64,000 nt of DNA, taken from Eubacteriales bacterium mix99 (GTDB lineage: Bacteria; Bacillota; Clostridia; Caldicoprobacterales; DTU083). The first letter of the stretch is position 1. Every line of letters starts with the position of its first letter. Shown here piece by piece: positions 1-64,000 of this stretch. The notes under the pieces are model-generated. The model worked only from the letters and a program-made list of their open reading frames with translations. It did not search any database and was not told where the DNA came from. Location: the NCBI GenBank assembly GCA_038396605.1, contig CP121690.1, forward strand, positions 1,892,500-1,956,499, read 5' to 3'. The position numbers were made by a program, and so were the translations under genes.

Positions 1-93
1 GTCGGTTATGGCCTTGCGAATTTGGGGATCAACGGTAATATGATTAACAGCGGTCGGATCGTCATATGGATATGGTTTGAACATAAAACTCAT
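1..93 (-). CDS. N-terminus of an unrecognised protein, cut by window edge
   Basis: An open frame on the minus strand starts with ATG at 93 and runs off the left edge after 31 codons. It begins MSFMFKPYPYDDPTAVN. A good ribosome site (GGAGG, complement of 102-106) lies about 8 nt before the ATG, and a near-consensus promoter lies upstream at 204-232, so the start looks real. I do not recognise the family from 31 residues. It is divergent from the first sugar-import operon and may belong to the same locus. Confidence 0.55.
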   Translation of the reverse strand, partial: MSFMFKPYPYDDPTAVNHITVDPQIRKAITD

Positions 94-203
94 GTCAGAT
101 ACCTCCAGAAAGTCACATATTTTTATACCGGATACGATCAGAAGAACGATTGCGAATGGCAGCGCAAACCGTTTTTCCTTTCTGATCGATATCGTCATTC
201 TTT

Positions 204-232
204 ACTATATATAGTTTTTCTTCCCGCGTCAA
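204..232 (-). promoter_or_regulatory. Sigma-A promoter for the left-edge gene
   Basis: Read on the minus strand: TTGACG (227-232), 17-nt spacer, TATAGT (204-209). It would give a leader of roughly 105 nt before the ATG at 93. Confidence 0.6.
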
Positions 233-530
233 CACAAATTATCGAAAAAACAGTTTAAAAATGATAAAATAATTTGCATTTGAGAGCTTCCATACTTTCC
301 TGTTTTCTGATCTGTATACAGCGTGCCGAAAAGTCTGAAAATGGAAATAGGGCATATCCTTTCGAACCACTTTCTAAAAAACGCCTGCAAATACGATAAA
401 ATGAGTACTCCTGGAAATAATGAACGTTTAAACATGCCTTGATATTTTTGGCTAAGGATTCAAAAATGACAAGGAGCATTAGCTGACTGAAAATATTTTC
501 AAAAAATATTGGCATAATTGTAAAAAATAC

Positions 531-559
531 TTGCAGGTTATTCCGGTGCATGGTATAAT
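531..559 (+). promoter_or_regulatory. Sigma-A promoter of sugar importer operon 1
   Basis: TTGCAG (531-536), 17-nt spacer, TATAAT (554-559). The leader to the ATG at 676 is about 110 nt. A palindrome at 489-500 sits upstream, where an activator such as the YesN-type regulator could bind; that binding is inference. Confidence 0.7.
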
Positions 560-675
560 CGTTATACAGTAACAGACAGTAGATCCTATCAGGTGATAGA
601 AGGAAAAGGAAACAAATGTCCCCGTTTTTTACGGAGTAATCCTAACCATGTATTCTATTCATTAGGGGGGTTAAC

Positions 676-1638
676 ATGTCCACAATGTTGCAAAGGGAAA
701 CACGACATAGGGAAAAAGGCAGGCTGCAAAGCTTTTTTGGCTATATACGAAAGGATTATATGCTGTATCTGATGATTTTACCCGGATTGGTTTATATCCT
801 CCTGTTTAGGTATGTACCGATGTATGGTGTGTCAATAGCATTTAAAGATTATAAGGTTACTTCTGATATCTTGTCCGCTCCCTGGGTTGGGCTGACCAAC
901 TTTACAAACCTGTTTTCTCGCAGGGCCTTTCTCAGGGCACTGCAGAACAATATTCTGATCAGTGTTTACAAATTGGTGTTTGGATTCCCGTTTCCAATTC
1001 TGTTGTCTTTGTTGATTAACGAAATCCGGAGAAGTAGAGCCAAAAAATTTGTTCAGACTGCTGTAATCCTTCCGAATTTTGTTTCCTGGATTGTTATTTA
1101 TAGCTTGCTGTATGCCATTCTTTCCCCGAGTACCGGTGCGATTCATGGTATTGCATCGGCACTTGGTTACAAAGGGTCAATACCCAATCTGTTGACGGAC
1201 AAGGATCACTTTCAGGCAGTTATTGTAGTTTCTCATATCTGGAAGAGCGCCGGCATGGGAACGATCGTGTATCTGTCAGCGATCAGCGGCGTAGATCAAA
1301 ATTTATATGAAGCAGCGGCAATTGATGGGGCCGGTCGTTGGCGGCAGATGTGGCATATTACATTGGCTTCCATTCGTTCAACTATCGTTGTTTTGCTGTT
1401 CTTCCGTATCGGGGAAATGATGTACGCTGGCTTTGATCAAATATTTGCCATGTCCAATAATCTGGTTATTTCTGTGGCGGATATCATCGATACCTATGTT
1501 TACCGTATGGGCCTTGAGCAGAGAAAGTTTTCACTTGCCACCGCAGCAGGTCTGTTTCAATCAGCTATTGGTATGGTATTGGTATTGGCTACAAATTATA
1601 TCGCAAAGAAAATCGATCCTGAAAGCGGAATCATATAG
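676..1638 (+). CDS. LplB-type carbohydrate ABC importer permease
   Basis: Inner-membrane permease of the family that pairs with YtcP/LplC-type partners to import oligosaccharides. The 320-residue protein has a short basic cytoplasmic N-terminus, about six membrane segments and a cytoplasmic EAA loop (YEAAAIDGAGRWRQMWHITL, about residue 215) that would dock an ATPase. The ATG follows AGGGGGG at 8-nt spacing. The second permease starts 21 nt downstream, so the two form one operon. No ATPase gene is present; these importers commonly share an MsmK-type ATPase encoded elsewhere. The paralogue at 11370-12353 has the same layout. Confidence 0.9.
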   Translation: MSTMLQRETRHREKGRLQSFFGYIRKDYMLYLMILPGLVYILLFRYVPMYGVSIAFKDYKVTSDILSAPWVGLTNFTNLFSRRAFLRALQNNILISVYKLVFGFPFPILLSLLINEIRRSRAKKFVQTAVILPNFVSWIVIYSLLYAILSPSTGAIHGIASALGYKGSIPNLLTDKDHFQAVIVVSHIWKSAGMGTIVYLSAISGVDQNLYEAAAIDGAGRWRQMWHITLASIRSTIVVLLFFRIGEMMYAGFDQIFAMSNNLVISVADIIDTYVYRMGLEQRKFSLATAAGLFQSAIGMVLVLATNYIAKKIDPESGII

Positions 1639-1659
1639 GATAGGCAGGGAGGCTGTATT

Positions 1660-2556
1660 ATGAGTAAACCTGGGTTAAGGAAAAAAAGCATGGCGGATTG
1701 GATAACGGATATATTTATTGGAACTTTTATGGGAATATTGGTATTTACAACAATTTACCCATTTTGGCATGTGATCATGTATTCCTTATCGGATTCCCAT
1801 GCATCCATGAGCGGGGGACTGTTCTTCCTGCCGCGCAGCTTTACTCTTCTTTCCTATAAAATGCTGTTGAATACCAGGCAAATTTTTGTGGCATATCGGA
1901 ATACCGTATTAAAAACCCTTGTCGGAACACTGATCAGTGTAAGCCTGACGGCGATGACGGCGTATCCGTTGTCCCTGTCGCGTTTTAAAGGCAGAAATGT
2001 GATCTCCATGATGATATTTTTCACTATGCTTTTCAGCGGGGGCATGATTCCTACTTATTTATTGATCAAGAGTCTGGGATTGCTGGATACCTTCTGGGTT
2101 TATGTTGTCCCGGGAGCCATGAGTGCTTATAATATGTTCATTCTCCGCACTTATTATATGTCCATTCCGGCCTCTCTGGAGGAATCGGCTCTTTTGGACG
2201 GGGCAAATCCCTTTCAGGTCCTGTTTCGGATCATATTACCCTTGTCCCTGCCGGCCCTGGCTGCCATTGCCATGTTTTACGGCGTGGGCAACTGGAATTC
2301 CTATATGGACGGTGTACTGTATGTAAACAATCAGGATCTGCAGCTGCTGCAAGTCTATCTCCGCCAATTGATCGGCGCTGCCGGCGCCAAAGGAGCATTG
2401 GGAGATGCCGGGGATCTGGGACCGGCGTCCCGACTGACGGAAGAGACCATGAAAATGACAGTAGTAACAGTCTCTATCATTCCCATTCTGATCGTCTATC
2501 CTTTTCTTCAGAAATACTACACGAAAGGTGTAATGGTAGAATCTGTAAAGGAATAG
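1660..2556 (+). CDS. YtcP/LplC-type carbohydrate ABC importer permease
   Basis: Second permease of importer 1, 298 residues, with about six membrane segments. The EAA loop reads EESALLDGANPFQVLFRIIL (about residues 171-190). It begins with ATG after GGGAGG and follows the LplB-type gene closely, so the two would form the heterodimeric channel. A 90-nt gap holding a hairpin separates it from the binding-protein gene. The paralogue is at 12383-13270. The transported sugar cannot be deduced. Confidence 0.9.
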   Translation: MSKPGLRKKSMADWITDIFIGTFMGILVFTTIYPFWHVIMYSLSDSHASMSGGLFFLPRSFTLLSYKMLLNTRQIFVAYRNTVLKTLVGTLISVSLTAMTAYPLSLSRFKGRNVISMMIFFTMLFSGGMIPTYLLIKSLGLLDTFWVYVVPGAMSAYNMFILRTYYMSIPASLEESALLDGANPFQVLFRIILPLSLPALAAIAMFYGVGNWNSYMDGVLYVNNQDLQLLQVYLRQLIGAAGAKGALGDAGDLGPASRLTEETMKMTVVTVSIIPILIVYPFLQKYYTKGVMVESVKE

Positions 2557-2572
2557 ACGCTTCCATAAGAAT

Positions 2573-2606
2573 CAACATGTACAGACACACGGATCTGTCC
2601 ATGTTG
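2573..2606 (+). promoter_or_regulatory. Intergenic hairpin between permease and binding-protein genes
   Basis: CAACATG (2573-2579) pairs with CATGTTG (2600-2606), and an inner ACAGA/TCTGT pairing extends the stem. No U-tract follows, so it is not a typical terminator. Such hairpins often protect the downstream binding-protein mRNA, which is needed in excess over the permeases; that role here is inferred. Confidence 0.5.
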
Positions 2607-2646
2607 CTTTATTGCAAACAACAAAACAAATCAGGGAGGAATTTAT

Positions 2647-4224
2647 GTGAAAAAAGGAAAAAGAGCCGTATGTTGCATATTGTCTCTGCTTTTGGCCGTT
2701 TCTTTTGTGGCTTGTGCAAAATCGGGAGGTGACAGTGAAAAAAAAGAAGCGGATGTTGCGGATAACGTCCGGAGCACAACAGTTCCGAAGTCAGACAAAT
2801 CAGGAGAGGGCTCCGGCAAGAACGACAAGGAGGAAGCCCCGGCAAAGATCAGTATCCTTCTAAGTGGCGACAATACTCCTTCCGCTGACAACCTCGTTTT
2901 AAAAGAGCTTGGCAAACGGACCAATACGATCATTGATATGACATATGTTCCCGGATCCGATCTCAAAACAAAAAAGAGCACGCTGGCGGCATCCGGCACT
3001 TTACCGGATATCTTTGGGACGGACGGAGACGAAGCCCTTGAGTTCAGGGAAGGTGGATTACTTGCCGAGGTAGGGGATTTGGTTGAACAGTATGCTCCCA
3101 ATGTTTTGGATAATGTCGGTGAAAATCTTTCGAAGTCCCCGGTAAATGAGGATGGCATTTACATGATTTTAACTGCCAAACTTCCTTACTGCAAGCAGCT
3201 CAACCTTCGCACCGACTGGCTTGCAAATCTGAAGATGGATATGCCCACCGATCCGGACAGCTTATATGATGTGCTGTATGCATTTACCTTCAAGGACCCG
3301 GACGGCAACGGAAAGAACGATACATTTGGACTTTGTGCCAATGCCAGCCCATCTTCATTCGCATCTGTATTCGGTGCTTACAATATTCCTGTGGGAAAAG
3401 CAATTGAATTGGGAGACGGGACAGTTACATCCTGGGTAAAGCATCCAAAGTTTCTGGAAGCGATGGCCTATATCAATAAACTGAATAAGGACGGACTAAT
3501 TGAACCGGAGTGGGCAACAATTCCCAAGATGGACATGTTTTCAAAATTGTGGAACGGAGTGGCTGGAGGAATAGAATGGGAATGTGTTGGACCGACCAAC
3601 AACTGGATGCCATCCAGATATACGGAAGAAACGCCTCCTACGTTTGATTTTCCCGTCATAAAAGGACCGGAAGGGCATCATGGGACTCCTGCTGCCATGC
3701 CTTCACTGACGACTGGGTATGCGTTTTCATCTAAATGCAAGAATCTTGAGTCGGCGGTAAAGCTGGCCAACTTCTGTATGTCCAAAGAAGGCAGCGAGCT
3801 GCTGTATCTCGGTGTGGAAAACGTTATGTTTAAGTGGACAGACAAGGCAAATGGAGAATATGAATATCTTGGAGAGTACAAGGACAATGCAACACATCGT
3901 GCGGCAGGCGGATTTGTTTACTGGAGCCTTTTTGCACCTGCCATGAATGCGGAGATAGAGACTTTCAATAAGCAAACCCGGGAAGGTGTCGCCCTGGCGC
4001 GGGAAAATGGAATTCCTTATGTCAATATTGTAAAGACTCTGGAAACACGTACCGAATTTGGCACCGACATGGATCAGACCATTGATGAAATGTATGTGGA
4101 TCTGGTGGCAGCAGGCGGCGATCTGAAGCCCATATACGACAACTACATCAAAGAGTGGGAAGAGATCGGCGGAAAGGAATGGGAAGAGGAAGCCACTGAA
4201 GCCTGGAAAGAGCAAGACAAGTGA
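2647..4224 (+). CDS. Extracellular solute-binding lipoprotein of importer 1
   Basis: Lipid-anchored sugar-binding protein of 525 residues that would deliver ligand to the two permeases upstream. A basic, hydrophobic signal peptide ends at a lipobox-like VSFVAC, giving a predicted lipid-modified Cys at residue 23. A charged, Ser/Lys-rich linker follows, then a long type-1 binding-protein fold. Its size fits the large LipO-type binding proteins that accompany LplB/YtcP permeases. The start is GTG, because the ATG two bases earlier runs straight into a stop; GGAGGAA precedes it. It resembles the product of 14455-16023 in layout but has a different sequence. Confidence 0.88.
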   Translation: MKKGKRAVCCILSLLLAVSFVACAKSGGDSEKKEADVADNVRSTTVPKSDKSGEGSGKNDKEEAPAKISILLSGDNTPSADNLVLKELGKRTNTIIDMTYVPGSDLKTKKSTLAASGTLPDIFGTDGDEALEFREGGLLAEVGDLVEQYAPNVLDNVGENLSKSPVNEDGIYMILTAKLPYCKQLNLRTDWLANLKMDMPTDPDSLYDVLYAFTFKDPDGNGKNDTFGLCANASPSSFASVFGAYNIPVGKAIELGDGTVTSWVKHPKFLEAMAYINKLNKDGLIEPEWATIPKMDMFSKLWNGVAGGIEWECVGPTNNWMPSRYTEETPPTFDFPVIKGPEGHHGTPAAMPSLTTGYAFSSKCKNLESAVKLANFCMSKEGSELLYLGVENVMFKWTDKANGEYEYLGEYKDNATHRAAGGFVYWSLFAPAMNAEIETFNKQTREGVALARENGIPYVNIVKTLETRTEFGTDMDQTIDEMYVDLVAAGGDLKPIYDNYIKEWEEIGGKEWEEEATEAWKEQDK

Positions 4225-4257
4225 TTCATTTTGGTTGTTTATGAGAGAGGGCGGAAA

Positions 4258-5106
4258 ATGAAAGAGTATATAGTAATTGACCATGAACCAAGTCTTCTTC
4301 CAAAGGCGTATAACTGGAAACTCGTGTGGCATGACGAGTTCGATGGGACCGAATTGGATCGGGGGAAATGGGATTTTCGGCTTAATTTTTGGGGGAAACG
4401 ATTCCAAACCTATACAGACAAAGGTATCATACTGGACGGGAAAAGCAATGTGGAGATCCATCTTCTTGAAAAGGATGGACAGTTTTATTCCGCTCAGCTT
4501 CAGACAGGATCCAATTCATTTGACCTGCCCAATCGGTATCAGCAAATTGCCAATGCCCCGAGTATTCCAGGAGCGGAAAATGAAATTTGGCCCCTTGGCG
4601 AGCTCCCAAAGCCTAAGTTCATGCATCGATATGGATATTATGAGGTCCGCTGCAAGTTGCAGAAGCAACCGGGTTGGTGGTCGGCTTTTTGGCTTCAGTC
4701 TCCATCGATCGGCACTGCATATGACCCGTCATATAGCGGCATAGAATGCGATATTATGGAGAACTTTACACGTGACGGAGAGGTAACGAGTGGAAATATA
4801 TTCGGAGGATACGGCAGCCATAAAAAATCAGATGCAAGAATTCGATATCATATCAGGGAGTCAGAGGATGGATTCCATCGTTTTGGAGTACATTGGAGCG
4901 AAGAGGGCTATGTGTTTTATTGTGATGGAAAGGAAACAGCAAGAACAAATGAGTATGTGTCAAAAGTGGAACAGTTTATCCTGTTGACAACCGAATGTAA
5001 GGGCTATCGGAAAGGTAATGGAAGAACACCCGATGACAAGCTTCTAGCCGCTGTGCTGCCGGATTGCTTTACGGTGGATTATGTACGGGTCTTTGATGAG
5101 CTCTGA
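4258..5106 (+). CDS. GH16-like glycoside hydrolase without signal peptide
   Basis: Family-16-like beta-glycanase of 282 residues. Visible family marks are WHDEFDGTELDRGKW near the N-terminus, the aromatic ligand strip KQPGWWSAFWLQ and the catalytic motif region GIECDIMENF, which keeps the Glu-x-Asp-x-x-Glu spacing of nucleophile and acid/base. The C-terminal FTVDYVRVFDEL closes the beta-sandwich. I chose the ATG at 4258, after GAGAGAGGG, over an upstream TTG. There is no signal peptide, so it probably acts in the cytoplasm on chains brought in by the preceding importer, 34 nt upstream. GH16 covers several beta-glucan and galactan specificities; the exact one is open. Confidence 0.8.
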   Translation: MKEYIVIDHEPSLLPKAYNWKLVWHDEFDGTELDRGKWDFRLNFWGKRFQTYTDKGIILDGKSNVEIHLLEKDGQFYSAQLQTGSNSFDLPNRYQQIANAPSIPGAENEIWPLGELPKPKFMHRYGYYEVRCKLQKQPGWWSAFWLQSPSIGTAYDPSYSGIECDIMENFTRDGEVTSGNIFGGYGSHKKSDARIRYHIRESEDGFHRFGVHWSEEGYVFYCDGKETARTNEYVSKVEQFILLTTECKGYRKGNGRTPDDKLLAAVLPDCFTVDYVRVFDEL

Positions 5107-5214
5107 AAAGAAGTTTGGAAGAGGAGGAGGATAAATGATTCTATCGACTCCACCAATAAATGAACGGAAAGCAGATGTTTTGTAAACCATAAATCAGGAA
5201 AGGAGCCGCTTGTC

Positions 5215-6642
5215 TTGACAAAACACAACAGTCGAAAACCACTTATGGGAGTATTGATGATTGCTTCCCCACGCTTCCGCAACCTGGGGGAAGGGACGGA
5301 GCATGGTACTTACCGGGAAAGAAAGGAAAAAGAATCCCAGCAACTGTTGCAGGAGCTGGACTTTGCGGATAAAATATTTCCCGGTATCGTATACACCCGT
5401 GAAAATGTGAAGGCAGCTGTCCATGCGTTCAAAGTGAACGACGTGGATATGGTGTTCGCACTTTTTTTATCCTGGTCGGACGACTTTGCCTGGATCCGAT
5501 TTCTTCGGGATATGTCGGAGGTGCCCATCCTGTTTGCAGCCATTACCCGTGAAGAGCCGGGATTTGAGGATTCCATGGAGGAAGATCGATTTATAGAGTT
5601 TCTTTCTGCCGGTGGACTCGTTGGAACACTGGAAGCATCAGGATCCATCCGGCGTTTCCAGCGGCCCATGCTATATACGGTGATCGGCACCATGGAGCAG
5701 GTAATGAAAAAGGCCCATGAAACGGCGTGTGCTGCAAAACTGCGCTCCACGCTTCGCCAGACCTCCTTCGGGCTTCTTCCCTCTTATAACGAAGCAATGT
5801 GGTCTACCTATGTGGATCCATATGACCTGTTTCTGAAAGTTGGTCCAGAGCTGAGATTTCTGTCCGTTTCCGGACTGGAAGAGGAAATTGAGCAGATTCC
5901 AAAAGAAAGAACCCTCCATGTCATGAATCAGATATTGGACATCTATCCTTCCGATGGCCAGATCAATAAGGAAAAGATGTTTGCTTCCGTGGAAGCCTCT
6001 CTCGGTTTGGAAGAGATCTCCCGTCATAACAATATAGAGCTGTTGGTCCTGAACGATATCGATGAGACGCTAATGCAGAAAATCGGCTTGCGGCCAGGCT
6101 TTACTCCCTGTCCTGGTACGGAGGATATTATGGTAGTTCCGGAAGGGGACCTGGGCGGAGGCCTTGCCTGCTATATCTTAAAGAAACTGTCCGGCGGGCA
6201 TGTGAATTTCATTGAGCCTTTTTATATTGACAAGCGCACAGGACTGTTTGCTGCCGGACATGCCGGCCCAAATGATTATACGGATCCGGCAAGTTCCACC
6301 ATTTTATCCATTGATGCACGCTTCGCGAAGTCCGGCTACAAGCATGCCGGTGCACCCTTTGCCTGGAATGTATTTGCGCCGGGTGAAAAAACGATTGTTC
6401 ATATTTCCCATGCAAATGGACATTTTAAAATGGTTTGCAGCCTTATTGATGCCGTAAAAACCAAACATTTTCTGGCCGGATATTCTCATGGCCTGTTTCG
6501 AAGCCGGATTCCCGCCGGGGAATTTTTTGGAAAATTAGTGGATGCAGGTGTTACACAACACTATGGTATCACAAAGGGCAATTATTTAAATGAACTGACG
6601 ATACTTGCGGATATGCTTGATTTTGATCTGACCGTGATTTGA
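5215..6642 (+). CDS. L-fucose/L-arabinose isomerase-like protein
   Basis: A 475-residue cytoplasmic protein with the overall layout of the FucI/AraA isomerase fold: an N-terminal Rossmann-like half, a central segment with NDIDETL and a C-terminal barrel with GDLGGGLACYIL and IVHISHANGHFK. Family members use paired acidic residues and a His with Mn2+; I cannot map these with certainty, so an actual aldose-ketose isomerase activity is not proven. The start is TTG at 5215, preceded by AAAGGAG. It is the last gene of importer operon 1, 108 nt after the GH16-like gene, and a terminator follows. A role on the released sugar is likely. Confidence 0.6.
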   Translation: MTKHNSRKPLMGVLMIASPRFRNLGEGTEHGTYRERKEKESQQLLQELDFADKIFPGIVYTRENVKAAVHAFKVNDVDMVFALFLSWSDDFAWIRFLRDMSEVPILFAAITREEPGFEDSMEEDRFIEFLSAGGLVGTLEASGSIRRFQRPMLYTVIGTMEQVMKKAHETACAAKLRSTLRQTSFGLLPSYNEAMWSTYVDPYDLFLKVGPELRFLSVSGLEEEIEQIPKERTLHVMNQILDIYPSDGQINKEKMFASVEASLGLEEISRHNNIELLVLNDIDETLMQKIGLRPGFTPCPGTEDIMVVPEGDLGGGLACYILKKLSGGHVNFIEPFYIDKRTGLFAAGHAGPNDYTDPASSTILSIDARFAKSGYKHAGAPFAWNVFAPGEKTIVHISHANGHFKMVCSLIDAVKTKHFLAGYSHGLFRSRIPAGEFFGKLVDAGVTQHYGITKGNYLNELTILADMLDFDLTVI

Positions 6643-6675
6643 TCCATTCGACTGCTTGTTTTACGTTTTATCTTT

Positions 6676-6718
6676 GGACTTCAGAGACTGTGAATCATAG
6701 TCCCCCTGAAGTCCTTTT
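6676..6718 (+). terminator. Rho-independent terminator of operon 1
   Basis: GGACTTCAG (6676-6684) pairs with CTGAAGTCC (6706-6714), with inner GACT/AGTC pairing, and is followed by TTTT. Confidence 0.75.
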
Positions 6719-6780
6719 GGTTCAGCCGCCTGGACGACGCTGCAAAGATTTTTCCGGTATGTGTATGGTGTAACACTATA

Positions 6781-6897
6781 TTTCTTCATAACAATCATGG
6801 CCTTTCAGATATTGGATCGTCTGATCTATTCAAAAAGGAAACCGGGAGCACCCCATCAGAATACAAGGATCATAGCATAATCATATCGCATGAGTGA
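6781..6897 (+). pseudogene. Remnant of an AraC-family regulator C-terminus
   Basis: One frame encodes GLSDIGSSDLFKKETGSTPS followed by EYK, the usual last helix and tail of an AraC/XylS DNA-binding domain (compare the common pattern SxxFxxxFKKxxGxTPxxYR). No N-terminal part, start codon or ribosome site is present, so this is a decayed fragment. It suggests that a sugar regulator once stood next to the operon. Confidence 0.6.
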
Positions 6898-7512
6898 AAA
6901 TTTATTACAAAATGCCGGCATCGGTGTGCATTCGGCATATCACGGCATGGGCGCAGGCAAGGTGCTGTTTGACAGCCTGTGTGAAGGTCTCAGCCAGTTG
7001 GGCGCAGAGTATAAGTAAAGTGGGTAACGATCAGGGATAAAAATGACAGCGATTTGGATGTTCTGTACGCAAATGAGCCGATCTCATCGATTCATCCATG
7101 CATGGATGAATACAGCGGATACAGGAACATTGCACCGAAAGCAACCATTACATGTGGAGAGCTGGCAAAGGATTCAGATGATAAGTATCTTACGGATGGA
7201 TTGTTCTCCCTTTACAAAAACGAAACGGAGTTTATCAGAATTCATGTAAAGGAGACTCTGGTCAATGGCACATCGACGTTTGCCTTTCACTTCAATAAAC
7301 CGCACACTGTGCGTGCAATCATGATCTATAACTCAAAAAATGAGGAAGATATTTTTAAGAAAGTAAGCCGGATAGAATTTCTTTGTATAGAGAAAGGCAG
7401 GGAAGTAAAGAAGGTCATAAAGAATCTGAAATTCAACGAAGAGTTCTATCGGGTATCTGAAAACGGCAAAGATATCCGTTATGTTACTCCTGGTTGGATT
7501 CCATGGGGCTGA
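6890..7512 (+). pseudogene. Frameshifted tail of a carbohydrate-active protein (discoidin-like)
   Basis: Two overlapping frames look like pieces of one broken gene. The first (6890-7018) reads HGMGAGKVLFDSL then EGLSQLGAEYK. A shift near 7012-7018 leads into a longer frame (to 7512) with KYLTDGLFSLYKNETEFI and HTVRAIMIYNSKNEE, resembling the beta-sandwich discoidin (F5/8 type C) modules on glycoside hydrolases. There is no good ribosome site, and another frame change near 7500 may continue to about 7590. The parent family is not certain. The region lies between operon 1 and the convergent sensor kinase gene. Confidence 0.5.
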
Positions 7513-7606
7513 AAAGATATGTGGAAATTATGCAAACGGCTTATAACCGGATGTCTGCGAAGAAGATAACCTTGCCGGGAAAAGTATTCCATTGAAGCAG
7601 TGCTAT

Positions 7607-9388
7607 TTACTGCGGAAGATGAGGGATCAGAATGGTTACGGAGGTTCCTTCCTCCGGCGTGGAATCGAAAGTGATCCGGGCCTGATTATCATAGTAAAGC
7701 TTCAGACGGTTGATCACATTTTTAAGTCCGTAACCTCCTGTATCCTGTCCTTCATTCGGGATCTCATCATAGGTCATCAGCCGATAAATGGTAGTCTGAT
7801 TCATACCGATTCCGTTGTCCCGGATGGTAATCCGTATCATGCCTTCGACCGGCTGGACCGAGAGGAAGATGATTCCCTTTTCTTTATCGGAATTGGCGAT
7901 CCCGTGCAGAATGCTGTTTTCAACAATCGGCTGGAGCAGAAGCTTCATGATCCGATAGTCTTCCAGTTCCGGATCCACTTCCGTTTTCAGCTCGATATCC
8001 TTTAAGAAGCGGAGATTCTGGAGCTCAACATAGAGACGAACATGCTCCACTTCATTGGCAATGGAAATGTAATCACTGCCATTGCTCAGACTGATTCGGT
8101 AGAACCGGGATAATTTGATGACAATATCACATACTTCTTCCATATCATTGCGTTTTGCCGTCCAGGAGATGAGATCCAGGGTATTGTACAGGAAATGGGG
8201 ATTGATTTGCGCCTGCAGGACTTTCAGCTCCATGGTATTCAGATTCTTACCCAGTTGGTATTGTTTCTTCATGAGGGAGTTCACCTTTTTTACCATATAA
8301 TTGAAGCTTGTTTGAAGCTCCCCGATTTCATCCGCACTGTCCACAATGCAGTTTACATTGAAATTTCCGCTTTCCACTCCCCGAATCTGTTTTGCCAGAA
8401 GGTTGATTCGTTTTGCGTTCTGTCGTCCATAGAAACAGGACAGACAGTAGACAATGACTCCGGCAATCAGGACCAGCAGGATGAACTGTTTTCTCAGGCC
8501 GGACTGCACGCTTAGCAGATCTTCCATGGAGGATATGGTGATCAGCATCCAGTTATTCCAAAGAGTCGTTCTGCCGATCACATAATCATTGTCCGTTGTA
8601 ATATAGGACGGATCCAGGTTGTGGATCATCTTTTCAGGTATTTCATGGGGAAACAGTTTCTTGTTTGCCGTATAGGAAATCAGGGGGGCATATGCCTGAT
8701 TGGTAATCAGGATTTTTCCTTTTTTGCTGTAATCGGCAGTCTGCATCAGATCCAGAATATCGCCTTCCAGCATGTCCACGCTTATGATGCCGATGAATTC
8801 ATCAAAATTTTTGGGATTCCGTATGGGTACAATGGCGGAAATGAGTCTTTGCTTATCGCTGAGAATGTAGGTGTAATCATAGGGATTCGTAAAATAGATA
8901 ACGGAATAGGATTCCCTCAGGGGTTTTGCCCAGCTTTCTTCCTGGATCTGATCCAGGTTGTAGGTCAGGTCGTTTCGGTCACTGTACAGGAAACCGTTCC
9001 TGACATAGATCCGTATTTTGTAGACGGCATCGGAGTTCCGGAAACGGGCTGCAATAATGTCAAGGTCATTTAAATCCTCGATCTGCTCTGCAATCGGAAC
9101 GGAGTCCGGATCCTTTGCCAGGATCTCCGTGACATTTTTGTTTCTGGACAGGTTCAGGGCGGCATTGGCAATTTCCGTAATCCTCGAGTTTATGGAAGTC
9201 TCTGTCTGACGGAGATACAATTCAGAAAGGGAAATAGACTGGCGTTTGACCATCTGAATATTCTGATAATAGGAATACGTAGTCAACACGATAACCGGCA
9301 GCATAACGATGGCAAACATGGACAGAATCAGTTTGTTTTGGTAAGAGCTGTCCAGATAAGCCCGCTTTATGGAATCCAGCCATTTCAT
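7607..9388 (-). CDS. YesM-type sensor histidine kinase
   Basis: Membrane sensor of 593 residues. A first membrane segment (about 19-40) is followed by an extracellular sensing domain of some 250 residues, a second membrane segment (about 293-312), a HAMP linker, a His-kinase domain with NPHFLYNTLD holding the phospho-accepting His, and a C-terminal ATPase with VENSILHG and DNGIGM boxes. This is the layout of the YesM/LytS-like kinases that sense carbohydrates, often through a binding protein. It lies downstream of its response regulator (125-nt gap) and its ATG is preceded by AAGGAG. It is convergent with operon 1 and probably controls both importers. Confidence 0.9.
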   Translation of the reverse strand: MKWLDSIKRAYLDSSYQNKLILSMFAIVMLPVIVLTTYSYYQNIQMVKRQSISLSELYLRQTETSINSRITEIANAALNLSRNKNVTEILAKDPDSVPIAEQIEDLNDLDIIAARFRNSDAVYKIRIYVRNGFLYSDRNDLTYNLDQIQEESWAKPLRESYSVIYFTNPYDYTYILSDKQRLISAIVPIRNPKNFDEFIGIISVDMLEGDILDLMQTADYSKKGKILITNQAYAPLISYTANKKLFPHEIPEKMIHNLDPSYITTDNDYVIGRTTLWNNWMLITISSMEDLLSVQSGLRKQFILLVLIAGVIVYCLSCFYGRQNAKRINLLAKQIRGVESGNFNVNCIVDSADEIGELQTSFNYMVKKVNSLMKKQYQLGKNLNTMELKVLQAQINPHFLYNTLDLISWTAKRNDMEEVCDIVIKLSRFYRISLSNGSDYISIANEVEHVRLYVELQNLRFLKDIELKTEVDPELEDYRIMKLLLQPIVENSILHGIANSDKEKGIIFLSVQPVEGMIRITIRDNGIGMNQTTIYRLMTYDEIPNEGQDTGGYGLKNVINRLKLYYDNQARITFDSTPEEGTSVTILIPHLPQ

Positions 9389-9513
9389 ACTGGTCGCTTC
9401 ACTCCTTCTTTTGGGTTTGGCTCCCCGTATCTTGCAGAGCTCCGTGTCAGGTGTCAGTCAAAGCCATTGTGCCGTTTCAGCACCCTCTTATCAGTAGGCC
9501 CACGTATCAGTAG

Positions 9514-11025
9514 TCAGAGCCTTTTATTGCGGAAGGTACTCGGTGTGACGCCAAAATATTTTGTAAATGTCCGCGTAAAGTAGTTCTGATTGCTGTACCC
9601 CATCTTATCAGAAATCTCCTTGATTTTCATGTTGGTTTGCGTAATCAGCTTTTTGGATTTGTTCATCTTGACTTCCAGAATAAACTGATTGATGGTTCTG
9701 CCGGTCTTGGTTTTATAAAGGTGGCAGAGGTAGGTGGGGGTGATAAACACGTGATCAGCAATCTTTTGAATGCTCAGATCGTTATCGTAGTTTTCCAGAA
9801 TATACTTTTCCGTATCGAAGATAATCCGGCCTTTGTTGTCCAGGTTGTTGATCTCGGATAAAATCTGTTTCAGGAGGCGCATCAGATATTTTTGAATATC
9901 CGTAATCTCCAAAGCGTAGCTAATGGTCTCGGTGACAAAGGACCGCTGCATCCCTTCCTGTCCTTTCAGCTTTTGGTTCAGCCGGAAGGAAATGCTGGCC
10001 AGCTCGTCTTTGATGGCTGGAATGTCTTCCGGACGACATTTCTCCATGTAGTCAATATAATCTTCCAGGAAGTCAATGGCCGTTGCCATATTGTTCACGT
10101 TGATCTGATGGAAGAATCGATTCTCCAGGTCCAGGGAAGGACGGAAAGGTGTCCTGCTCAGGTTTCTGTAAAAAATCTGTTTGCCATAGCCGGTTAAGAA
10201 AGAGGAATGCACCGCCATCCTGGCTTGCTGAAAGGAATCCTTCAGGGTGGCAGCGGATTCCACGGGATTGCTGATCCCCATTGCCATGTGCCGGGCGGCT
10301 CCCCCCGCCAGCCCGAAAAGCCGGTTTAGCTGATGAAAACTTTCCCTGCACTGCATAGGATCCGAAGAGAGGTTGGCATGCAGTATGAGACTGTTGTTCA
10401 GAGGAGAAGCAACATAATGCTTCCGGAAGGCTTCGGAAAGGATCTTTTGAAACTCCGGAAAATAGCGATTAAGCGTAATGGATTCATTTTCCAGTGAGCT
10501 GTCCAGATTCATGTTAAATTTCACGATCACGGTAATCAGGGTATCGTTCAGGGTGATAGGGAGCTTGTTTACATTCGTTTCCGGATGCCATCCCTCCTGG
10601 ATCAGGTTCAAAGCCAGATTATTGTCGGGGATATTCTGCGCTGTGATATGCATCCGGCAGGCTTTTTTTGCCTTTTCCACAGCCTGTATCAATTCCGATA
10701 ATTCCAGAGGCTTGTACAAATAGTCCACTACATTCAGCTTGATTGCCTTTTTCAGGTATTCCTTATCGGAATAACCGCTTATAAAGATTACCTTGATTCC
10801 GGGATAACGGGGCTGGATTTCGCTGATCAATGTAATGCCGTCCATTTTCGGCATACGGATATCGCACAGGATGATATCCGGCCGGATATCCTCGATGAGC
10901 GGATAAGCCTCTAAACCGTCGGAAGCCTCGCCGCAAATCATGACGTCAAGCCGTTCCCAGTTCACAGCAGTTTTAATTCCATATATGGTCGCAGGCTCAT
11001 CTTCTATCACCAGCATTTTGTACAT
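9514..11025 (-). CDS. YesN-type response regulator with AraC DNA-binding domain
   Basis: Cytoplasmic regulator of 503 residues. The N-terminal receiver domain has the acidic pocket (IEDE), the phospho-acceptor Asp55 in CDIRMPKMDG and Lys105 in YKPLE. A long middle region of about 260 residues links it to a C-terminal AraC-type double helix-turn-helix with MGYSNQNYFTRTFTKYFGVT. It pairs with the adjacent YesM-type kinase and should activate sugar-uptake promoters when phosphorylated. It is divergent from importer operon 2, and GGAGGT precedes the ATG. It is the only intact local transcription factor of the sugar locus, since the AraC fragment at 6781 is broken. Confidence 0.92.
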   Translation of the reverse strand: MYKMLVIEDEPATIYGIKTAVNWERLDVMICGEASDGLEAYPLIEDIRPDIILCDIRMPKMDGITLISEIQPRYPGIKVIFISGYSDKEYLKKAIKLNVVDYLYKPLELSELIQAVEKAKKACRMHITAQNIPDNNLALNLIQEGWHPETNVNKLPITLNDTLITVIVKFNMNLDSSLENESITLNRYFPEFQKILSEAFRKHYVASPLNNSLILHANLSSDPMQCRESFHQLNRLFGLAGGAARHMAMGISNPVESAATLKDSFQQARMAVHSSFLTGYGKQIFYRNLSRTPFRPSLDLENRFFHQINVNNMATAIDFLEDYIDYMEKCRPEDIPAIKDELASISFRLNQKLKGQEGMQRSFVTETISYALEITDIQKYLMRLLKQILSEINNLDNKGRIIFDTEKYILENYDNDLSIQKIADHVFITPTYLCHLYKTKTGRTINQFILEVKMNKSKKLITQTNMKIKEISDKMGYSNQNYFTRTFTKYFGVTPSTFRNKRL

Positions 11026-11143
11026 ATATCAACCGACCTCCATGAACACAAACCCAAACAATCCCCAGCCATCCCGAAAAAGTAAGGGCCTTTTTTGTTG
11101 TGCATAAGAAAACTTGTCGAAACGGCATAAATTCACCATAGTT

Positions 11144-11172
11144 ATTATAATATAAGCCACATTTTTTATCAA
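11144..11172 (-). promoter_or_regulatory. Sigma-A promoter of the yesN-yesM operon
   Basis: Read on the minus strand: TTGATA (167-172 of the 11 kb block, i.e. 11167-11172), 17-nt spacer, TATAAT (11144-11149). The leader to the ATG at 11025 is about 115 nt. Confidence 0.7.
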
Positions 11173-11279
11173 CTTGACCGAAGGCCTGAAAAAGCAGGAT
11201 AGTGTAAATAATCAAAAGAAAGCATCAATGTACTGCCCGGCTTATCTTCATTCTTTAAATTTTATGCTAACTTTTAGCG

Positions 11280-11301
11280 GTTAAATATATATATGTTTAA
11301 C
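11280..11301 (+). promoter_or_regulatory. Inverted repeat upstream of importer operon 2
   Basis: GTTAAA (11280-11285) and TTTAAC (11296-11301) flank an AT spacer, about 70-90 nt ahead of the permease start and in the 344-nt divergent region with yesN. It could be an operator for the YesN-type regulator. The plus-strand promoter itself is not clear to me; AT-rich candidates lie at 11310-11335. Confidence 0.4.
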
Positions 11302-11369
11302 AATATGTTAGATAAAATAGTTATATTGGAAGTGGCTCCTGAAATCAAATATGGAACAGAGGGGAAAGA

Positions 11370-12353
11370 ATGAGCAGAGAAACGAAAATGATGAAAAATG
11401 TATCGGCTGTGGGAAGGCCACGGCTCGAAAAAAAGGAATTCTTCGGAAGATATTTTCTTAAGAATTATGACATGTATCTTTTGATGGTCCCGGCATTGGT
11501 GTTTGTAATACTGTTTCATATCATACCCATGTATGGGATTACTCTTGCATTCAAGGACTATAATCTTTTTGCAGCGGACACCCCCTGGAAGTCCATCGGT
11601 GCCAGTCCGTGGGTGGGATTCAAGTATTTTATCAATGTATTTGCCCGTTCGGATTTCAAACGGGCACTGACCAATACACTGCTCATCAGCTTCTACAAGA
11701 TCATCTTTATCTTTCCGATCCCCATTTTGTTTGCGATTTTCCTGAATGAGGTCCGAAGTGTGAAGTTTCAGAAAGGACTGCAGTTGGTTGTCTATCTGCC
11801 GCATTTTCTTTCCTGGGCGGTTGTTGCCGGCCTGTTCGTTACCTTGCTGAGTTCTACGGGGCCTGTCAATAAGATGTTGGTGGATCTGGGATTTGAGAAA
11901 GTGAAGTTTATGATGGACAACAGCGTTTTCCGAAAGGTTCTGATTTTTTCCGATGGGTGGAAGGAAATCGGATGGAGTTCGATTATCTACTTCGCCGCCA
12001 TAGCCGGACTGGATCAGGAATGCTATGAGGCCGCTGTGGTGGACGGTGCCTCCCGTTTCCAGCAGATATGGTATATTACACTGCCGGGACTGCTTCCCAC
12101 TGTGGTCATGATGCTGATCATGCGGATGGGAAGTATTATGGATGCCGGGTTTGGACAGATTTTTGCCATGTATAACCCGACGGTTTATGATTCGGCAGAT
12201 ATCATTGGAACTTATGTATATCGGATGGGCCTTGGCAAGATGGATTTCAGCACCGGCACGGCGGTTGGGCTGTTCAACTCCGTCATTGGACTGATCCTGG
12301 TCCTGTCTTCCAATCGATTTGCCAAAAAGGCCACCGGGAAAAGTATCTGGTAG
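11370..12353 (+). CDS. LplB-type carbohydrate ABC importer permease (second system)
   Basis: A 327-residue inner-membrane permease with about six membrane segments, a basic cytoplasmic N-terminus and the EAA loop YEAAVVDGASRFQQIWYITL (about residue 220). It is clearly paralogous to the permease at 676-1638, sharing the pattern MYGxxxAFKDY near the N-terminus. AGAGGGGAAAG precedes the ATG. It begins operon 2, divergent from yesN-yesM, and its partner permease starts 29 nt downstream. It would import a sugar chain bound by the lipoprotein at 14455-16023. Confidence 0.9.
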   Translation: MSRETKMMKNVSAVGRPRLEKKEFFGRYFLKNYDMYLLMVPALVFVILFHIIPMYGITLAFKDYNLFAADTPWKSIGASPWVGFKYFINVFARSDFKRALTNTLLISFYKIIFIFPIPILFAIFLNEVRSVKFQKGLQLVVYLPHFLSWAVVAGLFVTLLSSTGPVNKMLVDLGFEKVKFMMDNSVFRKVLIFSDGWKEIGWSSIIYFAAIAGLDQECYEAAVVDGASRFQQIWYITLPGLLPTVVMMLIMRMGSIMDAGFGQIFAMYNPTVYDSADIIGTYVYRMGLGKMDFSTGTAVGLFNSVIGLILVLSSNRFAKKATGKSIW

Positions 12354-12382
12354 CGGACACCATCATAGAAAGGAATTGCTGC

Positions 12383-13270
12383 ATGAAAGAGAAAAAGAAA
12401 AGGAAAGTTACGGCATTTGATGTGATCAATATCACGGTCATGTGTCTGTTTGGAGTGGTAACCCTGCTTCCTGTGCTGCAGGTGGTGGCCAAGGCCTTCA
12501 GCTCGGAGGGACCGGTGATTGCAGGTCTGGTATCCTTCTGGCCCATTGATCCGCAGATTGATACGGTGCTCTATGTTTTAAAGAAGCCGGAGTTCGGCAG
12601 CTCCTTCCGGGTTTCGGTCATCGTTACCATACTGGGCACTTTGATTGCCATGCTGCTGACGGTTTCTGTGGCGTACCCGCTCTCCAAGCCAAAGCTGAGG
12701 GGACGGAAGTTCTTTTTGTACATCTTTGTGTTTGTGATGCTGTTCAATGCCGGCATGGTTCCCAATTATCTGATGTACCGGTCCCTGAAACTGACCAATA
12801 CCATATGGGCCCTGGTGTTTTCCGGTGCCTTTTCGGTGTTCAATATGTTCATCGTAAAGAATTACTTTGAATCCCTGCCGGAGACCATAGAGGAAGCGGC
12901 AAAGATAGACGGGGCATCCAATATGTGTACCTTGATCCGGATTGTGCTTCCCATGTCGCTGCCGGTATTGGCAACAGTGACCCTGTTTTATGGGGTGGGT
13001 TTCTGGAACAATTACATGTCCGGGGTTCTGTATATCACGGATGCTTCGCTGAAGCCCCTGCAGCAGTATCTGTATGACCTGATTACCGAGGCGATGAACA
13101 CCATTGATGAAACCGGGAACATTGCGGACATTGACTCTGCCATGAATCTGACGGGAGAGAGTGTCCGTTCCGCTACCATTGTGGTATCCACGCTGCCCAT
13201 CCTGATCCTTTATCCCTTCCTGCAGAAGTATTTTGTGAAGGGCATGACTATAGGATCCGTAAAAGGATAA
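12383..13270 (+). CDS. YtcP/LplC-type carbohydrate ABC importer permease (second system)
   Basis: Second channel subunit of importer 2, 295 residues, about six membrane segments, EAA loop EEAAKIDGASNMCTLIRIVL. The ATG follows AAAGGAA. It ends 27 nt before the GH130-like gene, so the hydrolase is co-transcribed with the channel. No ATPase is encoded nearby, as in importer 1. Confidence 0.9.
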   Translation: MKEKKKRKVTAFDVINITVMCLFGVVTLLPVLQVVAKAFSSEGPVIAGLVSFWPIDPQIDTVLYVLKKPEFGSSFRVSVIVTILGTLIAMLLTVSVAYPLSKPKLRGRKFFLYIFVFVMLFNAGMVPNYLMYRSLKLTNTIWALVFSGAFSVFNMFIVKNYFESLPETIEEAAKIDGASNMCTLIRIVLPMSLPVLATVTLFYGVGFWNNYMSGVLYITDASLKPLQQYLYDLITEAMNTIDETGNIADIDSAMNLTGESVRSATIVVSTLPILILYPFLQKYFVKGMTIGSVKG

Positions 13271-13297
13271 CAAAATTTAGGAGAGGAAGACTTATTT

Positions 13298-14305
13298 ATG
13301 CCACAAATGATGCCGGAATATAAAACAAGCCCGGTTATTCAGCGGTACAACGATGGTGCTCCGGTACTTTCCGCCAAAGATATCCCCTATCAGGCTGACT
13401 GTGTCTTCAATGCAGGTGTCGCCAAATACGAGGGGAAATATGTCATGGTTTTCCGAAACGATTATGGTTCTATACCCGGACGTGGTTTTCGCGGGTGCAA
13501 TCTTGGCATTGCATTCAGTGAAGACGGAAAGAAGTGGTCTGTGAGGAAAAAGCCTTTTCTGACTGCCGGGGATATGGGAGATCCGGAGATTACAAGAGTG
13601 TATGATCCCAGACTGACGATTCTCGACGGACGGGCGTATCTGTGTTTTGCAGTGGATACCAAACATGGCTTACGGGGCGGGATCGCTGTAACAGAGGACT
13701 TTGAAAAAATCGAAGTGCTTTCCATGACAGTCCCGGATAATCGCAACATGGTGCTGTTCCCGGAAAAGATCCATGACAGATATGTACGGCTGGAGCGGCC
13801 ATTTCCTGTTTACTCCCGGGGCGGTAAGGATCGGTTTGATATCTGGATGTCCTTTTCGCCGGACCTGCGCTATTGGGGGGATTCCAAACTGGTCCTGACC
13901 GTGGAAGATGTACCGTTTGCCAATGACAAAACAGGACCCGGGGCGCCGCCGGTCAAAACAAAATATGGTTGGCTCACATTGTTTCATGCAGTCCAGCGTG
14001 ACGATAGCCGGGGCAAAAATGGCTGGGACGATAAGTGGACCAAATGCTATTGCGCCGGCATTATGCTGTTGGATCCGGAAGATCCTGAAAAGGTGATTGG
14101 TTTGTCCAAATTCCCCCTGATCGCACCGGAAACCGAGTGGGAAACGGAGAAGGGGTTCCGTACCAACGTGATTTTTCCGGGTGGAATGATTGTGGAAGAC
14201 GACGGCGAGGTAAAAATTTACTATGGAGCTTCGGATACCGTGGAGTGTCTGGCAACAGCCGGCTTGGAAGATCTGATCGCACTTTGCAAACCGCCCTGCA
14301 GCTGA
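13298..14305 (+). CDS. GH130-family glycoside phosphorylase/hydrolase
   Basis: Five-bladed beta-propeller enzyme of 335 residues in the family of beta-1,4-mannosyl-glucose phosphorylases and mannooligosaccharide phosphorylases. Marks visible are DCVFNAGVAKYEGKYVMVFR near the N-terminus, RVYDPRLT, the central KTGPGAPP and the C-terminal FPGGMIVEDDGEVKIYYGASD. No signal peptide is present, so it acts on imported sugar, releasing a sugar phosphate if it is a phosphorylase. It lies between the permeases and the binding protein of importer 2, with GGAGAGGAAG before its ATG. GH130 also contains hydrolases, so phosphorolysis is likely but not certain. Confidence 0.85.
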   Translation: MPQMMPEYKTSPVIQRYNDGAPVLSAKDIPYQADCVFNAGVAKYEGKYVMVFRNDYGSIPGRGFRGCNLGIAFSEDGKKWSVRKKPFLTAGDMGDPEITRVYDPRLTILDGRAYLCFAVDTKHGLRGGIAVTEDFEKIEVLSMTVPDNRNMVLFPEKIHDRYVRLERPFPVYSRGGKDRFDIWMSFSPDLRYWGDSKLVLTVEDVPFANDKTGPGAPPVKTKYGWLTLFHAVQRDDSRGKNGWDDKWTKCYCAGIMLLDPEDPEKVIGLSKFPLIAPETEWETEKGFRTNVIFPGGMIVEDDGEVKIYYGASDTVECLATAGLEDLIALCKPPCS

Positions 14306-14412
14306 AAAAAAGGGCCAAAGTGACAGGTCATTGTACAGACTCTAAGGGGATGGAAAACTTCAGCAATGTTATTGAATTGAAGGTTGTGATAAGTGATTCT
14401 CACAGTGTTTGA
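14306..14412 (+). pseudogene. Remnant of an Ig-like or cadherin-like protein tail
   Basis: A reading frame directly after the GH130 stop, shifted relative to it, encodes AKVTGHCTDSKGMENFSNVI then ELKVVISD and stops at 14412. The pattern resembles the last strands of an Ig-like repeat in secreted enzymes. It has no start site and occupies the gap before the binding-protein gene. Chance similarity is possible. Confidence 0.3.
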
Positions 14413-14454
14413 TTTGATATAAATAAAACTTATAGAATAGCGAGGACTTTATTT

Positions 14455-16023
14455 ATGAAAAAATTGTTAAGCGTTTTTGTATCGGCAGCTCTTATGTTTT
14501 CCATGGCTGCATGCGGGGGCGCCAACAAGGACGGGAAGGGCAACAATGAAAATCCCGCTGCATCGAAACAGCCGGCAAAATCAGAAGATTCTGTCCTGTC
14601 CGGTGAAAAGCCGGAACTGAAAATCCTGACGGCTTATCAGCCATATAACTTTAATGAGCAGCCAGGAACCAAGCTTGAGGAAGAGATGACCGGCTATCAG
14701 GTGAAATGGTTTGGTTTGCCGCAGGAAAATGCGGATGAAAAGCTGTTCCTTGAGATTTCAGGAGGGGAATCCTATGATCTTCTTTTAAGGATCGGTGCCA
14801 GCGAAGCAAGTCAGTTGTTTGAAAAGAATGCCGTGCAGGATTTGAAGCCGCTGCTGGATAAGTATGGGGAAAATATTCTTGCAGGCGTTTCTAATATGGC
14901 AATTCAGTCCATGACAACTGAAGATGGGGTAGTCTATGCGATTCCATTGGAGGCATTTGATGGGCCGCAGCCGGGCGGGGATCCCTATGGTATTTTAAAA
15001 GGCGGGATTGGTTTCAACGCAAAATATCTGGAGGAATTGGGAAAGGATGTACCCACCAATCTGGATGAATTATATGATGTTTTGAAGGCATATACGGATA
15101 AAACCGGCAAGCCGGCGTTTACAACAGCTGCCACAGGCTGGCTCCCTTACATTATGTCCGGATTTGGGATGGGCGAAGCAGGCTGGTATGAGGTGGACGG
15201 CGAATATCTGCCCCGGATCAAGGTTTCTGCAACAGTGGACTATCTTGGCTTTATGCAGAAGCTGTACAAGGAAGGTTTGCTGGACAATGACATGCCAATC
15301 AATACCGGCGATACAGCGAAGGAAAAATTCACCAACGGAACCACATTGGCTTATCCGGTAAAGTTTTTTGATATTGATGGAATCTACGATGCGTTTCAAG
15401 CGACAGGCAGTGATACCAAAGTTAAGATTGCCACTCCTGTGGCGAAAGATGCCGATGCCAAACCGCCCATTTTCGTAAATCAAGGTATCAAAGGAGCGGT
15501 CTGCGTTCCGAAAACCGCGAAAAACCCGGAGCATGCCATCAACTGGTTCAATATTATATCCGACAAGGAGAACTTCAGGAAGATCTATATCGGAGAAGAA
15601 GGGGAATCCTATGAGATAAAGGATGACAAGTATTATCCCATATTTCCTGCATTCGATGACTTCACCAATTCGGATAAACTTGTTGGTGTAGTTCCAACCG
15701 ATGATGTGTTTAAAATGTGGCAGGCCAGGGCAAGGAAAACTGATGCGGCTGCGGAACTCTATGATAATATCAACTCCAGAGTGGGGGATTATGATGTCCG
15801 GAACTATTATGAGTCCTATGCATCCTCTCTGCCGGAAGTGAGGGATAACTCCACAGCCCTGAACACCATGACAGATGACAAGATGATTCAGGCCATTGCC
15901 AATGGGGAAGATCCACAAAAGGCCATTGATAAAATCATTGCGGAATGGGATAAGACCGGCGGAAAGGAATATGAAGCCGCTATGCAGAAATGGCACGAAG
16001 AGAACAGGGATACGATGAAATAA
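14455..16023 (+). CDS. Extracellular solute-binding lipoprotein of importer 2
   Basis: A 522-residue lipoprotein with a typical signal peptide (MKKLLSVFVSAALMF) ending at the lipobox SMAAC, lipid anchor Cys20, then a Gly/Asn/Lys-rich linker and a large periplasmic-binding-protein-like domain. It should present a sugar to the permeases at 11370-13270. The ATG is preceded by GCGAGGA. A 150-nt gap after the GH130-like gene contains a short gene remnant. A hairpin terminator follows at 16104-16158, separating this gene from the oxidoreductase. Confidence 0.88.
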   Translation: MKKLLSVFVSAALMFSMAACGGANKDGKGNNENPAASKQPAKSEDSVLSGEKPELKILTAYQPYNFNEQPGTKLEEEMTGYQVKWFGLPQENADEKLFLEISGGESYDLLLRIGASEASQLFEKNAVQDLKPLLDKYGENILAGVSNMAIQSMTTEDGVVYAIPLEAFDGPQPGGDPYGILKGGIGFNAKYLEELGKDVPTNLDELYDVLKAYTDKTGKPAFTTAATGWLPYIMSGFGMGEAGWYEVDGEYLPRIKVSATVDYLGFMQKLYKEGLLDNDMPINTGDTAKEKFTNGTTLAYPVKFFDIDGIYDAFQATGSDTKVKIATPVAKDADAKPPIFVNQGIKGAVCVPKTAKNPEHAINWFNIISDKENFRKIYIGEEGESYEIKDDKYYPIFPAFDDFTNSDKLVGVVPTDDVFKMWQARARKTDAAAELYDNINSRVGDYDVRNYYESYASSLPEVRDNSTALNTMTDDKMIQAIANGEDPQKAIDKIIAEWDKTGGKEYEAAMQKWHEENRDTMK

Positions 16024-16103
16024 GAAGTACCTCGGGTTACAAATGAAAGCCCACCTCTTAAGATGTGGGTTGGAGCGAGCAGATAAGTTTATTTGGGAAA
16101 GGC

Positions 16104-16158
16104 AAAGCCTGATAGCCGTGAAAACAAATTTCCGGGTTTTCAGGCTTTTGTCTTTTTT
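16104..16158 (+). terminator. Rho-independent terminator after importer operon 2
   Basis: AAAGCCTGA pairs with TCAGGCTTT, with inner GAAAAC/GTTTTC pairing, and is followed by a T-rich tract. A smaller stem, CCCAC/GTGGG, lies at about 16049-16068. Confidence 0.75.
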
Positions 16159-16201
16159 GCTTTGCATAGAATAATTACACTTCAGAGGAGGCCTGAACGA
16201 T

Positions 16202-17566
16202 ATGAATTCAGAATATCAGTTTACCGATACGGCAGATGTTGTGGTATGCGGTGCCGGAACGGCTGGTTCCATAGCGGCCATTGCAGCGGCAAGAGAAGGG
16301 AAAACCGTTGCTCTGATCGAGCAGTTTGGTATTGCAGGGGGAAGTGCACCTTTGTCCCTGGTAACGCCGATGATGCACACCCATATCAGGGGGAATCCCA
16401 TGAATTCCTGTTTGAGTCAGGAGATCAATGAAAGATTGTTGGAGCTGGGGGCTGCCAGCGGAGATGGATCTTCGTTTGATCCGCTAGTGATCTCCATTGT
16501 TCTGGAAGATTTGTTGGTAAAGGCAAACGTCAGAATTCTTTATCATACGTTGATTACCGATGTAAAAAGAGAAGGCAATGTGATCCGGGGGATCGTCGTC
16601 CATAACAAATCCGGAAGAGGCCGGATCACCGGAAAGGTTTATATCGATGCGACGGGAGACGGGGATGTTTCCTGCCTGGCAAAGGCCGGTTTTGCTGCCG
16701 GAGAGGAAGAGACGGTAAAGAACCAGCCGGTTTCCCTTCGGTATATGATCGGAGGGATTGATATCCCAAAATTCCGGGACTTTCTGCAGCAATATGAGAA
16801 TCGGGATCAGCCGGAGGAGTACGATCCGAACCGGGGGATCAGTACCGCCATGACCATACCCAATACAGGGAAATGGCCTCTTGAGCCTGTATTTCTGGAT
16901 GCGGTGGAAAAAGGGGACATTACCCGGGAAGATGCGACTTATTGGCAGGTATTCAGCGTACCCGGCCGGAAGGACTGCCTGGCATTCAATTGCCCGGAGT
17001 TTTTTGAAAATACAAACGGAACGGACAATAGGGATCTCACGTATGTTCAGCTGCACGGGAAGAAAGCAATTCTTCGCCAGCTGCGCTTTTACAGGAAATA
17101 TTTCGAAGGGTTTGACGATGCGTATATCTCCGATATTTCTGCCATGGTAGGTATTCGGGAATCCCGCAGGATCGTTGCAGATTATAATCTGACAGCGGAG
17201 GATGTGCTTTCTCACCGCAAATTCGAAGATGCCATTGCGCAGTCCAACTATCCGGTGGATATTCATGGAAGAAAGCTTCGCAATATAAAGATCCGGCAAA
17301 ATAATGAAGATACCCGGCCCTTTTATGAAATTCCTTACCGCTGTCTGGCAGTCAAAGGGATTGCCAATCTGCTGGTGGCGGGAAGATGTATCGGTTCGGA
17401 CTTTATTGCTCAGAGTTCGCTCCGCATCATGCCTACCTGCAGAGCCATGGGAGAAGCCTGTGGGATTGCAGCGGCCATCTCCTTAAATGAAAATGTTGGA
17501 ATCCACGAACTGGACGGTGTCAGGGTGCGAAACCTCATGAAGGAGAAAGGCGCTCGATTTGTTTGA
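16202..17566 (+). CDS. FAD-dependent oxidoreductase (FAD_oxidored type)
   Basis: A 454-residue flavoprotein. The N-terminal Rossmann motif is VVVCGAGTAGSIAAIAAARE, followed by an acidic/Gln segment LIEQFGIAGG; a second dinucleotide-fold element appears as VYIDATGDGDVSCLAKAG. The C-terminal region ends with an FAD-contacting AGRCIGSDFIAQSSLRIMPT. Proteins of this type are common in polysaccharide and sugar-acid gene clusters, with mostly unknown substrates. GAGGAGG precedes the ATG. It sits between the terminator of importer operon 2 and a truncated CBM9-like gene 23 nt downstream. Confidence 0.8.
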   Translation: MNSEYQFTDTADVVVCGAGTAGSIAAIAAAREGKTVALIEQFGIAGGSAPLSLVTPMMHTHIRGNPMNSCLSQEINERLLELGAASGDGSSFDPLVISIVLEDLLVKANVRILYHTLITDVKREGNVIRGIVVHNKSGRGRITGKVYIDATGDGDVSCLAKAGFAAGEEETVKNQPVSLRYMIGGIDIPKFRDFLQQYENRDQPEEYDPNRGISTAMTIPNTGKWPLEPVFLDAVEKGDITREDATYWQVFSVPGRKDCLAFNCPEFFENTNGTDNRDLTYVQLHGKKAILRQLRFYRKYFEGFDDAYISDISAMVGIRESRRIVADYNLTAEDVLSHRKFEDAIAQSNYPVDIHGRKLRNIKIRQNNEDTRPFYEIPYRCLAVKGIANLLVAGRCIGSDFIAQSSLRIMPTCRAMGEACGIAAAISLNENVGIHELDGVRVRNLMKEKGARFV

Positions 17567-17589
17567 TGCTGTGAGGAATACCGGACGGA

Positions 17590-18558
17590 ATGGTTTCCAA
17601 TGAACCGGTGAAGATCACAGACGGCGCTTATTGCCTGCCGGAAGAGAAGCTGGTAAACTGGGGCGCGTCGTATCACGATTTCGGAAAGATTCCCAGTGCG
17701 TTTGGCCTTCCGATTGATATTGCCTTTATCACATCAGACAATGCCTGTGTGACACATTATGAGATCCTGACTTCTGCAGTGGATGCAGGTGATGGAAGCG
17801 GCGAAGGCTGTCTGTCGGACCATTACGGGATTTATATGAAATTTGTCCCGGGACGCAAATGTGAGACAATTCGTCCTGTGCCGGAAGGGGAACCAGCTGG
17901 CACCAAAGATCTGAAAGCAGCATACGGCAGCGCAGAGGTGGACGGCAAGAAAGACAGCGCATATGACAACAGCACAGCTGCCCGGGTGAATGTGGGTGTG
18001 AGCGGTTCAGCAGTGGCTGATGCACAGGCCCACGGGACAGTGAGCACGGTTTATGATGACAAATATCTTTATTGCTTTGCCGAGGTCGCCGATACCACCC
18101 CCTGTGACAAGGTCGCTTTGAATGAGGTACAGGATGATGTCAGCGAAGGGGTTTGTTTTTTCTTTGATTATCTGAACACACCGGAAACCGATGAACGATA
18201 TCCGGTAGACGGGGAGCAGGGCGGCCTGCGCGTCGGATTTGCGTCTCTGACCGATGAAACGATCGAGCCGAAAGAACGTGAGGCAGGCATGCCCCATGCC
18301 TATGCTGCAGTGAAAACGGACAAAGGGTATAATATTGAGCTGCGTGTCGGATTAAGCGAGTCTCTCAGGGAACGGATCTGGAAGGGCAACGATGTTTCCA
18401 TTGGCATTGGGTTCCAGATCAACGATGACATCAATAACGACGGTGTACGGGACATGGTTTGTTTTTCCTCTCCCGGCATCAATTATGAGTGGAAATCGGA
18501 GGAGCCTGAGTCAGGTGGATGCAAGGGGTTTCAGGATATCCTGCTGGCTTTCTGGTGA
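17590..18558 (+). pseudogene. 5'-truncated EEP-like fragment joined to a CBM9-like domain
   Basis: The open frame is intact for 322 codons but looks like the C-terminal part of a larger gene. Residues 1-95 resemble the end of an endonuclease/exonuclease/phosphatase domain (LPIDIAFIT and LSDHYGIYMKF, the terminal SDH motif) without the catalytic N-terminal half. Residues 105-322 resemble a family-9 carbohydrate-binding module: VDGKKDSAYDNS, then YDDKYLYCFAEVAD and FFFDYLNTP. There is no signal peptide, and only a weak GAGGAA lies before the ATG. It may still be translated behind the oxidoreductase gene. Confidence 0.55.
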
Positions 18559-18583
18559 AAAATCAGATGTTGGCAGGTGTTAT

Positions 18584-18632
18584 AAAAAGGCCGCTGTCAA
18601 GTACCCGTATCGGGTGTTGGCGGCGGCCTTTG
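18584..18632 (-). terminator. Terminator between convergent genes
   Basis: AAAGGCCGC pairs with GCGGCCTTT. On the minus strand the stem is followed by TTTTTATAA, so it terminates the aldolase-like gene. It may also act weakly for the plus-strand gene ending at 18558. Confidence 0.75.
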
Positions 18633-18669
18633 CACTGGGCGGCTTTCTTATCTTCCGGGGCTGTTTATG

Positions 18670-19959
18670 CTATTTCATATGGAAGGCCACTTCAATGTCG
18701 CGGACTTGCTGATCATTGATGGGTACCAGATCTCCAAGGGTTTTGGCAGACAGGATTGCCCTGGCACTGTATTCTGCCACCTCCAGACGGTCATAGGTAT
18801 TCAGCAGGGAATTGCCGGTTACGAGGATGCAGTTGTTTTCCGCGAGAAGAATGGGAATTTTGACGGAAAACATTGCTGCCGTTTCCTCCGGATGCCTGAA
18901 AATGGATTCGAAAGGAATCTTCTTTATATTCCTCAGCTGAAGATAGCTTTCCGGTATGGTTTTGGTCTCCAGTTCATTGTGTGTTATGGCAAAAGCCATG
19001 ATGTTGGGCGAGCGGGCAATCACCACCGAATGAATATCCGGATGTTTTTGATAGATGGCCTGAATCAATCCTATGAAACAATTCTGTCCGCTTCCGGATT
19101 CTTTTGGATTCCTTCCTATATGCAGGATATCCGCTTCCTCCATATATTTTCGATCGGCAGAACGAGGCGCAGTCAGAAAAGTTCCATCCGTAAGACGCTG
19201 TGAGAAGATCCCCTGCGTGCAGGTAAACAGGAATTGGTCATAGGCTCTGTGCGTAAATGCGCATATATTCCGGCGGGCATCCCGTTCTTCGCTGGAAAAG
19301 GTCTTCTGAGGTTCCGCGTACCGTTCAGTTTGTTCGCATTTTGCCATTTCCAGCTGTTCCTTTGTCAGCTCCACCGGGCCGGACATTTTTCCTGCTTCAA
19401 TTTCCGTACGGGCGGCAAATTCCAGAGCTTCAAACATCGCGTATGCATGGGAAAGATCGGTACTTCCCACCACCACGCCATGGTTTTCCAATATGACCAT
19501 GTCACAGCCTTCACTGAACTTTTCCGCGATGTTGTCACCCAGTTCCCTGCTGCCCGGAACGGCATATGCCGCTATTCCGACTTTCCCGCAGGTAAAATGA
19601 ATGTCGGGTGTGAACCGGGTACCCGGGATCTTCCGGACGAGACTGAATGCAATCAATGCCGGGGAATGGGCGTGGATGATGGCTTTGATGTCGGGGCGCT
19701 TTTCATAGATTTTTTTATGAAAGGGTAGCTCTACGGAAGGTGTATGTATGCCTTCTGTCTTCCCGTCGGGCAGAACCCGCATGATATCCCTTCTGGTAAG
19801 GGATCCCTTGTCAATCCCGCTTGGGGTGATCCAGACATCTCTGTCATCATCCAGTACGGATAAATTTCCGCCGGAGGTGGTGGTGAGGCCGCGCTGATAA
19901 ATCCTTTGCATAAAGATGACCAGCTGGTCGGCAGGATGCATGTAACCGAAGTGTTTCAT
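18670..19959 (-). CDS. Tandem class II aldolase/adducin-domain protein
   Basis: A 429-residue protein made of two class II aldolase folds. The first (about 1-215) has the active features of L-fuculose-phosphate/L-ribulose-phosphate enzymes: TTSGGNLSV phosphate-binding loop, catalytic Glu region PSVELPFHKKIYE, metal ligands HAHSPALIAF and ENHGVVV. The second (about 230-429) has VIARSPNIMAF and ENNCILVTG at the matching places, so its metal histidines are missing and it is probably structural. GGAGG stands 12 nt before the ATG. It lies 107 nt downstream of the dehydrogenase gene on the same strand and may act with it on a sugar acid or deoxy-sugar. Substrate unknown. Confidence 0.8.
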   Translation of the reverse strand: MKHFGYMHPADQLVIFMQRIYQRGLTTTSGGNLSVLDDDRDVWITPSGIDKGSLTRRDIMRVLPDGKTEGIHTPSVELPFHKKIYEKRPDIKAIIHAHSPALIAFSLVRKIPGTRFTPDIHFTCGKVGIAAYAVPGSRELGDNIAEKFSEGCDMVILENHGVVVGSTDLSHAYAMFEALEFAARTEIEAGKMSGPVELTKEQLEMAKCEQTERYAEPQKTFSSEERDARRNICAFTHRAYDQFLFTCTQGIFSQRLTDGTFLTAPRSADRKYMEEADILHIGRNPKESGSGQNCFIGLIQAIYQKHPDIHSVVIARSPNIMAFAITHNELETKTIPESYLQLRNIKKIPFESIFRHPEETAAMFSVKIPILLAENNCILVTGNSLLNTYDRLEVAEYSARAILSAKTLGDLVPINDQQVRDIEVAFHMK

Positions 19960-20066
19960 GATTTTTCCGAACCTCCAATTTTATTACAAACGTGTTCTTC
20001 TCCATTCATTTTATACCGCATCCTGTCATTTTTCAAGAAGAGTGACACCGGACAACGCTGCCGGCG

Positions 20067-21278
20067 TTACATTTTTGCGGAATCCCTGGCAGCGGACCAT
20101 TTCTGTTTCAGTTGTGGGTCGGACAGGGTTGCCATGATATATTCCGAAAATTCTTCCCCGGTTGCACCGTTTTCCCGCCCGGTGACGGACATTTTCTTTT
20201 CATACTGACTACAGATATCCAATGCCATCCGGAGTTTTTCTGCTTTTTTCTGATAACCGATATGATCCAAAAGCATTCCGGCAGCCCGTATGATACTGCT
20301 GGGATCTGCATATTGGGCGCGGCCTTCTTTCACCATCCTGGGAGCGCAACCGTGTATCGCCTCAAACATGGCATAGCGTGTTCCGATGTTCGCACTGCCG
20401 GCCGTTCCGACACCGCCCTGAAATTCAGCCGCTTCGTCCGTCAGAATGTCGCCGTACAGGTTGGGCAGCACCACGACCCGGAACTGGGTCCGGCGCTTGG
20501 GATCCACCAGCTTGGCTGTCATAATGTCGATATACCAGTCGTCCCATTCGACCTGGGGATATTCCTTGGCGACCTGCCTGGCAACATCCAGGAATTTGCC
20601 GTCGGTGGTTTTCACCACATTGGCTTTTGTGACCACTGTGACTTTATTGATCCCGTTCCTTGCGGCATAGTCGAAGGCGGATTTGATGATCCGATAGGAT
20701 CCTTCCTGTGTTGTTACGGTAAAGTCCAGCGCCAGATCATTGTTGACGTGGATGCCGTCACTGCCGAGGGCGTAGGATCCTTCCGTGTTTTCCCGGAAGA
20801 AGGTCCAGTCGATTCCCTGTTCCGGTACCTTCACCGGTCTCATGTTGGCAAACAGATCCAGTTCCTTACGCATGGCCACATTGGCGCTTTCAATGTTGGG
20901 CCAGGGATCTCCTGCCCTGGGAGTAGTGGTGGGGCCTTTCAGGATGACATGACATTGCTTCAGCTCATCCAGTACATCATCCGGGATGGCTTTATTGTGT
21001 CCGGCACGGTTTTCAATGGTCAGACCGTCAATGATCCGAAAGATGATTTTGCCCTTGTCAATTTCCTCTTTCAGGAGAAATTCCAATATCTTCTGGGCTT
21101 TCGCTGTAATAAATGGGCCGATGCCGTCCCCGCCCACGATGCCAATAACGATGGGGCTCAGCTTACTGTAATCTGTGAAATCCTGTGTGGCTTTCATCCT
21201 TTCAATTCGGGCGAACTGCTCTCTCAGGACCTTTTCCAGGTGATTCTTTGCTGTTTCAATTGCTTCCTGCTGGTTCAT
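20067..21278 (-). CDS. Isocitrate/isopropylmalate dehydrogenase family protein
   Basis: A 403-residue NAD(P)-dependent decarboxylating 3-hydroxyacid dehydrogenase. Seen are IVGGDGIGPFI near the N-terminus, the substrate-loop sequence MRKELDLFANMRPVK, FRENTEGSYALG, the metal-binding LPNLYGDILTDEAAEFQGG and the cofactor-site AMFEAIHGCAPRM. These match isocitrate dehydrogenase-like members better than LeuB, which is shorter. An extra N-terminal helix of about 40 residues is present. GGAGG precedes the ATG, and a good promoter lies at 21370-21398. No other TCA-cycle gene is nearby; pairing with the aldolase suggests a catabolic role as an alternative. Confidence 0.8.
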   Translation of the reverse strand: MNQQEAIETAKNHLEKVLREQFARIERMKATQDFTDYSKLSPIVIGIVGGDGIGPFITAKAQKILEFLLKEEIDKGKIIFRIIDGLTIENRAGHNKAIPDDVLDELKQCHVILKGPTTTPRAGDPWPNIESANVAMRKELDLFANMRPVKVPEQGIDWTFFRENTEGSYALGSDGIHVNNDLALDFTVTTQEGSYRIIKSAFDYAARNGINKVTVVTKANVVKTTDGKFLDVARQVAKEYPQVEWDDWYIDIMTAKLVDPKRRTQFRVVVLPNLYGDILTDEAAEFQGGVGTAGSANIGTRYAMFEAIHGCAPRMVKEGRAQYADPSSIIRAAGMLLDHIGYQKKAEKLRMALDICSQYEKKMSVTGRENGATGEEFSEYIMATLSDPQLKQKWSAARDSAKM

Positions 21279-21369
21279 ATTATGTGCCTCCGTTCCTTGC
21301 GTATCGCATAATTCTGTGCTTGCTGTTTATCTTCCGGAAAGGAAAATAAATGCCATTTTTCTGTGATTC

Positions 21370-21398
21370 ATTATATAACAGAACAGGGAAAGATACAA
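21370..21398 (-). promoter_or_regulatory. Sigma-A promoter of the dehydrogenase gene
   Basis: Read on the minus strand: TTGTAT (21393-21398), 17-nt spacer, TATAAT (21370-21375). The leader is about 85 nt. Confidence 0.65.
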
Positions 21399-21502
21399 AC
21401 AGGCAGCATAAAAAGAGAACTGCCGGAGACGAAAAATGCTCTGGGGAAACAGGAAGAAACAAAGGGAAGGGGATAAGAGGAGAATCACGTTATGGAGAAG
21501 AA

Positions 21503-21538
21503 AAAATAAAACCGGAAAGAAACCGGTTTTATTTTGGT
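21503..21538 (-). terminator. Bidirectional-looking terminator after the coat-protein gene
   Basis: AAAATAAAACCGG (21503-21515) pairs with CCGGTTTTATTTT (21523-21535). On the minus strand it ends in a T-rich tract downstream of the coat-protein stop at 21563. The rest of the gap to 21278 holds only the dehydrogenase promoter. Confidence 0.8.
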
Positions 21539-21562
21539 CAGACAGACCGACGAACCTTGTTA

Positions 21563-22087
21563 TTATTGAACCTGATACATGCCGTTCTTGTTCATATAGT
21601 TGAAGATCCCTTCCCCGTGCTGCTGTTCCTCTTTTTGAATATGATTCAGTGCCTGACGGGCATCGGTGTTGACAAACTCGAACACGGCAGTGTTGTATGC
21701 ATCCGAGACGTACTTTTCTGTCATCAGCATATCGTTGCAGAGATCGGCATCACTTTGGTTCTGCATGGCGTTGTCCATGGGATTTTTCCCTGCCTGCTGC
21801 TGTGACTGGGACTGCAGCTGGTTCTGCTGACTTTGCTGGCTCTGTTGGGCTTGCTGGTTCTGCTGTCCCTGTTGGTTTTGCTGCATGTTGGGCACCTGTC
21901 CATTCATCATCTGATCCAGGGTGTTCAGATGCTGCTGTTCCTGGCCGGCATAGGTTCGGAACATTTGCTTCAGTTCGGGATCCTGAGCATGATCTGCATA
22001 ATTGTTGTATTTCTTGATGCAAATCTTCTCATGAGTCTGCTGATCCTTTAAAAGAGCTTGTTCTTTCTGTGTTAGGGTCATATTCAT
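21563..22087 (-). CDS. CotF-type spore coat protein with Gln-rich linker
   Basis: A 174-residue ferritin-like helical protein of the coat F family. The N-terminal half (MNMTLTQKEQALLKDQQTHE then a Tyr/Glu/His-rich helix pair with QEQQHLNTLDQMM) and the C-terminal half (DADLCNDMLMTEKYVSDAY, HIQKEEQQHGEG) are the two parts of the domain. About residues 80-112 form an Asn/Gln/Ser-rich tract built mostly of QQNQQ and QQSQ units. The start at 22087 is set by GGAGGTG with 6-nt spacing. Probably deposited in the coat late in sporulation. Confidence 0.85.
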   Translation of the reverse strand: MNMTLTQKEQALLKDQQTHEKICIKKYNNYADHAQDPELKQMFRTYAGQEQQHLNTLDQMMNGQVPNMQQNQQGQQNQQAQQSQQSQQNQLQSQSQQQAGKNPMDNAMQNQSDADLCNDMLMTEKYVSDAYNTAVFEFVNTDARQALNHIQKEEQQHGEGIFNYMNKNGMYQVQ

Positions 22088-22186
22088 TACACACACCTCC
22101 GTTCTTATTTTGTTTGATTTGCAAAAAAATATTCTTTCGGACTGGATTTTACTGTAGAAAGAAAGCGGAAGGACAATAGGAAAGTA

Positions 22187-22215
22187 TTGACATAGAACAT
22201 ATGTTCTGGTATGAT
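22187..22215 (+). promoter_or_regulatory. Sigma-A promoter with LexA (SOS) box in the spacer
   Basis: TTGACA (22187-22192), 17-nt spacer, TATGAT (22210-22215). The spacer contains the perfect palindrome GAACATATGTTC (22195-22206), the Gram-positive LexA core. LexA bound there would cover the promoter. Confidence 0.8.
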
Positions 22216-22370
22216 TAAATATAAGCTTGCAGAAAGGCGGAATGGAAATGGATGCCGGTTTCAAGTATCAGGGAACAACTGGCCTTCCGATTATAACTAC
22301 GGGGAGATCAAGCTGGTCCTGGCGCTGCAAAAGGAAAACAAAGCTGCCTGACGCAGCATGGAAGTTCCCC

Positions 22371-22398
22371 TTGCAATAATTCGTGTATTCTATATAAT
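22371..22398 (+). promoter_or_regulatory. Promoter of the Gfo/Idh/MocA gene
   Basis: TTGCAA (22371-22376), 16-nt spacer, TATAAT (22393-22398). The leader to the ATG at 22491 is about 85 nt. Confidence 0.6.
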
Positions 22399-22490
22399 AT
22401 TCCTTGATGGACCGTGCATCATTTATACAGCAGATGGCCGTATACATCGGCAGGTCTGCTGATTTTAAAGGATTCGAAGGTGATCATTAC

Positions 22491-23519
22491 ATGAAACAAT
22501 TCAGGGTCGGGCTCATTGGCTGTGGTGCCATTTCCTCCGTTCATCTGGCATCCCTGAAAACAGCCGGACTTGCAGAGCTGACTGCGGTATGTGATATCCG
22601 GGAGGATCGTGCGAAGCATGCCGCTGAGCGTTATGGATGCCGATACTACACGGATTATAAGGAAATGCTGGACAGGGAAGACCTGGATGCCGTGCATATC
22701 TGCACACCCCATTATCTGCACCCGATCATTACGGTTTATGCGGCAAACCACGGGGTTCATGTTCTGACGGAGAAACCAATGTCCATTGCCCTGGCGGATG
22801 CAGACAGGATGATAGATGCATGCAGACGGAATCATGTCACACTTGGCGTTATTTTTCAGAACCGTTACAATGCAGGATCTGTTCTGATCAAAAAGACATT
22901 GGAATCCGGGGAGTTGGGGAAGATTCTTTCCGGAAGGCTCCGGGTCAACTGGTATCGTCCGGATACCTACTACAGCAGCAGCGACTGGAAAGGTACCTGG
23001 GACAAGGAGGGCGGAGGCGTTCTCATCAACCAGGCCATTCATACCATGGACCTGATGGGATGGTTTATGGATTCCCCCATTGAATATGTGGATGCCAACA
23101 TCAGCAATCGCGCCCATGCGGGAGTGCAGGTCGAAGATTGTGCCGAAGGAATGGTGAAGTATCGGAGCGGGGCATTTACGATTTTTCACGCCCTGAATTA
23201 TTATACCTATGATGCGCCCATTGAACTGGAGCTTCACTGTGAAAAGGGACTGGCAAAGATGGTTTCCGATAAAGCAACCATAAGCTTTCAGGATGGAAGG
23301 GAATGGTCTGCCGATCGGAATCCTGCCGATACCGTTCAGGCAGATGGGTCGGTAAAGGATTACTGGGGGATCAGCCACTCCAAACAGATCAATGACTATT
23401 ACGAATCCCTTGCAAAAGGGGAGAAGCCTTTCCTGAGCGGAGAGGAAGCAAGAAAGACGCAGGAGCTGATCTGTGCTATATACCAATCCGGAAAGGAAAA
23501 AAGAAGGGTTTTTGTATAA
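22491..23519 (+). CDS. Gfo/Idh/MocA-family oxidoreductase
   Basis: A 342-residue NAD(P)-dependent sugar or inositol oxidoreductase. The N-terminal Rossmann domain has VGLIGCGAISSVHLASL; the catalytic Lys is in TEKPMSIALADA, and the C-terminal sheet domain carries DKEGGGVLINQAIHTMDLM with the usual His. I chose the ATG at 22491 after GAAGGTGA; an upstream open stretch would place the start on the predicted transcription start. It precedes a TIM-barrel isomerase gene by 84 nt, a common pairing in inositol, sugar-acid or glucoside catabolism. Confidence 0.85.
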   Translation: MKQFRVGLIGCGAISSVHLASLKTAGLAELTAVCDIREDRAKHAAERYGCRYYTDYKEMLDREDLDAVHICTPHYLHPIITVYAANHGVHVLTEKPMSIALADADRMIDACRRNHVTLGVIFQNRYNAGSVLIKKTLESGELGKILSGRLRVNWYRPDTYYSSSDWKGTWDKEGGGVLINQAIHTMDLMGWFMDSPIEYVDANISNRAHAGVQVEDCAEGMVKYRSGAFTIFHALNYYTYDAPIELELHCEKGLAKMVSDKATISFQDGREWSADRNPADTVQADGSVKDYWGISHSKQINDYYESLAKGEKPFLSGEEARKTQELICAIYQSGKEKRRVFV

Positions 23520-23603
23520 AGGGGATTCGTATGGAAGCACTTTGTGTAAACCTCCGGAGCAGAAAAGGCACCAACAAATCGTAAGAGGAAGGAGCAGCAA
23601 GGA

Positions 23604-24470
23604 ATGAAGCAAACGGAACAGTTTAAAATCGGTGTGATGGTGGATTCGTTCCGCGTGGGCATTACGGAAGGAATCAAAAAGGCAGCGGAAATCGGCGCAG
23701 AGGGGATTCAGATTTATGCCACCAATGGGGAAATGGCTCCTCAGAACCTGAATGCCGCCAGGCGGAGGGAAATTCTGGACCGGATCAAATCCAGCGGACT
23801 GGTTGTGTCGGCACTTTGCGGGGATATGGGAGGACATGGGTTTGCCGTAGCAAAGGACAATCCTGCCCGGGTGGAGCAGTCCAAAAGGATCATGGATCTG
23901 GCAAAGGATCTGGAAACCGACGTGGTTACCACTCATATCGGAGTCATTCCTTCAGACCCCGGTCAGGACCAGTACAGGATCCTGCAGGATGCCCTCGGTG
24001 CCATGGGGGAGTATGGGGATGAAGTGGGAGCCCATTTTGCCATCGAAACCGGTCCGGAGAAGGCCACCGTGCTGAAGGGATTTCTGGACAGTCTTTCTTC
24101 CGGCGGAGTCCGGGTCAACCTGGATCCTGCCAATCTGGTGATGATAACGGATGAGGATCCTGTGGAAGCGGTTCATATCCTGAAGGACGATATTGTTCAT
24201 ACCCATGCCAAGGATGGCGTCATGAAGCAGAAAACGGACCCGGAGCGAATCTACAATTTCTTTGCGGAGGGCGGCATTGAGGATCTCCGCCTGGAAGATT
24301 ATTTCCTGGAAACTCCTCTGGGACAAGGCGATGTGGATTTTCCGAAATATTTGAAAGCACTGGAGGAGGCTGGTTTTCACGGATTTCTCACCATAGAGAG
24401 GGAAGTGGGTAAACAGCCGGAAAAGGATATCAGGCTGGCAGTGGACTTTTTGAAGGATATTCTTCGTTAG
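23604..24470 (+). CDS. Xylose-isomerase-like TIM-barrel sugar isomerase/epimerase
   Basis: A 288-residue cytoplasmic TIM-barrel protein. Metal-binding positions of the fold are visible as the Glu in HFAIETGPE, the Asp in VNLDPANL, the His in VHTHAKDG and the C-terminal Glu in FLTIEREVG. GGAAGGAG precedes the ATG. It lies after the Gfo/Idh/MocA gene, suggesting consecutive steps on one sugar or cyclitol; the substrate is unknown. Confidence 0.8.
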   Translation: MKQTEQFKIGVMVDSFRVGITEGIKKAAEIGAEGIQIYATNGEMAPQNLNAARRREILDRIKSSGLVVSALCGDMGGHGFAVAKDNPARVEQSKRIMDLAKDLETDVVTTHIGVIPSDPGQDQYRILQDALGAMGEYGDEVGAHFAIETGPEKATVLKGFLDSLSSGGVRVNLDPANLVMITDEDPVEAVHILKDDIVHTHAKDGVMKQKTDPERIYNFFAEGGIEDLRLEDYFLETPLGQGDVDFPKYLKALEEAGFHGFLTIEREVGKQPEKDIRLAVDFLKDILR

Positions 24471-24600
24471 TCTGTATTCCAATGTCCTGGCTGTCCACTC
24501 TCTGGGTGCGGACCGTGCGCACCTGTATCGGGGATGGGTGGAAATGCTGCCTGTCACCCCTTGATGGCGGGACAGTGTATATTTGTTGAAGGAGTATGGT

Positions 24601-25029
24601 ATGAAACTGAAAATCAAACGGCTCAACCCGAATGCAAAGCTTCCGGAATATGCCCATCCGGGAGACGCCGGACTGGATCTCTTTTCCGTAGAGCAAGTGA
24701 ATATTGAGCCGGGCTGCTCCAGGCTGCTCCATACAGGGATCGCCATGGAGCTTCCCAAAGGCACGGAAGCACAGGTTCGTCCGAGGAGCGGCCTGGCTCT
24801 CCGGAATCAGATCACGCTTTTGAATTCGCCCGGTACCATTGATGAAGGATATCGCGGGGAAGTCTGTGTGATCCTGATCAATCACGGAAAAAAGACCTTT
24901 CATGTAACGATTGGAATGAAAATTGCCCAGATGGTCCTCCAGCATGTGCTTCAGGCAGAAGTGGAGGAATGCGGGGATTTGTCCGGCAGCCAAAGAGGGA
25001 AGAAGGGGTTCGGTTCCACCGGAGTCTGA
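24601..25029 (+). CDS. dut: dUTP diphosphatase
   Basis: Cleaves dUTP to dUMP and pyrophosphate, keeping uracil out of DNA and feeding dTMP synthesis. All five motifs of the trimeric family are present: [36 protein letters not shown] and the C-terminal GFGSTG arm. Length 142 residues is normal. The ATG at 24601 follows AAGGAG; an upstream TTG in frame is less likely. The holA gene follows 64 nt later. Confidence 0.95.
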
Positions 25030-25093
25030 TTTGATCCAAATGGCTCTGGCCGCCGGATATCGGAAAATCAAAGGAAAGGAGAGGCGGTTGATT

Positions 25094-26116
25094 ATGGAAT
25101 ATATGCAACTTTTCAAGTCCATCCGCAGCGGAAAGCCGGGAAAACTGTATCTGTTCCACGGCCCGGAGGAGTTTACCAAGGAGCAGGCTTTGTCCCAGCT
25201 TACGGACCGGCTTATTCCCCCGAAGCTTCGGGATCTGAATTATCAGATGATCGACGGGACCGAGACTTCGGCGGATGCCATTATTGCTGCCTGTGAGACG
25301 CTTCCCTTTCTGTCGGATCGGAGACTGATCGTGGTGAAGGATTATGTTGGCCTGGGCGGGCAGAAGAGCGGGGATGAGGAAACCCTGAAAAAGTATCTGG
25401 ATCGGATTGCGGATGATACCTGCCTGGTCTTTTATCACCGGGGTGCAGCGGATAAGACCCGTAAAATCTACAAGGCAATCAAAAAGAACGGAGAAACAGT
25501 TGAATTTGTGAGATTGAAAAATCCTGAGCTGTCCAGATGGACAGCGAAAACTTTTCGAAAATATGGCAAGGAGATTTCCGGGAGAGAATTAAACTATTTT
25601 CTGACCCAGGTTGGCAATAATCTGGAGGATATCAGCAATGAGATCCGGAAGCTGGCTTCCTATACCGGCAGTTCGGATTGTATCACAATGGAGGAGATTG
25701 ACAAACTTGTCACGCCATCGCCGGAGTATACGGTTTTTCAGCTGGTGGATGCGATTTCTTCCCGGCAAAGGGCAAAGGCCCTGAAGCTGCTGGAAGTCCT
25801 GCTGGACAGCGGACAATCCGTCTTTGGCCTGATCTCCCTGATCGCCAGACAAATAAAAATCATGCTGCTGTGTAAGGATTATACGGAAAAGGGATATTCC
25901 CTGCGTGCGGTTCAGAAGGAACTTCGGGCCAATCCTTTCAAACTGCACCCGTATTCCGTGAAAAAAGGCATGGATCAGTCACAAAATTTTACCATGGTTC
26001 AGCTCCGCAGGGATCTGGATATCTGCCTGGAAGCGGACTACGGGATCAAGAATGGCAGAGTAAAGGAACGGCTGGGTGTGGAAATGCTGGTTATCAAAAT
26101 GTGCGTATCAGAATAG
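25094..26116 (+). CDS. holA: DNA polymerase III delta subunit
   Basis: Clamp-loader subunit that opens the beta sliding clamp. The 340-residue protein has YLFHGPEEFTKEQALSQL at the N-terminus, the central ATPase-like fold without a functional P-loop, as normal for delta, and a C-terminal helical collar with DLDICLEADYGIKNGRVKE. Start uncertain: the ATG at 25094 lies 12 nt from AAAGGAG, while a TTG at 25088 has better spacing and adds two residues. In many Clostridia holA is next to rpsT, as here, although convergent in this genome. Confidence 0.92.
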   Translation: MEYMQLFKSIRSGKPGKLYLFHGPEEFTKEQALSQLTDRLIPPKLRDLNYQMIDGTETSADAIIAACETLPFLSDRRLIVVKDYVGLGGQKSGDEETLKKYLDRIADDTCLVFYHRGAADKTRKIYKAIKKNGETVEFVRLKNPELSRWTAKTFRKYGKEISGRELNYFLTQVGNNLEDISNEIRKLASYTGSSDCITMEEIDKLVTPSPEYTVFQLVDAISSRQRAKALKLLEVLLDSGQSVFGLISLIARQIKIMLLCKDYTEKGYSLRAVQKELRANPFKLHPYSVKKGMDQSQNFTMVQLRRDLDICLEADYGIKNGRVKERLGVEMLVIKMCVSE

Positions 26117-26166
26117 GGTGTATAACAAGATAGAGTGTATAATAAGAGTCCTTCCGGGGCAGAAAC

Positions 26167-26197
26167 AAAAAAGCTTCCTGATATTGGAAGCTTTTTT
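26167..26197. terminator. Bidirectional terminator between holA and rpsT
   Basis: AAAAAAGCTTCC (26167-26178) pairs perfectly with GGAAGCTTTTTT (26186-26197), giving a T-tract on both strands. It can serve the two convergent genes. Confidence 0.9.
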
Positions 26198-26273
26198 CCT
26201 GACCGTTCTATTCTGCAAATGTTCTTTTTGCTTTTTCTCTTTTGTAATTTTTGTTGCCGCTCTTTGGCTGTCG

Positions 26274-26552
26274 TCATTTCTGGGCAGCAGCAGTGGCTGT
26301 ATTCAATCGAAGAGCCAGTTTTGCCTTTTTGCGATTGGCTGCATTCTTATGAATGACACCCTTTGCGGCAGCCATATCAATTGTCTTAACAACATTGGGA
26401 CAGAGAGCCTGTGCATCCTCGAAGCCCTTGTCCTGCAAAGTCGTATTGAACTTCCGGATCGTTGTCTTTAACTCCGACTTGACCATCTGATTCTTCAAGG
26501 TCCTGGCCTGGGATGTTTTTGCCCGCTTCTTGGCGGACTTGATATTTGGCAA
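26274..26552 (-). CDS. rpsT: Ribosomal protein S20
   Basis: Small-subunit protein that binds 16S rRNA early in assembly. The 92-residue product starts MPNIKSAKKR, as in the family, and is rich in Lys and Ala (NAANRKKAKLA near the end). I place the start at the TTG at 26552, because GGAGGTG lies 5 nt upstream; the GTG nine bases earlier is part of that ribosome site. The promoter lies at 26589-26617, and a terminator follows. Confidence 0.95.
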   Translation of the reverse strand: MPNIKSAKKRAKTSQARTLKNQMVKSELKTTIRKFNTTLQDKGFEDAQALCPNVVKTIDMAAAKGVIHKNAANRKKAKLALRLNTATAAAQK

Positions 26553-26588
26553 ATTCTTCACCTCCCCGATAAAAAATCAACAAAACAT

Positions 26589-26617
26589 ATTGTACCATGT
26601 AAAGAATTGTTACGCAA
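26589..26617 (-). promoter_or_regulatory. Sigma-A promoter of rpsT
   Basis: Read on the minus strand: TTGCGT (26612-26617), 17-nt spacer, TACAAT (26589-26594). It overlaps the last codons of hypB. Confidence 0.65.
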
Positions 26618-27308
26618 GGGAAAAATCCTGCGTTTCCCCATTCCAGGCACTAACTTCCCTGCGCAGCCAGTCCGCCCATTTGTCGAAGCCTTCGCCTGTT
26701 TTTGCCGAGATTTCAAATATGGCAGCGTTCGGGTTTAATTTGCGGACTCTTTCCTTTACCGCTTCCACGTCGAAATCAAAATAGTCCATGCAGTCAATTT
26801 TATTGATAAGCAACGCATCCACTTCCGAAAACATCAAAGGATATTTCAGTGGCTTGTCGTCTCCTTCCGGCACACTGAGAATCATGGCATTTTTCGATGC
26901 GCCTGTGTCAAACTCAGCAGGGCAGACGAGATTGCCCACGTTTTCCAGGATCAGAAAATCAAGATTTCCGGAATTAATTGCGAGGAGACCCTGTCCCGTC
27001 ATTTCTGCATCCAGATGACAGGCTCCGCCGGTATGGATCTGGATGGTACGGACTCCCGTTTCCGATACTTTCTCGGCATCTACGGCAGAATCAATATCTG
27101 CTTCCATGACTCCAATAGTCATTTCATTCTTTAGCTTTTCAATGGTGCGCAGGACCGTGCAGGTCTTTCCGGAACCCGGAGAAGACATCAGATTGAGCAG
27201 AAAGGTTTTTTCGCCTTTCAGCTGCTTTCTCAGCTTCTCCGCCTGCATATCGTTGTTTTTCAGTACACTTTCCTTTACTTCAATGACTTTCAGCTTTTTA
27301 TTTTCCAT
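26610..27308 (-). CDS. hypB: Nickel-insertion GTPase HypB
   Basis: GTPase that with HypA delivers nickel to [NiFe]-hydrogenase precursors. The 232-residue protein shows the P-loop SSPGSGKT, the metal-linked IHTGGACHLDA, the switch NVGNLVCPAEFDTG and the base-recognition NKID. It lacks the His-rich or Cys-containing N-terminal metal store of some homologues. The gap to hypA is 17 nt. No hypC, D, E, F or hydrogenase gene is in the window, so the client enzyme is encoded elsewhere or is a different nickel enzyme. Confidence 0.93.
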   Translation of the reverse strand: MENKKLKVIEVKESVLKNNDMQAEKLRKQLKGEKTFLLNLMSSPGSGKTCTVLRTIEKLKNEMTIGVMEADIDSAVDAEKVSETGVRTIQIHTGGACHLDAEMTGQGLLAINSGNLDFLILENVGNLVCPAEFDTGASKNAMILSVPEGDDKPLKYPLMFSEVDALLINKIDCMDYFDFDVEAVKERVRKLNPNAAIFEISAKTGEGFDKWADWLRREVSAWNGETQDFSLA

Positions 27309-27325
27309 CTGAATCCTCCTCTGGT

Positions 27326-27673
27326 TTATGCTTCATATACTCCGATTTCCTTGATCAGCAGCTCCCTGCCGGAAATGCATTCCCATATGCGGCTTCCGCA
27401 GCGGGGACATTTTGCGTTGCTTTTCACAATGTTGTATACCTTGCCGCAGTCCTGACAAACTCCGTTGCCGGGAATGATTTCGATGATCAGCTCCGCATCC
27501 TCCAGAATCGTCTGCTCCTTTGCCATATCAAAACATTCCTTCATATAGACCGGAATGGCAGTGGACAGCTCCCCGATCTGCAGGACCAGGCTTCCGATTT
27601 TTTCCGCATGGTTTTCCGCTGCGATTTGCTCCACAGTTTCGATCATATTCAGTACGATGCCCATTTCATGCAC
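27326..27673 (-). CDS. hypA: Nickel metallochaperone HypA
   Basis: Binds Ni2+ through the N-terminal Met-His-Glu and hands it to the hydrogenase large subunit with HypB. Visible are MHEMGIVLNMIE and two zinc-binding pairs, CQDC and CPRC, in the C-terminal half. Length 115 is normal. Its first codons overlap the last 8 nt of the large flavoprotein gene, so translation of the two is probably coupled. Confidence 0.94.
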   Translation of the reverse strand: MHEMGIVLNMIETVEQIAAENHAEKIGSLVLQIGELSTAIPVYMKECFDMAKEQTILEDAELIIEIIPGNGVCQDCGKVYNIVKSNAKCPRCGSRIWECISGRELLIKEIGVYEA

Positions 27674-30407
27674 CGGTGTTCCCTCTAAATGTATCCTTCC
27701 TGTTTGCTGTCATAGGGCGGCTTTCCCGTTTCGGATCCCTTCTTATTACATTCTTTGCACTTTTGACGGCAATTCTGGCACCGCGTTTTACCATGCCCGA
27801 GGCAAGGGTCGGCAGAAGCTTCTCAAAAGGCTGTCCGGCAGCATCGTATCGTTTCACCAGGGAAACGGCGTCAAATTTGCATTTCGTTGTGCAGATTCCG
27901 CATCCCACGCACATATATTCGTCAACGACCGTGGCGCCGCATCCAAGGCAGCGTTCCGTTTCCCTTTTGACCTGTTCCTCTGTAAACGCACCACGCAGAT
28001 CCCGGAAAGTTGTTCTGGATTTGCTGTGGTCGACGGATGCAGGTCTTTGCCGGCGGGTGGAGTCATAATCCCCCAGCTCGATATTATCCTTGTCCAGCGC
28101 ATGATACCTTTTCCGGTCGCGGCCGATGGTCAGGCTCTGCCCGGGCTGGACAAAGCGGTGGATGGAAATGGCGCCTTCCTTGCCTGCAGCTATGGCATCT
28201 ATGGCAAATTTCGGCCCGGTCACCACATCTCCGCCAGCAAACACATCGGGCTCCTCGGTCTGCCAGGTAAACGGGTCTGCCTGGACGGTGCCATTCCGGT
28301 TGATGACCAGCCGGCTGTTTTTTGCGAGGTCTCCCCAGTCCATGGACTGTCCGATGGAAAGCAATACGTTGTCCGCATCTGCCAGAACCGTATTGTTCTC
28401 ATCGTATTTCGGGCGGAAACGATGGGCTTCATCAAATACGGAAACGCATTTCATAAATTCCACTGCGGTTACCCGTCCGTTTTCCGTGATCATGCGTTTC
28501 GGTCCCCAGGAATTATGGATGGTGATGCCTTCTGCCGCGGCTTCTTCGGTTTCTTCTTCCAGGGCAGGCATTTCCTCCTGGCTTTCCAGGCAGAACATGT
28601 CAACCGTATCGGCTCCGGCGCGAACGGCAGTCCTTGCAACGTCGACGGCTACATTTCCGCCGCCGATGACCAGGGTCCTGCCCTTCAGCCCGGAGGGCCT
28701 GCCCAGATTGACATTGCGCAGGAATGCGATGCCGGAAACGATCCCTTGCGCCTCTTCTCCTTCGACTCCCAGGCTTCGTCCCGTCTGTGCGCCGATGGCC
28801 AGATAAAATGCTTCATAGCCCTGGCTGCGAAGTTCCTCCAGGCTGATATCCTTTCCCACTTCCGTTTCCATCCGGAAGGTAACCCCCAGTTCCTCTAGAA
28901 TATCAATCTCTGAATGAACCACATCCTTTTCCAGCCGGAAGGAGGGGATCCCCAGTGTCAGCATCCCGCCGGGTACCGGCTGCTTTTCAAATACGGTCAC
29001 ACGATAACCGTCGATTGCCAGAAAGTAGGCACAGGACAGGCCTGCCGGACCGGCACCGATCACGGCAATCTTTTTCCCATAGTGGTGTCGTAATTCCGGT
29101 ACAAAGCGATGCTCTTGCTTCATATCCTGTTCCGCGATGAATTTCTTGATTTCATCAATGGCCACCGGATCATCCACATCTCCCCTGGTACAGGCCGATT
29201 CGCATTTTCTCGGACAGATGCGTCCGCATACCGCCGGGAAGGGGTTTTCCCTTTTGATCAGTTCCAGTGCGTCCCGGTATTTGCCCTGGGCTGCCAGCTT
29301 GATATACCCCTGAATGCCGATATGGGCAGGGCATTCTGTCTTGCAGGGACTGGTACCGCTTTCGGCAACGTCTTCCCTGTCGTTGCGATAGTCCGGATCC
29401 CACTTGTCTTCTCCCCATACCGAATCATACGGCAGATCCCGTTTCTTTTCCGGAAGCGGTGTTTTCGCACAGAGCTTTTGCCCCAGCTTCAAAGCATTCA
29501 TCTGACAGTTTTCAACACATTGCCCGCATGCCACACACTTCTCCGGATCCACATGGGATACGTAATTGGAACGTACCATATCCGGTGTATTGTACAGTTT
29601 GGCAATGCGCAGGGAAAAGCAGGAACAGGAACAGCAATTGCATATGGCGTGCGCATTCCCGTCGCCGTCCACATTGGTGATCTCATGAACCAGGCCGTTT
29701 TCCTCTGCTCGTCTGAGAATGTCGAAGGCTTCTTCTTTTGTGATTCTCCGGGCTTTCCCCGTTCGGACATAGATTTCGGCTCCCTGCCCCAGCTGGATGC
29801 ACATATCCTTTTCCAGATGGCCGCATCCTTCTCCCATGAGCCTTCTGGATCTGCGGCAGGAGCAATCCGTTACTGAGATCATATCGTTTTCATTGATCAG
29901 GCGGGAGACTTCTTCATAGGACGCCGCTCTGGATTCGCTCATTATGGCCTGTTCCACGGGAATGACACGCATGACGCCTTTGCCGGTGGGAAGGTTCGGC
30001 GCCATAATTGCCGTTCTCTGTCGGGTATATTCCTCAAAACATTCTGCGATAACCGGATATTTCTCTACGTTTTTCTTATTGCCCACCATCATTTCCATGA
30101 TTCCCGGAACCCAGATCGGCAGCCAGTAGCCATCGGTTCCGTCGACTGTTTTGATCATGACAACGCCGGCGTCTGCCAGATCCCACAGGAGCTGGCTGGT
30201 CCGTTCCGGGGATTTGCCGCATCTCCCGGCGACTTCTTCCAGAGGCAGACTTTTACGGACCTTCAGGGCAAGGCCCACTTCCGCCATTTCTTCTGTCACC
30301 ACAGGTTCCAGAATCCGATATTCCGGATCCGTCGGCTTGATTCGCAAACCGGTTTTTGATTCCACGGTGATTTTGTTGGCAAGCCGAAGCACTTTCTTTT
30401 TTACCAT
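27666..30407 (-). CDS. Multidomain flavin/iron-sulfur oxidoreductase (GltD-like core)
   Basis: A 913-residue cytoplasmic redox protein. Order: a winged-helix-like segment (about 45-75, PLEEVAGRCGKSPERTSQLL); a Cys-rich domain with TDCSCRRSRR and CNCCSCSC; a ferredoxin motif CVACGQCVENC; a glutamate-synthase small-subunit-like domain with CGRICPRKCESAC, the FAD loop GAGPAGLSCAY and the NAD(P) loop GGGNVAVDVAR; then a C-terminal ferredoxin motif CVGCGICTTKC. It probably moves electrons between NAD(P)H and ferredoxin or an unknown acceptor. ATG at 30407 follows GGAGG; a TTG 15 nt earlier would overlap the ribosome site. Overlap with hypA suggests a link to hydrogen metabolism. Confidence 0.8.
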   Translation of the reverse strand: MVKKKVLRLANKITVESKTGLRIKPTDPEYRILEPVVTEEMAEVGLALKVRKSLPLEEVAGRCGKSPERTSQLLWDLADAGVVMIKTVDGTDGYWLPIWVPGIMEMMVGNKKNVEKYPVIAECFEEYTRQRTAIMAPNLPTGKGVMRVIPVEQAIMSESRAASYEEVSRLINENDMISVTDCSCRRSRRLMGEGCGHLEKDMCIQLGQGAEIYVRTGKARRITKEEAFDILRRAEENGLVHEITNVDGDGNAHAICNCCSCSCFSLRIAKLYNTPDMVRSNYVSHVDPEKCVACGQCVENCQMNALKLGQKLCAKTPLPEKKRDLPYDSVWGEDKWDPDYRNDREDVAESGTSPCKTECPAHIGIQGYIKLAAQGKYRDALELIKRENPFPAVCGRICPRKCESACTRGDVDDPVAIDEIKKFIAEQDMKQEHRFVPELRHHYGKKIAVIGAGPAGLSCAYFLAIDGYRVTVFEKQPVPGGMLTLGIPSFRLEKDVVHSEIDILEELGVTFRMETEVGKDISLEELRSQGYEAFYLAIGAQTGRSLGVEGEEAQGIVSGIAFLRNVNLGRPSGLKGRTLVIGGGNVAVDVARTAVRAGADTVDMFCLESQEEMPALEEETEEAAAEGITIHNSWGPKRMITENGRVTAVEFMKCVSVFDEAHRFRPKYDENNTVLADADNVLLSIGQSMDWGDLAKNSRLVINRNGTVQADPFTWQTEEPDVFAGGDVVTGPKFAIDAIAAGKEGAISIHRFVQPGQSLTIGRDRKRYHALDKDNIELGDYDSTRRQRPASVDHSKSRTTFRDLRGAFTEEQVKRETERCLGCGATVVDEYMCVGCGICTTKCKFDAVSLVKRYDAAGQPFEKLLPTLASGMVKRGARIAVKSAKNVIRRDPKRESRPMTANRKDTFRGNTGA

Positions 30408-30501
30408 GGTACCATCCTCCAAGTTATTCCACCCCTTTTTCTTATTTCTGAACTTCTGAAATCACTTTTTGTTTCTTTGCCTCTTATTCCTGTTGCGTTT
30501 C

Positions 30502-31134
30502 TCAGTCCTTCTCATCTGTCAGCAATCCGTCCAGTATGATGTTGATGCCCTGGACATAGCAGTCCCGGAGCCCCAGATCCAGTTCGTTGATACGCACTTT
30601 TTCCGCCAGCATCAGGATGCCGTCAAACATCGCCCAAAGCGTTACCACGGTCTGGAATATGTTGCCGGCAGGGACGATCCCCTGCTGAATTCCTTTCGCT
30701 ATGGGCTGCTCCAGCTGATGCAGGATGCAGATGCCTTTTTCTTTCAGCCGGCGATCCCCGGCAATGACAGTATTATTGCCCCGTAGCCCTTCGGACAGGA
30801 TCAGATAGTTCGGGTGCTGATGCCGGTAAAAGTTGATGTAGCTGTAAAGGAGAATACAGATACGCCCCCGGAAATCCGTTGCGGGGATATGGAGTGCTTC
30901 ATCAAAGCTGTCCGCCAGAAGGTCCAGGCTTTCTTCGTACAGTGTTTTGAAAAGCTCCTGTTTCCCGTGGGGAAAGGTAAGATAAACGGTGCCTACACTG
31001 AAGTTTGCGGCTTTGGCTATGGCATGAATGGTTGTGCTGCGATAGCCATGAGCTGCAAAAATCGGGCGGGCGGTTTTTAGCAGGGTGCGGCGGCGATCCT
31101 CTTTTTCCTGTTGGGTTGTCTGTTTCCGTGGCAT
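30502..31134 (-). CDS. TetR-family transcriptional regulator
   Basis: A 210-residue repressor. The N-terminal helix-turn-helix (about 15-60) reads AAHGYRSTTIHAIAKAANFS followed by VGTVYLTFPHGKQELF, and the helical C-terminal part binds an unknown ligand. It sits between the ferredoxin-reductase-like gene (upstream) and the 913-residue flavoprotein gene (80 nt downstream), all on the minus strand. It may autoregulate and control this cluster. AAAGGAG precedes the ATG. Confidence 0.9.
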   Translation of the reverse strand: MPRKQTTQQEKEDRRRTLLKTARPIFAAHGYRSTTIHAIAKAANFSVGTVYLTFPHGKQELFKTLYEESLDLLADSFDEALHIPATDFRGRICILLYSYINFYRHQHPNYLILSEGLRGNNTVIAGDRRLKEKGICILHQLEQPIAKGIQQGIVPAGNIFQTVVTLWAMFDGILMLAEKVRINELDLGLRDCYVQGINIILDGLLTDEKD

Positions 31135-31140
31135 GAAGAG

Positions 31141-31215
31141 CTCCTTTGTCCTTGTATTATCATCTCATTATCATCATCTTATCCTATCATCACCTTACCG
31201 CACCATGATACTCAT
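31141..31215 (-). promoter_or_regulatory. GATGATA direct repeats upstream of the TetR gene
   Basis: On the minus strand the gap carries repeated GATGATA/GATAA units (for example GATGATAGGATAAGATGATG) and a nearby pair ATCATGAG/ATCATGG. They precede the TetR start by about 20-80 nt and include a possible -10 box GATAAT. A regulator site is plausible; no clean palindrome was found. Confidence 0.3.
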
Positions 31216-31220
31216 GATCT

Positions 31221-32396
31221 TCACAGAATGGGTATTTTGATGGTCAGATCGCTGACCGGGTATGAAGCGCAGGGATGAAACCATCCCCGCTCCCGGTCCA
31301 TTTTTCGTCTTCCGTCTCCGTCCGGGCATACAAACAGGTTTCCTGAAATAATCTGACTTCTGCAAAATCCGCATTCCCCGCTTCGGCAGTGCGTTCCGAT
31401 GGGGATTCCTGCACGTTCCAGGGAAATTGCCACCGGCTCTTCGGCTTTTGCAGGGAGTGTATCCTCGTGAATTCCCCGCCGGACGGTCAGTTGAAATGTT
31501 TTGCCGATGGCAGCATCCGGAAATCCGGGATATTTTGCAATTTCCTTCGGGGTTCCGAACACTTCACGGCGGATCCGCCTGCGTGGGATTTGCAGCGTTT
31601 TCAGTTCCTTTTCAACAAATTGATACATTGCCTGTGGCCCGCAGATCAAATAGGTGGTGTCCCCTTCTGCGTATTTTCTGATGAGTTCTGCAGTGAGAAA
31701 GCCCTTGTTCCCTTTCCAGGCAGGGTCCTCACTGAGGACATGCACTGTATGGATTTTCGGACCCTCCAGGGCATTCAGCTCATTTCTGAAAATAATGTCA
31801 TCTGCTTTGGCGCTGCCATAAAGTATGGTAAGGTGGAAATCCAGCTTGCCGTAAGCAATTTCCCGTGCCATTGAGTAAAAAGGCGTAATGCCGCTGCCGC
31901 CTGCCAGAGCCACGACGTTTTCAGCGTCCCGCAGGGGCTCGTAATAAAACTGGCCATGGGGCATGGAACCGGTCAGGACATCCCCGGCTTCTACATGACC
32001 GAACAGATAATCCGGCACAAAAGTGCTTCCCTTTTTCCGGACCGTGATCTCCACAAAAGGATTCGGGCCTCGCGCTTCAAACGGAGCGGAAGAAATTGAA
32101 TAAGGCCTTGTTGTGATGGTCTTTCCGATCTGAAAATCCATGCTCAGATACTGCCCTGCCTGGAATACCGGCAGCGGTGTGTCTTGCGGCACGAAGCGGA
32201 AGGCCCGGGCGGTGGGGGATATCTGGCGGATTCTGGTGACCCGGAGTGCAATGGTCCGGGGATGCAGCTTCGCTGCGGTCTCATTGATCGGATCCCGCGT
32301 CATCATCTGACTGCCGGCATGCTGAATAATGGTGCGCCTGCGCCGGGTCACCCGTCCGGCGCCTCCAATATCTTTCAGAAATCCATGTACCTTCAT
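31221..32396 (-). CDS. Ferredoxin-NAD(P)H reductase-like protein with C-terminal 2Fe-2S domain
   Basis: A 391-residue electron-transfer flavoprotein. It has an FAD-binding barrel with TTRPYSISSAPFE, an NAD(P)-binding domain with ALAGGSGITPFYSMA and YLICGPQAMYQF, and a C-terminal plant-type ferredoxin with CRSGECGFC and a later Cys in HPCAS. This order matches hybrid reductases that feed oxygenases or desaturases. The N-terminal 35 residues are extra. Its start overlaps the stop of the CrtI-like gene by 4 nt (ATGA type), so the two should be translated together and probably exchange electrons. Confidence 0.87.
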   Translation of the reverse strand: MKVHGFLKDIGGAGRVTRRRRTIIQHAGSQMMTRDPINETAAKLHPRTIALRVTRIRQISPTARAFRFVPQDTPLPVFQAGQYLSMDFQIGKTITTRPYSISSAPFEARGPNPFVEITVRKKGSTFVPDYLFGHVEAGDVLTGSMPHGQFYYEPLRDAENVVALAGGSGITPFYSMAREIAYGKLDFHLTILYGSAKADDIIFRNELNALEGPKIHTVHVLSEDPAWKGNKGFLTAELIRKYAEGDTTYLICGPQAMYQFVEKELKTLQIPRRRIRREVFGTPKEIAKYPGFPDAAIGKTFQLTVRRGIHEDTLPAKAEEPVAISLERAGIPIGTHCRSGECGFCRSQIISGNLFVCPDGDGRRKMDRERGWFHPCASYPVSDLTIKIPIL

Positions 32397-33931
32397 TTGC
32401 CCGCCTCCCCTGCTGCCACGTCATCCAGAATATTTTTTGCCGCCTTTCTTCCGTTGGTAATGGAAGGAGACATGCCGTTGCCGGAAATGGCATGGGCACC
32501 GGCAAACTCAAGGCCGGAAATGAATCTGTCTTCCTCCTGCATGGCGAGCCGGGCGACAATATTGTCATCCTGGTTGTGTGCAAAACCGTAAATCCCGCCG
32601 TTCCATGCTCCGGTATAGCGGGCAACCGTCATCGGCGTTTCTGTCTCGATCTCCACGATATGATCCAACAGATTCACTCCAAGGATCTTGCTGTATTCTT
32701 CAATCATCTGCTTTGCCACTTTCCGCTTTACGTCATAATAGTCTTCGGCTTTTACCTCAAACCATGGCTCTGCCCTGGGCAGGGAAGTGATGGAGAGCTG
32801 GGTATAGCCCTCCGGCACCGCTTTGGGGTTCGCCATGTTCAGGCATATGACTGCCAGATATTCATAAGGACCGAGGGTCTGAAGCTGCTTCCAGATCTTT
32901 TCGGTATCCATTGTCGGGCCGGTAAACACACTGTAGGAATGAATGTTGAAATTTTCCGGCGTATCATCCAGGATCATGGCAACCGAAAAGCAGGTCAGGG
33001 ACATTTTTCTGCCATTCAGCATCCTGGCAGCGCCCTCCGGCACTTCACTGCGTGGCTCGATCATGGAGGAATAGACCGTGTGGGGATAAGCGCCGCTGAT
33101 TACGTAATCCGCATGGATTTCATCCCCGCGCCGAGTACGGACGCCGTATACCCTGTTGTCCTTTACCAGTATCTTTTCCACCCGCTGGCGGTATTCGATC
33201 TGGACTCCCAGCTCCTCTGCACGTTCCGCCATTGCAAGTGACATTTCATGGGAAAAGCCTCTGCAAATATAGCTGCCGCCGCCGAAATAATCCGCCAGAA
33301 GGACGGCAAACACGGTGAAGGGGAGGGTGGACAGCGGATTTCCCACATAGATCCAATACGGGGACAGGATTTCAATGGCTTCCCTGGAAAAGCCGAAGGT
33401 ATCGAGAACCTCCATGGCGGAGTACCCGGCTGTCCGGACCAGATCCGGATGTTTCAGCAGCATCATGGGCTTGCTCATCGGCGTTACCGATACGATATTT
33501 ACGCTGTCCGTCACGGATTGGCAGAGACGCAGCAGTTTCATCACTTTCTCCCCCTGTCCGGGGCAGCGTGCTTCCACGGCCCGGGCCACCTTCTCAAATC
33601 CCGCCGGGACCGTAACGTCTATCCCGCTGTTTGGGAGTATAACGCGATACGCCTCCGGCACCCGGAGCCAGGTGATGTCCACGCCCATTTCATCAAGGAA
33701 CTTCCGTATTTTAAAGGGATGCTCCTTTGGCCCGATGCTCATCATTTCGTGCAGGGTCGCTTCTATCTCGAATCCGTTTCGGACATAGCTGGTGGCCAGC
33801 CCGCCCGGAAGGTTATGCTGCTCCAGCACAAGCACATCCATGCCCTTTCCGGAGAGGGTCAGGGCACTGGCCAGGCCTGCCAGTGCGCCGCCGATAATTA
33901 TCACATCGTATTGATCCTTAAAAAACTTCAA
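32393..33931 (-). CDS. CrtI/RetSat-like FAD-dependent oxidoreductase
   Basis: A 512-residue flavoprotein of the phytoene desaturase/retinol saturase-like superfamily. The N-terminal motif reads DVIIIGGALAGLASALTLSG, where the third Gly of GxGxxG is Ala, followed by an Glu at the end of the second strand (LVLEQHNLPGGLATS). The C-terminal FAD contact is GLEFAGAHAISGNGMSPSIT. It may saturate or desaturate a lipid or isoprenoid. It overlaps the reductase gene and is preceded by a scar with the tail of another flavoprotein. Confidence 0.82.
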   Translation of the reverse strand: MKFFKDQYDVIIIGGALAGLASALTLSGKGMDVLVLEQHNLPGGLATSYVRNGFEIEATLHEMMSIGPKEHPFKIRKFLDEMGVDITWLRVPEAYRVILPNSGIDVTVPAGFEKVARAVEARCPGQGEKVMKLLRLCQSVTDSVNIVSVTPMSKPMMLLKHPDLVRTAGYSAMEVLDTFGFSREAIEILSPYWIYVGNPLSTLPFTVFAVLLADYFGGGSYICRGFSHEMSLAMAERAEELGVQIEYRQRVEKILVKDNRVYGVRTRRGDEIHADYVISGAYPHTVYSSMIEPRSEVPEGAARMLNGRKMSLTCFSVAMILDDTPENFNIHSYSVFTGPTMDTEKIWKQLQTLGPYEYLAVICLNMANPKAVPEGYTQLSITSLPRAEPWFEVKAEDYYDVKRKVAKQMIEEYSKILGVNLLDHIVEIETETPMTVARYTGAWNGGIYGFAHNQDDNIVARLAMQEEDRFISGLEFAGAHAISGNGMSPSITNGRKAAKNILDDVAAGEAGK

Positions 33932-33954
33932 GGCTTTTGTCTCCTTTTAAGATA

Positions 33955-34190
33955 TTAAAAAAACCGTTCCACAATTCCTTTGGAGTACTCTGCAGTTTCA
34001 TCCATATCGCCGAAGCTCATGACTTCCCCTGCATAATAGGTATTTCGCCTGCCCTGCATGTTTTCCACATTTTCGTACCAGCCTGCCGCGTAATCAGAGG
34101 GGCTTACATGCGGGAAGTAATACCAGCTTTTTTCATTGACGATTTCCTTGATTTCCACTCCGAATCCCTTCATATCCTCCTGAACGAGCC
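33955..34190 (-). pseudogene. C-terminal remnant of an FAD-dependent oxidoreductase
   Basis: Only about the last 78 codons remain, reading SWYYFPHVSPSDYAAGWYEN, then QGRRNTYYAGEVMSFGDMD and a final IVERFF. This is the usual end of a group of amine-oxidase-like FAD proteins. Upstream of about 34190 the frame becomes the antisense of a thioesterase fragment, so the 5' part and promoter are gone. Confidence 0.65.
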
Positions 34191-34194
34191 TGCG

Positions 34195-34500
34195 GCCATG
34201 CCCGAAAGTCTGGTGTTCCCTTCTGTGTTTCCGGAGACGGCCGAACGGACGGTTCAGTACAGCGAAACCGATCTCAACGGGCATATGAACAACAGCTGTT
34301 ATCTAGACTGGATGGATGATTTGCTGGATGTTGCGTTTCATCGCTGCCATATCATCCGCAGTCTGCAGATCAATTTTGTCTCGGAGGTGCAAACCGGTCA
34401 GACGGTGACGATCCATTGGCTTTTAGAGGATCGCCTGCTTTTTGTAAAAGGCTGTTTTGACGGCAGGCAAATCTTTGCTGTCCGCGCCATTTTTCAATAG
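34195..34500 (+). pseudogene. C-terminal remnant of an acyl-ACP thioesterase
   Basis: About 100 codons encode the second hot-dog domain of a FatA/FatB-like thioesterase: RTVQYSETDLNGHMNNSCYL and DWMDDLL are typical. The N-terminal hot-dog domain is missing. An ATG at 34198 has no ribosome site. It begins where the minus-strand flavoprotein remnant ends. Confidence 0.65.
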
Positions 34501-34703
34501 GAAGTTTTCCGGCAGAAACATTTCATAGGGAACCTTGCCCATATGCATTTGCATTTATTTGGCTTTTTCATTCTTTCTTTCATTCCGACTCCATGAAATT
34601 CAGGAATAAAACCCACTGCAGGGGTGAAAATAAAGATAATACAGATTCATGGATAAAAGCGATATCTAACGATATCCATGGAGAGCAGAAAGGATGAAGG
34701 CTA

Positions 34704-35681
34704 ATGAAGAGAACCATTCGGACCGACCTGGCGGTGGAAGCCAGGGAAATGGCCCAGGAAGATAACCAATATGAAATTCCGGGTGTGCGGGTGGAAAATG
34801 CCGGGCAAAAAGATATCAACGTAACAAGGGTGGAGGTGGTTTCCAAACTGGGGGAAGAAAGTATCGGCAAACCCATGGGAAACTATATTACCCTGGATGT
34901 TCCCGGGATCCGGGACGGGGATCCACAATACGGGGAAAGGGTCAAAGGGCAGCTGGCTGCCGAAATACGCAGGTTGGTGCATTTAAACGATAACAGTGTC
35001 ATACTGGTGGCAGGGCTTGGAAACTGGAATGTCACACCCGATGCGGTGGGCCCGAAGGTGGTGAACCGCATTCTGGTCACCCGGCATATTTTTGAGTACG
35101 TTCCCGACGAAGTGGATGACCGCATGCGCTCTATCTGTGCCGTAGCTCCCGGGGTTCTTGGAATTACAGGAATCGAGACCGGCGAGATTCTAAAGGGAAT
35201 TGTGGATAAAGTTCATCCGGACCTAGTGATCGCCATCGATGCCCTGGCATCCCGCAAGACAGATCGGATTGCCACCACGATTCAGGTGGCGGATACCGGC
35301 ATCAATCCCGGATCGGGGATCGGAAATAAAAGAATGGGACTCACGCAGCAGACCCTGGGGGTACCGACCCTTGCCATCGGCATCCCGACCGTGGTGTATG
35401 CACATACCATCGGGCGGGACGCGCTGGGAATGCTGATTCAGGAGCTGTCTGACAACACATCACCGGAGAGTGGATTTTCCAGAATGCTGAAGTCCATGGA
35501 CGAACAGCATCTGGACAGTCTGGTCAGCGAAGTGGTGACCCAGGGTATGGGGGATCTGGTGGTAACGCCCAAGGAAGTGGACGTTCTGATTGACGATGTG
35601 GCGGACATTATTGCAGACGGGATCAATCTGGCGGTCAACAAGGGCATGACACTGGAAGATGTGAACCGCTATCTGCATTGA
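34704..35681 (+). CDS. gpr: Germination protease GPR
   Basis: Spore protease (family A25) that degrades small acid-soluble proteins at germination. The 325-residue protein begins with a pro-region (RTDLAVEAREMAQ) removed during maturation, and has the conserved LVAGLGNWNVTPDAVGPKVV, DALASRKTDRIATTIQVADT and PGSGIGNKR blocks. AGAAAGGATGAAGG precedes the ATG. spoIIP follows 87 nt downstream, the usual gpr-spoIIP order. Expression in the forespore (sigma-G/F) is expected; I could not define the promoter with confidence in 34501-34703. Confidence 0.96.
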   Translation: MKRTIRTDLAVEAREMAQEDNQYEIPGVRVENAGQKDINVTRVEVVSKLGEESIGKPMGNYITLDVPGIRDGDPQYGERVKGQLAAEIRRLVHLNDNSVILVAGLGNWNVTPDAVGPKVVNRILVTRHIFEYVPDEVDDRMRSICAVAPGVLGITGIETGEILKGIVDKVHPDLVIAIDALASRKTDRIATTIQVADTGINPGSGIGNKRMGLTQQTLGVPTLAIGIPTVVYAHTIGRDALGMLIQELSDNTSPESGFSRMLKSMDEQHLDSLVSEVVTQGMGDLVVTPKEVDVLIDDVADIIADGINLAVNKGMTLEDVNRYLH

Positions 35682-35768
35682 CAGTCATAATCCCTCCTTC
35701 CGTGAATAAAATAGAGAAACGGGGAAGATTGTTTTTTGTTTTGAAAAACGGGAAGATGAGGTGGAAGC

Positions 35769-36977
35769 ATGGTTCGGATCAAGGTCATGCGAATATCCGG
35801 TTTAATTTACTTTGTGGTTATCACGGTTCTTGTGGTGGCGGTCTGTTTCCTGTCCTGGAGGCTGCTTTCCGGAAATCCGGTCCGATTTCATTCTGCAGCG
35901 GAGGAAGAGGAGGAGAGCCCCCCGGCCGAAAGCGGGGAGAACAAAGGAGATTCCATTTACAAAGCCATGCTGAACGGAGGGTTTTCCGCACTGGCTGCGG
36001 AGAATCGGGGTTCCGATAATTTCTTTTCCGCTCTTTGGCACCGGATCAGCAGGGGGGGCATCCGGGATCCGAGGACGATTCTCAATTATTCCATGCCCTA
36101 TCTCGGGAACGAGTCGAATCTTCCCGACAACACCTCCTATACGCCGGATACTCCGGATAATGCAGTGGAAGTTTCTTCGGCTTTGCCCGATGGGAATGCG
36201 GACAAAAGCACAAAGACGGGCGACGCAGATTCGGAGGAAGGCGGCAGTTCCGATGTATCCGAAGGAGCCAGGATCAAGATTGATCAGATCAAGGTGGATC
36301 AGCAGCCGCTTGTGTTATCCGGACAGGGACCCAAAATTATGATCTATCATTCCCATACCAGGGAATCCTATCAGCAGGATCCCAGGGATCCATACAGGGA
36401 AGCGTCTTCTGAGGCGTTCCGGACGGATGATCTCAACCATTCAGTGGTGAAGGTCGGGGAGGCGTTGGCACGACGACTGACAGAAAGGGGAATCGCGGTT
36501 CTGCACGATACGACCAACCATGAAGCAGCCGGGTACAACTCTTCCTATGCCCAGTCCCTGAAAACCCTGAAGAGTCAGAAGGCAGCGCATGATTCCCTGC
36601 AGATGTTCATTGATCTTCACCGCAACGGCTACGATACCAAAAGCAAGGCAAAAGCGGATCAGGAAGTCGCCATGATCAACGGAGAACGTGTGGCAAAGGT
36701 GATGGTTGTCATCGGAACCGGGGAAGGGATTGTGGGAGGCTTCAGCGAAAAGCCGAAGTGGGAGGAAAATGCCAAGCTGGGGATCAAGCTAACCAACAAG
36801 ATCAATGAGCTGCATCCGGGGCTCGCCAAGGAAGTCCTTTATAAGAGGGGCCGGTACAATCAGCATATTTCCACCAACAGCATTCTGATTGAAGTGGGGA
36901 GCAACCTTACGACATTGGCGGAAGCGGACCGGTCCAGCAAATATCTGGCGGAGGCCATCAGCCAAATTATAGAATGA
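35769..36977 (+). CDS. spoIIP: Stage II sporulation protein P
   Basis: Peptidoglycan amidase/endopeptidase that works with SpoIID and SpoIIM in septal thinning and engulfment. The 402-residue protein has one N-terminal membrane anchor (about 9-28), a low-complexity acidic linker and a C-terminal catalytic domain with metal-site elements IYHSHTRESY, FIDLHRN and the late Glu in ILIEVGSN. AGGTGGAAGC precedes the ATG. Its stop overlaps the start of the next small gene by ATGA. Confidence 0.95.
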   Translation: MVRIKVMRISGLIYFVVITVLVVAVCFLSWRLLSGNPVRFHSAAEEEEESPPAESGENKGDSIYKAMLNGGFSALAAENRGSDNFFSALWHRISRGGIRDPRTILNYSMPYLGNESNLPDNTSYTPDTPDNAVEVSSALPDGNADKSTKTGDADSEEGGSSDVSEGARIKIDQIKVDQQPLVLSGQGPKIMIYHSHTRESYQQDPRDPYREASSEAFRTDDLNHSVVKVGEALARRLTERGIAVLHDTTNHEAAGYNSSYAQSLKTLKSQKAAHDSLQMFIDLHRNGYDTKSKAKADQEVAMINGERVAKVMVVIGTGEGIVGGFSEKPKWEENAKLGIKLTNKINELHPGLAKEVLYKRGRYNQHISTNSILIEVGSNLTTLAEADRSSKYLAEAISQIIE

Positions 36978-37294
36978 GGTGGAATATTTTGACCCGTATG
37001 GAAAGGAGCCGGCTCAGGCGCAGGAGAAAAAGAAGGATGGGTTTGTCCCTTCTGGGCTGCATGATCCTCTTTCTGACAGGAATCGGGATTACATATGATA
37101 CCATGCGGAAGATCCTGGGGTTGCCGAATGCAGGCAGCCTGTTTTCTTTCCGGAGCATGGGACAGGCTCTGCAGGATGTTGTAAAAGATATGCCGGCTCC
37201 GTCGCCTGCCGGAATCGTGGACCCCGTTTGTATGTTTGCGGAAAAGGTTTTGGGAAAGATTCTGGATGTTCTCCGGACAATCGTAAAAAACTGA
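36974..37294 (+). CDS. Small membrane protein coupled to spoIIP
   Basis: A 106-residue protein of unknown family. An extremely basic N-terminus (RSRLRRRRKRRMG) precedes one membrane segment (about 23-43), and the remaining 60 residues are weakly amphipathic. The ATG overlaps the spoIIP stop, implying translational coupling; a TTG at 36989 is an alternative start. Position between spoIIP and lepA suggests a sporulation-linked role, but nothing in the sequence proves it. Confidence 0.6.
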   Translation: MRWNILTRMERSRLRRRRKRRMGLSLLGCMILFLTGIGITYDTMRKILGLPNAGSLFSFRSMGQALQDVVKDMPAPSPAGIVDPVCMFAEKVLGKILDVLRTIVKN

Positions 37295-37314
37295 AAAGCA
37301 GAAGGATTCGAGTA

Positions 37315-37343
37315 TTGCATTTTTCTTCACAATTCTTTATGAT
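37315..37343 (+). promoter_or_regulatory. Sigma-A promoter of lepA
   Basis: TTGCAT (37315-37320), 17-nt spacer, TATGAT (37338-37343). The leader to the ATG at 37397 is about 48 nt. Confidence 0.65.
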
Positions 37344-37396
37344 ATAGTATGATGCAGAAGAGAAAATGAAGTTAAGAGGGGGAGGCATTTCCATAT

Positions 37397-39202
37397 ATGC
37401 CCGGGAACAGGCAGAACAGGATTCGTAATTTTTGTATTATCGCACATATTGACCATGGGAAGTCCACCCTTGCTGACCGACTGATGGAGGAGACCGGTGT
37501 ACTGACAGAGAGGGAAATGGATGAACAGGTGCTGGACACCATGGATCTGGAGAAGGAACGGGGCATTACCATCAAGGCCCAGGCGGTACGTCTGGTTTAC
37601 AGGGACCCGATCGGGGAGGAGTATATTCTGAACCTGATTGATACCCCCGGGCATGTGGACTTTTCCTATGAGGTTTCCAGAAGCCTTGCTGCCTGTGAGG
37701 GAGCCATTCTGGTGGTGGATGCCACACAGGGGATCCAGGCGCAGACCCTGGCCAATGTTTATCTGGCCATGGAGCATGATCTGGACATCGTCCCTGTCAT
37801 AAACAAGATTGATTTGCCCAGTGCCCGGCCGGAGCTGGTTCGAAAGGAAATTGAGGATGTTCTGGGCCTGGATGCCGGGCATGCTCCCCTGATATCGGCC
37901 AAAAACGGGACAGGAATTACAGATGTGCTGAACAGCATTGTCCGGCAGATTTCTCCTCCTGAAGGAGACCAGGACGCTCCTTTGCGGGCTTTGATCTTTG
38001 ATTCCTTTTATGACAGTTACCGCGGCGTGATTGCCCATGTACGGGTCATGGAGGGAGCGGTCCGCACCGGGGACCGGATTCGCATGATGGCAACGGGCAG
38101 GGAATTCAACGTGACGGATGTCGGCATTTTCCGTCCCAATCCGGCATCGGCGGAGGTTTTGCAGGCAGGGGATGTGGGATATATCACGGCTGCCATGAAG
38201 GATGTGCGGGATACCAGAGTCGGGGATACGGTGACGCTTGCAGACCGGCCGGCAAAGGCGCCGCTTCCCGGTTATCAGAAGATCACTCCCATGGTATACA
38301 GCGGTATTTATCCGGCAGACGGTGCAAAGTACAACGATCTGAAGGAAGCGCTGGAAAAGCTGCAGCTCAATGACAGTTCCTTGCTGTTTGAGCCGGAAAC
38401 CTCGGCGGCACTGGGTTTTGGATTCCGCTGCGGATTTCTCGGCCTGCTGCATATGGAGATTGTCCAGGAGCGTCTGGAAAGGGAATATGATCTGGATTTG
38501 ATTGCAACGGCTCCCAGTGTCATTTACAAGGTACAGAAAGCCAATGGAAACAGGCTGGAAATTTCCAACCCCACCAATCTTCCGCCGGCAGACCAGATCG
38601 AATCCATAGAGGAACCGGTGGTTGAGGCGCAGATTATGTCCCCTTCGGAATATGTGGGTACCATCATGGAGCTCTGTCAGGAACGCCGCGGTATGTACAA
38701 GCGCATGGAATATATCGAGAAAACCAGAGTGATTCTGACCTATGACCTTCCTCTCAATGAAATCATCTATGATTTCTTTGACACCCTGAAATCCAGGACC
38801 CGCGGATACGCTTCCCTGGATTATGAACTGACCGGCTATCAGGCGTCGGATCTGATCCGGCTGGATATTCTCCTGAACGGGGAAATGGTGGATGCCTTTT
38901 CCATTATCGTTCACAGGGAAAAGGCCTACCAAAGAGGCCGATCCATTGCGGAAAAGCTGAAGGAAGTCATTCCGAGACAGATGTTTGAAATCCCGATTCA
39001 GGCGACCATAGGCAATAAGATCATTGCAAGGGAAACCGTCAAGGCCCTCCGCAAGGACGTATTGGCCAAGTGCTATGGCGGGGATATCAGCAGAAAGAAA
39101 AAGCTGTTGGAAAAGCAAAAGGAAGGCAAGAAGCGAATGCGGCAGATTGGTTCTGTGGAAGTACCCAGGGAAGCGTTTATGGCTGTCCTGAAGCTGGATT
39201 GA
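37397..39202 (+). CDS. lepA: Elongation factor 4 (LepA)
   Basis: Ribosome-bound translational GTPase thought to rescue or remodel elongating and assembling ribosomes. The 601-residue protein shows [13 protein letters not shown] (P-loop), [18 protein letters not shown], elongation-factor-like domains II, III and V, and the LepA-specific C-terminal domain with [20 protein letters not shown]. Length is normal. GGGGGAGG precedes the ATG. hemW follows 49 nt later, a common clostridial arrangement. Confidence 0.97.
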
Positions 39203-39251
39203 CGAAACGTTATGATGAGGAAGATCATGTGAGAAATGGGGGAATGCGCAG

Positions 39252-40388
39252 ATGAAAACGATTGGTCTGTATCTCCATTTCCCTTTTTGTATCCGGAAAT
39301 GCCGGTATTGTGATTTCCCGTCCTATGCCGGCCGGGAAAGCCGGATGGTTCCCTATTTAAGGGCTTTGTTCCGGGAAATGCAATCCTATGGCAATCTCGG
39401 GCAGGACTATGAGATTGGAACAATTTTTATGGGCGGAGGGACTCCTACTCTCTGTGACGGAGATTCCCTGGTGCGGGTACTGGACCAATGCAGGGCTTGT
39501 TTTCCGGTGCGGAAGGATGCGGAAATCACGGTGGAGTGCAATCCCGGAACGGCAGACCGGGAAAAGCTGCGGACCCTTGCAAAGGGGGGCTTCAACCGGC
39601 TCAGCATCGGGCTGCAGGCATGGCAGGACCACTTGTTGAAGTTTCTGGGGAGAATACACACACGACAGAGCTTCATCGATACCGTCCGCTCGGCACAGGA
39701 AGCCGGTTTTGCCAATCTGAGCGCAGATGTGATATTCGGTATCCCCGGACAAACCCGGGAGGAATGGACGGAGACACTGGAACAGGCCGTCGCCTGCGGT
39801 TTGACCCATCTGTCTGCCTACAGTCTGTCCATTGAGGAGGGAACCGTTTTCGGTGACTGGAAACGCAGCGGGAACCTCCGGGAAATGGATGATGACCGGG
39901 AAAGGGAACTGTATCACCGGGGGATTGCACTGCTGAAGCAGCTGGGCCTGGTGCAATACGAGATTTCCAATTTTGCGCAACAGGGCTTTGCATGCCGGCA
40001 CAACCTGAATTACTGGAGAAACGGGGAATACATCGGATGCGGATGCGGGGCGCACAGTCACCTGCATTCCATGCGCTATGGGAACGGAAGAAATGTGGAT
40101 ACCTATATTCGCCGGATGAGTCAGGGAGAATCGGCGGTTGATTTCAGGGAAGACATTGATGATTCCACTGAGCTGTTTGAAACGCTGATGCTGGGATTCC
40201 GGCTGACAGAAGGAATCCGGAAAAACGATTTTCGGAGCCGATATGGTTTCTCCCTGCGCTCCAGGTACCCGGAAGAACTGAAGTCGCTGAAGGACAGGGG
40301 ATTGTTGGAAGAGGATGAGGAAGCGTTCCGGCCTACTTCTTTGGGCCTTGATTTTGAAAATGTGATTGCATTGGCCTTTCTAAAATAA
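39252..40388 (+). CDS. hemW: HemW-type radical SAM protein
   Basis: Formerly annotated as an oxygen-independent coproporphyrinogen oxidase; HemW proteins are heme chaperones. The 378-residue protein has the radical-SAM triad FPFCIRKCRYCDF near the N-terminus (CxxxCxxC), the SAM-binding GGGTP, and GLQAWQDHLLKFLGRIH. The HemN C-terminal domain follows. It lacks the extra N-terminal Cys of true HemN. It is the last gene before the heat-shock operon. Confidence 0.93.
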   Translation: MKTIGLYLHFPFCIRKCRYCDFPSYAGRESRMVPYLRALFREMQSYGNLGQDYEIGTIFMGGGTPTLCDGDSLVRVLDQCRACFPVRKDAEITVECNPGTADREKLRTLAKGGFNRLSIGLQAWQDHLLKFLGRIHTRQSFIDTVRSAQEAGFANLSADVIFGIPGQTREEWTETLEQAVACGLTHLSAYSLSIEEGTVFGDWKRSGNLREMDDDRERELYHRGIALLKQLGLVQYEISNFAQQGFACRHNLNYWRNGEYIGCGCGAHSHLHSMRYGNGRNVDTYIRRMSQGESAVDFREDIDDSTELFETLMLGFRLTEGIRKNDFRSRYGFSLRSRYPEELKSLKDRGLLEEDEEAFRPTSLGLDFENVIALAFLK

Positions 40389-40438
40389 TTTAATCTGGAA
40401 ATGATTACAAAGTATAACAACGAATTTCGAAAAGGCTA

Positions 40439-40467
40439 TTGACAAAAGGAGTGGATCGTGGTAATTT
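40439..40467 (+). promoter_or_regulatory. Sigma-A promoter of the hrcA operon
   Basis: TTGACA (40439-40444), 17-nt spacer, TAATTT (40462-40467), with the CIRCE operator starting 10 nt downstream. Confidence 0.7.
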
Positions 40468-40476
40468 TAAAATGGT

Positions 40477-40503
40477 TTAGCACTCAATAAAGGAGAGTGC
40501 TAA
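40477..40503 (+). promoter_or_regulatory. CIRCE operator
   Basis: Perfect inverted repeat TTAGCACTC, 9-nt spacer, GAGTGCTAA. This is the HrcA-binding site and shows that the hrcA-grpE-dnaK(-dnaJ) genes are repressed by HrcA in the absence of heat stress. Confidence 0.98.
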
Positions 40504-40521
40504 CAAAAGGAGGTGGGCGAG

Positions 40522-41556
40522 ATGAAGTTGGGCGCAAGAAAGCTGAAGATTTTGCAGGCAATCATTGATGACTATATCCGGACAGCCGAACCGGTCGGAT
40601 CCCGGACACTGGCCAAAAAATATGGGCTGGGCATCAGTTCTGCCACCATTCGGAATGAGATGTCCGACCTGGAAGAGATGGGGTTTTTGGAACAGCCTCA
40701 TACATCTGCGGGAAGAGTCCCCTCCGACAAAGCCTACCGGTTTTATGTTGATAAGCTCATGAAGGTCCGGAGTCTGGATCAGAAGGAAGCGGAGTATATC
40801 AGGGAAACCTATGAAAGCACGATTGATCAGATTGAGCAGATTATTTTTCATACGGCTGAAACATTATCTGAGGTGACCAACTATACTTCCCTGGCCATGG
40901 CTCCCCGGCTGAGCAAGGTTACGATCCGGCATATCCAGCTGGTGCAGGTGGACGGGGAGTTTGCACTGCTGGTGATTGTAACGAGCTCCGGTATCCTCCG
41001 GGACACGTTGATCCGGATTCCTGAGGGAATCAACAATGATTATCTGTCCAGGGTTTCCAACATACTGAACGAACAGTTCCGCGGGAAGACCATTGATCAG
41101 ATCGATACCGAAGATCTTGCCAATATACGGGATAAATTTCTGAAGAACAGGAAGTTTTTCAGCAGTTTGCTGGATATCCTGATACAACGATTCCGGGAGT
41201 CGGAGAAGAGAGAGGTTTATCTGGGCGGGACGACCAATATCTTCAATTTTCCGGAATACCAGGATATTATCCGCGCCCAGTCCTTTTTGAATCTCATGGA
41301 GGAAAAGGATCTGTTGTATGATATCCTTTCGAATTCCACAGAGGATGGGGTATGGGTATCCATCGGTTCGGAGAATTCCTATAATGAGCTTCACGATTGC
41401 AGTATTGTAACCGCTACCTACAGTCTGGAAGACAGGGTGCTGGGTACAATCGGATTAATCGGGCCGACAAGGATGGAGTATTCCAAGGCAATATCGGTAA
41501 TGGACTATATGGGCAAGGCCCTGAGCCGATATCTGACAAGGCTGTATGGCAGGTAA
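40522..41556 (+). CDS. hrcA: Heat-inducible transcription repressor HrcA
   Basis: Dimeric repressor that binds CIRCE and is kept active by GroEL. The 344-residue protein has a winged helix at the N-terminus (PVGSRTLAKKYGLGISSATI then RNEMSDLEEMG), a GAF-like middle domain and the closing GPTRMEYSKAISVMDYM. I chose the ATG at 40522 behind AAAGGAGGTG rather than the GTG that lies in the ribosome site. It sits 19 nt after CIRCE and therefore is autoregulated. Confidence 0.97.
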   Translation: MKLGARKLKILQAIIDDYIRTAEPVGSRTLAKKYGLGISSATIRNEMSDLEEMGFLEQPHTSAGRVPSDKAYRFYVDKLMKVRSLDQKEAEYIRETYESTIDQIEQIIFHTAETLSEVTNYTSLAMAPRLSKVTIRHIQLVQVDGEFALLVIVTSSGILRDTLIRIPEGINNDYLSRVSNILNEQFRGKTIDQIDTEDLANIRDKFLKNRKFFSSLLDILIQRFRESEKREVYLGGTTNIFNFPEYQDIIRAQSFLNLMEEKDLLYDILSNSTEDGVWVSIGSENSYNELHDCSIVTATYSLEDRVLGTIGLIGPTRMEYSKAISVMDYMGKALSRYLTRLYGR

Positions 41557-41631
41557 GGCTGCCCTGTGGCAGGCAGACAAGAGCGGTCTTTACAGGATCG
41601 TTTTGATCAGTACGTATAATGAGGTGATGGT

Positions 41632-42375
41632 ATGACGAAGGATAAAGCAAAAAAAGAGAAAAGAGAAAAAAAAGGCTCCATTGACAAGGGAAAAATTGAG
41701 GATTTGAAATTTTCCGGGGATACCGGCAGCCCATCCGGTTCGGATACACAGTCTGAGGGGACACAGGCCCCCGGAGATGGAAAATCAACGGACCATCCGG
41801 AAAAGGAAGAACAAGCAGGACAGCCCATGGGCGGAAAATCGGGCCAAAGCAGCCCGGCCGCCAACGATGGGGAAAAGAAGGCCCGGGAGAATGCCGGCAA
41901 GAGCTCTTTGGTTCCGGAGCTTCAGAAAAAGCTGGAGGAAACAGAGGGAAAGCGGGATGAATATTTGTCTTTGGCACAGCGGGTTCAGGCGGATTTTGAC
42001 AATTACAAACGCCGCAACAAAAATGCGATAGCGGATTCCTATCATTCTGCCACAGCGGATGTTGTGGAAGCTTTTCTCCCAGTGCTGGACAACCTGGAAC
42101 GAGCGATGGATTCGGTTCCCGATTCTGACACTGAGGTATCCGTGCGAAAGGGCGTTGAGATGGTGAAAAAGCAGTTCCTGGATACCTTGTCCAGGCTGGG
42201 TGTGGAGGAGATTGAAGCATTGGGCAAGCCCTTTGATCCGACATTTCACAATGCAGTGGGACAGGTGGACGGAGAGGAAGGCCAGGAAGAGAACACGGTC
42301 GCCGAAGTCCTGCAGAAGGGATATAAAATGGGAGATAAGGTAATTCGCTATAGCATGGTACATGTTGTGCGTTAA
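41632..42375 (+). CDS. grpE: Nucleotide exchange factor GrpE
   Basis: Releases ADP from DnaK. The 247-residue protein is longer than usual because about 90 N-terminal residues are charged and low in complexity (Lys/Glu, then Gly/Ser/Gln), probably disordered. A long coiled-coil helix and the GrpE beta domain follow, with VQADFDNYKRRNK and the C-terminal EVLQKGYKMGDKVIR. The ATG is preceded by GAGGTGATGGT. It lies 75 nt after hrcA, within the CIRCE operon. Confidence 0.96.
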   Translation: MTKDKAKKEKREKKGSIDKGKIEDLKFSGDTGSPSGSDTQSEGTQAPGDGKSTDHPEKEEQAGQPMGGKSGQSSPAANDGEKKARENAGKSSLVPELQKKLEETEGKRDEYLSLAQRVQADFDNYKRRNKNAIADSYHSATADVVEAFLPVLDNLERAMDSVPDSDTEVSVRKGVEMVKKQFLDTLSRLGVEEIEALGKPFDPTFHNAVGQVDGEEGQEENTVAEVLQKGYKMGDKVIRYSMVHVVR

Positions 42376-42454
42376 TGGAATGCCCTGATGTGGTATGGAA
42401 TATAAACAGGATATTCTTATTTGGTAAGCAGGAAAGAATATTATTATATAATAA

Positions 42455-44392
<1,938 letters not shown>

Positions 44393-44462
44393 GTCCGGTA
44401 ATTTAAAGCGATAAATTATGGACGGTATTATGGACGATAGAAAACAATTGGGTTATAATGAG

Positions 44463-44492
44463 AAAGCCAAGGCCAAAATGCTTTGGCTTTTT
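44463..44492 (+). terminator. Hairpin between dnaK and dnaJ
   Basis: AAAGCCAA (44463-44470) pairs with TTGGCTTT (44483-44490), followed by TTT. A possible promoter (TGGACG, 17 nt, TATAAT at 44452-44457) lies just before it, so the hairpin could be a partial terminator of dnaK transcripts or the 5' end of a separate dnaJ transcript. Confidence 0.5.
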
Positions 44493-44553
44493 CAGAGATT
44501 ATTTGAAAAATGCAAAGAATCGGATATTTTTACGGATATAGGTGGCGAATGAT

Positions 44554-45693
44554 TTGGCAAAACGTGATTATTATGAAGTCCTGGGCTTGAGTAAAGGGGC
44601 GTCTGAGGATGAGATCAAAAAAGCTTACCGCAAACTGGCCAAAAAATACCACCCAGATCTGAATCCGGGCAACAAGGAAGCAGAGGCGGCCTTTAAAGAG
44701 GTCAACGAGGCGTATCAGGTACTGAGCAATCCAAAAGCCAGGGCACAGTATGATCAATTCGGCCATGAAGGTCCGGCAGGACATGGATTTGAGGGCTTTG
44801 ACTTCGGCGGGTTCGGAGAAGGCGGTTTTGGGGATATTTTCGACATGTTTTTCGGTGGAAGCGGTTTTGGCAGCAGTACCGGGAGACGCAGCAGCGGCAG
44901 AAAGGGTCCGGCCAGAGGTTCTGATGTAAGATATGATTTGAAGATTACTTTTGAGGAAGCGGCATTTGGTACAAAAAAGGGAATTGAAGTGGTACGGATG
45001 GAGGACTGTCCGGAATGCAGGGGAACCGGAGCCAAAAGGCCCGGGGACGTCCGGACCTGTCCGAAGTGTCATGGCAGCGGCGAAGTCTCCGAGGCACAGA
45101 ATACGGCCTTTGGCCGGTTCGTGAATGTCCGGGCCTGTGATCGGTGCAATGGGGAAGGTACCATCATTTCCAATCCGTGTCCCAGATGTCATGGGCGAAA
45201 ACAGATCCGCCGGGTACGGAAAATCAATGTTACGATCCCTGCCGGCATTGACAACGATCAGGCCATTACCCTGCGGGGAGAAGGCGAAAAGGGAGAACGG
45301 GGCGGCCCGGCCGGAGATCTTTATGTATATATCACCGTAAAGCCCCACAAGCTCTTTAAAAGGGAAGGTTACAACCTGTACTGCGAGATTCCCATAACGT
45401 TTGGTCAGGCAGCCCTGGGCGCAGAGATTGAAATACCCACCCTGGGCGGCCGGCTGAAATATACGGTGCCGCCGGGAACCCAGACGGGCACATCCTTCCG
45501 GCTCCGTAATCAGGGCATACAGCATCTGAAGGGAAACACCCGCGGAGATTTATATGTAAAGGTGACGATTGAAGTCCCGAAACGGCTGACGGAAAAGCAA
45601 AAGGAACTGCTGAAGGAATTTGAAGAGCTGACAGGAGAAATGGATCAAAGGAAATCCTTTTTTGATAAAATGAAGGATGTATTTGGTGTATAA
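44554..45693 (+). CDS. dnaJ: Chaperone DnaJ (Hsp40)
   Basis: Co-chaperone that stimulates DnaK ATPase. The 379-residue protein has the J-domain with the HPD motif ([10 protein letters not shown]), a Gly/Phe-rich stretch (about 75-125), four zinc-binding CxxC repeats ([30 protein letters not shown]) and two C-terminal substrate domains. I place the start at the TTG (44554) giving [11 protein letters not shown], because AGGTGG lies 8 nt upstream; a GTG at 44542 adds four residues. Confidence 0.96.
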
Positions 45694-45781
45694 CAATCGA
45701 TATATTTGTGTATATCAGCCAAAGAAAAATGGTTGAAGGAAATAAACCTGGAAAAGGCTTGTTCAGCGGGGAGGCGTTGGA

Positions 45782-46741
45782 ATGAACTGGGTGGAAGCGA
45801 CAGTGGAAACCACGGCGATCGGTGCAGATATTGTGGCTCAGATATTTTATGAAATTCAGGTTCCGGGAGTTGTCATCGAGGGCCCGGAGGCAGTTCGCCG
45901 GGCGGAGCAGGAGTCGGGCGCCCGGGGTGATGCGGACCATTCCCTTTCCGATATGGAAGATACTGGAACGGAAGATGTGATACAGGTGAAGGCTTATATC
46001 AAAAGCGATGCCGCTCTGCATGACAAGCTGCAATTTGTAAAGGAGCGTCTCAGGCAGCTCCGGGAACAGGATTTTGGACTGGATCCGGGAACACTTCGGA
46101 TGTCCCTTGAAAATGTCCGCGCAGAAGACTGGACAAATAACTGGAAAAAGTACTTTAAACCAATCAAAGTCAGTGATCGGATTGTCATCAAACCCAGCTG
46201 GGAGCAGTATGAGAAGAAACCGGGGGAGAGGGTCCTGGAAATGGATCCGGGGATGGCTTTTGGCACCGGTACCCATGAGACAACCAGGCTTTGTATCCGG
46301 ATGATCGAGCGGTATCTGCAGCCCGGCAATACTGTGGTGGATATCGGATGCGGTACGGGGGTGCTGGCCATTTCGTCTGTCCTTCTGGGTGCGGCCCGGG
46401 CAGTTGCCGTGGATCTGGATGAAAATGCGGTCCGGGCAGCGAAGGAAAATATAAAGCGCAACCGGGTGGAGGATCGGGTGGAAGTCCGGAAAAGCAATCT
46501 GCTGGACGGGGTTCGGGGACAGTTTGATCTTGCGGTTTCCAACATCCTCGCAGAGACCATCCGGAAGCTTACCACATCCATAAGGGGAGTCCTGAAGCCG
46601 GGAGGCATTTTTCTTGCTTCGGGTTTGCTGTTGGATAATCTGCAGGAGGTAACCGATGCGATGCAGACAGCTGGATTGGATGTTATTGGAAAAGACGCCA
46701 TGGGTGACTGGGTCGCGGTGGCATGCAGGCGCAGTGCCTAA
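45782..46741 (+). CDS. prmA: Ribosomal protein L11 methyltransferase
   Basis: SAM-dependent enzyme that trimethylates L11. The 319-residue protein has an N-terminal substrate-recognition domain and a C-terminal methyltransferase fold with FGTGTHETTRL, VVDIGCGTGVLAISSVLLGA and the catalytic-loop VSNILAETIRKL. GGGGAGG precedes the ATG. It follows dnaJ by 88 nt, the classic dnaJ-prmA order. The rsmE gene that often follows is absent. Confidence 0.96.
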   Translation: MNWVEATVETTAIGADIVAQIFYEIQVPGVVIEGPEAVRRAEQESGARGDADHSLSDMEDTGTEDVIQVKAYIKSDAALHDKLQFVKERLRQLREQDFGLDPGTLRMSLENVRAEDWTNNWKKYFKPIKVSDRIVIKPSWEQYEKKPGERVLEMDPGMAFGTGTHETTRLCIRMIERYLQPGNTVVDIGCGTGVLAISSVLLGAARAVAVDLDENAVRAAKENIKRNRVEDRVEVRKSNLLDGVRGQFDLAVSNILAETIRKLTTSIRGVLKPGGIFLASGLLLDNLQEVTDAMQTAGLDVIGKDAMGDWVAVACRRSA

Positions 46742-46859
46742 GTGACGGCCCCGTGGCAGAATGTCCGCTGTTTCGGACCGGACTTTCCTGCTGCCGGAAG
46801 GTGCTGCCGGTACGGCATTGCCGTTTCCAGTAACGGACGGATAGGATGGAGGACAAGGA

Positions 46860-48206
46860 ATGGAAGCAACATCCTTGAAGAGGGTTGCGTTTTATACTCT
46901 GGGATGTAAGACAAATCAATATGATTCGGAGGCCATGAAGGAGCGGTTTCTGGAAAGAGGCTATCGTGTTGTGGATTTCCGGGAAGATTCCGACGTTTAT
47001 GTGGTGAATACCTGTACCGTAACGAATCTGGGCGAAAGGAAATCCCGACAGATGATTCACAGGGCACATCGGAGGAATCCCGATGCAGTCATTGCCGTTG
47101 TGGGATGCTATGCCCAGCAGGCGGCAGAGGAGGTCCTTGCCATACCCGGGGTCCGGGTGGCGTTGGGGACAAACAGCCGGAACTGCATCGTGGACTGTGT
47201 GGAAAGGTCACAGGCCATAAAGGCTCCCGTCAGTTGTGTGGAGAATATCCGGGAGGCCCGGGAGTTCGAAGACATGCCTATCCATGCCTTTGCCGGAAAA
47301 ACCCGGGCTGCATTGAAAATTCAGGAAGGATGCAGCCAGTTTTGCACGTATTGCATTATCCCTTATGTACGGGGGCCAATCCGAAGCAGAAATCCGGAAA
47401 GCATCCGGAAGGAAGCAGAGCGCTTGTCGGAAGCGGGATTTCGGGAAATTGTACTGACCGGCATTCATATTGCCTCCTATGGAAGGGACCGGCAAAACAC
47501 GGGGGGTACCGATTTGCTGGCCTTGCTGAAGGACCTTCATACGATTCGGGGCATCGAAAGAATACGGCTCGGCTCTTTGGAGCCTACCCTGCTTACGGAT
47601 AAATTCGTAAATGAAGCCCGGGATCTGCCGAAAATATGCCGGCATTACCATATCTCCCTGCAGAGCGGATGCGATGCAACCCTGAAGCGGATGAACCGGA
47701 GATATACCACAGCGGAATATCGGGAAATTGTCCGGCGCCTGCGATGCGCCATTCCGGAAGTCGCTGTTACGACTGACATTATGGTAGGCTTTCCGGGAGA
47801 AACGGAAGAGGAGTTTGCTGCCACCTGTGCATTTGCCGAATCCATGGAATTCAGCAAAATTCACGTATTTCCCTATTCCCCCAGGGAGGGAACGCCGGCG
47901 GCGTCCTTTGAACATCAGGTTCCCCCGGAAGTCAGGGAATGCCGGAGCCGGAAAATGGTGGCTCTGAGCCGGAAGCTGGAACAGAACTATATGGAGCAGT
48001 TTATCGGCCGGAGGGGGATCGTTTTGTTTGAAAAGGCATATAACGGTAAAGAAGGGCTTATGGAAGGACATACGGATCATTATATCAAGGCTCTGGTACC
48101 AGGCGGGCCGGAGCTGGAAGGGAAATTGCTGCCGGTACTCTTCGGCGGAAGGGAGAAGGACTGTCTGACCGGTCATGTTACCGGAACGGATGCCCGACAG
48201 CCCTGA
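46860..48206 (+). CDS. mtaB: tRNA t6A37 methylthiotransferase MtaB
   Basis: Radical-SAM enzyme that converts t6A37 of tRNA to ms2t6A. The 448-residue protein has an N-terminal MTTase domain with LGCKTNQYDSE and two more cluster cysteines (NTCTV, GCYAQ), the radical-SAM motif EGCSQFCTYCIIPYVRG, and a C-terminal TRAM domain. GGATGGAGG precedes the ATG. It lies downstream of prmA, with 118 nt of non-coding sequence where many relatives have rsmE. Confidence 0.95.
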   Translation: MEATSLKRVAFYTLGCKTNQYDSEAMKERFLERGYRVVDFREDSDVYVVNTCTVTNLGERKSRQMIHRAHRRNPDAVIAVVGCYAQQAAEEVLAIPGVRVALGTNSRNCIVDCVERSQAIKAPVSCVENIREAREFEDMPIHAFAGKTRAALKIQEGCSQFCTYCIIPYVRGPIRSRNPESIRKEAERLSEAGFREIVLTGIHIASYGRDRQNTGGTDLLALLKDLHTIRGIERIRLGSLEPTLLTDKFVNEARDLPKICRHYHISLQSGCDATLKRMNRRYTTAEYREIVRRLRCAIPEVAVTTDIMVGFPGETEEEFAATCAFAESMEFSKIHVFPYSPREGTPAASFEHQVPPEVRECRSRKMVALSRKLEQNYMEQFIGRRGIVLFEKAYNGKEGLMEGHTDHYIKALVPGGPELEGKLLPVLFGGREKDCLTGHVTGTDARQP

Positions 48207-48362
48207 CAGCGGATCGCCATTGTTCCGGCGGCATCATGGCCGGCATTTCGGAAGGTTTGCGGTGTAATGATTCGGTACGGTATCGCCGATGGGAAACGGT
48301 TCCGTGCTTCCGGGGAAACCAACAGTATCAAAGGAAAGAGAAAAAAGAGAAGGAGGAGCTGT

Positions 48363-48710
48363 ATGGAGGATTGTTTGTTTTGCAGAATTGTAAACCGGGA
48401 GATTCCGTCCCGGATTGTGTATGAGGATGAGGATGTACTGGGATTTTATGATATTGAGCCAATCGCGCCGGTTCATGTGTTGCTGATCCCGAAAATACAT
48501 ATAGCCTCTCTGAATGAGCTGACCGATGAACACAACGATCGGATCGCCCATCTGACCCGTGTCATACCGGAAGTGGCGGAGAAACTGGGCATCCGGGAAA
48601 GTGGTTATCGCGTGGTTGTCAACTGTGGGAAGGATTCCGGACAGGCAGTGCCCCACCTGCATTATCACATCCTGGGAGGCAAAGCGCTGAAAAACAATTT
48701 TGGCTCGTAA
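48363..48710 (+). CDS. HIT-family nucleotide phosphoramidase
   Basis: Small histidine-triad hydrolase of 115 residues, HinT/PKCI-like. Seen are the N-terminal CLFCRIVNREIPSRIVYED with the CxxC pair, and the catalytic triad HLHYHILGG near the C-terminus. The ATG follows AAGGAGGAG. Its position between mtaB and rpsU is conserved in Firmicutes. It likely cleaves AMP-linked phosphoramidates; physiological substrate unknown. Confidence 0.94.
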   Translation: MEDCLFCRIVNREIPSRIVYEDEDVLGFYDIEPIAPVHVLLIPKIHIASLNELTDEHNDRIAHLTRVIPEVAEKLGIRESGYRVVVNCGKDSGQAVPHLHYHILGGKALKNNFGS

Positions 48711-48727
48711 AATTACGGCAGGAACGG

Positions 48728-48757
48728 TTGACATGGTAAATTGCAATGAGGTATAAT
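48728..48757 (+). promoter_or_regulatory. Sigma-A promoter of rpsU-yqeY
   Basis: TTGACA (48728-48733), 18-nt spacer, TATAAT (48752-48757). The leader is about 80 nt. Confidence 0.8.
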
Positions 48758-48842
48758 ATACTATGTTGTAGTTTCTATATATTTCCCATAGTTTACCGCC
48801 CGATTGAGGGGTAATTGTGCTAGCGGAGGGAGGGAAAGCAAG

Positions 48843-49016
48843 ATGTCTGAGATCAGAGTAGGGGAAAACGAATCATTGGAGAGCGCTTTGAAACGATTTA
48901 AGAAAAAATGCTCCAAAGCTGGCGTCATGGCGGAAGTGCGCAGAAGAGAACACTATGAAAAGCCCAGTGTCCGGAGGAAGAAGAAATCAGAGGCTGCTCG
49001 CAAGAGAAAGTATTAG
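48843..49016 (+). CDS. rpsU: Ribosomal protein S21
   Basis: A 57-residue, strongly basic small-subunit protein near the mRNA exit platform. The sequence [20 protein letters not shown] and the C-terminal [12 protein letters not shown] are typical. GGAGGGAGG precedes the ATG. yqeY starts 12 nt after the stop, as in most Firmicutes. Confidence 0.97.
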
Positions 49017-49028
49017 GAAGTGTTGGAA

Positions 49029-49472
49029 ATGTCCCTTAAAGACCGATTGCTGGAAGATATGAAATCTGCCATGAAAGAGAAGGATACCATCCGAAAGTCG
49101 ACCATTACCATGGTTCGTGCCTCCATCCTTCAAAAGGAAAAGGACGAAAAAGTCAAACTGGACGATGCTGGGGTGGTTGGGATCATTGCGAAGGAAGTCA
49201 AACAGCGCAGGGATTCCATTCCGGAGTTTGAGAGGGGGAATCGCCCCGATTTGGTTGACAAGCTCAACACGGAAATCAACATATTGATGGAGTACCTTCC
49301 TCAACAGCTGACAGAGAAGGAAATTGAGAAAATTGTCGTGCAGACGATTTCCGAGGTCGGCGCCACAGGCATGAAAGATATGGGAAAGGTTATGGGAGCT
49401 CTGATGCCCAGGCTGAAAGGCAGGGCGGATGGCAAGCTGATCAACGGAATTGTAAGGAAACATTTGCAATAA
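49029..49472 (+). CDS. yqeY: GatB/YqeY-domain protein
   Basis: A 147-residue helical protein related to the tail domain of the GatB amidotransferase subunit; a tRNA-linked role is usual but unproven. Features: SLKDRLLEDMKSAMKEKD at the start, EFERGNRPDLVDKLNTEI and the C-terminal MGALMPRLKGRADGKLINGI. I chose the ATG at 49029 over a GTG at 49020, matching the family N-terminus. A terminator follows immediately. Confidence 0.94.
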   Translation: MSLKDRLLEDMKSAMKEKDTIRKSTITMVRASILQKEKDEKVKLDDAGVVGIIAKEVKQRRDSIPEFERGNRPDLVDKLNTEINILMEYLPQQLTEKEIEKIVVQTISEVGATGMKDMGKVMGALMPRLKGRADGKLINGIVRKHLQ

Positions 49473-49473
49473 T

Positions 49474-49502
49474 AAAAGCCCGGTGTTTGTCCGGGCTTTT
49501 TT
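49474..49502 (+). terminator. Rho-independent terminator of rpsU-yqeY
   Basis: AAAAGCCCGG pairs with CCGGGCTTTT across a short loop and is followed by more T residues. Confidence 0.9.
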
Positions 49503-49530
49503 GGTACAAACATGGGAACGGGGTGATGGA

Positions 49531-50334
49531 ATGAAACAGAGGACATGGATTGTTTTTATTCTGGCGGGACTGCTGCTTTGGATGAGCCTGCCGAATCCTG
49601 CTTTTGCTGCAAACAGCCGACAAACCGGATCCGTTGTTTTTCTGAAAGTCGGGACGGATCCGGATGCTTCCACCCGGACTGTTGAGTTTTTGACACGTCC
49701 TGAAGTATCTACTGCTCTGCTGATTCTTGCCATTCTCGCCATGGTGACGGAGATATTTGCCCAGGGCTTTGGGCTTCCCGGCCTGATCAGCATTGTTGCC
49801 TTTGCCCTGTATTTTGGCGGAGGCTTTCTTGCCGGTAGTGCGGAATGGTGGCCCGTCCTGCTGTTTCTTATCGGAGCGATACTGCTCGTGGTTGAAACGG
49901 TGATACCGGGGTTCGGAATTTTTGGCGTCAGCGGCATTGCAGCATTGCTTGTCGGTGTTGTGTTTGCTGCTCCTACTCCCAGGCAGGGAATCGTCAGTCT
50001 GTGCATTGCTCTTGCTGCTGCAGCTGTGCTGATCCCCATTCTTTACAAGCTTCTGGGAGGGCCTGTATTTTCCCGGCGTTTTGTCCTTCACGAAGCGGAA
50101 ACAGCGGACAGGGGATATATCAGCAAGGAACCGGATACCGGGCTGGTAGGCAAAGTTGGAGAGGTCCTGGCTCCCCTGCGGCCTTCCGGGGCGATCCGGG
50201 TTGACGGAAGAAATATGGATGCCCAGTCCGATGGCCAGTACCTTCCGACAGGCACCCGGATCCGGGTTGTCCGGGTGGAAGGAGCGAAAATTGTTGTTGA
50301 GCCGGTGGCAGAGCAGAAGGATTGTGAAAGCTGA
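49531..50334 (+). CDS. Short NfeD-type membrane protein
   Basis: A 267-residue membrane protein. It has a cleavable-looking signal peptide (about 1-27, ending PAFAA), a 25-residue outside stretch, about four membrane helices (60-180) and a C-terminal soluble OB-like NfeD domain with [19 protein letters not shown]. The ClpP-like protease domain of long NfeD proteins is absent. GGGGTGATGG precedes the ATG. It lies 32 nt before floA, the standard NfeD-flotillin pair of membrane microdomains. Confidence 0.88.
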
Positions 50335-50366
50335 GCCGGCATCATATAAAAAAAGGGGGAAAATTC

Positions 50367-51356
50367 ATGCAGATATTGATTCCAATTATCGTGATTGTTG
50401 TTGTCTTTGTCGTGGCTCTCATTCTGGCTTTTGTACCGCTTGGTCTGTGGATATCCGCCCGTGCAGCCGATGTCCGGATCGGTATTTTCAATCTCATTGG
50501 TATGCGTCTGCGCCGTGTGGTCCCGTCCAGGATTGTCAATCCGTTGATCAAGGCCACCAAGGCAGGGATTGCAGTCAGTGTGGACAAATTGGAAGCGCAT
50601 TATCTGGCGGGCGGGAATGTGGACCGCGTTGTCAATGCGTTGATTGCAGCACAAAGAGCTGATATTCCACTGGAGTTTCAGCGGGCAGCCGCCATTGATC
50701 TGGCCGGAAGGGATGTTCTGGAGGCCGTACAGATGAGCGTCAATCCAAGGGTCCTGGAGACGCCTCAGGTTTCCGCGATGGCAAAGGACGGCATCGAGGT
50801 CATCGTCAAGGCAAGAGTGACGGTCCGGGCCAATATTGACCGGCTGGTGGGCGGCGCCGGGGAAGAGACGATCCTGGCCCGTGTCGGGGAAGGCATTGTC
50901 ACCACCGTTGGTTCCTCGGTATCGCATAAAGCGGTATTGGAGAATCCGGACAGCATTTCCCAGACAGTACTGAATAAGAGTCTTCATTCCGGAACGGCGT
51001 TTGAAATCCTGTCCATTGACATAGCCGATGTGGACGTGGGCAGAAATATCGGTGCCCAGCTTCAGACGGATCAGGCGGAAGCGGATAAACGGATTGCTCA
51101 GGCCAAGGCGGAGGAAAGAAGAGCCATGGCGGTTGCCAAGGAGCAGGAGATGAAGGCAGCTGTTCAGGAGATGAAGGCCAAGGTCGTGGAAGCGGAGGCG
51201 GAAGTACCCAAAGCGATGGCTTCTGCCCTTCGGGAAGGAAAACTGGGCGTGATGGACTATTACAATATGAAAAATGTGATGGCGGATACCGGGATGCGGG
51301 ATTCCATATCCAGAATGGGCAAGGAGGAAACTCCGCCGGACATTAAGAAAAAATAA
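50367..51356 (+). CDS. floA: Flotillin-like protein FloA
   Basis: Scaffold protein of functional membrane microdomains. The 329-residue protein begins with a membrane hairpin ([20 protein letters not shown]) instead of a full crossing pair, then an SPFH domain ([20 protein letters not shown]), and a flotillin helical region rich in Ala/Glu/Lys (about 225-290) that drives oligomerisation. AAGGGGG precedes the ATG. It forms an operon with the NfeD-type gene upstream. Confidence 0.94.
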
Positions 51357-51380
51357 ACCGCATTCAAAGGGGGACCATGT

Positions 51381-51803
51381 ATGGCGACCATTCTGATGTT
51401 TGTTATATTTGGAATTATAATCCTGCGTTCGGTGAAGCGGACGCGTTCCTCCTCTCCGCCTCCGAACCGGTCGGCGTTTCCGCCCGGGAAATCACCGCAC
51501 CCGTCGGCGGTTTCACCCGGGTATCCGATGAAGACAAAAGCTCACACCACAAAGGCTCATGCCGGGGATTCGTCTTTCCGCCGGCAGGTCGCTGCGGCGA
51601 AAGTTTCGGAGCCTTTATCCGGAAGCGGGACATTTTCATCGGAGTCTGAGAATGTGGGGGAAATCCCCATTCAGATCGTTTCCCTCGATGAGGAAAAAAA
51701 GAAGCACCACGGGCTGGACCTTTCGGAAAGCGGAATCCTGAACGGCATCATTCTTTCGGAAATCCTGGGCCCGCCCATGGCACGGAGAAACCGGATCCGG
51801 TGA
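51381..51803 (+). CDS. Unrecognised small protein with membrane anchor
   Basis: A 140-residue protein, family not recognised. One N-terminal hydrophobic segment (about 2-16) is followed by a Pro/Ser/Lys-rich disordered region and a conserved-looking C-terminal motif GILNGIILSEILGPPMARR. AAAGGGGGACC precedes the ATG. It occupies the place between floA and yqfC, where B. subtilis has the tiny yqfB. A membrane-microdomain or sporulation link is only positional. Confidence 0.65.
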   Translation: MATILMFVIFGIIILRSVKRTRSSSPPPNRSAFPPGKSPHPSAVSPGYPMKTKAHTTKAHAGDSSFRRQVAAAKVSEPLSGSGTFSSESENVGEIPIQIVSLDEEKKKHHGLDLSESGILNGIILSEILGPPMARRNRIR

Positions 51804-51926
51804 TTGCAGGGACAAAGGTCCCGGCCGAATCAACATAACAATATGGAAATCCTGAAAAACTGGAATGAGGGGATCATTCTAGTTTTTTCTTTTTGCGCAT
51901 ATGATCTATTGACGGGAGGTGTATTT

Positions 51927-52205
51927 ATGCGCAGAAAAAGATTGGAAGATGCGAAATCCACGGTATCCGAAATGTTTGACCTTCCCAGGGAAATCATGCT
52001 GAATCTGCCCAGGATCACCATGATCGGCAGTAATCAGATGATTGTGGAAAACCATAAAGGCGTCATTGAATATACACCGGAAAGGATACGGGTCAATTCC
52101 TCCATTGGGGTGATACGGGTTCAGGGAAAGGATATGAAGCTGAAGAATATTGCCACGGACGATATCATGATCACCGGCGGAATGAAGGCAATCGAATTTA
52201 TTTAG
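51927..52205 (+). CDS. yqfC: Sporulation protein YqfC
   Basis: A 92-residue protein of the YabP/YqfC family, expressed in the mother cell under sigma-E in Bacillus. Visible is DLPREIMLNLPRITMIGSNQ then VENHKGVIEYTPERIRV, and a Gly-rich finish. GGGAGGTG precedes the ATG. yqfD follows 13 nt later, in the usual pairing. Exact function is unknown in the family. Confidence 0.92.
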   Translation: MRRKRLEDAKSTVSEMFDLPREIMLNLPRITMIGSNQMIVENHKGVIEYTPERIRVNSSIGVIRVQGKDMKLKNIATDDIMITGGMKAIEFI

Positions 52206-52218
52206 GAGAGAAAACGGA

Positions 52219-53379
52219 ATGATCTTTTATATACTGTGGAATTATCTGGTTGGTTACGTGAAGATCCGGGTGGACGGGTTATCCCTGGAAAAGTTCATTA
52301 ACCTGACGGTCAGTAAAGGAATCCGCCTTTGGGGAATCAATCGGGAGAGCTATACTTCCCTGACAGCCAATATCGGCATGCGTGATTTTCACCAGCTTCA
52401 TTCCATATCCCATAAAACACGATGCAGGATACGGATTGAGGAAAAGCGCGGGCTTCCCTTTGTCATGCATCGATATCGGCACAGAAAAATGCTGGCGGTT
52501 GGTATGATTGCTTTCCTGGCCATATTATATGGCTTTTCCTGCTTTATCTGGACTGTCGATGTGCAAGGAACAAAGAAGGTGGATCCCCGGACGGTTCGGA
52601 AAGAGCTGGACTCCCTTGGAATCCGCCCGGGTGTGTATAAAAGGAATATTAATACCATGTCCGTTGAAAATTCCCTGATCGTTACCATTCCGGAGTTATC
52701 CTGGGCCAGTCTGGAGATCAAGGGAAGCCGGGCCATCCTGCGGGTAAGGGAATCGACGCAGCCGCCGGATTTTGTGGACAAGGAAACGCCGTCGGATATC
52801 ATTGCTTCCAGGGACGGCATTATTCAGAATATGATTGTTCTGGACGGTCAGGCAGTGGTGGAGGAAGGGCAGACCGTCCGCAGAGGTCAGCTTCTGGTAA
52901 CCGGCATCATAGACCATCCGGATTCGATTGGTTTACGGTATGTTCATTCCATGGGTCAGATCAAGGCCAGGACCTGGTATGAGGATACGGCGGAACTGTC
53001 GTTGAAGCAGCCATACCGGCAGAGAACGGGCCGCAGCGCGCAAATGAAATATATTGGGTGGAACAGGTTTAAGGTTCCTTATCGCAAGGAGGAAATTCCC
53101 TTTGAGGATTATGATGTGGAGGTCCGGGAAGATGGGATCCTGATTACCGAGACCTATTATGAGGTAAAAAAGATTCATTGGGAGCAGGACAGGGAACTGG
53201 CAAAGGAGAAGGTGAAAGAGCTTATTGAGGAAAAAATCCGGGAGAAAATACCGCAGGGAGCGAAAGTGATTGACAAAAAGTTCAAATACGATATGATAGA
53301 AGGAGAGAAACTGACTGCCCTGGTTTATATTGAAGCACTGGAAGATATCGGGCAGCAGCGGACAATTGAGATACAATAG
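52219..53379 (+). CDS. yqfD: Sporulation protein YqfD
   Basis: A 386-residue membrane protein of the YqfD family. The N-terminal cytoplasmic part has LEKFINLTVSKGIRLWGINR, a single membrane segment lies at about 94-112, and the outside region contains a POTRA-like stretch (VDVQGTKKVDPRTVRKEL) and the VEEGQTVRRGQLLVTGIID lipoyl-like element. GGAGAG precedes the ATG. It probably works with YqfC in the mother cell during sporulation. Confidence 0.92.
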   Translation: MIFYILWNYLVGYVKIRVDGLSLEKFINLTVSKGIRLWGINRESYTSLTANIGMRDFHQLHSISHKTRCRIRIEEKRGLPFVMHRYRHRKMLAVGMIAFLAILYGFSCFIWTVDVQGTKKVDPRTVRKELDSLGIRPGVYKRNINTMSVENSLIVTIPELSWASLEIKGSRAILRVRESTQPPDFVDKETPSDIIASRDGIIQNMIVLDGQAVVEEGQTVRRGQLLVTGIIDHPDSIGLRYVHSMGQIKARTWYEDTAELSLKQPYRQRTGRSAQMKYIGWNRFKVPYRKEEIPFEDYDVEVREDGILITETYYEVKKIHWEQDRELAKEKVKELIEEKIREKIPQGAKVIDKKFKYDMIEGEKLTALVYIEALEDIGQQRTIEIQ

Positions 53380-53392
53380 GAGGATTTCGCGT

Positions 53393-54409
53393 TTGAAGAG
53401 CTCGTTGCATGAGCAGGTAATGGACATTGGCAGCATAGAGGCACTGATGGCTCTTTTCGGGAATTTTGATCAGAATATAAAATTCATTGAGGAGGAGGTT
53501 GGTGTAAAAATCACCGCCAGGGCAACCCGGCTCGAGATTACCGGGGAGGAGGAGCGGGTGAAGCTGGCGGTCCGCGTTATACAGGAACTCCTGGATATGA
53601 TCCAAAATCATGAGACCCTGAATATTTCCAGGATCGATTATGCCATACAGCTGGCCCGTTCCGGCAAGGAAGATGTGATCCATGAGCTGATGACCGATGT
53701 GATCTGCGTCAACAACAGGGGACAGCAGGTCCGATGCAAAACTCTGGGGCAGAAGCGGTATGTGCAGGCCATTTCCCAAAATGATATTGTTTTCGGGATT
53801 GGGCCGGCCGGTACGGGGAAAACCTATCTGGCCATGGCTATGGCCGTTACCGCTTTCCGGAACAAGGAAGTCCGCCGGATTGTGCTGACCCGTCCGGCAG
53901 TGGAGGCGGGCGAGAAGCTGGGCTTTCTTCCCGGCGATCTGCAGAACAAGGTTGATCCCTATCTGCGGCCGCTTTACGATGCCCTGTATGACCTGCTGGG
54001 AACGGAGACCTATAACAAGCTGATGGAGCGGGGCGTCATCGAAATCGCTCCCCTGGCTTATATGAGGGGACGTACTCTGGATGATTCCTTTATCATTCTG
54101 GATGAAGCGCAGAATACGACCTCTGAGCAGATGAAGATGTTTTTGACGCGGCTCGGACAGGGCTCCAGGGCTATCGTTACCGGAGATATTACGCAGATGG
54201 ATCTGCCATCAGGGAAGAAATCCGGGCTGGTGGAAGCCTCCCATATTCTGCAGGGGATCAAGGGGCTGGAGTTTGTTTACCTGACTCACAAGGATGTTGT
54301 TCGGCATGAGCTGGTGATGCGGATTATCGAAGCCTATGGGCGTTATGAAAAGAAAACGCAAATGGGGGGAAGAACAAAAAAGCAAACCGGAGAGGAGAAT
54401 AAGAAATGA
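53393..54409 (+). CDS. phoH: PhoH-family ATPase
   Basis: RNA-linked P-loop ATPase of 338 residues. An N-terminal KH-like portion precedes the ATPase domain with Walker A GPAGTGKTYLAMAMAV, the RPAVEAGEKLGFLPGDL segment and Walker B FIILDEAQNTT. The start is TTG at 53393, 9 nt after AGGAGG, giving MKSSLHEQ; a longer upstream frame overlaps yqfD. It overlaps the next gene by ATGA and in Firmicutes is associated with ybeY and RNA processing. Confidence 0.94.
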   Translation: MKSSLHEQVMDIGSIEALMALFGNFDQNIKFIEEEVGVKITARATRLEITGEEERVKLAVRVIQELLDMIQNHETLNISRIDYAIQLARSGKEDVIHELMTDVICVNNRGQQVRCKTLGQKRYVQAISQNDIVFGIGPAGTGKTYLAMAMAVTAFRNKEVRRIVLTRPAVEAGEKLGFLPGDLQNKVDPYLRPLYDALYDLLGTETYNKLMERGVIEIAPLAYMRGRTLDDSFIILDEAQNTTSEQMKMFLTRLGQGSRAIVTGDITQMDLPSGKKSGLVEASHILQGIKGLEFVYLTHKDVVRHELVMRIIEAYGRYEKKTQMGGRTKKQTGEENKK

Positions 54410-56643
54410 GTCCGACTGCTCTTCGCAGGGACAAGCCGTTGCGTCCGGCAGGGACATTCCATTTTCTTTCCCATCCCTATTTCTGGGATTTTTTGATTGC
54501 TCTGTTGACCTTTTTTCTGATTTTTCTGCTCATTCTGGCTTGCCTGACCCCGGAGCGATACGAGCTGAAAGCCGGGGATATTCCAGGCGAACCCATTGCT
54601 GCTCCCAGGGATATTGCAGATGAAAAGGCCACCCGGGAAAGAAGGGAGTATGCCAGGGAACGGGTCAATGATATCTATACTTTGGATCAGATGATTACAA
54701 AGGATGTGGTTTCCGGAATCGATGCTATGTTTCATGGTATGGATTCCACCAGGGAAGCTGCTGCCGGCAGAACGAAAAAGTGGGATGAGCTGAGGGAGAA
54801 CAGCATAAAAGCCTGGGAAGAGGCTCAAAGGCAGGACCTGCAGTCCCAGCAGACGCCGGCTGGGCCGCAGCCAACTCCTTTACCGGAGAAACCGGATGAC
54901 AGCCAGCTTTATGATGAGGCGTTTTTTCAGGAAGTGCAGAAGATGTTTCCCGCCCAGCTGGCAAAAGATGATATCCTGATGATTATCAAGGCGGATCCGA
55001 AGAATCTGGACCGATTGAGGCAGGAGCTGACCAATACCGTGAGGGATATGTTGAGAACCGGCATCAAACAGGAACAGCTGTCGGGGTTTAAAGTCGATCT
55101 GCGGGAGGCGGTTCAGGAAATGGAGATTCCCGATGAATTGAAATCCCTTGGCATTACCATCGGCATTTCCCAATTGAAGGCAAATCTTCTTTATGATCCG
55201 GAGAAAACGCAGGAGGAAAAGCAGAAGGCGGCAGATAACGTGGAGGAAGTGGTTTATAAAAGGGGCCAGTTTATTGCCCAGGCCGGTCAGCCTGTCACGA
55301 AGGATCAAATCACCATGCTGGCGGAACTGGGACTGCTGAAGGACGATAAAGTGGATGTTCCGCTTTTTGCCGGCATTGCCCTGTCTGTTTTTTCCTGTCT
55401 GGTTCTGTCTGCATTCTATGTGATTTATTTTGAGAAGGAACTGCTTCAAAAGCCTTTGATCCTGCTGATGATCAGTACGATTCTTTGCCTGGTCCTGGGG
55501 GTGACGTATTTTACTTCCCGTCTGAATTTTTATCTGATTCCTGCCGCGATGGCGGGGATGCTGCTTACGGTGCTGCTAAATGCCCGCATCGGGATCGTGT
55601 TCAACATGATTACGGCGTTGCTGGTTGGCCTGATGTATGGAATGCAGCTGGCTCCGGTTATCCTGACGGCATTCGGCGGCATGGTGGGGATCTGCCTGCT
55701 CCGGTCCATTCAGCAGAGAAACTCCCTGGTATGGGCTGGTCTCGGAATAGCAGCCGGCAATATGCTGGCCGCAGGTTCCTCGGGACTTTTGACAGCCGGG
55801 GGAGGGACAGGCCTGTTTATCAGCTCCCTGTGGGGAGCTCTGGGAGGTTTGATCGCAGCAGTGCTTGCCACGGGGACCCTGCCGGTCTGGGAGAATCTGT
55901 TTGGCATTGTGACTCCCATGAAGCTGGTGGAACTCAGCAATCCCAATCAGCCCATATTGAAGCGTTTGCTGGTGGAGACCCCGGGCACCTACCATCACAG
56001 CGTTATTGTGGCCAATCTGGCGGAAAGGGCTGCGGATGCCATTGGCGCCAATGGCCTGCTGGCAAGGGTCGGCTCCTATTATCATGATATCGGTAAGCTG
56101 GAACGCCCCTATTATTTCAGGGAAAATCAACTATATGAGGATAATCCGCATGACCGGCTGGATCCCATGCTGAGCACCCGGATTATCACCTCCCATGTAA
56201 CGGATGGCATCAAACTGGCGAAGGAATATAATGTTCCTCCGGTGCTGTTTGACTTTATTCTGCAGCATCATGGCACCACTCCGGTGATATATTTTTACCA
56301 TAAGGCAAAGAATAACAGCAACGGGGATGCGGAGATCCGGCTGGATGATTTCCGATATCCCGGCCCCAGGCCCACCAGCAGGGAAACAGCTATTGTCATG
56401 CTGGCGGATACAACGGAGGCAGCGGTGCGGGCCATGACGGAGCATACACCGGACAAGGTGGAGGAGCGGATTCGCACCCTTATGCGGGAGAAACTGGATG
56501 ATGGGCAGTTTGAGAACTGTGACCTGACCATAAAGGACATGAACGTCATCGCAATTACTTTTGCCCGCGTCATCACCGGTATTTTCCACGACCGGGTAAA
56601 ATACCCGGAAATAGATTTGAAGGAAGAAAGAGAGAACCATTGA
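54406..56643 (+). CDS. pgpH: 7TM-HD cyclic-di-AMP phosphodiesterase (PgpH/YqfF type)
   Basis: A 745-residue membrane phosphodiesterase. One N-terminal membrane segment (about 26-46), a long extracellular 7TMR-HDED region (50-310), seven membrane helices (about 320-505) and a cytoplasmic HD domain with YHHSVIVANLAERAADAI and YYHDIGKLERPYYF. Characterised relatives hydrolyse cyclic-di-AMP. The Pro/Gln-rich stretch at about 145-165 is an insertion in the extracellular region. It overlaps phoH by 4 nt and precedes ybeY directly. Confidence 0.93.
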   Translation: MSPTALRRDKPLRPAGTFHFLSHPYFWDFLIALLTFFLIFLLILACLTPERYELKAGDIPGEPIAAPRDIADEKATRERREYARERVNDIYTLDQMITKDVVSGIDAMFHGMDSTREAAAGRTKKWDELRENSIKAWEEAQRQDLQSQQTPAGPQPTPLPEKPDDSQLYDEAFFQEVQKMFPAQLAKDDILMIIKADPKNLDRLRQELTNTVRDMLRTGIKQEQLSGFKVDLREAVQEMEIPDELKSLGITIGISQLKANLLYDPEKTQEEKQKAADNVEEVVYKRGQFIAQAGQPVTKDQITMLAELGLLKDDKVDVPLFAGIALSVFSCLVLSAFYVIYFEKELLQKPLILLMISTILCLVLGVTYFTSRLNFYLIPAAMAGMLLTVLLNARIGIVFNMITALLVGLMYGMQLAPVILTAFGGMVGICLLRSIQQRNSLVWAGLGIAAGNMLAAGSSGLLTAGGGTGLFISSLWGALGGLIAAVLATGTLPVWENLFGIVTPMKLVELSNPNQPILKRLLVETPGTYHHSVIVANLAERAADAIGANGLLARVGSYYHDIGKLERPYYFRENQLYEDNPHDRLDPMLSTRIITSHVTDGIKLAKEYNVPPVLFDFILQHHGTTPVIYFYHKAKNNSNGDAEIRLDDFRYPGPRPTSRETAIVMLADTTEAAVRAMTEHTPDKVEERIRTLMREKLDDGQFENCDLTIKDMNVIAITFARVITGIFHDRVKYPEIDLKEERENH

Positions 56644-56644
56644 T

Positions 56645-57160
56645 ATGACGTTATGGATAGACAACCGACAGGAATTTCTGACGGCAGACCTGCAGGATTT
56701 TTTCGAGCGGATTCTGCGGCAGACTCTGAGAAGTCTGAAGCTGGATATTCAGGCGGAAGTCAGCCTGGTGCTGGTGGACAATGCACAAATCCGGCAATTG
56801 AACCGGGAGTACCGGGGAAAGGATGCGGCTACGGATGTCCTTTCCTTTCCGCAGATTGAATTGTCTCCTTCCGGCGAATTCCCGGATCGGGAAACCCTGG
56901 AGGAGAACCGGGATCCGGGTACCGGAGAAGCGGTTCTCGGGGACATCGCCCTGTCCGTGGAAAGAGCGATGGAACAGGCAGATGAATATGGACACGGCAT
57001 AGAGCGGGAGCTTGCTTTTCTTATGGTTCACGGGCTTCTCCATCTTCTGGGCTATGACCATGAGAAAGGAAAAGAGATGGAGCAGATCATGAACCGTCTG
57101 CAGGAAACCATTCTTCAGGCATTGGATCTTTCCAGGGAGCGGAAGTCGAAAGAACCCTGA
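56645..57160 (+). CDS. ybeY: Endoribonuclease YbeY
   Basis: Metal-dependent RNase for 16S rRNA 3' maturation and ribosome quality control. The 171-residue protein has the zinc motif HGLLHLLGYDHEKGKEM (HxxxHxxxxxH) and the upstream REYRGKDAATDVLSFP. The ATG lies 1 nt after the pgpH stop; GAAGGAAG is further upstream. A slightly longer loop around residues 78-100 (SGEFPDRETLEENRDPG) is normal for some Firmicutes. Confidence 0.95.
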   Translation: MTLWIDNRQEFLTADLQDFFERILRQTLRSLKLDIQAEVSLVLVDNAQIRQLNREYRGKDAATDVLSFPQIELSPSGEFPDRETLEENRDPGTGEAVLGDIALSVERAMEQADEYGHGIERELAFLMVHGLLHLLGYDHEKGKEMEQIMNRLQETILQALDLSRERKSKEP

Positions 57161-57186
57161 TTGTTTCAGGAGAGAAGGACCATACC

Positions 57187-57885
57187 ATGAAATCCAGGAA
57201 ATTAACAGACAGTTTCAATTATGCCATCCGGGGGCTCCTGCATTGTCTCAGGACCCAGCGGAATATGAGGATTCACTTTGTCGTTGCAGCTCTGGTTCTC
57301 CTGCTGGCCATTCTCACGAAGGTTTCGGCCCTGGAGACCGTCGTACTGCTTCTGTGCATTGGTGCGGTCATCATGGCGGAGATGATCAACACGGCAATCG
57401 AAACCGCTGTGGATCTGGCGCACAGCAGCTATCACCCCCTGGCGGCCATTGCAAAGGATGTGTCAGCCGGAGCGGTCCTTGTGGCATCTGTCCTGTCTGC
57501 GGTGGTCGGATGCATTATATTCTATGATGATCTGCGGAATATTACGTTTACTGTGACCAATAAAGTAAAACATATGCCGATACATATTACCATCATCAGT
57601 CTGATCGTTGTTACCATTGCCGTAATTGCCGGGAAGGCATGGAGCAGGAAGGGCACGTTTCTCCGGGGCGGCATGCCCAGCGGACACAGTGCACTGGCGA
57701 TGTCCCTTCTGACATCCATTATTTTTCTGAGTAAAGGTGCGGCCATCCCCTTTCTGGCTGCTGCCCTTACCGTGATGGTGATGCACAGCCGTCTGGAGGC
57801 AGGAGTGCACACCCTGTGGGAGATTATTGTGGGAGCATTGCTGGGCTTCTTCCTGACGGTGTTGATCTTTCAGATGGCAGTTTGA
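57187..57885 (+). CDS. dgkA: Diacylglycerol/undecaprenol kinase fused to PAP2 phosphatase
   Basis: A 232-residue membrane protein with two domains. Residues 1-115 are a DgkA-type lipid kinase (FNYAIRGLLHCLRTQRNMRI and the active-site AEMINTAIETAVDL). Residues about 125-232 are a PAP2-type lipid phosphatase with KGTFLRGGMPSGHSALAMSL and SRLEAGVHTLWEIIVGALLG. In Gram-positives the kinase acts on undecaprenol; the fused phosphatase suggests a lipid phosphate cycle in one protein. GGAGAGAAGG precedes the ATG. Confidence 0.9.
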   Translation: MKSRKLTDSFNYAIRGLLHCLRTQRNMRIHFVVAALVLLLAILTKVSALETVVLLLCIGAVIMAEMINTAIETAVDLAHSSYHPLAAIAKDVSAGAVLVASVLSAVVGCIIFYDDLRNITFTVTNKVKHMPIHITIISLIVVTIAVIAGKAWSRKGTFLRGGMPSGHSALAMSLLTSIIFLSKGAAIPFLAAALTVMVMHSRLEAGVHTLWEIIVGALLGFFLTVLIFQMAV

Positions 57886-57951
57886 ATATCCGTCTGAGGC
57901 ATGCGCGTTCATGCAGGTATTTGAATCAGATTGGAACAGGAGGGATCCATT

Positions 57952-58350
57952 ATGCCGGATAATCCGGATTATCAGCTTCTGATCAACAAGGCTCTGGAGG
58001 CCCGGAGTCATGCCTATGTGCCATATTCCGGACTTCATGTCGGAGCTGCGCTTCTGTGTGAAGACGGGGAAATCCACACAGGGGCCAATGTGGAAAATGT
58101 GAGCTATGGTGCCACCTGCTGTGCGGAGCGCAGTGCGGTTTTTCACGCAGTTTCGGAGGGAAAGAGGAAGTTTTCGGCGATTGCAGTGGTTTCCGACATG
58201 GATAAACCGATTTTTCCCTGCGGGATCTGCAGGCAGGTCCTTGCAGAATTCCGGGTTCCCATAGTTGTTGCAGGAAACAGGGCAGGAAAGTATCGGATTT
58301 ACCGGACGGAAGATCTTCTGCCTCATGCATTTACAGAGTTTAACGCCTGA
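57952..58350 (+). CDS. cdd: Cytidine deaminase
   Basis: Deaminates cytidine and deoxycytidine to uridine forms in pyrimidine salvage. The 132-residue tetrameric-type enzyme has three zinc Cys: TCCAERSAVFHAV and the PCGICRQVLAEF pair, with the catalytic Glu after the first. I chose the ATG at 57952 after AGGAGGGATCC. It lies between dgkA and era as in Bacillus. Confidence 0.96.
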   Translation: MPDNPDYQLLINKALEARSHAYVPYSGLHVGAALLCEDGEIHTGANVENVSYGATCCAERSAVFHAVSEGKRKFSAIAVVSDMDKPIFPCGICRQVLAEFRVPIVVAGNRAGKYRIYRTEDLLPHAFTEFNA

Positions 58351-58385
58351 TTTTCATGGATATTATAAAAGAAGGAAGTGATCAT

Positions 58386-59285
58386 TTGTCGGAGTTTCGT
58401 TCCGGCTTTCTTGCCCTGATCGGCAGGCCTAATGTGGGAAAATCTACCCTGATGAATACCCTCATTGGGGAGAAAATCGCCATTGTTTCCGATAAGCCCC
58501 AGACCACTCGAAACCGGATTCAATGTATTCTGACGCGGGAAGACTATCAGATTATATTTGTTGATACGCCGGGCATTCACCGTCCCAAAAACAAACTGGG
58601 CGAGTATATGGCGCAGGCTGCCCGGGATTCCCTTTCCGATATGGAAGCGATCCTGTTCGTTGTGGACGCAGCAGACGGCATCGGTGCAGGAGACCGGCGG
58701 ATTGCCGGACGCCTGAAGGAACTGCGTGTTCCTGTCATTTTGGCTGCCAATAAAATGGATATTGCCAATCCGGAGAAGACGAGAGCCCGGATAAAGGATT
58801 TGGCGGAGGTTTGTCCTTTTGCGGAAATCGTTGAGGTTTCTGCGAAGCAGGGTTTCAATATGGATTCGCTGGAGCAAAAGCTGGTTTCCTTTTTGCCGGA
58901 AGGTCCGAAGTATTATCCGGATGATATGGTGACGGATCAGCCCGAACGGGCCATTCTGGCTGAAATTATACGGGAAAAGGCATTGCAGCTGCTGCAGCAG
59001 GAGGTTCCCCATGGCATTGGCGTGGAAATGGAAAAAATACAGGAAAGGGAAGACAAGGGCCTGGTGGAAGTTTATGCTTCCATTCTCTGCGAAAAGTCTT
59101 CCCATAAGGGAATTGTCATCGGCAAAGGCGGTCAGATGCTGAAATCGATCGGGAGCATGGCAAGGAAGGATATGGAATCGCTTATGGGCGAAAAGGTTTT
59201 TCTGAAGCTGTTTGTAAAAGTAAAGAATGACTGGCGCAATGATTCGAATACGTTGAAAAGCCTTGGTTACAGCCCGCATAAATGA
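58386..59285 (+). CDS. era: GTPase Era
   Basis: Ribosome-assembly GTPase that binds the 3' end of 16S rRNA. The 299-residue protein has GRPNVGKSTLMNTLIG, DTPGIHRPKN, NKMD and a C-terminal KH domain (IVIGKGGQMLKSIGSMAR). The best start is TTG at 58386, 6 nt behind GGAAG; an ATG at 58356 has no ribosome site. Spacing and order with cdd and yqzL-recO are conserved. Confidence 0.96.
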   Translation: MSEFRSGFLALIGRPNVGKSTLMNTLIGEKIAIVSDKPQTTRNRIQCILTREDYQIIFVDTPGIHRPKNKLGEYMAQAARDSLSDMEAILFVVDAADGIGAGDRRIAGRLKELRVPVILAANKMDIANPEKTRARIKDLAEVCPFAEIVEVSAKQGFNMDSLEQKLVSFLPEGPKYYPDDMVTDQPERAILAEIIREKALQLLQQEVPHGIGVEMEKIQEREDKGLVEVYASILCEKSSHKGIVIGKGGQMLKSIGSMARKDMESLMGEKVFLKLFVKVKNDWRNDSNTLKSLGYSPHK

Positions 59286-59402
59286 TGCATATATATGGAA
59301 ATAAATTCAAAATCGGATGAATTTACATGGAATAGTGTATTTTTGAGCCGGGCAATCTATGAACAGGAGTAAATTGATCCACAAAAAAAGGAGGCATTTT
59401 GA

Positions 59403-59600
59403 TTGTTGCAGTTATTGTGGAATATGTTCAGGGAAACCGGCAGGATCAATGTCTATTTGTTTTACAAGGCATTGGAGAAAGAAAGCGTATCGGGCGAAAC
59501 AGAGGAAGAAGCAGATGCTGTACCGGAGAAAAATGCGCCGGAAGTTGCGGGCGGGAATACGGTGATGGGGTTGAGGTTACAGATAAAAGATCCGCTGTAA
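59403..59600 (+). CDS. yqzL: YqzL-family small protein
   Basis: A 65-residue protein beginning with LLWNMFRETGRINVYLFYKA, the mark of the YqzL family found between era and recO. The start is TTG at 59403 (or the next TTG), 9 nt after AGGAGG. The C-terminal half (Glu-rich, then GGNTVMGLRLQ) is longer than the B. subtilis protein and shows no known motif. Function unknown. Confidence 0.8.
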   Translation: MLQLLWNMFRETGRINVYLFYKALEKESVSGETEEEADAVPEKNAPEVAGGNTVMGLRLQIKDPL

Positions 59601-59664
59601 CAAATTATTTTTGAATTATGCAGCCTGTGGCTGCCAATATATTTGCTGTAAGGAAGGGTATGGG

Positions 59665-60414
59665 ATGAAGTTTGTTCACACACAGGGAGTGGTACTTCGA
59701 ACTGCCGATCGAAATGAGGCGGATCGTCTGTTGACGGTTCTGTCTCCGGAGCTTGGCAGGATCCTTGTTCTGGCCCGTGGTTGCAGAAAGCCGAAAAGCA
59801 AGTTTCTGTCCTGTTCTCAGTTATTCTGCTACGGTGATCTGATTCTGCAGTCTTACCGGGATATTTACATTATGAGTCAGGCAGAGGTCCGGAACTCTTT
59901 CTTTGATATCCGAAGTGATATGGAGAGATTTTCCTGTGCGACATATATCGCCAATTTAACAGAAGAGGTAGCAACCACAGGGGAAAGTAATTTTCCTCTT
60001 TTTCGGCTGCTTCTGGCGGGCCTGAGCTATTTCGCATTTGGAGAAAAGGATCTGGCAGGAAGAATGCTGATCTATGAACTGAAACTGATGGATTTGATCG
60101 GGTATCGTCCGGTTCTGGGCACCTGTGTGATCTGTGGGAATCGTCCCGTTGGTTCTGCTTTTTCTTTCCGGCCGGAGCAGGGCGGGCTGGTTTGTGAAAA
60201 CTGCAGGGGGTCGGACTCTTCCGGGATTCCGATTTCCCGGGAAACATCCCGGATGATGCAGAAGATTCTGGACGCGGACATTGACGAATGTTTCCGTATT
60301 TTCGTTTTGCCCGGGGAAAAAGAGCAGATGAACCGGATTCTTCCCGCCTATATCGAACAAAAGCTGGAAAAGAAAATCAAATCAAGGGACTTTTTGAAAT
60401 CCTTTTTCATTTGA
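59665..60414 (+). CDS. recO: DNA repair protein RecO
   Basis: Recombination mediator that with RecR loads RecA onto SSB-coated DNA. The 249-residue protein has an N-terminal OB fold (TQGVVLRTADRNEADRLLTV), a central helical domain and a zinc finger with CVICGNRP and LVCENC. I start at the ATG at 59665 after AAGGAAGG. It is the last gene of the era cluster. Confidence 0.95.
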   Translation: MKFVHTQGVVLRTADRNEADRLLTVLSPELGRILVLARGCRKPKSKFLSCSQLFCYGDLILQSYRDIYIMSQAEVRNSFFDIRSDMERFSCATYIANLTEEVATTGESNFPLFRLLLAGLSYFAFGEKDLAGRMLIYELKLMDLIGYRPVLGTCVICGNRPVGSAFSFRPEQGGLVCENCRGSDSSGIPISRETSRMMQKILDADIDECFRIFVLPGEKEQMNRILPAYIEQKLEKKIKSRDFLKSFFI

Positions 60415-60418
60415 TGTC

Positions 60419-60447
60419 TTGACCATTTGTCGAAAATTCTGTATGAT
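60419..60447 (+). promoter_or_regulatory. Sigma-A promoter of ppdK
   Basis: TTGACC (60419-60424), 17-nt spacer, TATGAT (60442-60447). The leader is about 140 nt and contains possible hairpins (GGGACAG/CTGTTTC elements at about 60505-60530), but no riboswitch that I recognise. Confidence 0.7.
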
Positions 60448-60594
60448 ATGTATGATATAAAAGAAATTGGTCGACTGGGACAGATCCGGGACAGAGAGCC
60501 CTGTTTCCTGTTCCTGAGACAGAACCTGTTGTGTTGTATGGAAGCTTTTGGCTTACATATATGGAAGAAACAGAAAAGCTAAGGAGGAAAGTCT

Positions 60595-63228
60595 ATGTCC
60601 AACAAGTATGTTTACCTCTTTAAAGAGGGCAACGCGGGCATGAGAAATCTATTGGGAGGAAAAGGAGCCAATCTGGCAGAAATGACAAATCTTGGTCTTC
60701 CGGTTCCTCAGGGATTCACCGTTACGACGGAGGCATGTACCCGTTATTATCAGGATAACAAAACCATTGCACAGGATATCATGGATCAGATTTATGAGGC
60801 ACTGGAAACCACCGAGAACGTTATCGGCAAAAAATTCGGGAATCTTGAGAATCCCTTCCTGGTATCCGTTCGCTCCGGTGCCCGGGCTTCCATGCCCGGA
60901 ATGATGGATACCATTCTGAATCTGGGCCTGAATGACGTTGCAGTCCAGGGTGTGGCCAAACTGACCAACAACGAAAGATTTGCCTATGACAGCTACCGCA
61001 GATTTATTCAGATGTTTTCTGATGTTGTTATGGAAATCGACAAGACAAAGTTTGATGCCATACTGGATGCAGTAAAAGAAGAAAACAATGTAACAATGGA
61101 TACGGAACTGACGGCAGAAAATCTGAAAGAAGTGGTCCGCCGGTTTAAGGAGCTCTATAAGCAGGAAAAGGAGGAAGAATTCCCGCAGGATCCCAAGGTG
61201 CAGCTGCTGGAAGCCGTCAAGGCTGTTTTCCGTTCCTGGGACAATCCCAGAGCGAATGTTTACAGAAGGATGAACGATATCCCCAGCGACTGGGGTACCG
61301 CCGTCAACGTACAGGCCATGGTATTCGGAAATATGGGTGAGGATTCCGGGACAGGCGTGGCGTTTACCCGTGATCCGGCCACCGGGGAAAAACGGCTGTA
61401 CGGGGAATATCTGATGAATGCCCAGGGAGAGGATGTCGTCGCCGGCATTCGCACCCCTCAGCCGATTTCCCATCTGGAGCAGACCAATCCGAAGGTATAC
61501 AAGCAATTTGTCAGCATTGCGGAGACCCTGGAACAGCATTATAAGGATATGCAGGATATGGAGTTTACCATTGAAAAAGGGAAACTCTATATGCTTCAGA
61601 CACGGAACGGAAAGCGCACGGCAACCGCTGCGGTAAAAGTCGCCGTGGATCTGGTTTCCGAAGGCCTGCTGACCAGGGAGGAAGCCATTCTGAAGGTGGA
61701 GCCGAAGCAATTGGATGCCCTGCTGCATCCGACGTTCCAGGCAAAGGCACTGAAAGAAGCACAGCCCATTGCAAAGGGTCTGCCTGCATCCCCCGGTGCG
61801 GCTGCCGGTGCCGTGTACTTTACTGCCGAAGCCGCTACAAAAGCTGAGGAAAACGGGGAAAAGGTCATCCTGGTACGGGAGGAGACTTCACCGGAAGACA
61901 TTGAAGGAATGTATTCCTCAGAAGGAATTCTGACGGCCCGGGGCGGTATGACATCCCACGCAGCAGTGGTGGCCCGTGGAATGGGTACCTGCTGTGTAGC
62001 CGGATGTTCGGAGATCGTTGTGGATGAAAAGGCCAAAACCTTTACTGCCAAAGGCAAAACGTATCATGAAGGGGACGAGATTTCCCTGGACGGCAGTACC
62101 GGTTATGTATACAGCGGCAGCATTGCCACAGAGGCAGCTTCCATGGCCGGCGATTTCGGAACCCTGATGGATTGGGCCGATGACATCCGGACCATGAAGG
62201 TCATGTCCAATGCGGATTCCCCCAAGGATGCACGCCAGGCCGTAAAGTTCGGCGCAGAGGGCAACGGGCTTTGCCGTACCGAGCATATGTTCTTTGATCC
62301 GGATCGGATTACCGCATTCCGCAGGATGATTGTCGCGACCAATGAAGCCGACAGAAGGAAAGCCCTTGCAGGGATTCAGCCGATGCAGAAAGACGACTTC
62401 AAGGGGATTTTTGAGGCAATGGAAGGGAAGCCGGTTGTCATCCGTCTTCTGGATCCGCCGCTTCACGAATTCCTGCCTCATGAAGACGGGGAGATTCGGG
62501 AGTTGGCCGGTAAACTGGACCTCACCTTTGAAGAGCTGAAGTCCGTTGTGCTCAGCCTGAAGGAGATCAATCCCATGCTTGGTCACCGTGGATGCCGTCT
62601 GGCAGTTACCTATCCGGAGATTGCCGAGATGCAGACAACCGCCATTATCGAAGCTGCTCTGGAGGTCAAAAAGGAAAAAGGCTATGATATTGTACCGGAG
62701 ATCATGATTCCTCTGATCTGTGATATCAAGGAGCTGAAATACGTCAAGAAGATTATTACGGGAGCCGCGGATCAGGTAATCAAAAAATCCGGCATGGACA
62801 TGAAATATATGGTCGGTACCATGATCGAGATTCCGAGGGCCGCCCTGACAGCAGATCAGATCGCCGAGGAAGCAGAGTTCTTCTCCTTCGGGACCAATGA
62901 TCTGACCCAGATGACCTATGGCCTGAGCCGGGATGATGCCGGCAAGATTCTGGACAAGTATTACGATGCCAAGATCTTTGAATCGGATCCGACTGCCAGG
63001 CTGGATCAGGTGGGCGTCGGCAAGCTGATGAAGATTGCGGTGGAGCTTGGAAAGAAGACCCGCCCCGATATTAAGCTGGGCATCTGCGGAGAGCACGGCG
63101 GAGATCCCAGTTCCATTGAGTTCTGCTATCGGATCGGTCTGCAGTATGTTTCCTGCTCTCCCTTCCGTGTGCCGATTGCCAGACTGGCTGCCGCACAGGC
63201 TGTCGTCAAATACGGTCCGGTGAAGTAA
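60595..63228 (+). CDS. ppdK: Pyruvate, phosphate dikinase
   Basis: Interconverts pyruvate, ATP and phosphate with phosphoenolpyruvate, AMP and pyrophosphate; in anaerobic Clostridia it serves glycolysis and gluconeogenesis. The 877-residue enzyme has an N-terminal ATP-grasp (GGKGANLAEMTNLGLPVPQG), the swivelling His domain TARGGMTSHAAVVARGMGT, and a C-terminal PEP/pyruvate barrel with GNGLCRTEHMFF, NPMLGHRGCRLAVTYPE and GICGEHGGDP. Length is full. AAGGAGGAAAG precedes the ATG. It is monocistronic, with its own promoter and strong terminator. Confidence 0.98.
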   Translation: MSNKYVYLFKEGNAGMRNLLGGKGANLAEMTNLGLPVPQGFTVTTEACTRYYQDNKTIAQDIMDQIYEALETTENVIGKKFGNLENPFLVSVRSGARASMPGMMDTILNLGLNDVAVQGVAKLTNNERFAYDSYRRFIQMFSDVVMEIDKTKFDAILDAVKEENNVTMDTELTAENLKEVVRRFKELYKQEKEEEFPQDPKVQLLEAVKAVFRSWDNPRANVYRRMNDIPSDWGTAVNVQAMVFGNMGEDSGTGVAFTRDPATGEKRLYGEYLMNAQGEDVVAGIRTPQPISHLEQTNPKVYKQFVSIAETLEQHYKDMQDMEFTIEKGKLYMLQTRNGKRTATAAVKVAVDLVSEGLLTREEAILKVEPKQLDALLHPTFQAKALKEAQPIAKGLPASPGAAAGAVYFTAEAATKAEENGEKVILVREETSPEDIEGMYSSEGILTARGGMTSHAAVVARGMGTCCVAGCSEIVVDEKAKTFTAKGKTYHEGDEISLDGSTGYVYSGSIATEAASMAGDFGTLMDWADDIRTMKVMSNADSPKDARQAVKFGAEGNGLCRTEHMFFDPDRITAFRRMIVATNEADRRKALAGIQPMQKDDFKGIFEAMEGKPVVIRLLDPPLHEFLPHEDGEIRELAGKLDLTFEELKSVVLSLKEINPMLGHRGCRLAVTYPEIAEMQTTAIIEAALEVKKEKGYDIVPEIMIPLICDIKELKYVKKIITGAADQVIKKSGMDMKYMVGTMIEIPRAALTADQIAEEAEFFSFGTNDLTQMTYGLSRDDAGKILDKYYDAKIFESDPTARLDQVGVGKLMKIAVELGKKTRPDIKLGICGEHGGDPSSIEFCYRIGLQYVSCSPFRVPIARLAAAQAVVKYGPVK

Positions 63229-63252
63229 ATAATACTTTCCTGCACTTACGAT

Positions 63253-63302
63253 AACAGCAGCGCTCTGTTGTTTTAAAAACAACAGAGCGCTGCTGTTTTT
63301 TT
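63253..63302 (+). terminator. Strong terminator of ppdK
   Basis: A 22-bp perfect inverted repeat (63253-63274 with 63275-63296, no unpaired spacer) built on AACAGCAGCGCTCTGTTG, followed by seven T residues. Confidence 0.95.
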
Positions 63303-63362
63303 GGCAAACCAGAAAGTCGAACCGTTCTGATTTTCTTTTTGAAATTATCCAAAACATACAAG

Positions 63363-63392
63363 TTGCATAATCCGTCTGTCCGGTCATATAAT
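63363..63392 (+). promoter_or_regulatory. Sigma-A promoter of the DNA polymerase IV gene
   Basis: TTGCAT (63363-63368), 18-nt spacer, TATAAT (63387-63392), with a LexA box at the predicted transcription start. Confidence 0.75.
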
Positions 63393-63399
63393 AGAGATA

Positions 63400-63413
63400 C
63401 GAACATATGTTCC
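63400..63413 (+). promoter_or_regulatory. LexA (SOS) box
   Basis: CGAACATATGTTCC contains the perfect Gram-positive LexA core GAACATATGTTC (63401-63412), immediately after the -10 box. It is identical to the core at 22195-22206. Confidence 0.9.
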
Positions 63414-63441
63414 ATAACAAGATGATTGGGTGGTTTTTGGA

Positions 63442-64000
63442 TTGAATGGAAAAGAAAGAATCATACTGCATGTTGATGTGAATTCTGCATACCTGAGCTT
63501 TGAAGCGGTTCACAGGCTTCAGCACGGGACCGCTGTGGATGTAAGGGAGATTCCGTCTGCAGTGGCCGGATCGCAGGCTACCCGCCATGGGATCATATTG
63601 GCCAAGAGTCTCCCTGCAAAGGCATACGGGGTGAAGACCGGGGAGGCGAGCTGGGAGGCAAAACGGAAATGTCCAGGCATTGTGCTGATTCCTCCGGATT
63701 ATCCTCTTTATATGTGCTGTCACAGAGCTTTGGTTCAGCTGCTGAAGGATTACAGCGACAAGGTTCAGGTGTTCAGCATTGATGAGTGCTTTATGGAGGT
63801 TCCCGGGACGTTGGCAAAAGAGGAAAGCGTCCGTTTTGCCCATCGGATCCGGGAACGTATCCGGCAGGAGCTTGGCTTTACGGTAAGCGTTGGGGTCAGT
63901 ACCAATAAACTGCTGGCAAAAATGGGCTCGGAGCTCAGAAAACCGGATGCGGTTTCCACATTGTTTCCGCCTGAGGTGGAAAAAAAGATGTGGCCGCTGC
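63442..64000 (+). CDS. dinB: DNA polymerase IV, Y family, cut by the window edge
   Basis: Error-prone translesion polymerase. The first 186 residues are present. They include ILHVDVNSAYLSFEAV with the first catalytic Asp, the palm motif FSIDECFMEVPG with the paired acidic residues, and VSVGVSTNKLLAKMGSELRK. TTG at 63442 is the likeliest start, 8 nt after GGGTGG; a GTG at 63430 is possible. The ribosome site is weak. The LexA box and promoter upstream imply DNA-damage induction. Confidence 0.9.
   Translation, partial: MNGKERIILHVDVNSAYLSFEAVHRLQHGTAVDVREIPSAVAGSQATRHGIILAKSLPAKAYGVKTGEASWEAKRKCPGIVLIPPDYPLYMCCHRALVQLLKDYSDKVQVFSIDECFMEVPGTLAKEESVRFAHRIRERIRQELGFTVSVGVSTNKLLAKMGSELRKPDAVSTLFPPEVEKKMWPL

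Follow-up and report, generated by a model that had tools for sequence, protein, structure and literature searches.

What does a CrtI-fold flavoprotein (CRT) do when it is encoded beside its own NAD(P)H reductase (RED), and upon which lipid does it act? We analysed a 64 000-nucleotide stretch of the genome of Eubacteriales bacterium mix99 (contig CP121690.1), referred to here as the window, and consider it reasonably probable that the locus is what remains of an island for the anaerobic isomerization and hydrogenation of polyunsaturated fatty acids (PUFA), in which CRT-RED and an IsrA-family protein are the candidate C=C reductases (Table 1). The gene content and its conserved order, the gene fusion, the deletion, the selection and the protein fold are observations; the substrate, the reductive direction and the assignment of steps to the two reductases are inferences.

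Table 1. Features of the locus, with positions counted from the first nucleotide of the window
Feature	Position	Strand	Evidence
HypB nickel GTPase	26610..27308	(-)	TIGR00073, 256 bits, above cut-off
HypA nickel metallochaperone	27326..27673	(-)	PF01155, 110 bits
IsrA-family NAD(P)H/FAD/Fe-S oxidoreductase, 918 aa, candidate conjugated-diene reductase	27666..30422	(-)	GltD-like core
TetR-family regulator	30502..31134	(-)	TetR_N, 45 bits, Pfam cut-off passed
RED: NAD(P)H reductase with FAD, NAD and C-terminal 2Fe-2S domains, proposed electron donor to CRT	31221..32396	(-)	
CRT: CrtI-fold FAD flavoprotein, candidate unsaturated/conjugated fatty acid reductase	32393..33931	(-)	Amino_oxidase domain
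Remnant of PAI-type polyunsaturated fatty acid isomerase, last ~81 codons	33955..34194	(-)	2b9w, E 1.9e-31
Junction of ~3.6-kb deletion relative to congeneric genome G001 (L032 4132 joined to 7737)	34194..34197	.	blastn and flank sequences
Acyl-ACP thioesterase remnant, C-terminal part	34196..34500	(+)	Frame 33937-34500 passes Pfam cut-off for acyl-ACP thioesterase C-terminal domain

The original prediction, a CrtI-like gene overlapping a flavin/2Fe-2S reductase gene by 4 nt, was confirmed by the coordinates (32393-32396) and by the domains of RED (391 aa), which passed the Pfam cut-offs for FAD_binding_6, NAD_binding_1 and Fer2. The cluster cysteines of its 2Fe-2S ligand motif (CRxGxC..C) were invariant among 46 aligned sequences. 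RED has the same FAD, NAD and Fer2 domains as the oxygenase-type NAD(P)H reductases BenC, PaaE and Hcr, with the 2Fe-2S domain C-terminal as in PaaE and Hcr, but it reaches no equivalog cut-off for this group (best 118 bits versus 383). Poor co-occurrence of the two genes had been named beforehand as the finding that would speak against their being a pair, and the gene immediately after CRT was instead found to encode RED in 95 of the 102 relatives; in the remaining seven the locus was cut by a sequence end (four), held tandem copies (two) or encoded a natural RED-CRT fusion protein (one genome, locus L088). The CRT and RED distances were also congruent (r = 0.88; the highest value in 2000 permutations was 0.25), although both the adjacency and this correlation partly reflect common ancestry. 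Because of this adjacency, the fusion and the congruent distances, CRT and RED belong together, and they are an obligate pair. Comparison with the congeneric genome gave dN/dS values of 0.12 for CRT and 0.14 for RED, and purifying selection thus acts on both genes. The pairing is consistent with a self-sufficient electron chain that ends at a lipid, in which electrons are predicted to pass from NAD(P)H to RED (FAD, then 2Fe-2S) and on to the FAD of CRT.

The AlphaFold model of CRT (512 aa, starting with TTG; pLDDT 90.5) showed an amine-oxidase/CrtI fold with an N-terminal FAD domain. The top solved-structure match was gamma-carotene desaturase 4rep (Z 37.4, rmsd 2.8, 472 residues), and 4dgk matched with a Z of 23.8. 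This best match, and weak matches to the CrtI-type phytoene desaturase (crtI_fam, TIGR02734) and CRTISO (carot_isom, TIGR02730) families, would favour the reduction or desaturation of an isoprenoid, carotenoid or retinoid-like lipid, and an isoprenoid was among the substrates suggested originally. We consider such a substrate improbable, as the matches fall far under the curated cut-offs (118.4 bits versus 238.1 and 111.9 versus 586.9, respectively), and the adjoining genes encode fatty acid enzymes (PAI, acyl ligase, thioesterase and FakA/DegV), which make a polyunsaturated fatty acid the most likely lipid. Membership of CRT in the CrtI or CRTISO families was ruled out by the same scores. No phytoene or prenyl synthase, or other carotenoid or isoprenoid pathway gene, was found among the annotated neighbours, and a pathway of this kind at the locus was rejected. 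CRT resembles the CrtI/CRTISO/RetSat group in its fold and FAD domain, but differs in its sub-cut-off scores, its partner reductase and its fatty acid gene neighbourhood. Enzymes of the RetSat kind can saturate a conjugated polyene. The fold of CRT is also used by desaturases, isomerases and oxidases, which counts against reduction as the best explanation.

The fatty acid neighbourhood was clearest among the relatives of CRT. CRT belongs to a 37-row tree clade (support 100), in which a PAI homologue lies just upstream in 33 rows; three of the four members without an adjacent PAI carry one elsewhere in the genome. The intact congeneric upstream protein (L003) matched the crystallized PAI of Cutibacterium acnes (PDB 2b9w) over residues 36-455 with an E value of 2.3e-190, and its columns R87, F169 and F194 were invariant in 18 cassette isomerases. 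These columns correspond to Arg88, Phe168 and Phe193 of PAI, which we take to be its substrate-recognition residues. The cassette isomerases are thus homologous to C. acnes PAI and keep its presumed substrate residues, but they are coupled to CRT-RED, an arrangement undescribed in the papers found, and the window retains merely the terminal remnant. Literature searches, with subscription journals and preprints mostly outside their coverage, found no published operon of PAI, a CrtI-like protein and a reductase.

An acyl ligase and an acyl-ACP thioesterase were divergent neighbours in most cassettes. FakA follows CRT-RED in three spirochaetes, with a DegV/FakB-type gene in between in the two that have a readable intervening gene; spirochaete CRT-RED thus adjoins fatty acid kinase genes. 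Ruminant-gut MAGs made up the majority of the PAI-clade genomes. CRT-RED without PAI is widespread in the tree, and the substrate there could differ. For named genomes, the tally of PAI relative to CRT is not unbiased, as it was taken among the matches listed from one collection scan. Plasmid carriage of the cassette was rejected, as the matches were weak, none exceeding 31 % for PAI or 28 % for CRT.

These data indicate that CRT-RED very likely acts on an unsaturated fatty acid in its free form. The cassette, which numerous anaerobes of the gut and rumen have in common, probably serves to saturate dietary PUFA at their double bonds. CRT would saturate a C=C bond, most likely in a conjugated diene supplied by the PAI-type isomerase, giving a predicted route from linoleate to conjugated linoleate (CLA) and then trans-18:1, while the adjoining acyl ligase and thioesterase would handle the fatty acid. 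Precedents are a passage of PMC2885616 that cites Verhulst 1987, in which C. acnes isomerizes c9 to t10 before a partial reduction of c12, and one of PMC4478896 that cites Hunter 1976, in which CLA reduction in the rumen is coupled 1:1 to NADH. The opposite direction, with CRT-RED acting as a fatty acid desaturase or making structural lipids for the cell, would agree with the desaturase activity of most CrtI-type enzymes and with the acyl-ACP type of the thioesterase. We regard this as highly improbable, since the fusion of a 2Fe-2S pyridine-nucleotide reductase to CRT points to electron input, and linkage to an isomerase of exogenous PUFA, a fatty acid kinase and the rumen habitat fits uptake and reduction.

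A thioesterase remnant had been recognized previously, and its domain is real, but alone it is an incomplete description: it forms one side of a deletion scar that also took the isomerase and the acyl ligase. The ~3.6 kb that were lost held most of PAI, the acyl ligase and half of the thioesterase; the PAI orthologue is intact in the congeneric genome. Three features had been overlooked: the isomerase remnant that separates CRT from the thioesterase remnant, the deletion joining the two remnants and the IsrA-HypA-HypB block. No second PAI copy was found in the genome to which the window belongs. The strain keeps its reductases, but as the isomerase is gone the cassette may be non-functional here; after this apparently recent deletion it would need conjugated acids made by its neighbours, or the pathway may be decaying.

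The second candidate reductase lies downstream of the TetR gene. The IsrA-like protein contains a PRK12771-type GltD/Nfn-like FAD/NAD core (residues 347-857) and 4Fe-4S motifs of the form CxxCxxCxxxC at 296 and 838, and its six N-terminal cysteines (C187/C189, C208, C261/C263 and C268) were conserved in 21 of 21 sequences. The spacing of 72 residues between the CxC motifs C187/C189 and C261/C263 equals that between Cys180/182 and Cys254/256 of IsrA. By motifs and architecture the block resembles the putative isoprene reductase operon of Acetobacterium wieringae (PMC10134865), both having a GltD-like NADH/FAD/Fe-S protein of ~900 aa, a six-cysteine site whose two CxC motifs are spaced by 72 residues, adjacent HypA/HypB and a nearby TetR. 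It differs in standing beside a fatty acid cassette, and no second HypA or ferredoxin was seen. No NiFe-hydrogenase large subunit was found in the genome, though HypA and HypB are present. The block may represent a second C=C reductase, Fe-S-based and possibly nickel-dependent, and IsrA is an equally good candidate for diene reduction as CRT-RED.

IsrA-HypA-HypB could itself be the conjugated-diene (CLA) reductase, leaving CRT-RED a different step on the same fatty acids. This step would be either the second reduction, which turns trans-18:1 into 18:0, or an isomerization (cis/trans or positional) that requires reduced FAD, with RED keeping the flavin in that state. IsrA has been proposed to reduce an unfunctionalized conjugated diene. 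In seven of eight distant loci, PAI-like genes shared an operon with IsrA and Hyp genes; these operons are independent, occur in other Bacillota and had no CRT-RED within the ~20 kb examined, and in the genome of L077 an IsrA-like gene directly follows the PAI gene. All 23 PAI-clade genomes tested also encode a full-length IsrA-like protein alongside CRT-RED (one copy contig-cut). This co-occurrence and the PAI-IsrA-Hyp operons count equally in favour of an island that holds both reductases. However, full-length IsrA was absent from five of nine CRT-RED genomes tested outside the PAI clade, and a dedicated NAD(P)H reductase exceeds the expected need of a pure isomerase. We judge this division of labour somewhat unlikely, and retain reduction of the conjugated fatty acid by CRT-RED, with IsrA as a further candidate, as the preferred reading.

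The TetR gene, originally proposed as a partner of the CRT/reductase pair, is present in the congeneric genome and absent from the other cassettes compared; a conserved place in the CRT-RED unit was ruled out, the adjacency being found only in this genus. It is better tied to the IsrA block, since TetR genes occur near 21 % of IsrA homologues (PMC10134865). No palindromic operator was found in 31100-31260 (including 31135-31220), which held only imperfect 16-nt direct repeats, and scans for promoters and terminators scored no better than chance.

The CLA reductase of Butyrivibrio fibrisolvens presumably catalyses the same NADH-coupled step, in which a conjugated fatty acid is reduced, but is likened by reaction only and may or may not be a relative of CRT. 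This enzyme is reportedly the subject of Hughes 1982, and its cla-r gene is said to have been reported by Fukuda 2007. According to PMC4478896 the reductase was not findable in databases, and no linoleate isomerase gene was found in Butyrivibrio (PMC6249431). The CLA-HY/DH/DC/ER pathway of Lactiplantibacillus plantarum (PMC13365329) also converts and saturates linoleate via conjugated intermediates, but with different enzymes, namely a hydratase, a dehydrogenase, a decarboxylase and an enone reductase.

In summary, ruminal biohydrogenation sets the amount of polyunsaturated, conjugated and trans fat in milk and meat, and its genes are poorly known and long missing. The t10,c12 isomer, made by PAI, is linked to milk-fat depression. 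The cassette offers named, testable genes in many ruminant-gut lineages and a possible substrate class for the widespread, uncharacterized IsrA family, and the window strain provides an example in which the reductases are retained and the isomerase is lost. We tentatively raise the broader possibility that gut and rumen anaerobes hydrogenate PUFA via a modular island with two C=C reductases of different chemistry, flavin-based CRT-RED and Fe-S-based, possibly nickel-dependent, IsrA-HypAB, both fed by PAI-type isomerases. If true, much of ruminal biohydrogenation, with its trans-10 branch, would be assigned to identified genes, and a large share of the IsrA family would have PUFA-derived conjugated dienes as its natural substrate.

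The overlapping gene pair, the TetR gene and the thioesterase fragment of the original prediction were all found where it had placed them, with the start of the reductase gene (RED) lying inside the stop of the CrtI-fold flavoprotein gene (CRT), an overlap of 4 nt. CRT was rejected as a member of either the CrtI or the CRTISO family, as it scored well under both curated cut-offs. Its predicted structure (pLDDT 90.5, from 46 aligned relatives) was closest to that of gamma-carotene desaturase among solved structures (4rep; Z 37.4, rmsd 2.8, 472 residues), and also matched the polyunsaturated fatty acid isomerase (PAI) of Cutibacterium acnes (2b9w; Z 25.2). Compared to the congeneric genome, Firmicutes bacterium UBA4874, dN/dS was 0.12 for CRT and 0.14 for RED. 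The interval between RED and the TetR gene contains three imperfect, non-palindromic 16-nt direct repeats (TATCATCATCTTATCC-like; 31155-31200), which are possible regulator sites.

Coordinates of the CRT-RED pair and the adjoining isomerase remnant
Feature	Positions	Strand	Description
CRT	33931-32393	minus	512 aa; amine-oxidase/CrtI-fold flavoprotein
RED	32396-31221	minus	FAD-, NAD- and C-terminal 2Fe-2S domains, each over Pfam cut-off
PAI remnant	33955-34194		last ~81 codons kept in the window

A scan of named genomes yielded at least 80 loci, to which whole-genome searches added more, and pairing was counted across 102 listed CRT genes with scores of 400 bits or more, some of whose loci duplicate each other. 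RED was directly downstream of CRT in 95 of the 102. Four of the seven exceptions (L071, L079, L097 and L122) are truncated at contig ends, and two are the second CRT of a tandem CRT-RED-CRT (L042 and L043). In the last, a Syntrophaceae MAG, RED and CRT are fused into one protein of 916 aa (L088:4498-7248), which offers a ready-made construct for biochemistry. The pair is obligate, and the fusion, together with the gene overlap, makes it very likely that electrons pass from RED to CRT. The CRT and RED distance matrices correlated with r = 0.88 (2000 permutations gave ≤0.25), although shared ancestry explains part of this. The tandem arrangements, in genomes G230 (L042 and L050) and G267 (L043 and L051), hold two divergent CRT copies.

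In approximately 30 genomes among the matches listed, from Clostridia and Bacilli/Erysipelotrichaceae, divergent thioesterase and ligase genes are followed by PAI-CRT-RED. A tree of 95 CRT rows placed the window CRT inside a 37-row clade (support 100) in which PAI adjoins in 33 rows; three of the other four have PAI elsewhere in the genome (L077, L080 and L085) and the fourth, L076, is close to a contig end. Ruminant-gut series names (RUG/RGIG) account for 25 of the 36 named clade records among the matches listed, such MAGs being abundant in the collection. Residues matching PAI positions 88, 168 and 193, presumably those of substrate recognition, do not vary among 18 cassette isomerases.

Directly upstream of CRT, the congeneric genome (G001; L003/L032/L052) carries a 455-aa PAI homologue (E 2e-190), of which the window keeps only the end. 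Window DNA is collinear with L032 to position 4132, inside PAI, and resumes at 7737, inside the acyl-ACP thioesterase; the missing ~3.6 kb holds most of PAI, the entire AMP-binding acyl ligase and half of the thioesterase. The thioesterase remnant originally predicted is one edge of a deletion scar. This deletion looks recent, because both remnants keep open frames with little decay. A search of the window's genome found no second PAI copy.

CRT-RED is also found outside the 37-row clade, there with no PAI adjoining. In three spirochaetes the pair is followed by the fatty-acid kinase FakA, with a DegV/FakB-type gene in between at L093 and L096 and a DegV gene close by at L102 (by Pfam on the proteins of L093, L090 and L102, and for L096 by likeness to those). 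This context is independent evidence that the substrate of CRT-RED is a free fatty acid. A further gene at L093 was judged by eye to be PlsY-like. Genes judged by eye to be GntR-like, SDR-like and Old-Yellow-Enzyme-like follow CRT-RED in Natronincola (L087:12710-14650 and 10966-11700), possibly a different reductive pathway.

Three more genes of the window, next to TetR and all on one strand, encode HypA, HypB and an oxidoreductase of 918 aa. IsrA of Acetobacterium wieringae, a putative isoprene reductase, is an NADH/FAD protein of ~900 aa that has four 4Fe-4S clusters. Its six-Cys site includes two CxC motifs (180/182 and 254/256), and HypA and HypB are adjacent; its homologues neighbour HypA (73 %), HypB (56 %), DUF5692 (40 %) and TetR (21 %), and in two Acetobacterium species an oleate hydratase gene (PMC10134865). 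The 918-aa protein shares the IsrA core, its CxC motifs (187/189 and 261/263) are identically spaced, and the six N-terminal Cys are kept in 21/21 relatives. No NiFe-hydrogenase large subunit was found in the window's genome and, by the same argument as for IsrA, HypA and HypB therefore probably serve this IsrA-like protein. Relatives over most of its length were found in 4/9 genomes tested outside the PAI clade and in all 23 tested within it (truncated at a contig end in one of these), and the gene is physically within the cassette at L059-L065, L069, L074 and L076. Several MAG copies (G407, G418, G420, G423 and G424) contain at least one in-frame stop (TGA, TAG or TAA), reflecting either assembly errors, read-through past the true end, or pseudogenes.

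PAI queries recovered eight further, more distant loci (L151, L152, L153 and L160-L164), seven of which have a PAI-like gene (25-32 % identity) and an IsrA-like gene in one gene run, with HypA nearly always, HypB in 4/7 and usually a DUF5692-type membrane protein; no CRT-RED was found in the ~20 kb examined at these seven. In the genome of L077 an IsrA-like gene directly follows PAI. CRT-RED and IsrA can each occur in the absence of the other, in both cases in a fatty-acid setting. At all eight distant loci, a ~345-373-aa helix-turn-helix protein of transposase-type likeness is directly upstream of the PAI-like gene, and is either a regulator or a mobile-element relict. DUF5692 membrane proteins adjoin CRT-RED in two genomes (L123:10733-11668 and L127:10708-11664) and IsrA in others (e.g. 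L151:4361-5272), hinting at a membrane component common to both systems.

Biohydrogenation activity and the PAI, CrtI-fold and IsrA families are already known. Our search of the open literature found neither PAI coupled to CRT-RED, nor a RED-CRT fusion, nor operonic coupling of a PAI-like isomerase to IsrA-HypAB. Fukuda et al. reportedly described a Butyrivibrio CLA reductase gene in 2007; if this is a CRT relative, part of the present findings is already known.

Most likely, the isomerase would turn linoleate or linolenate into a conjugated diene, and NAD(P)H would then reduce CRT through RED, saturating one double bond, with IsrA-HypAB as a second candidate C=C reductase, acting on this intermediate or the one after it. 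Two published observations fit this mechanism: in C. acnes, c9 is isomerised to t10 and c12 then partly reduced (PMC2885616, citing Verhulst 1987), and rumen rumenate reductase uses NADH 1:1 (PMC4478896, citing Hunter 1976). Gene neighbourhood would point to the substrate class rather than the exact isomer. The pathway could provide polyunsaturated fatty acid detoxification and electron disposal. The source strain, having lost its isomerase, may hydrogenate conjugated acids from neighbours, or its pathway may be decaying.
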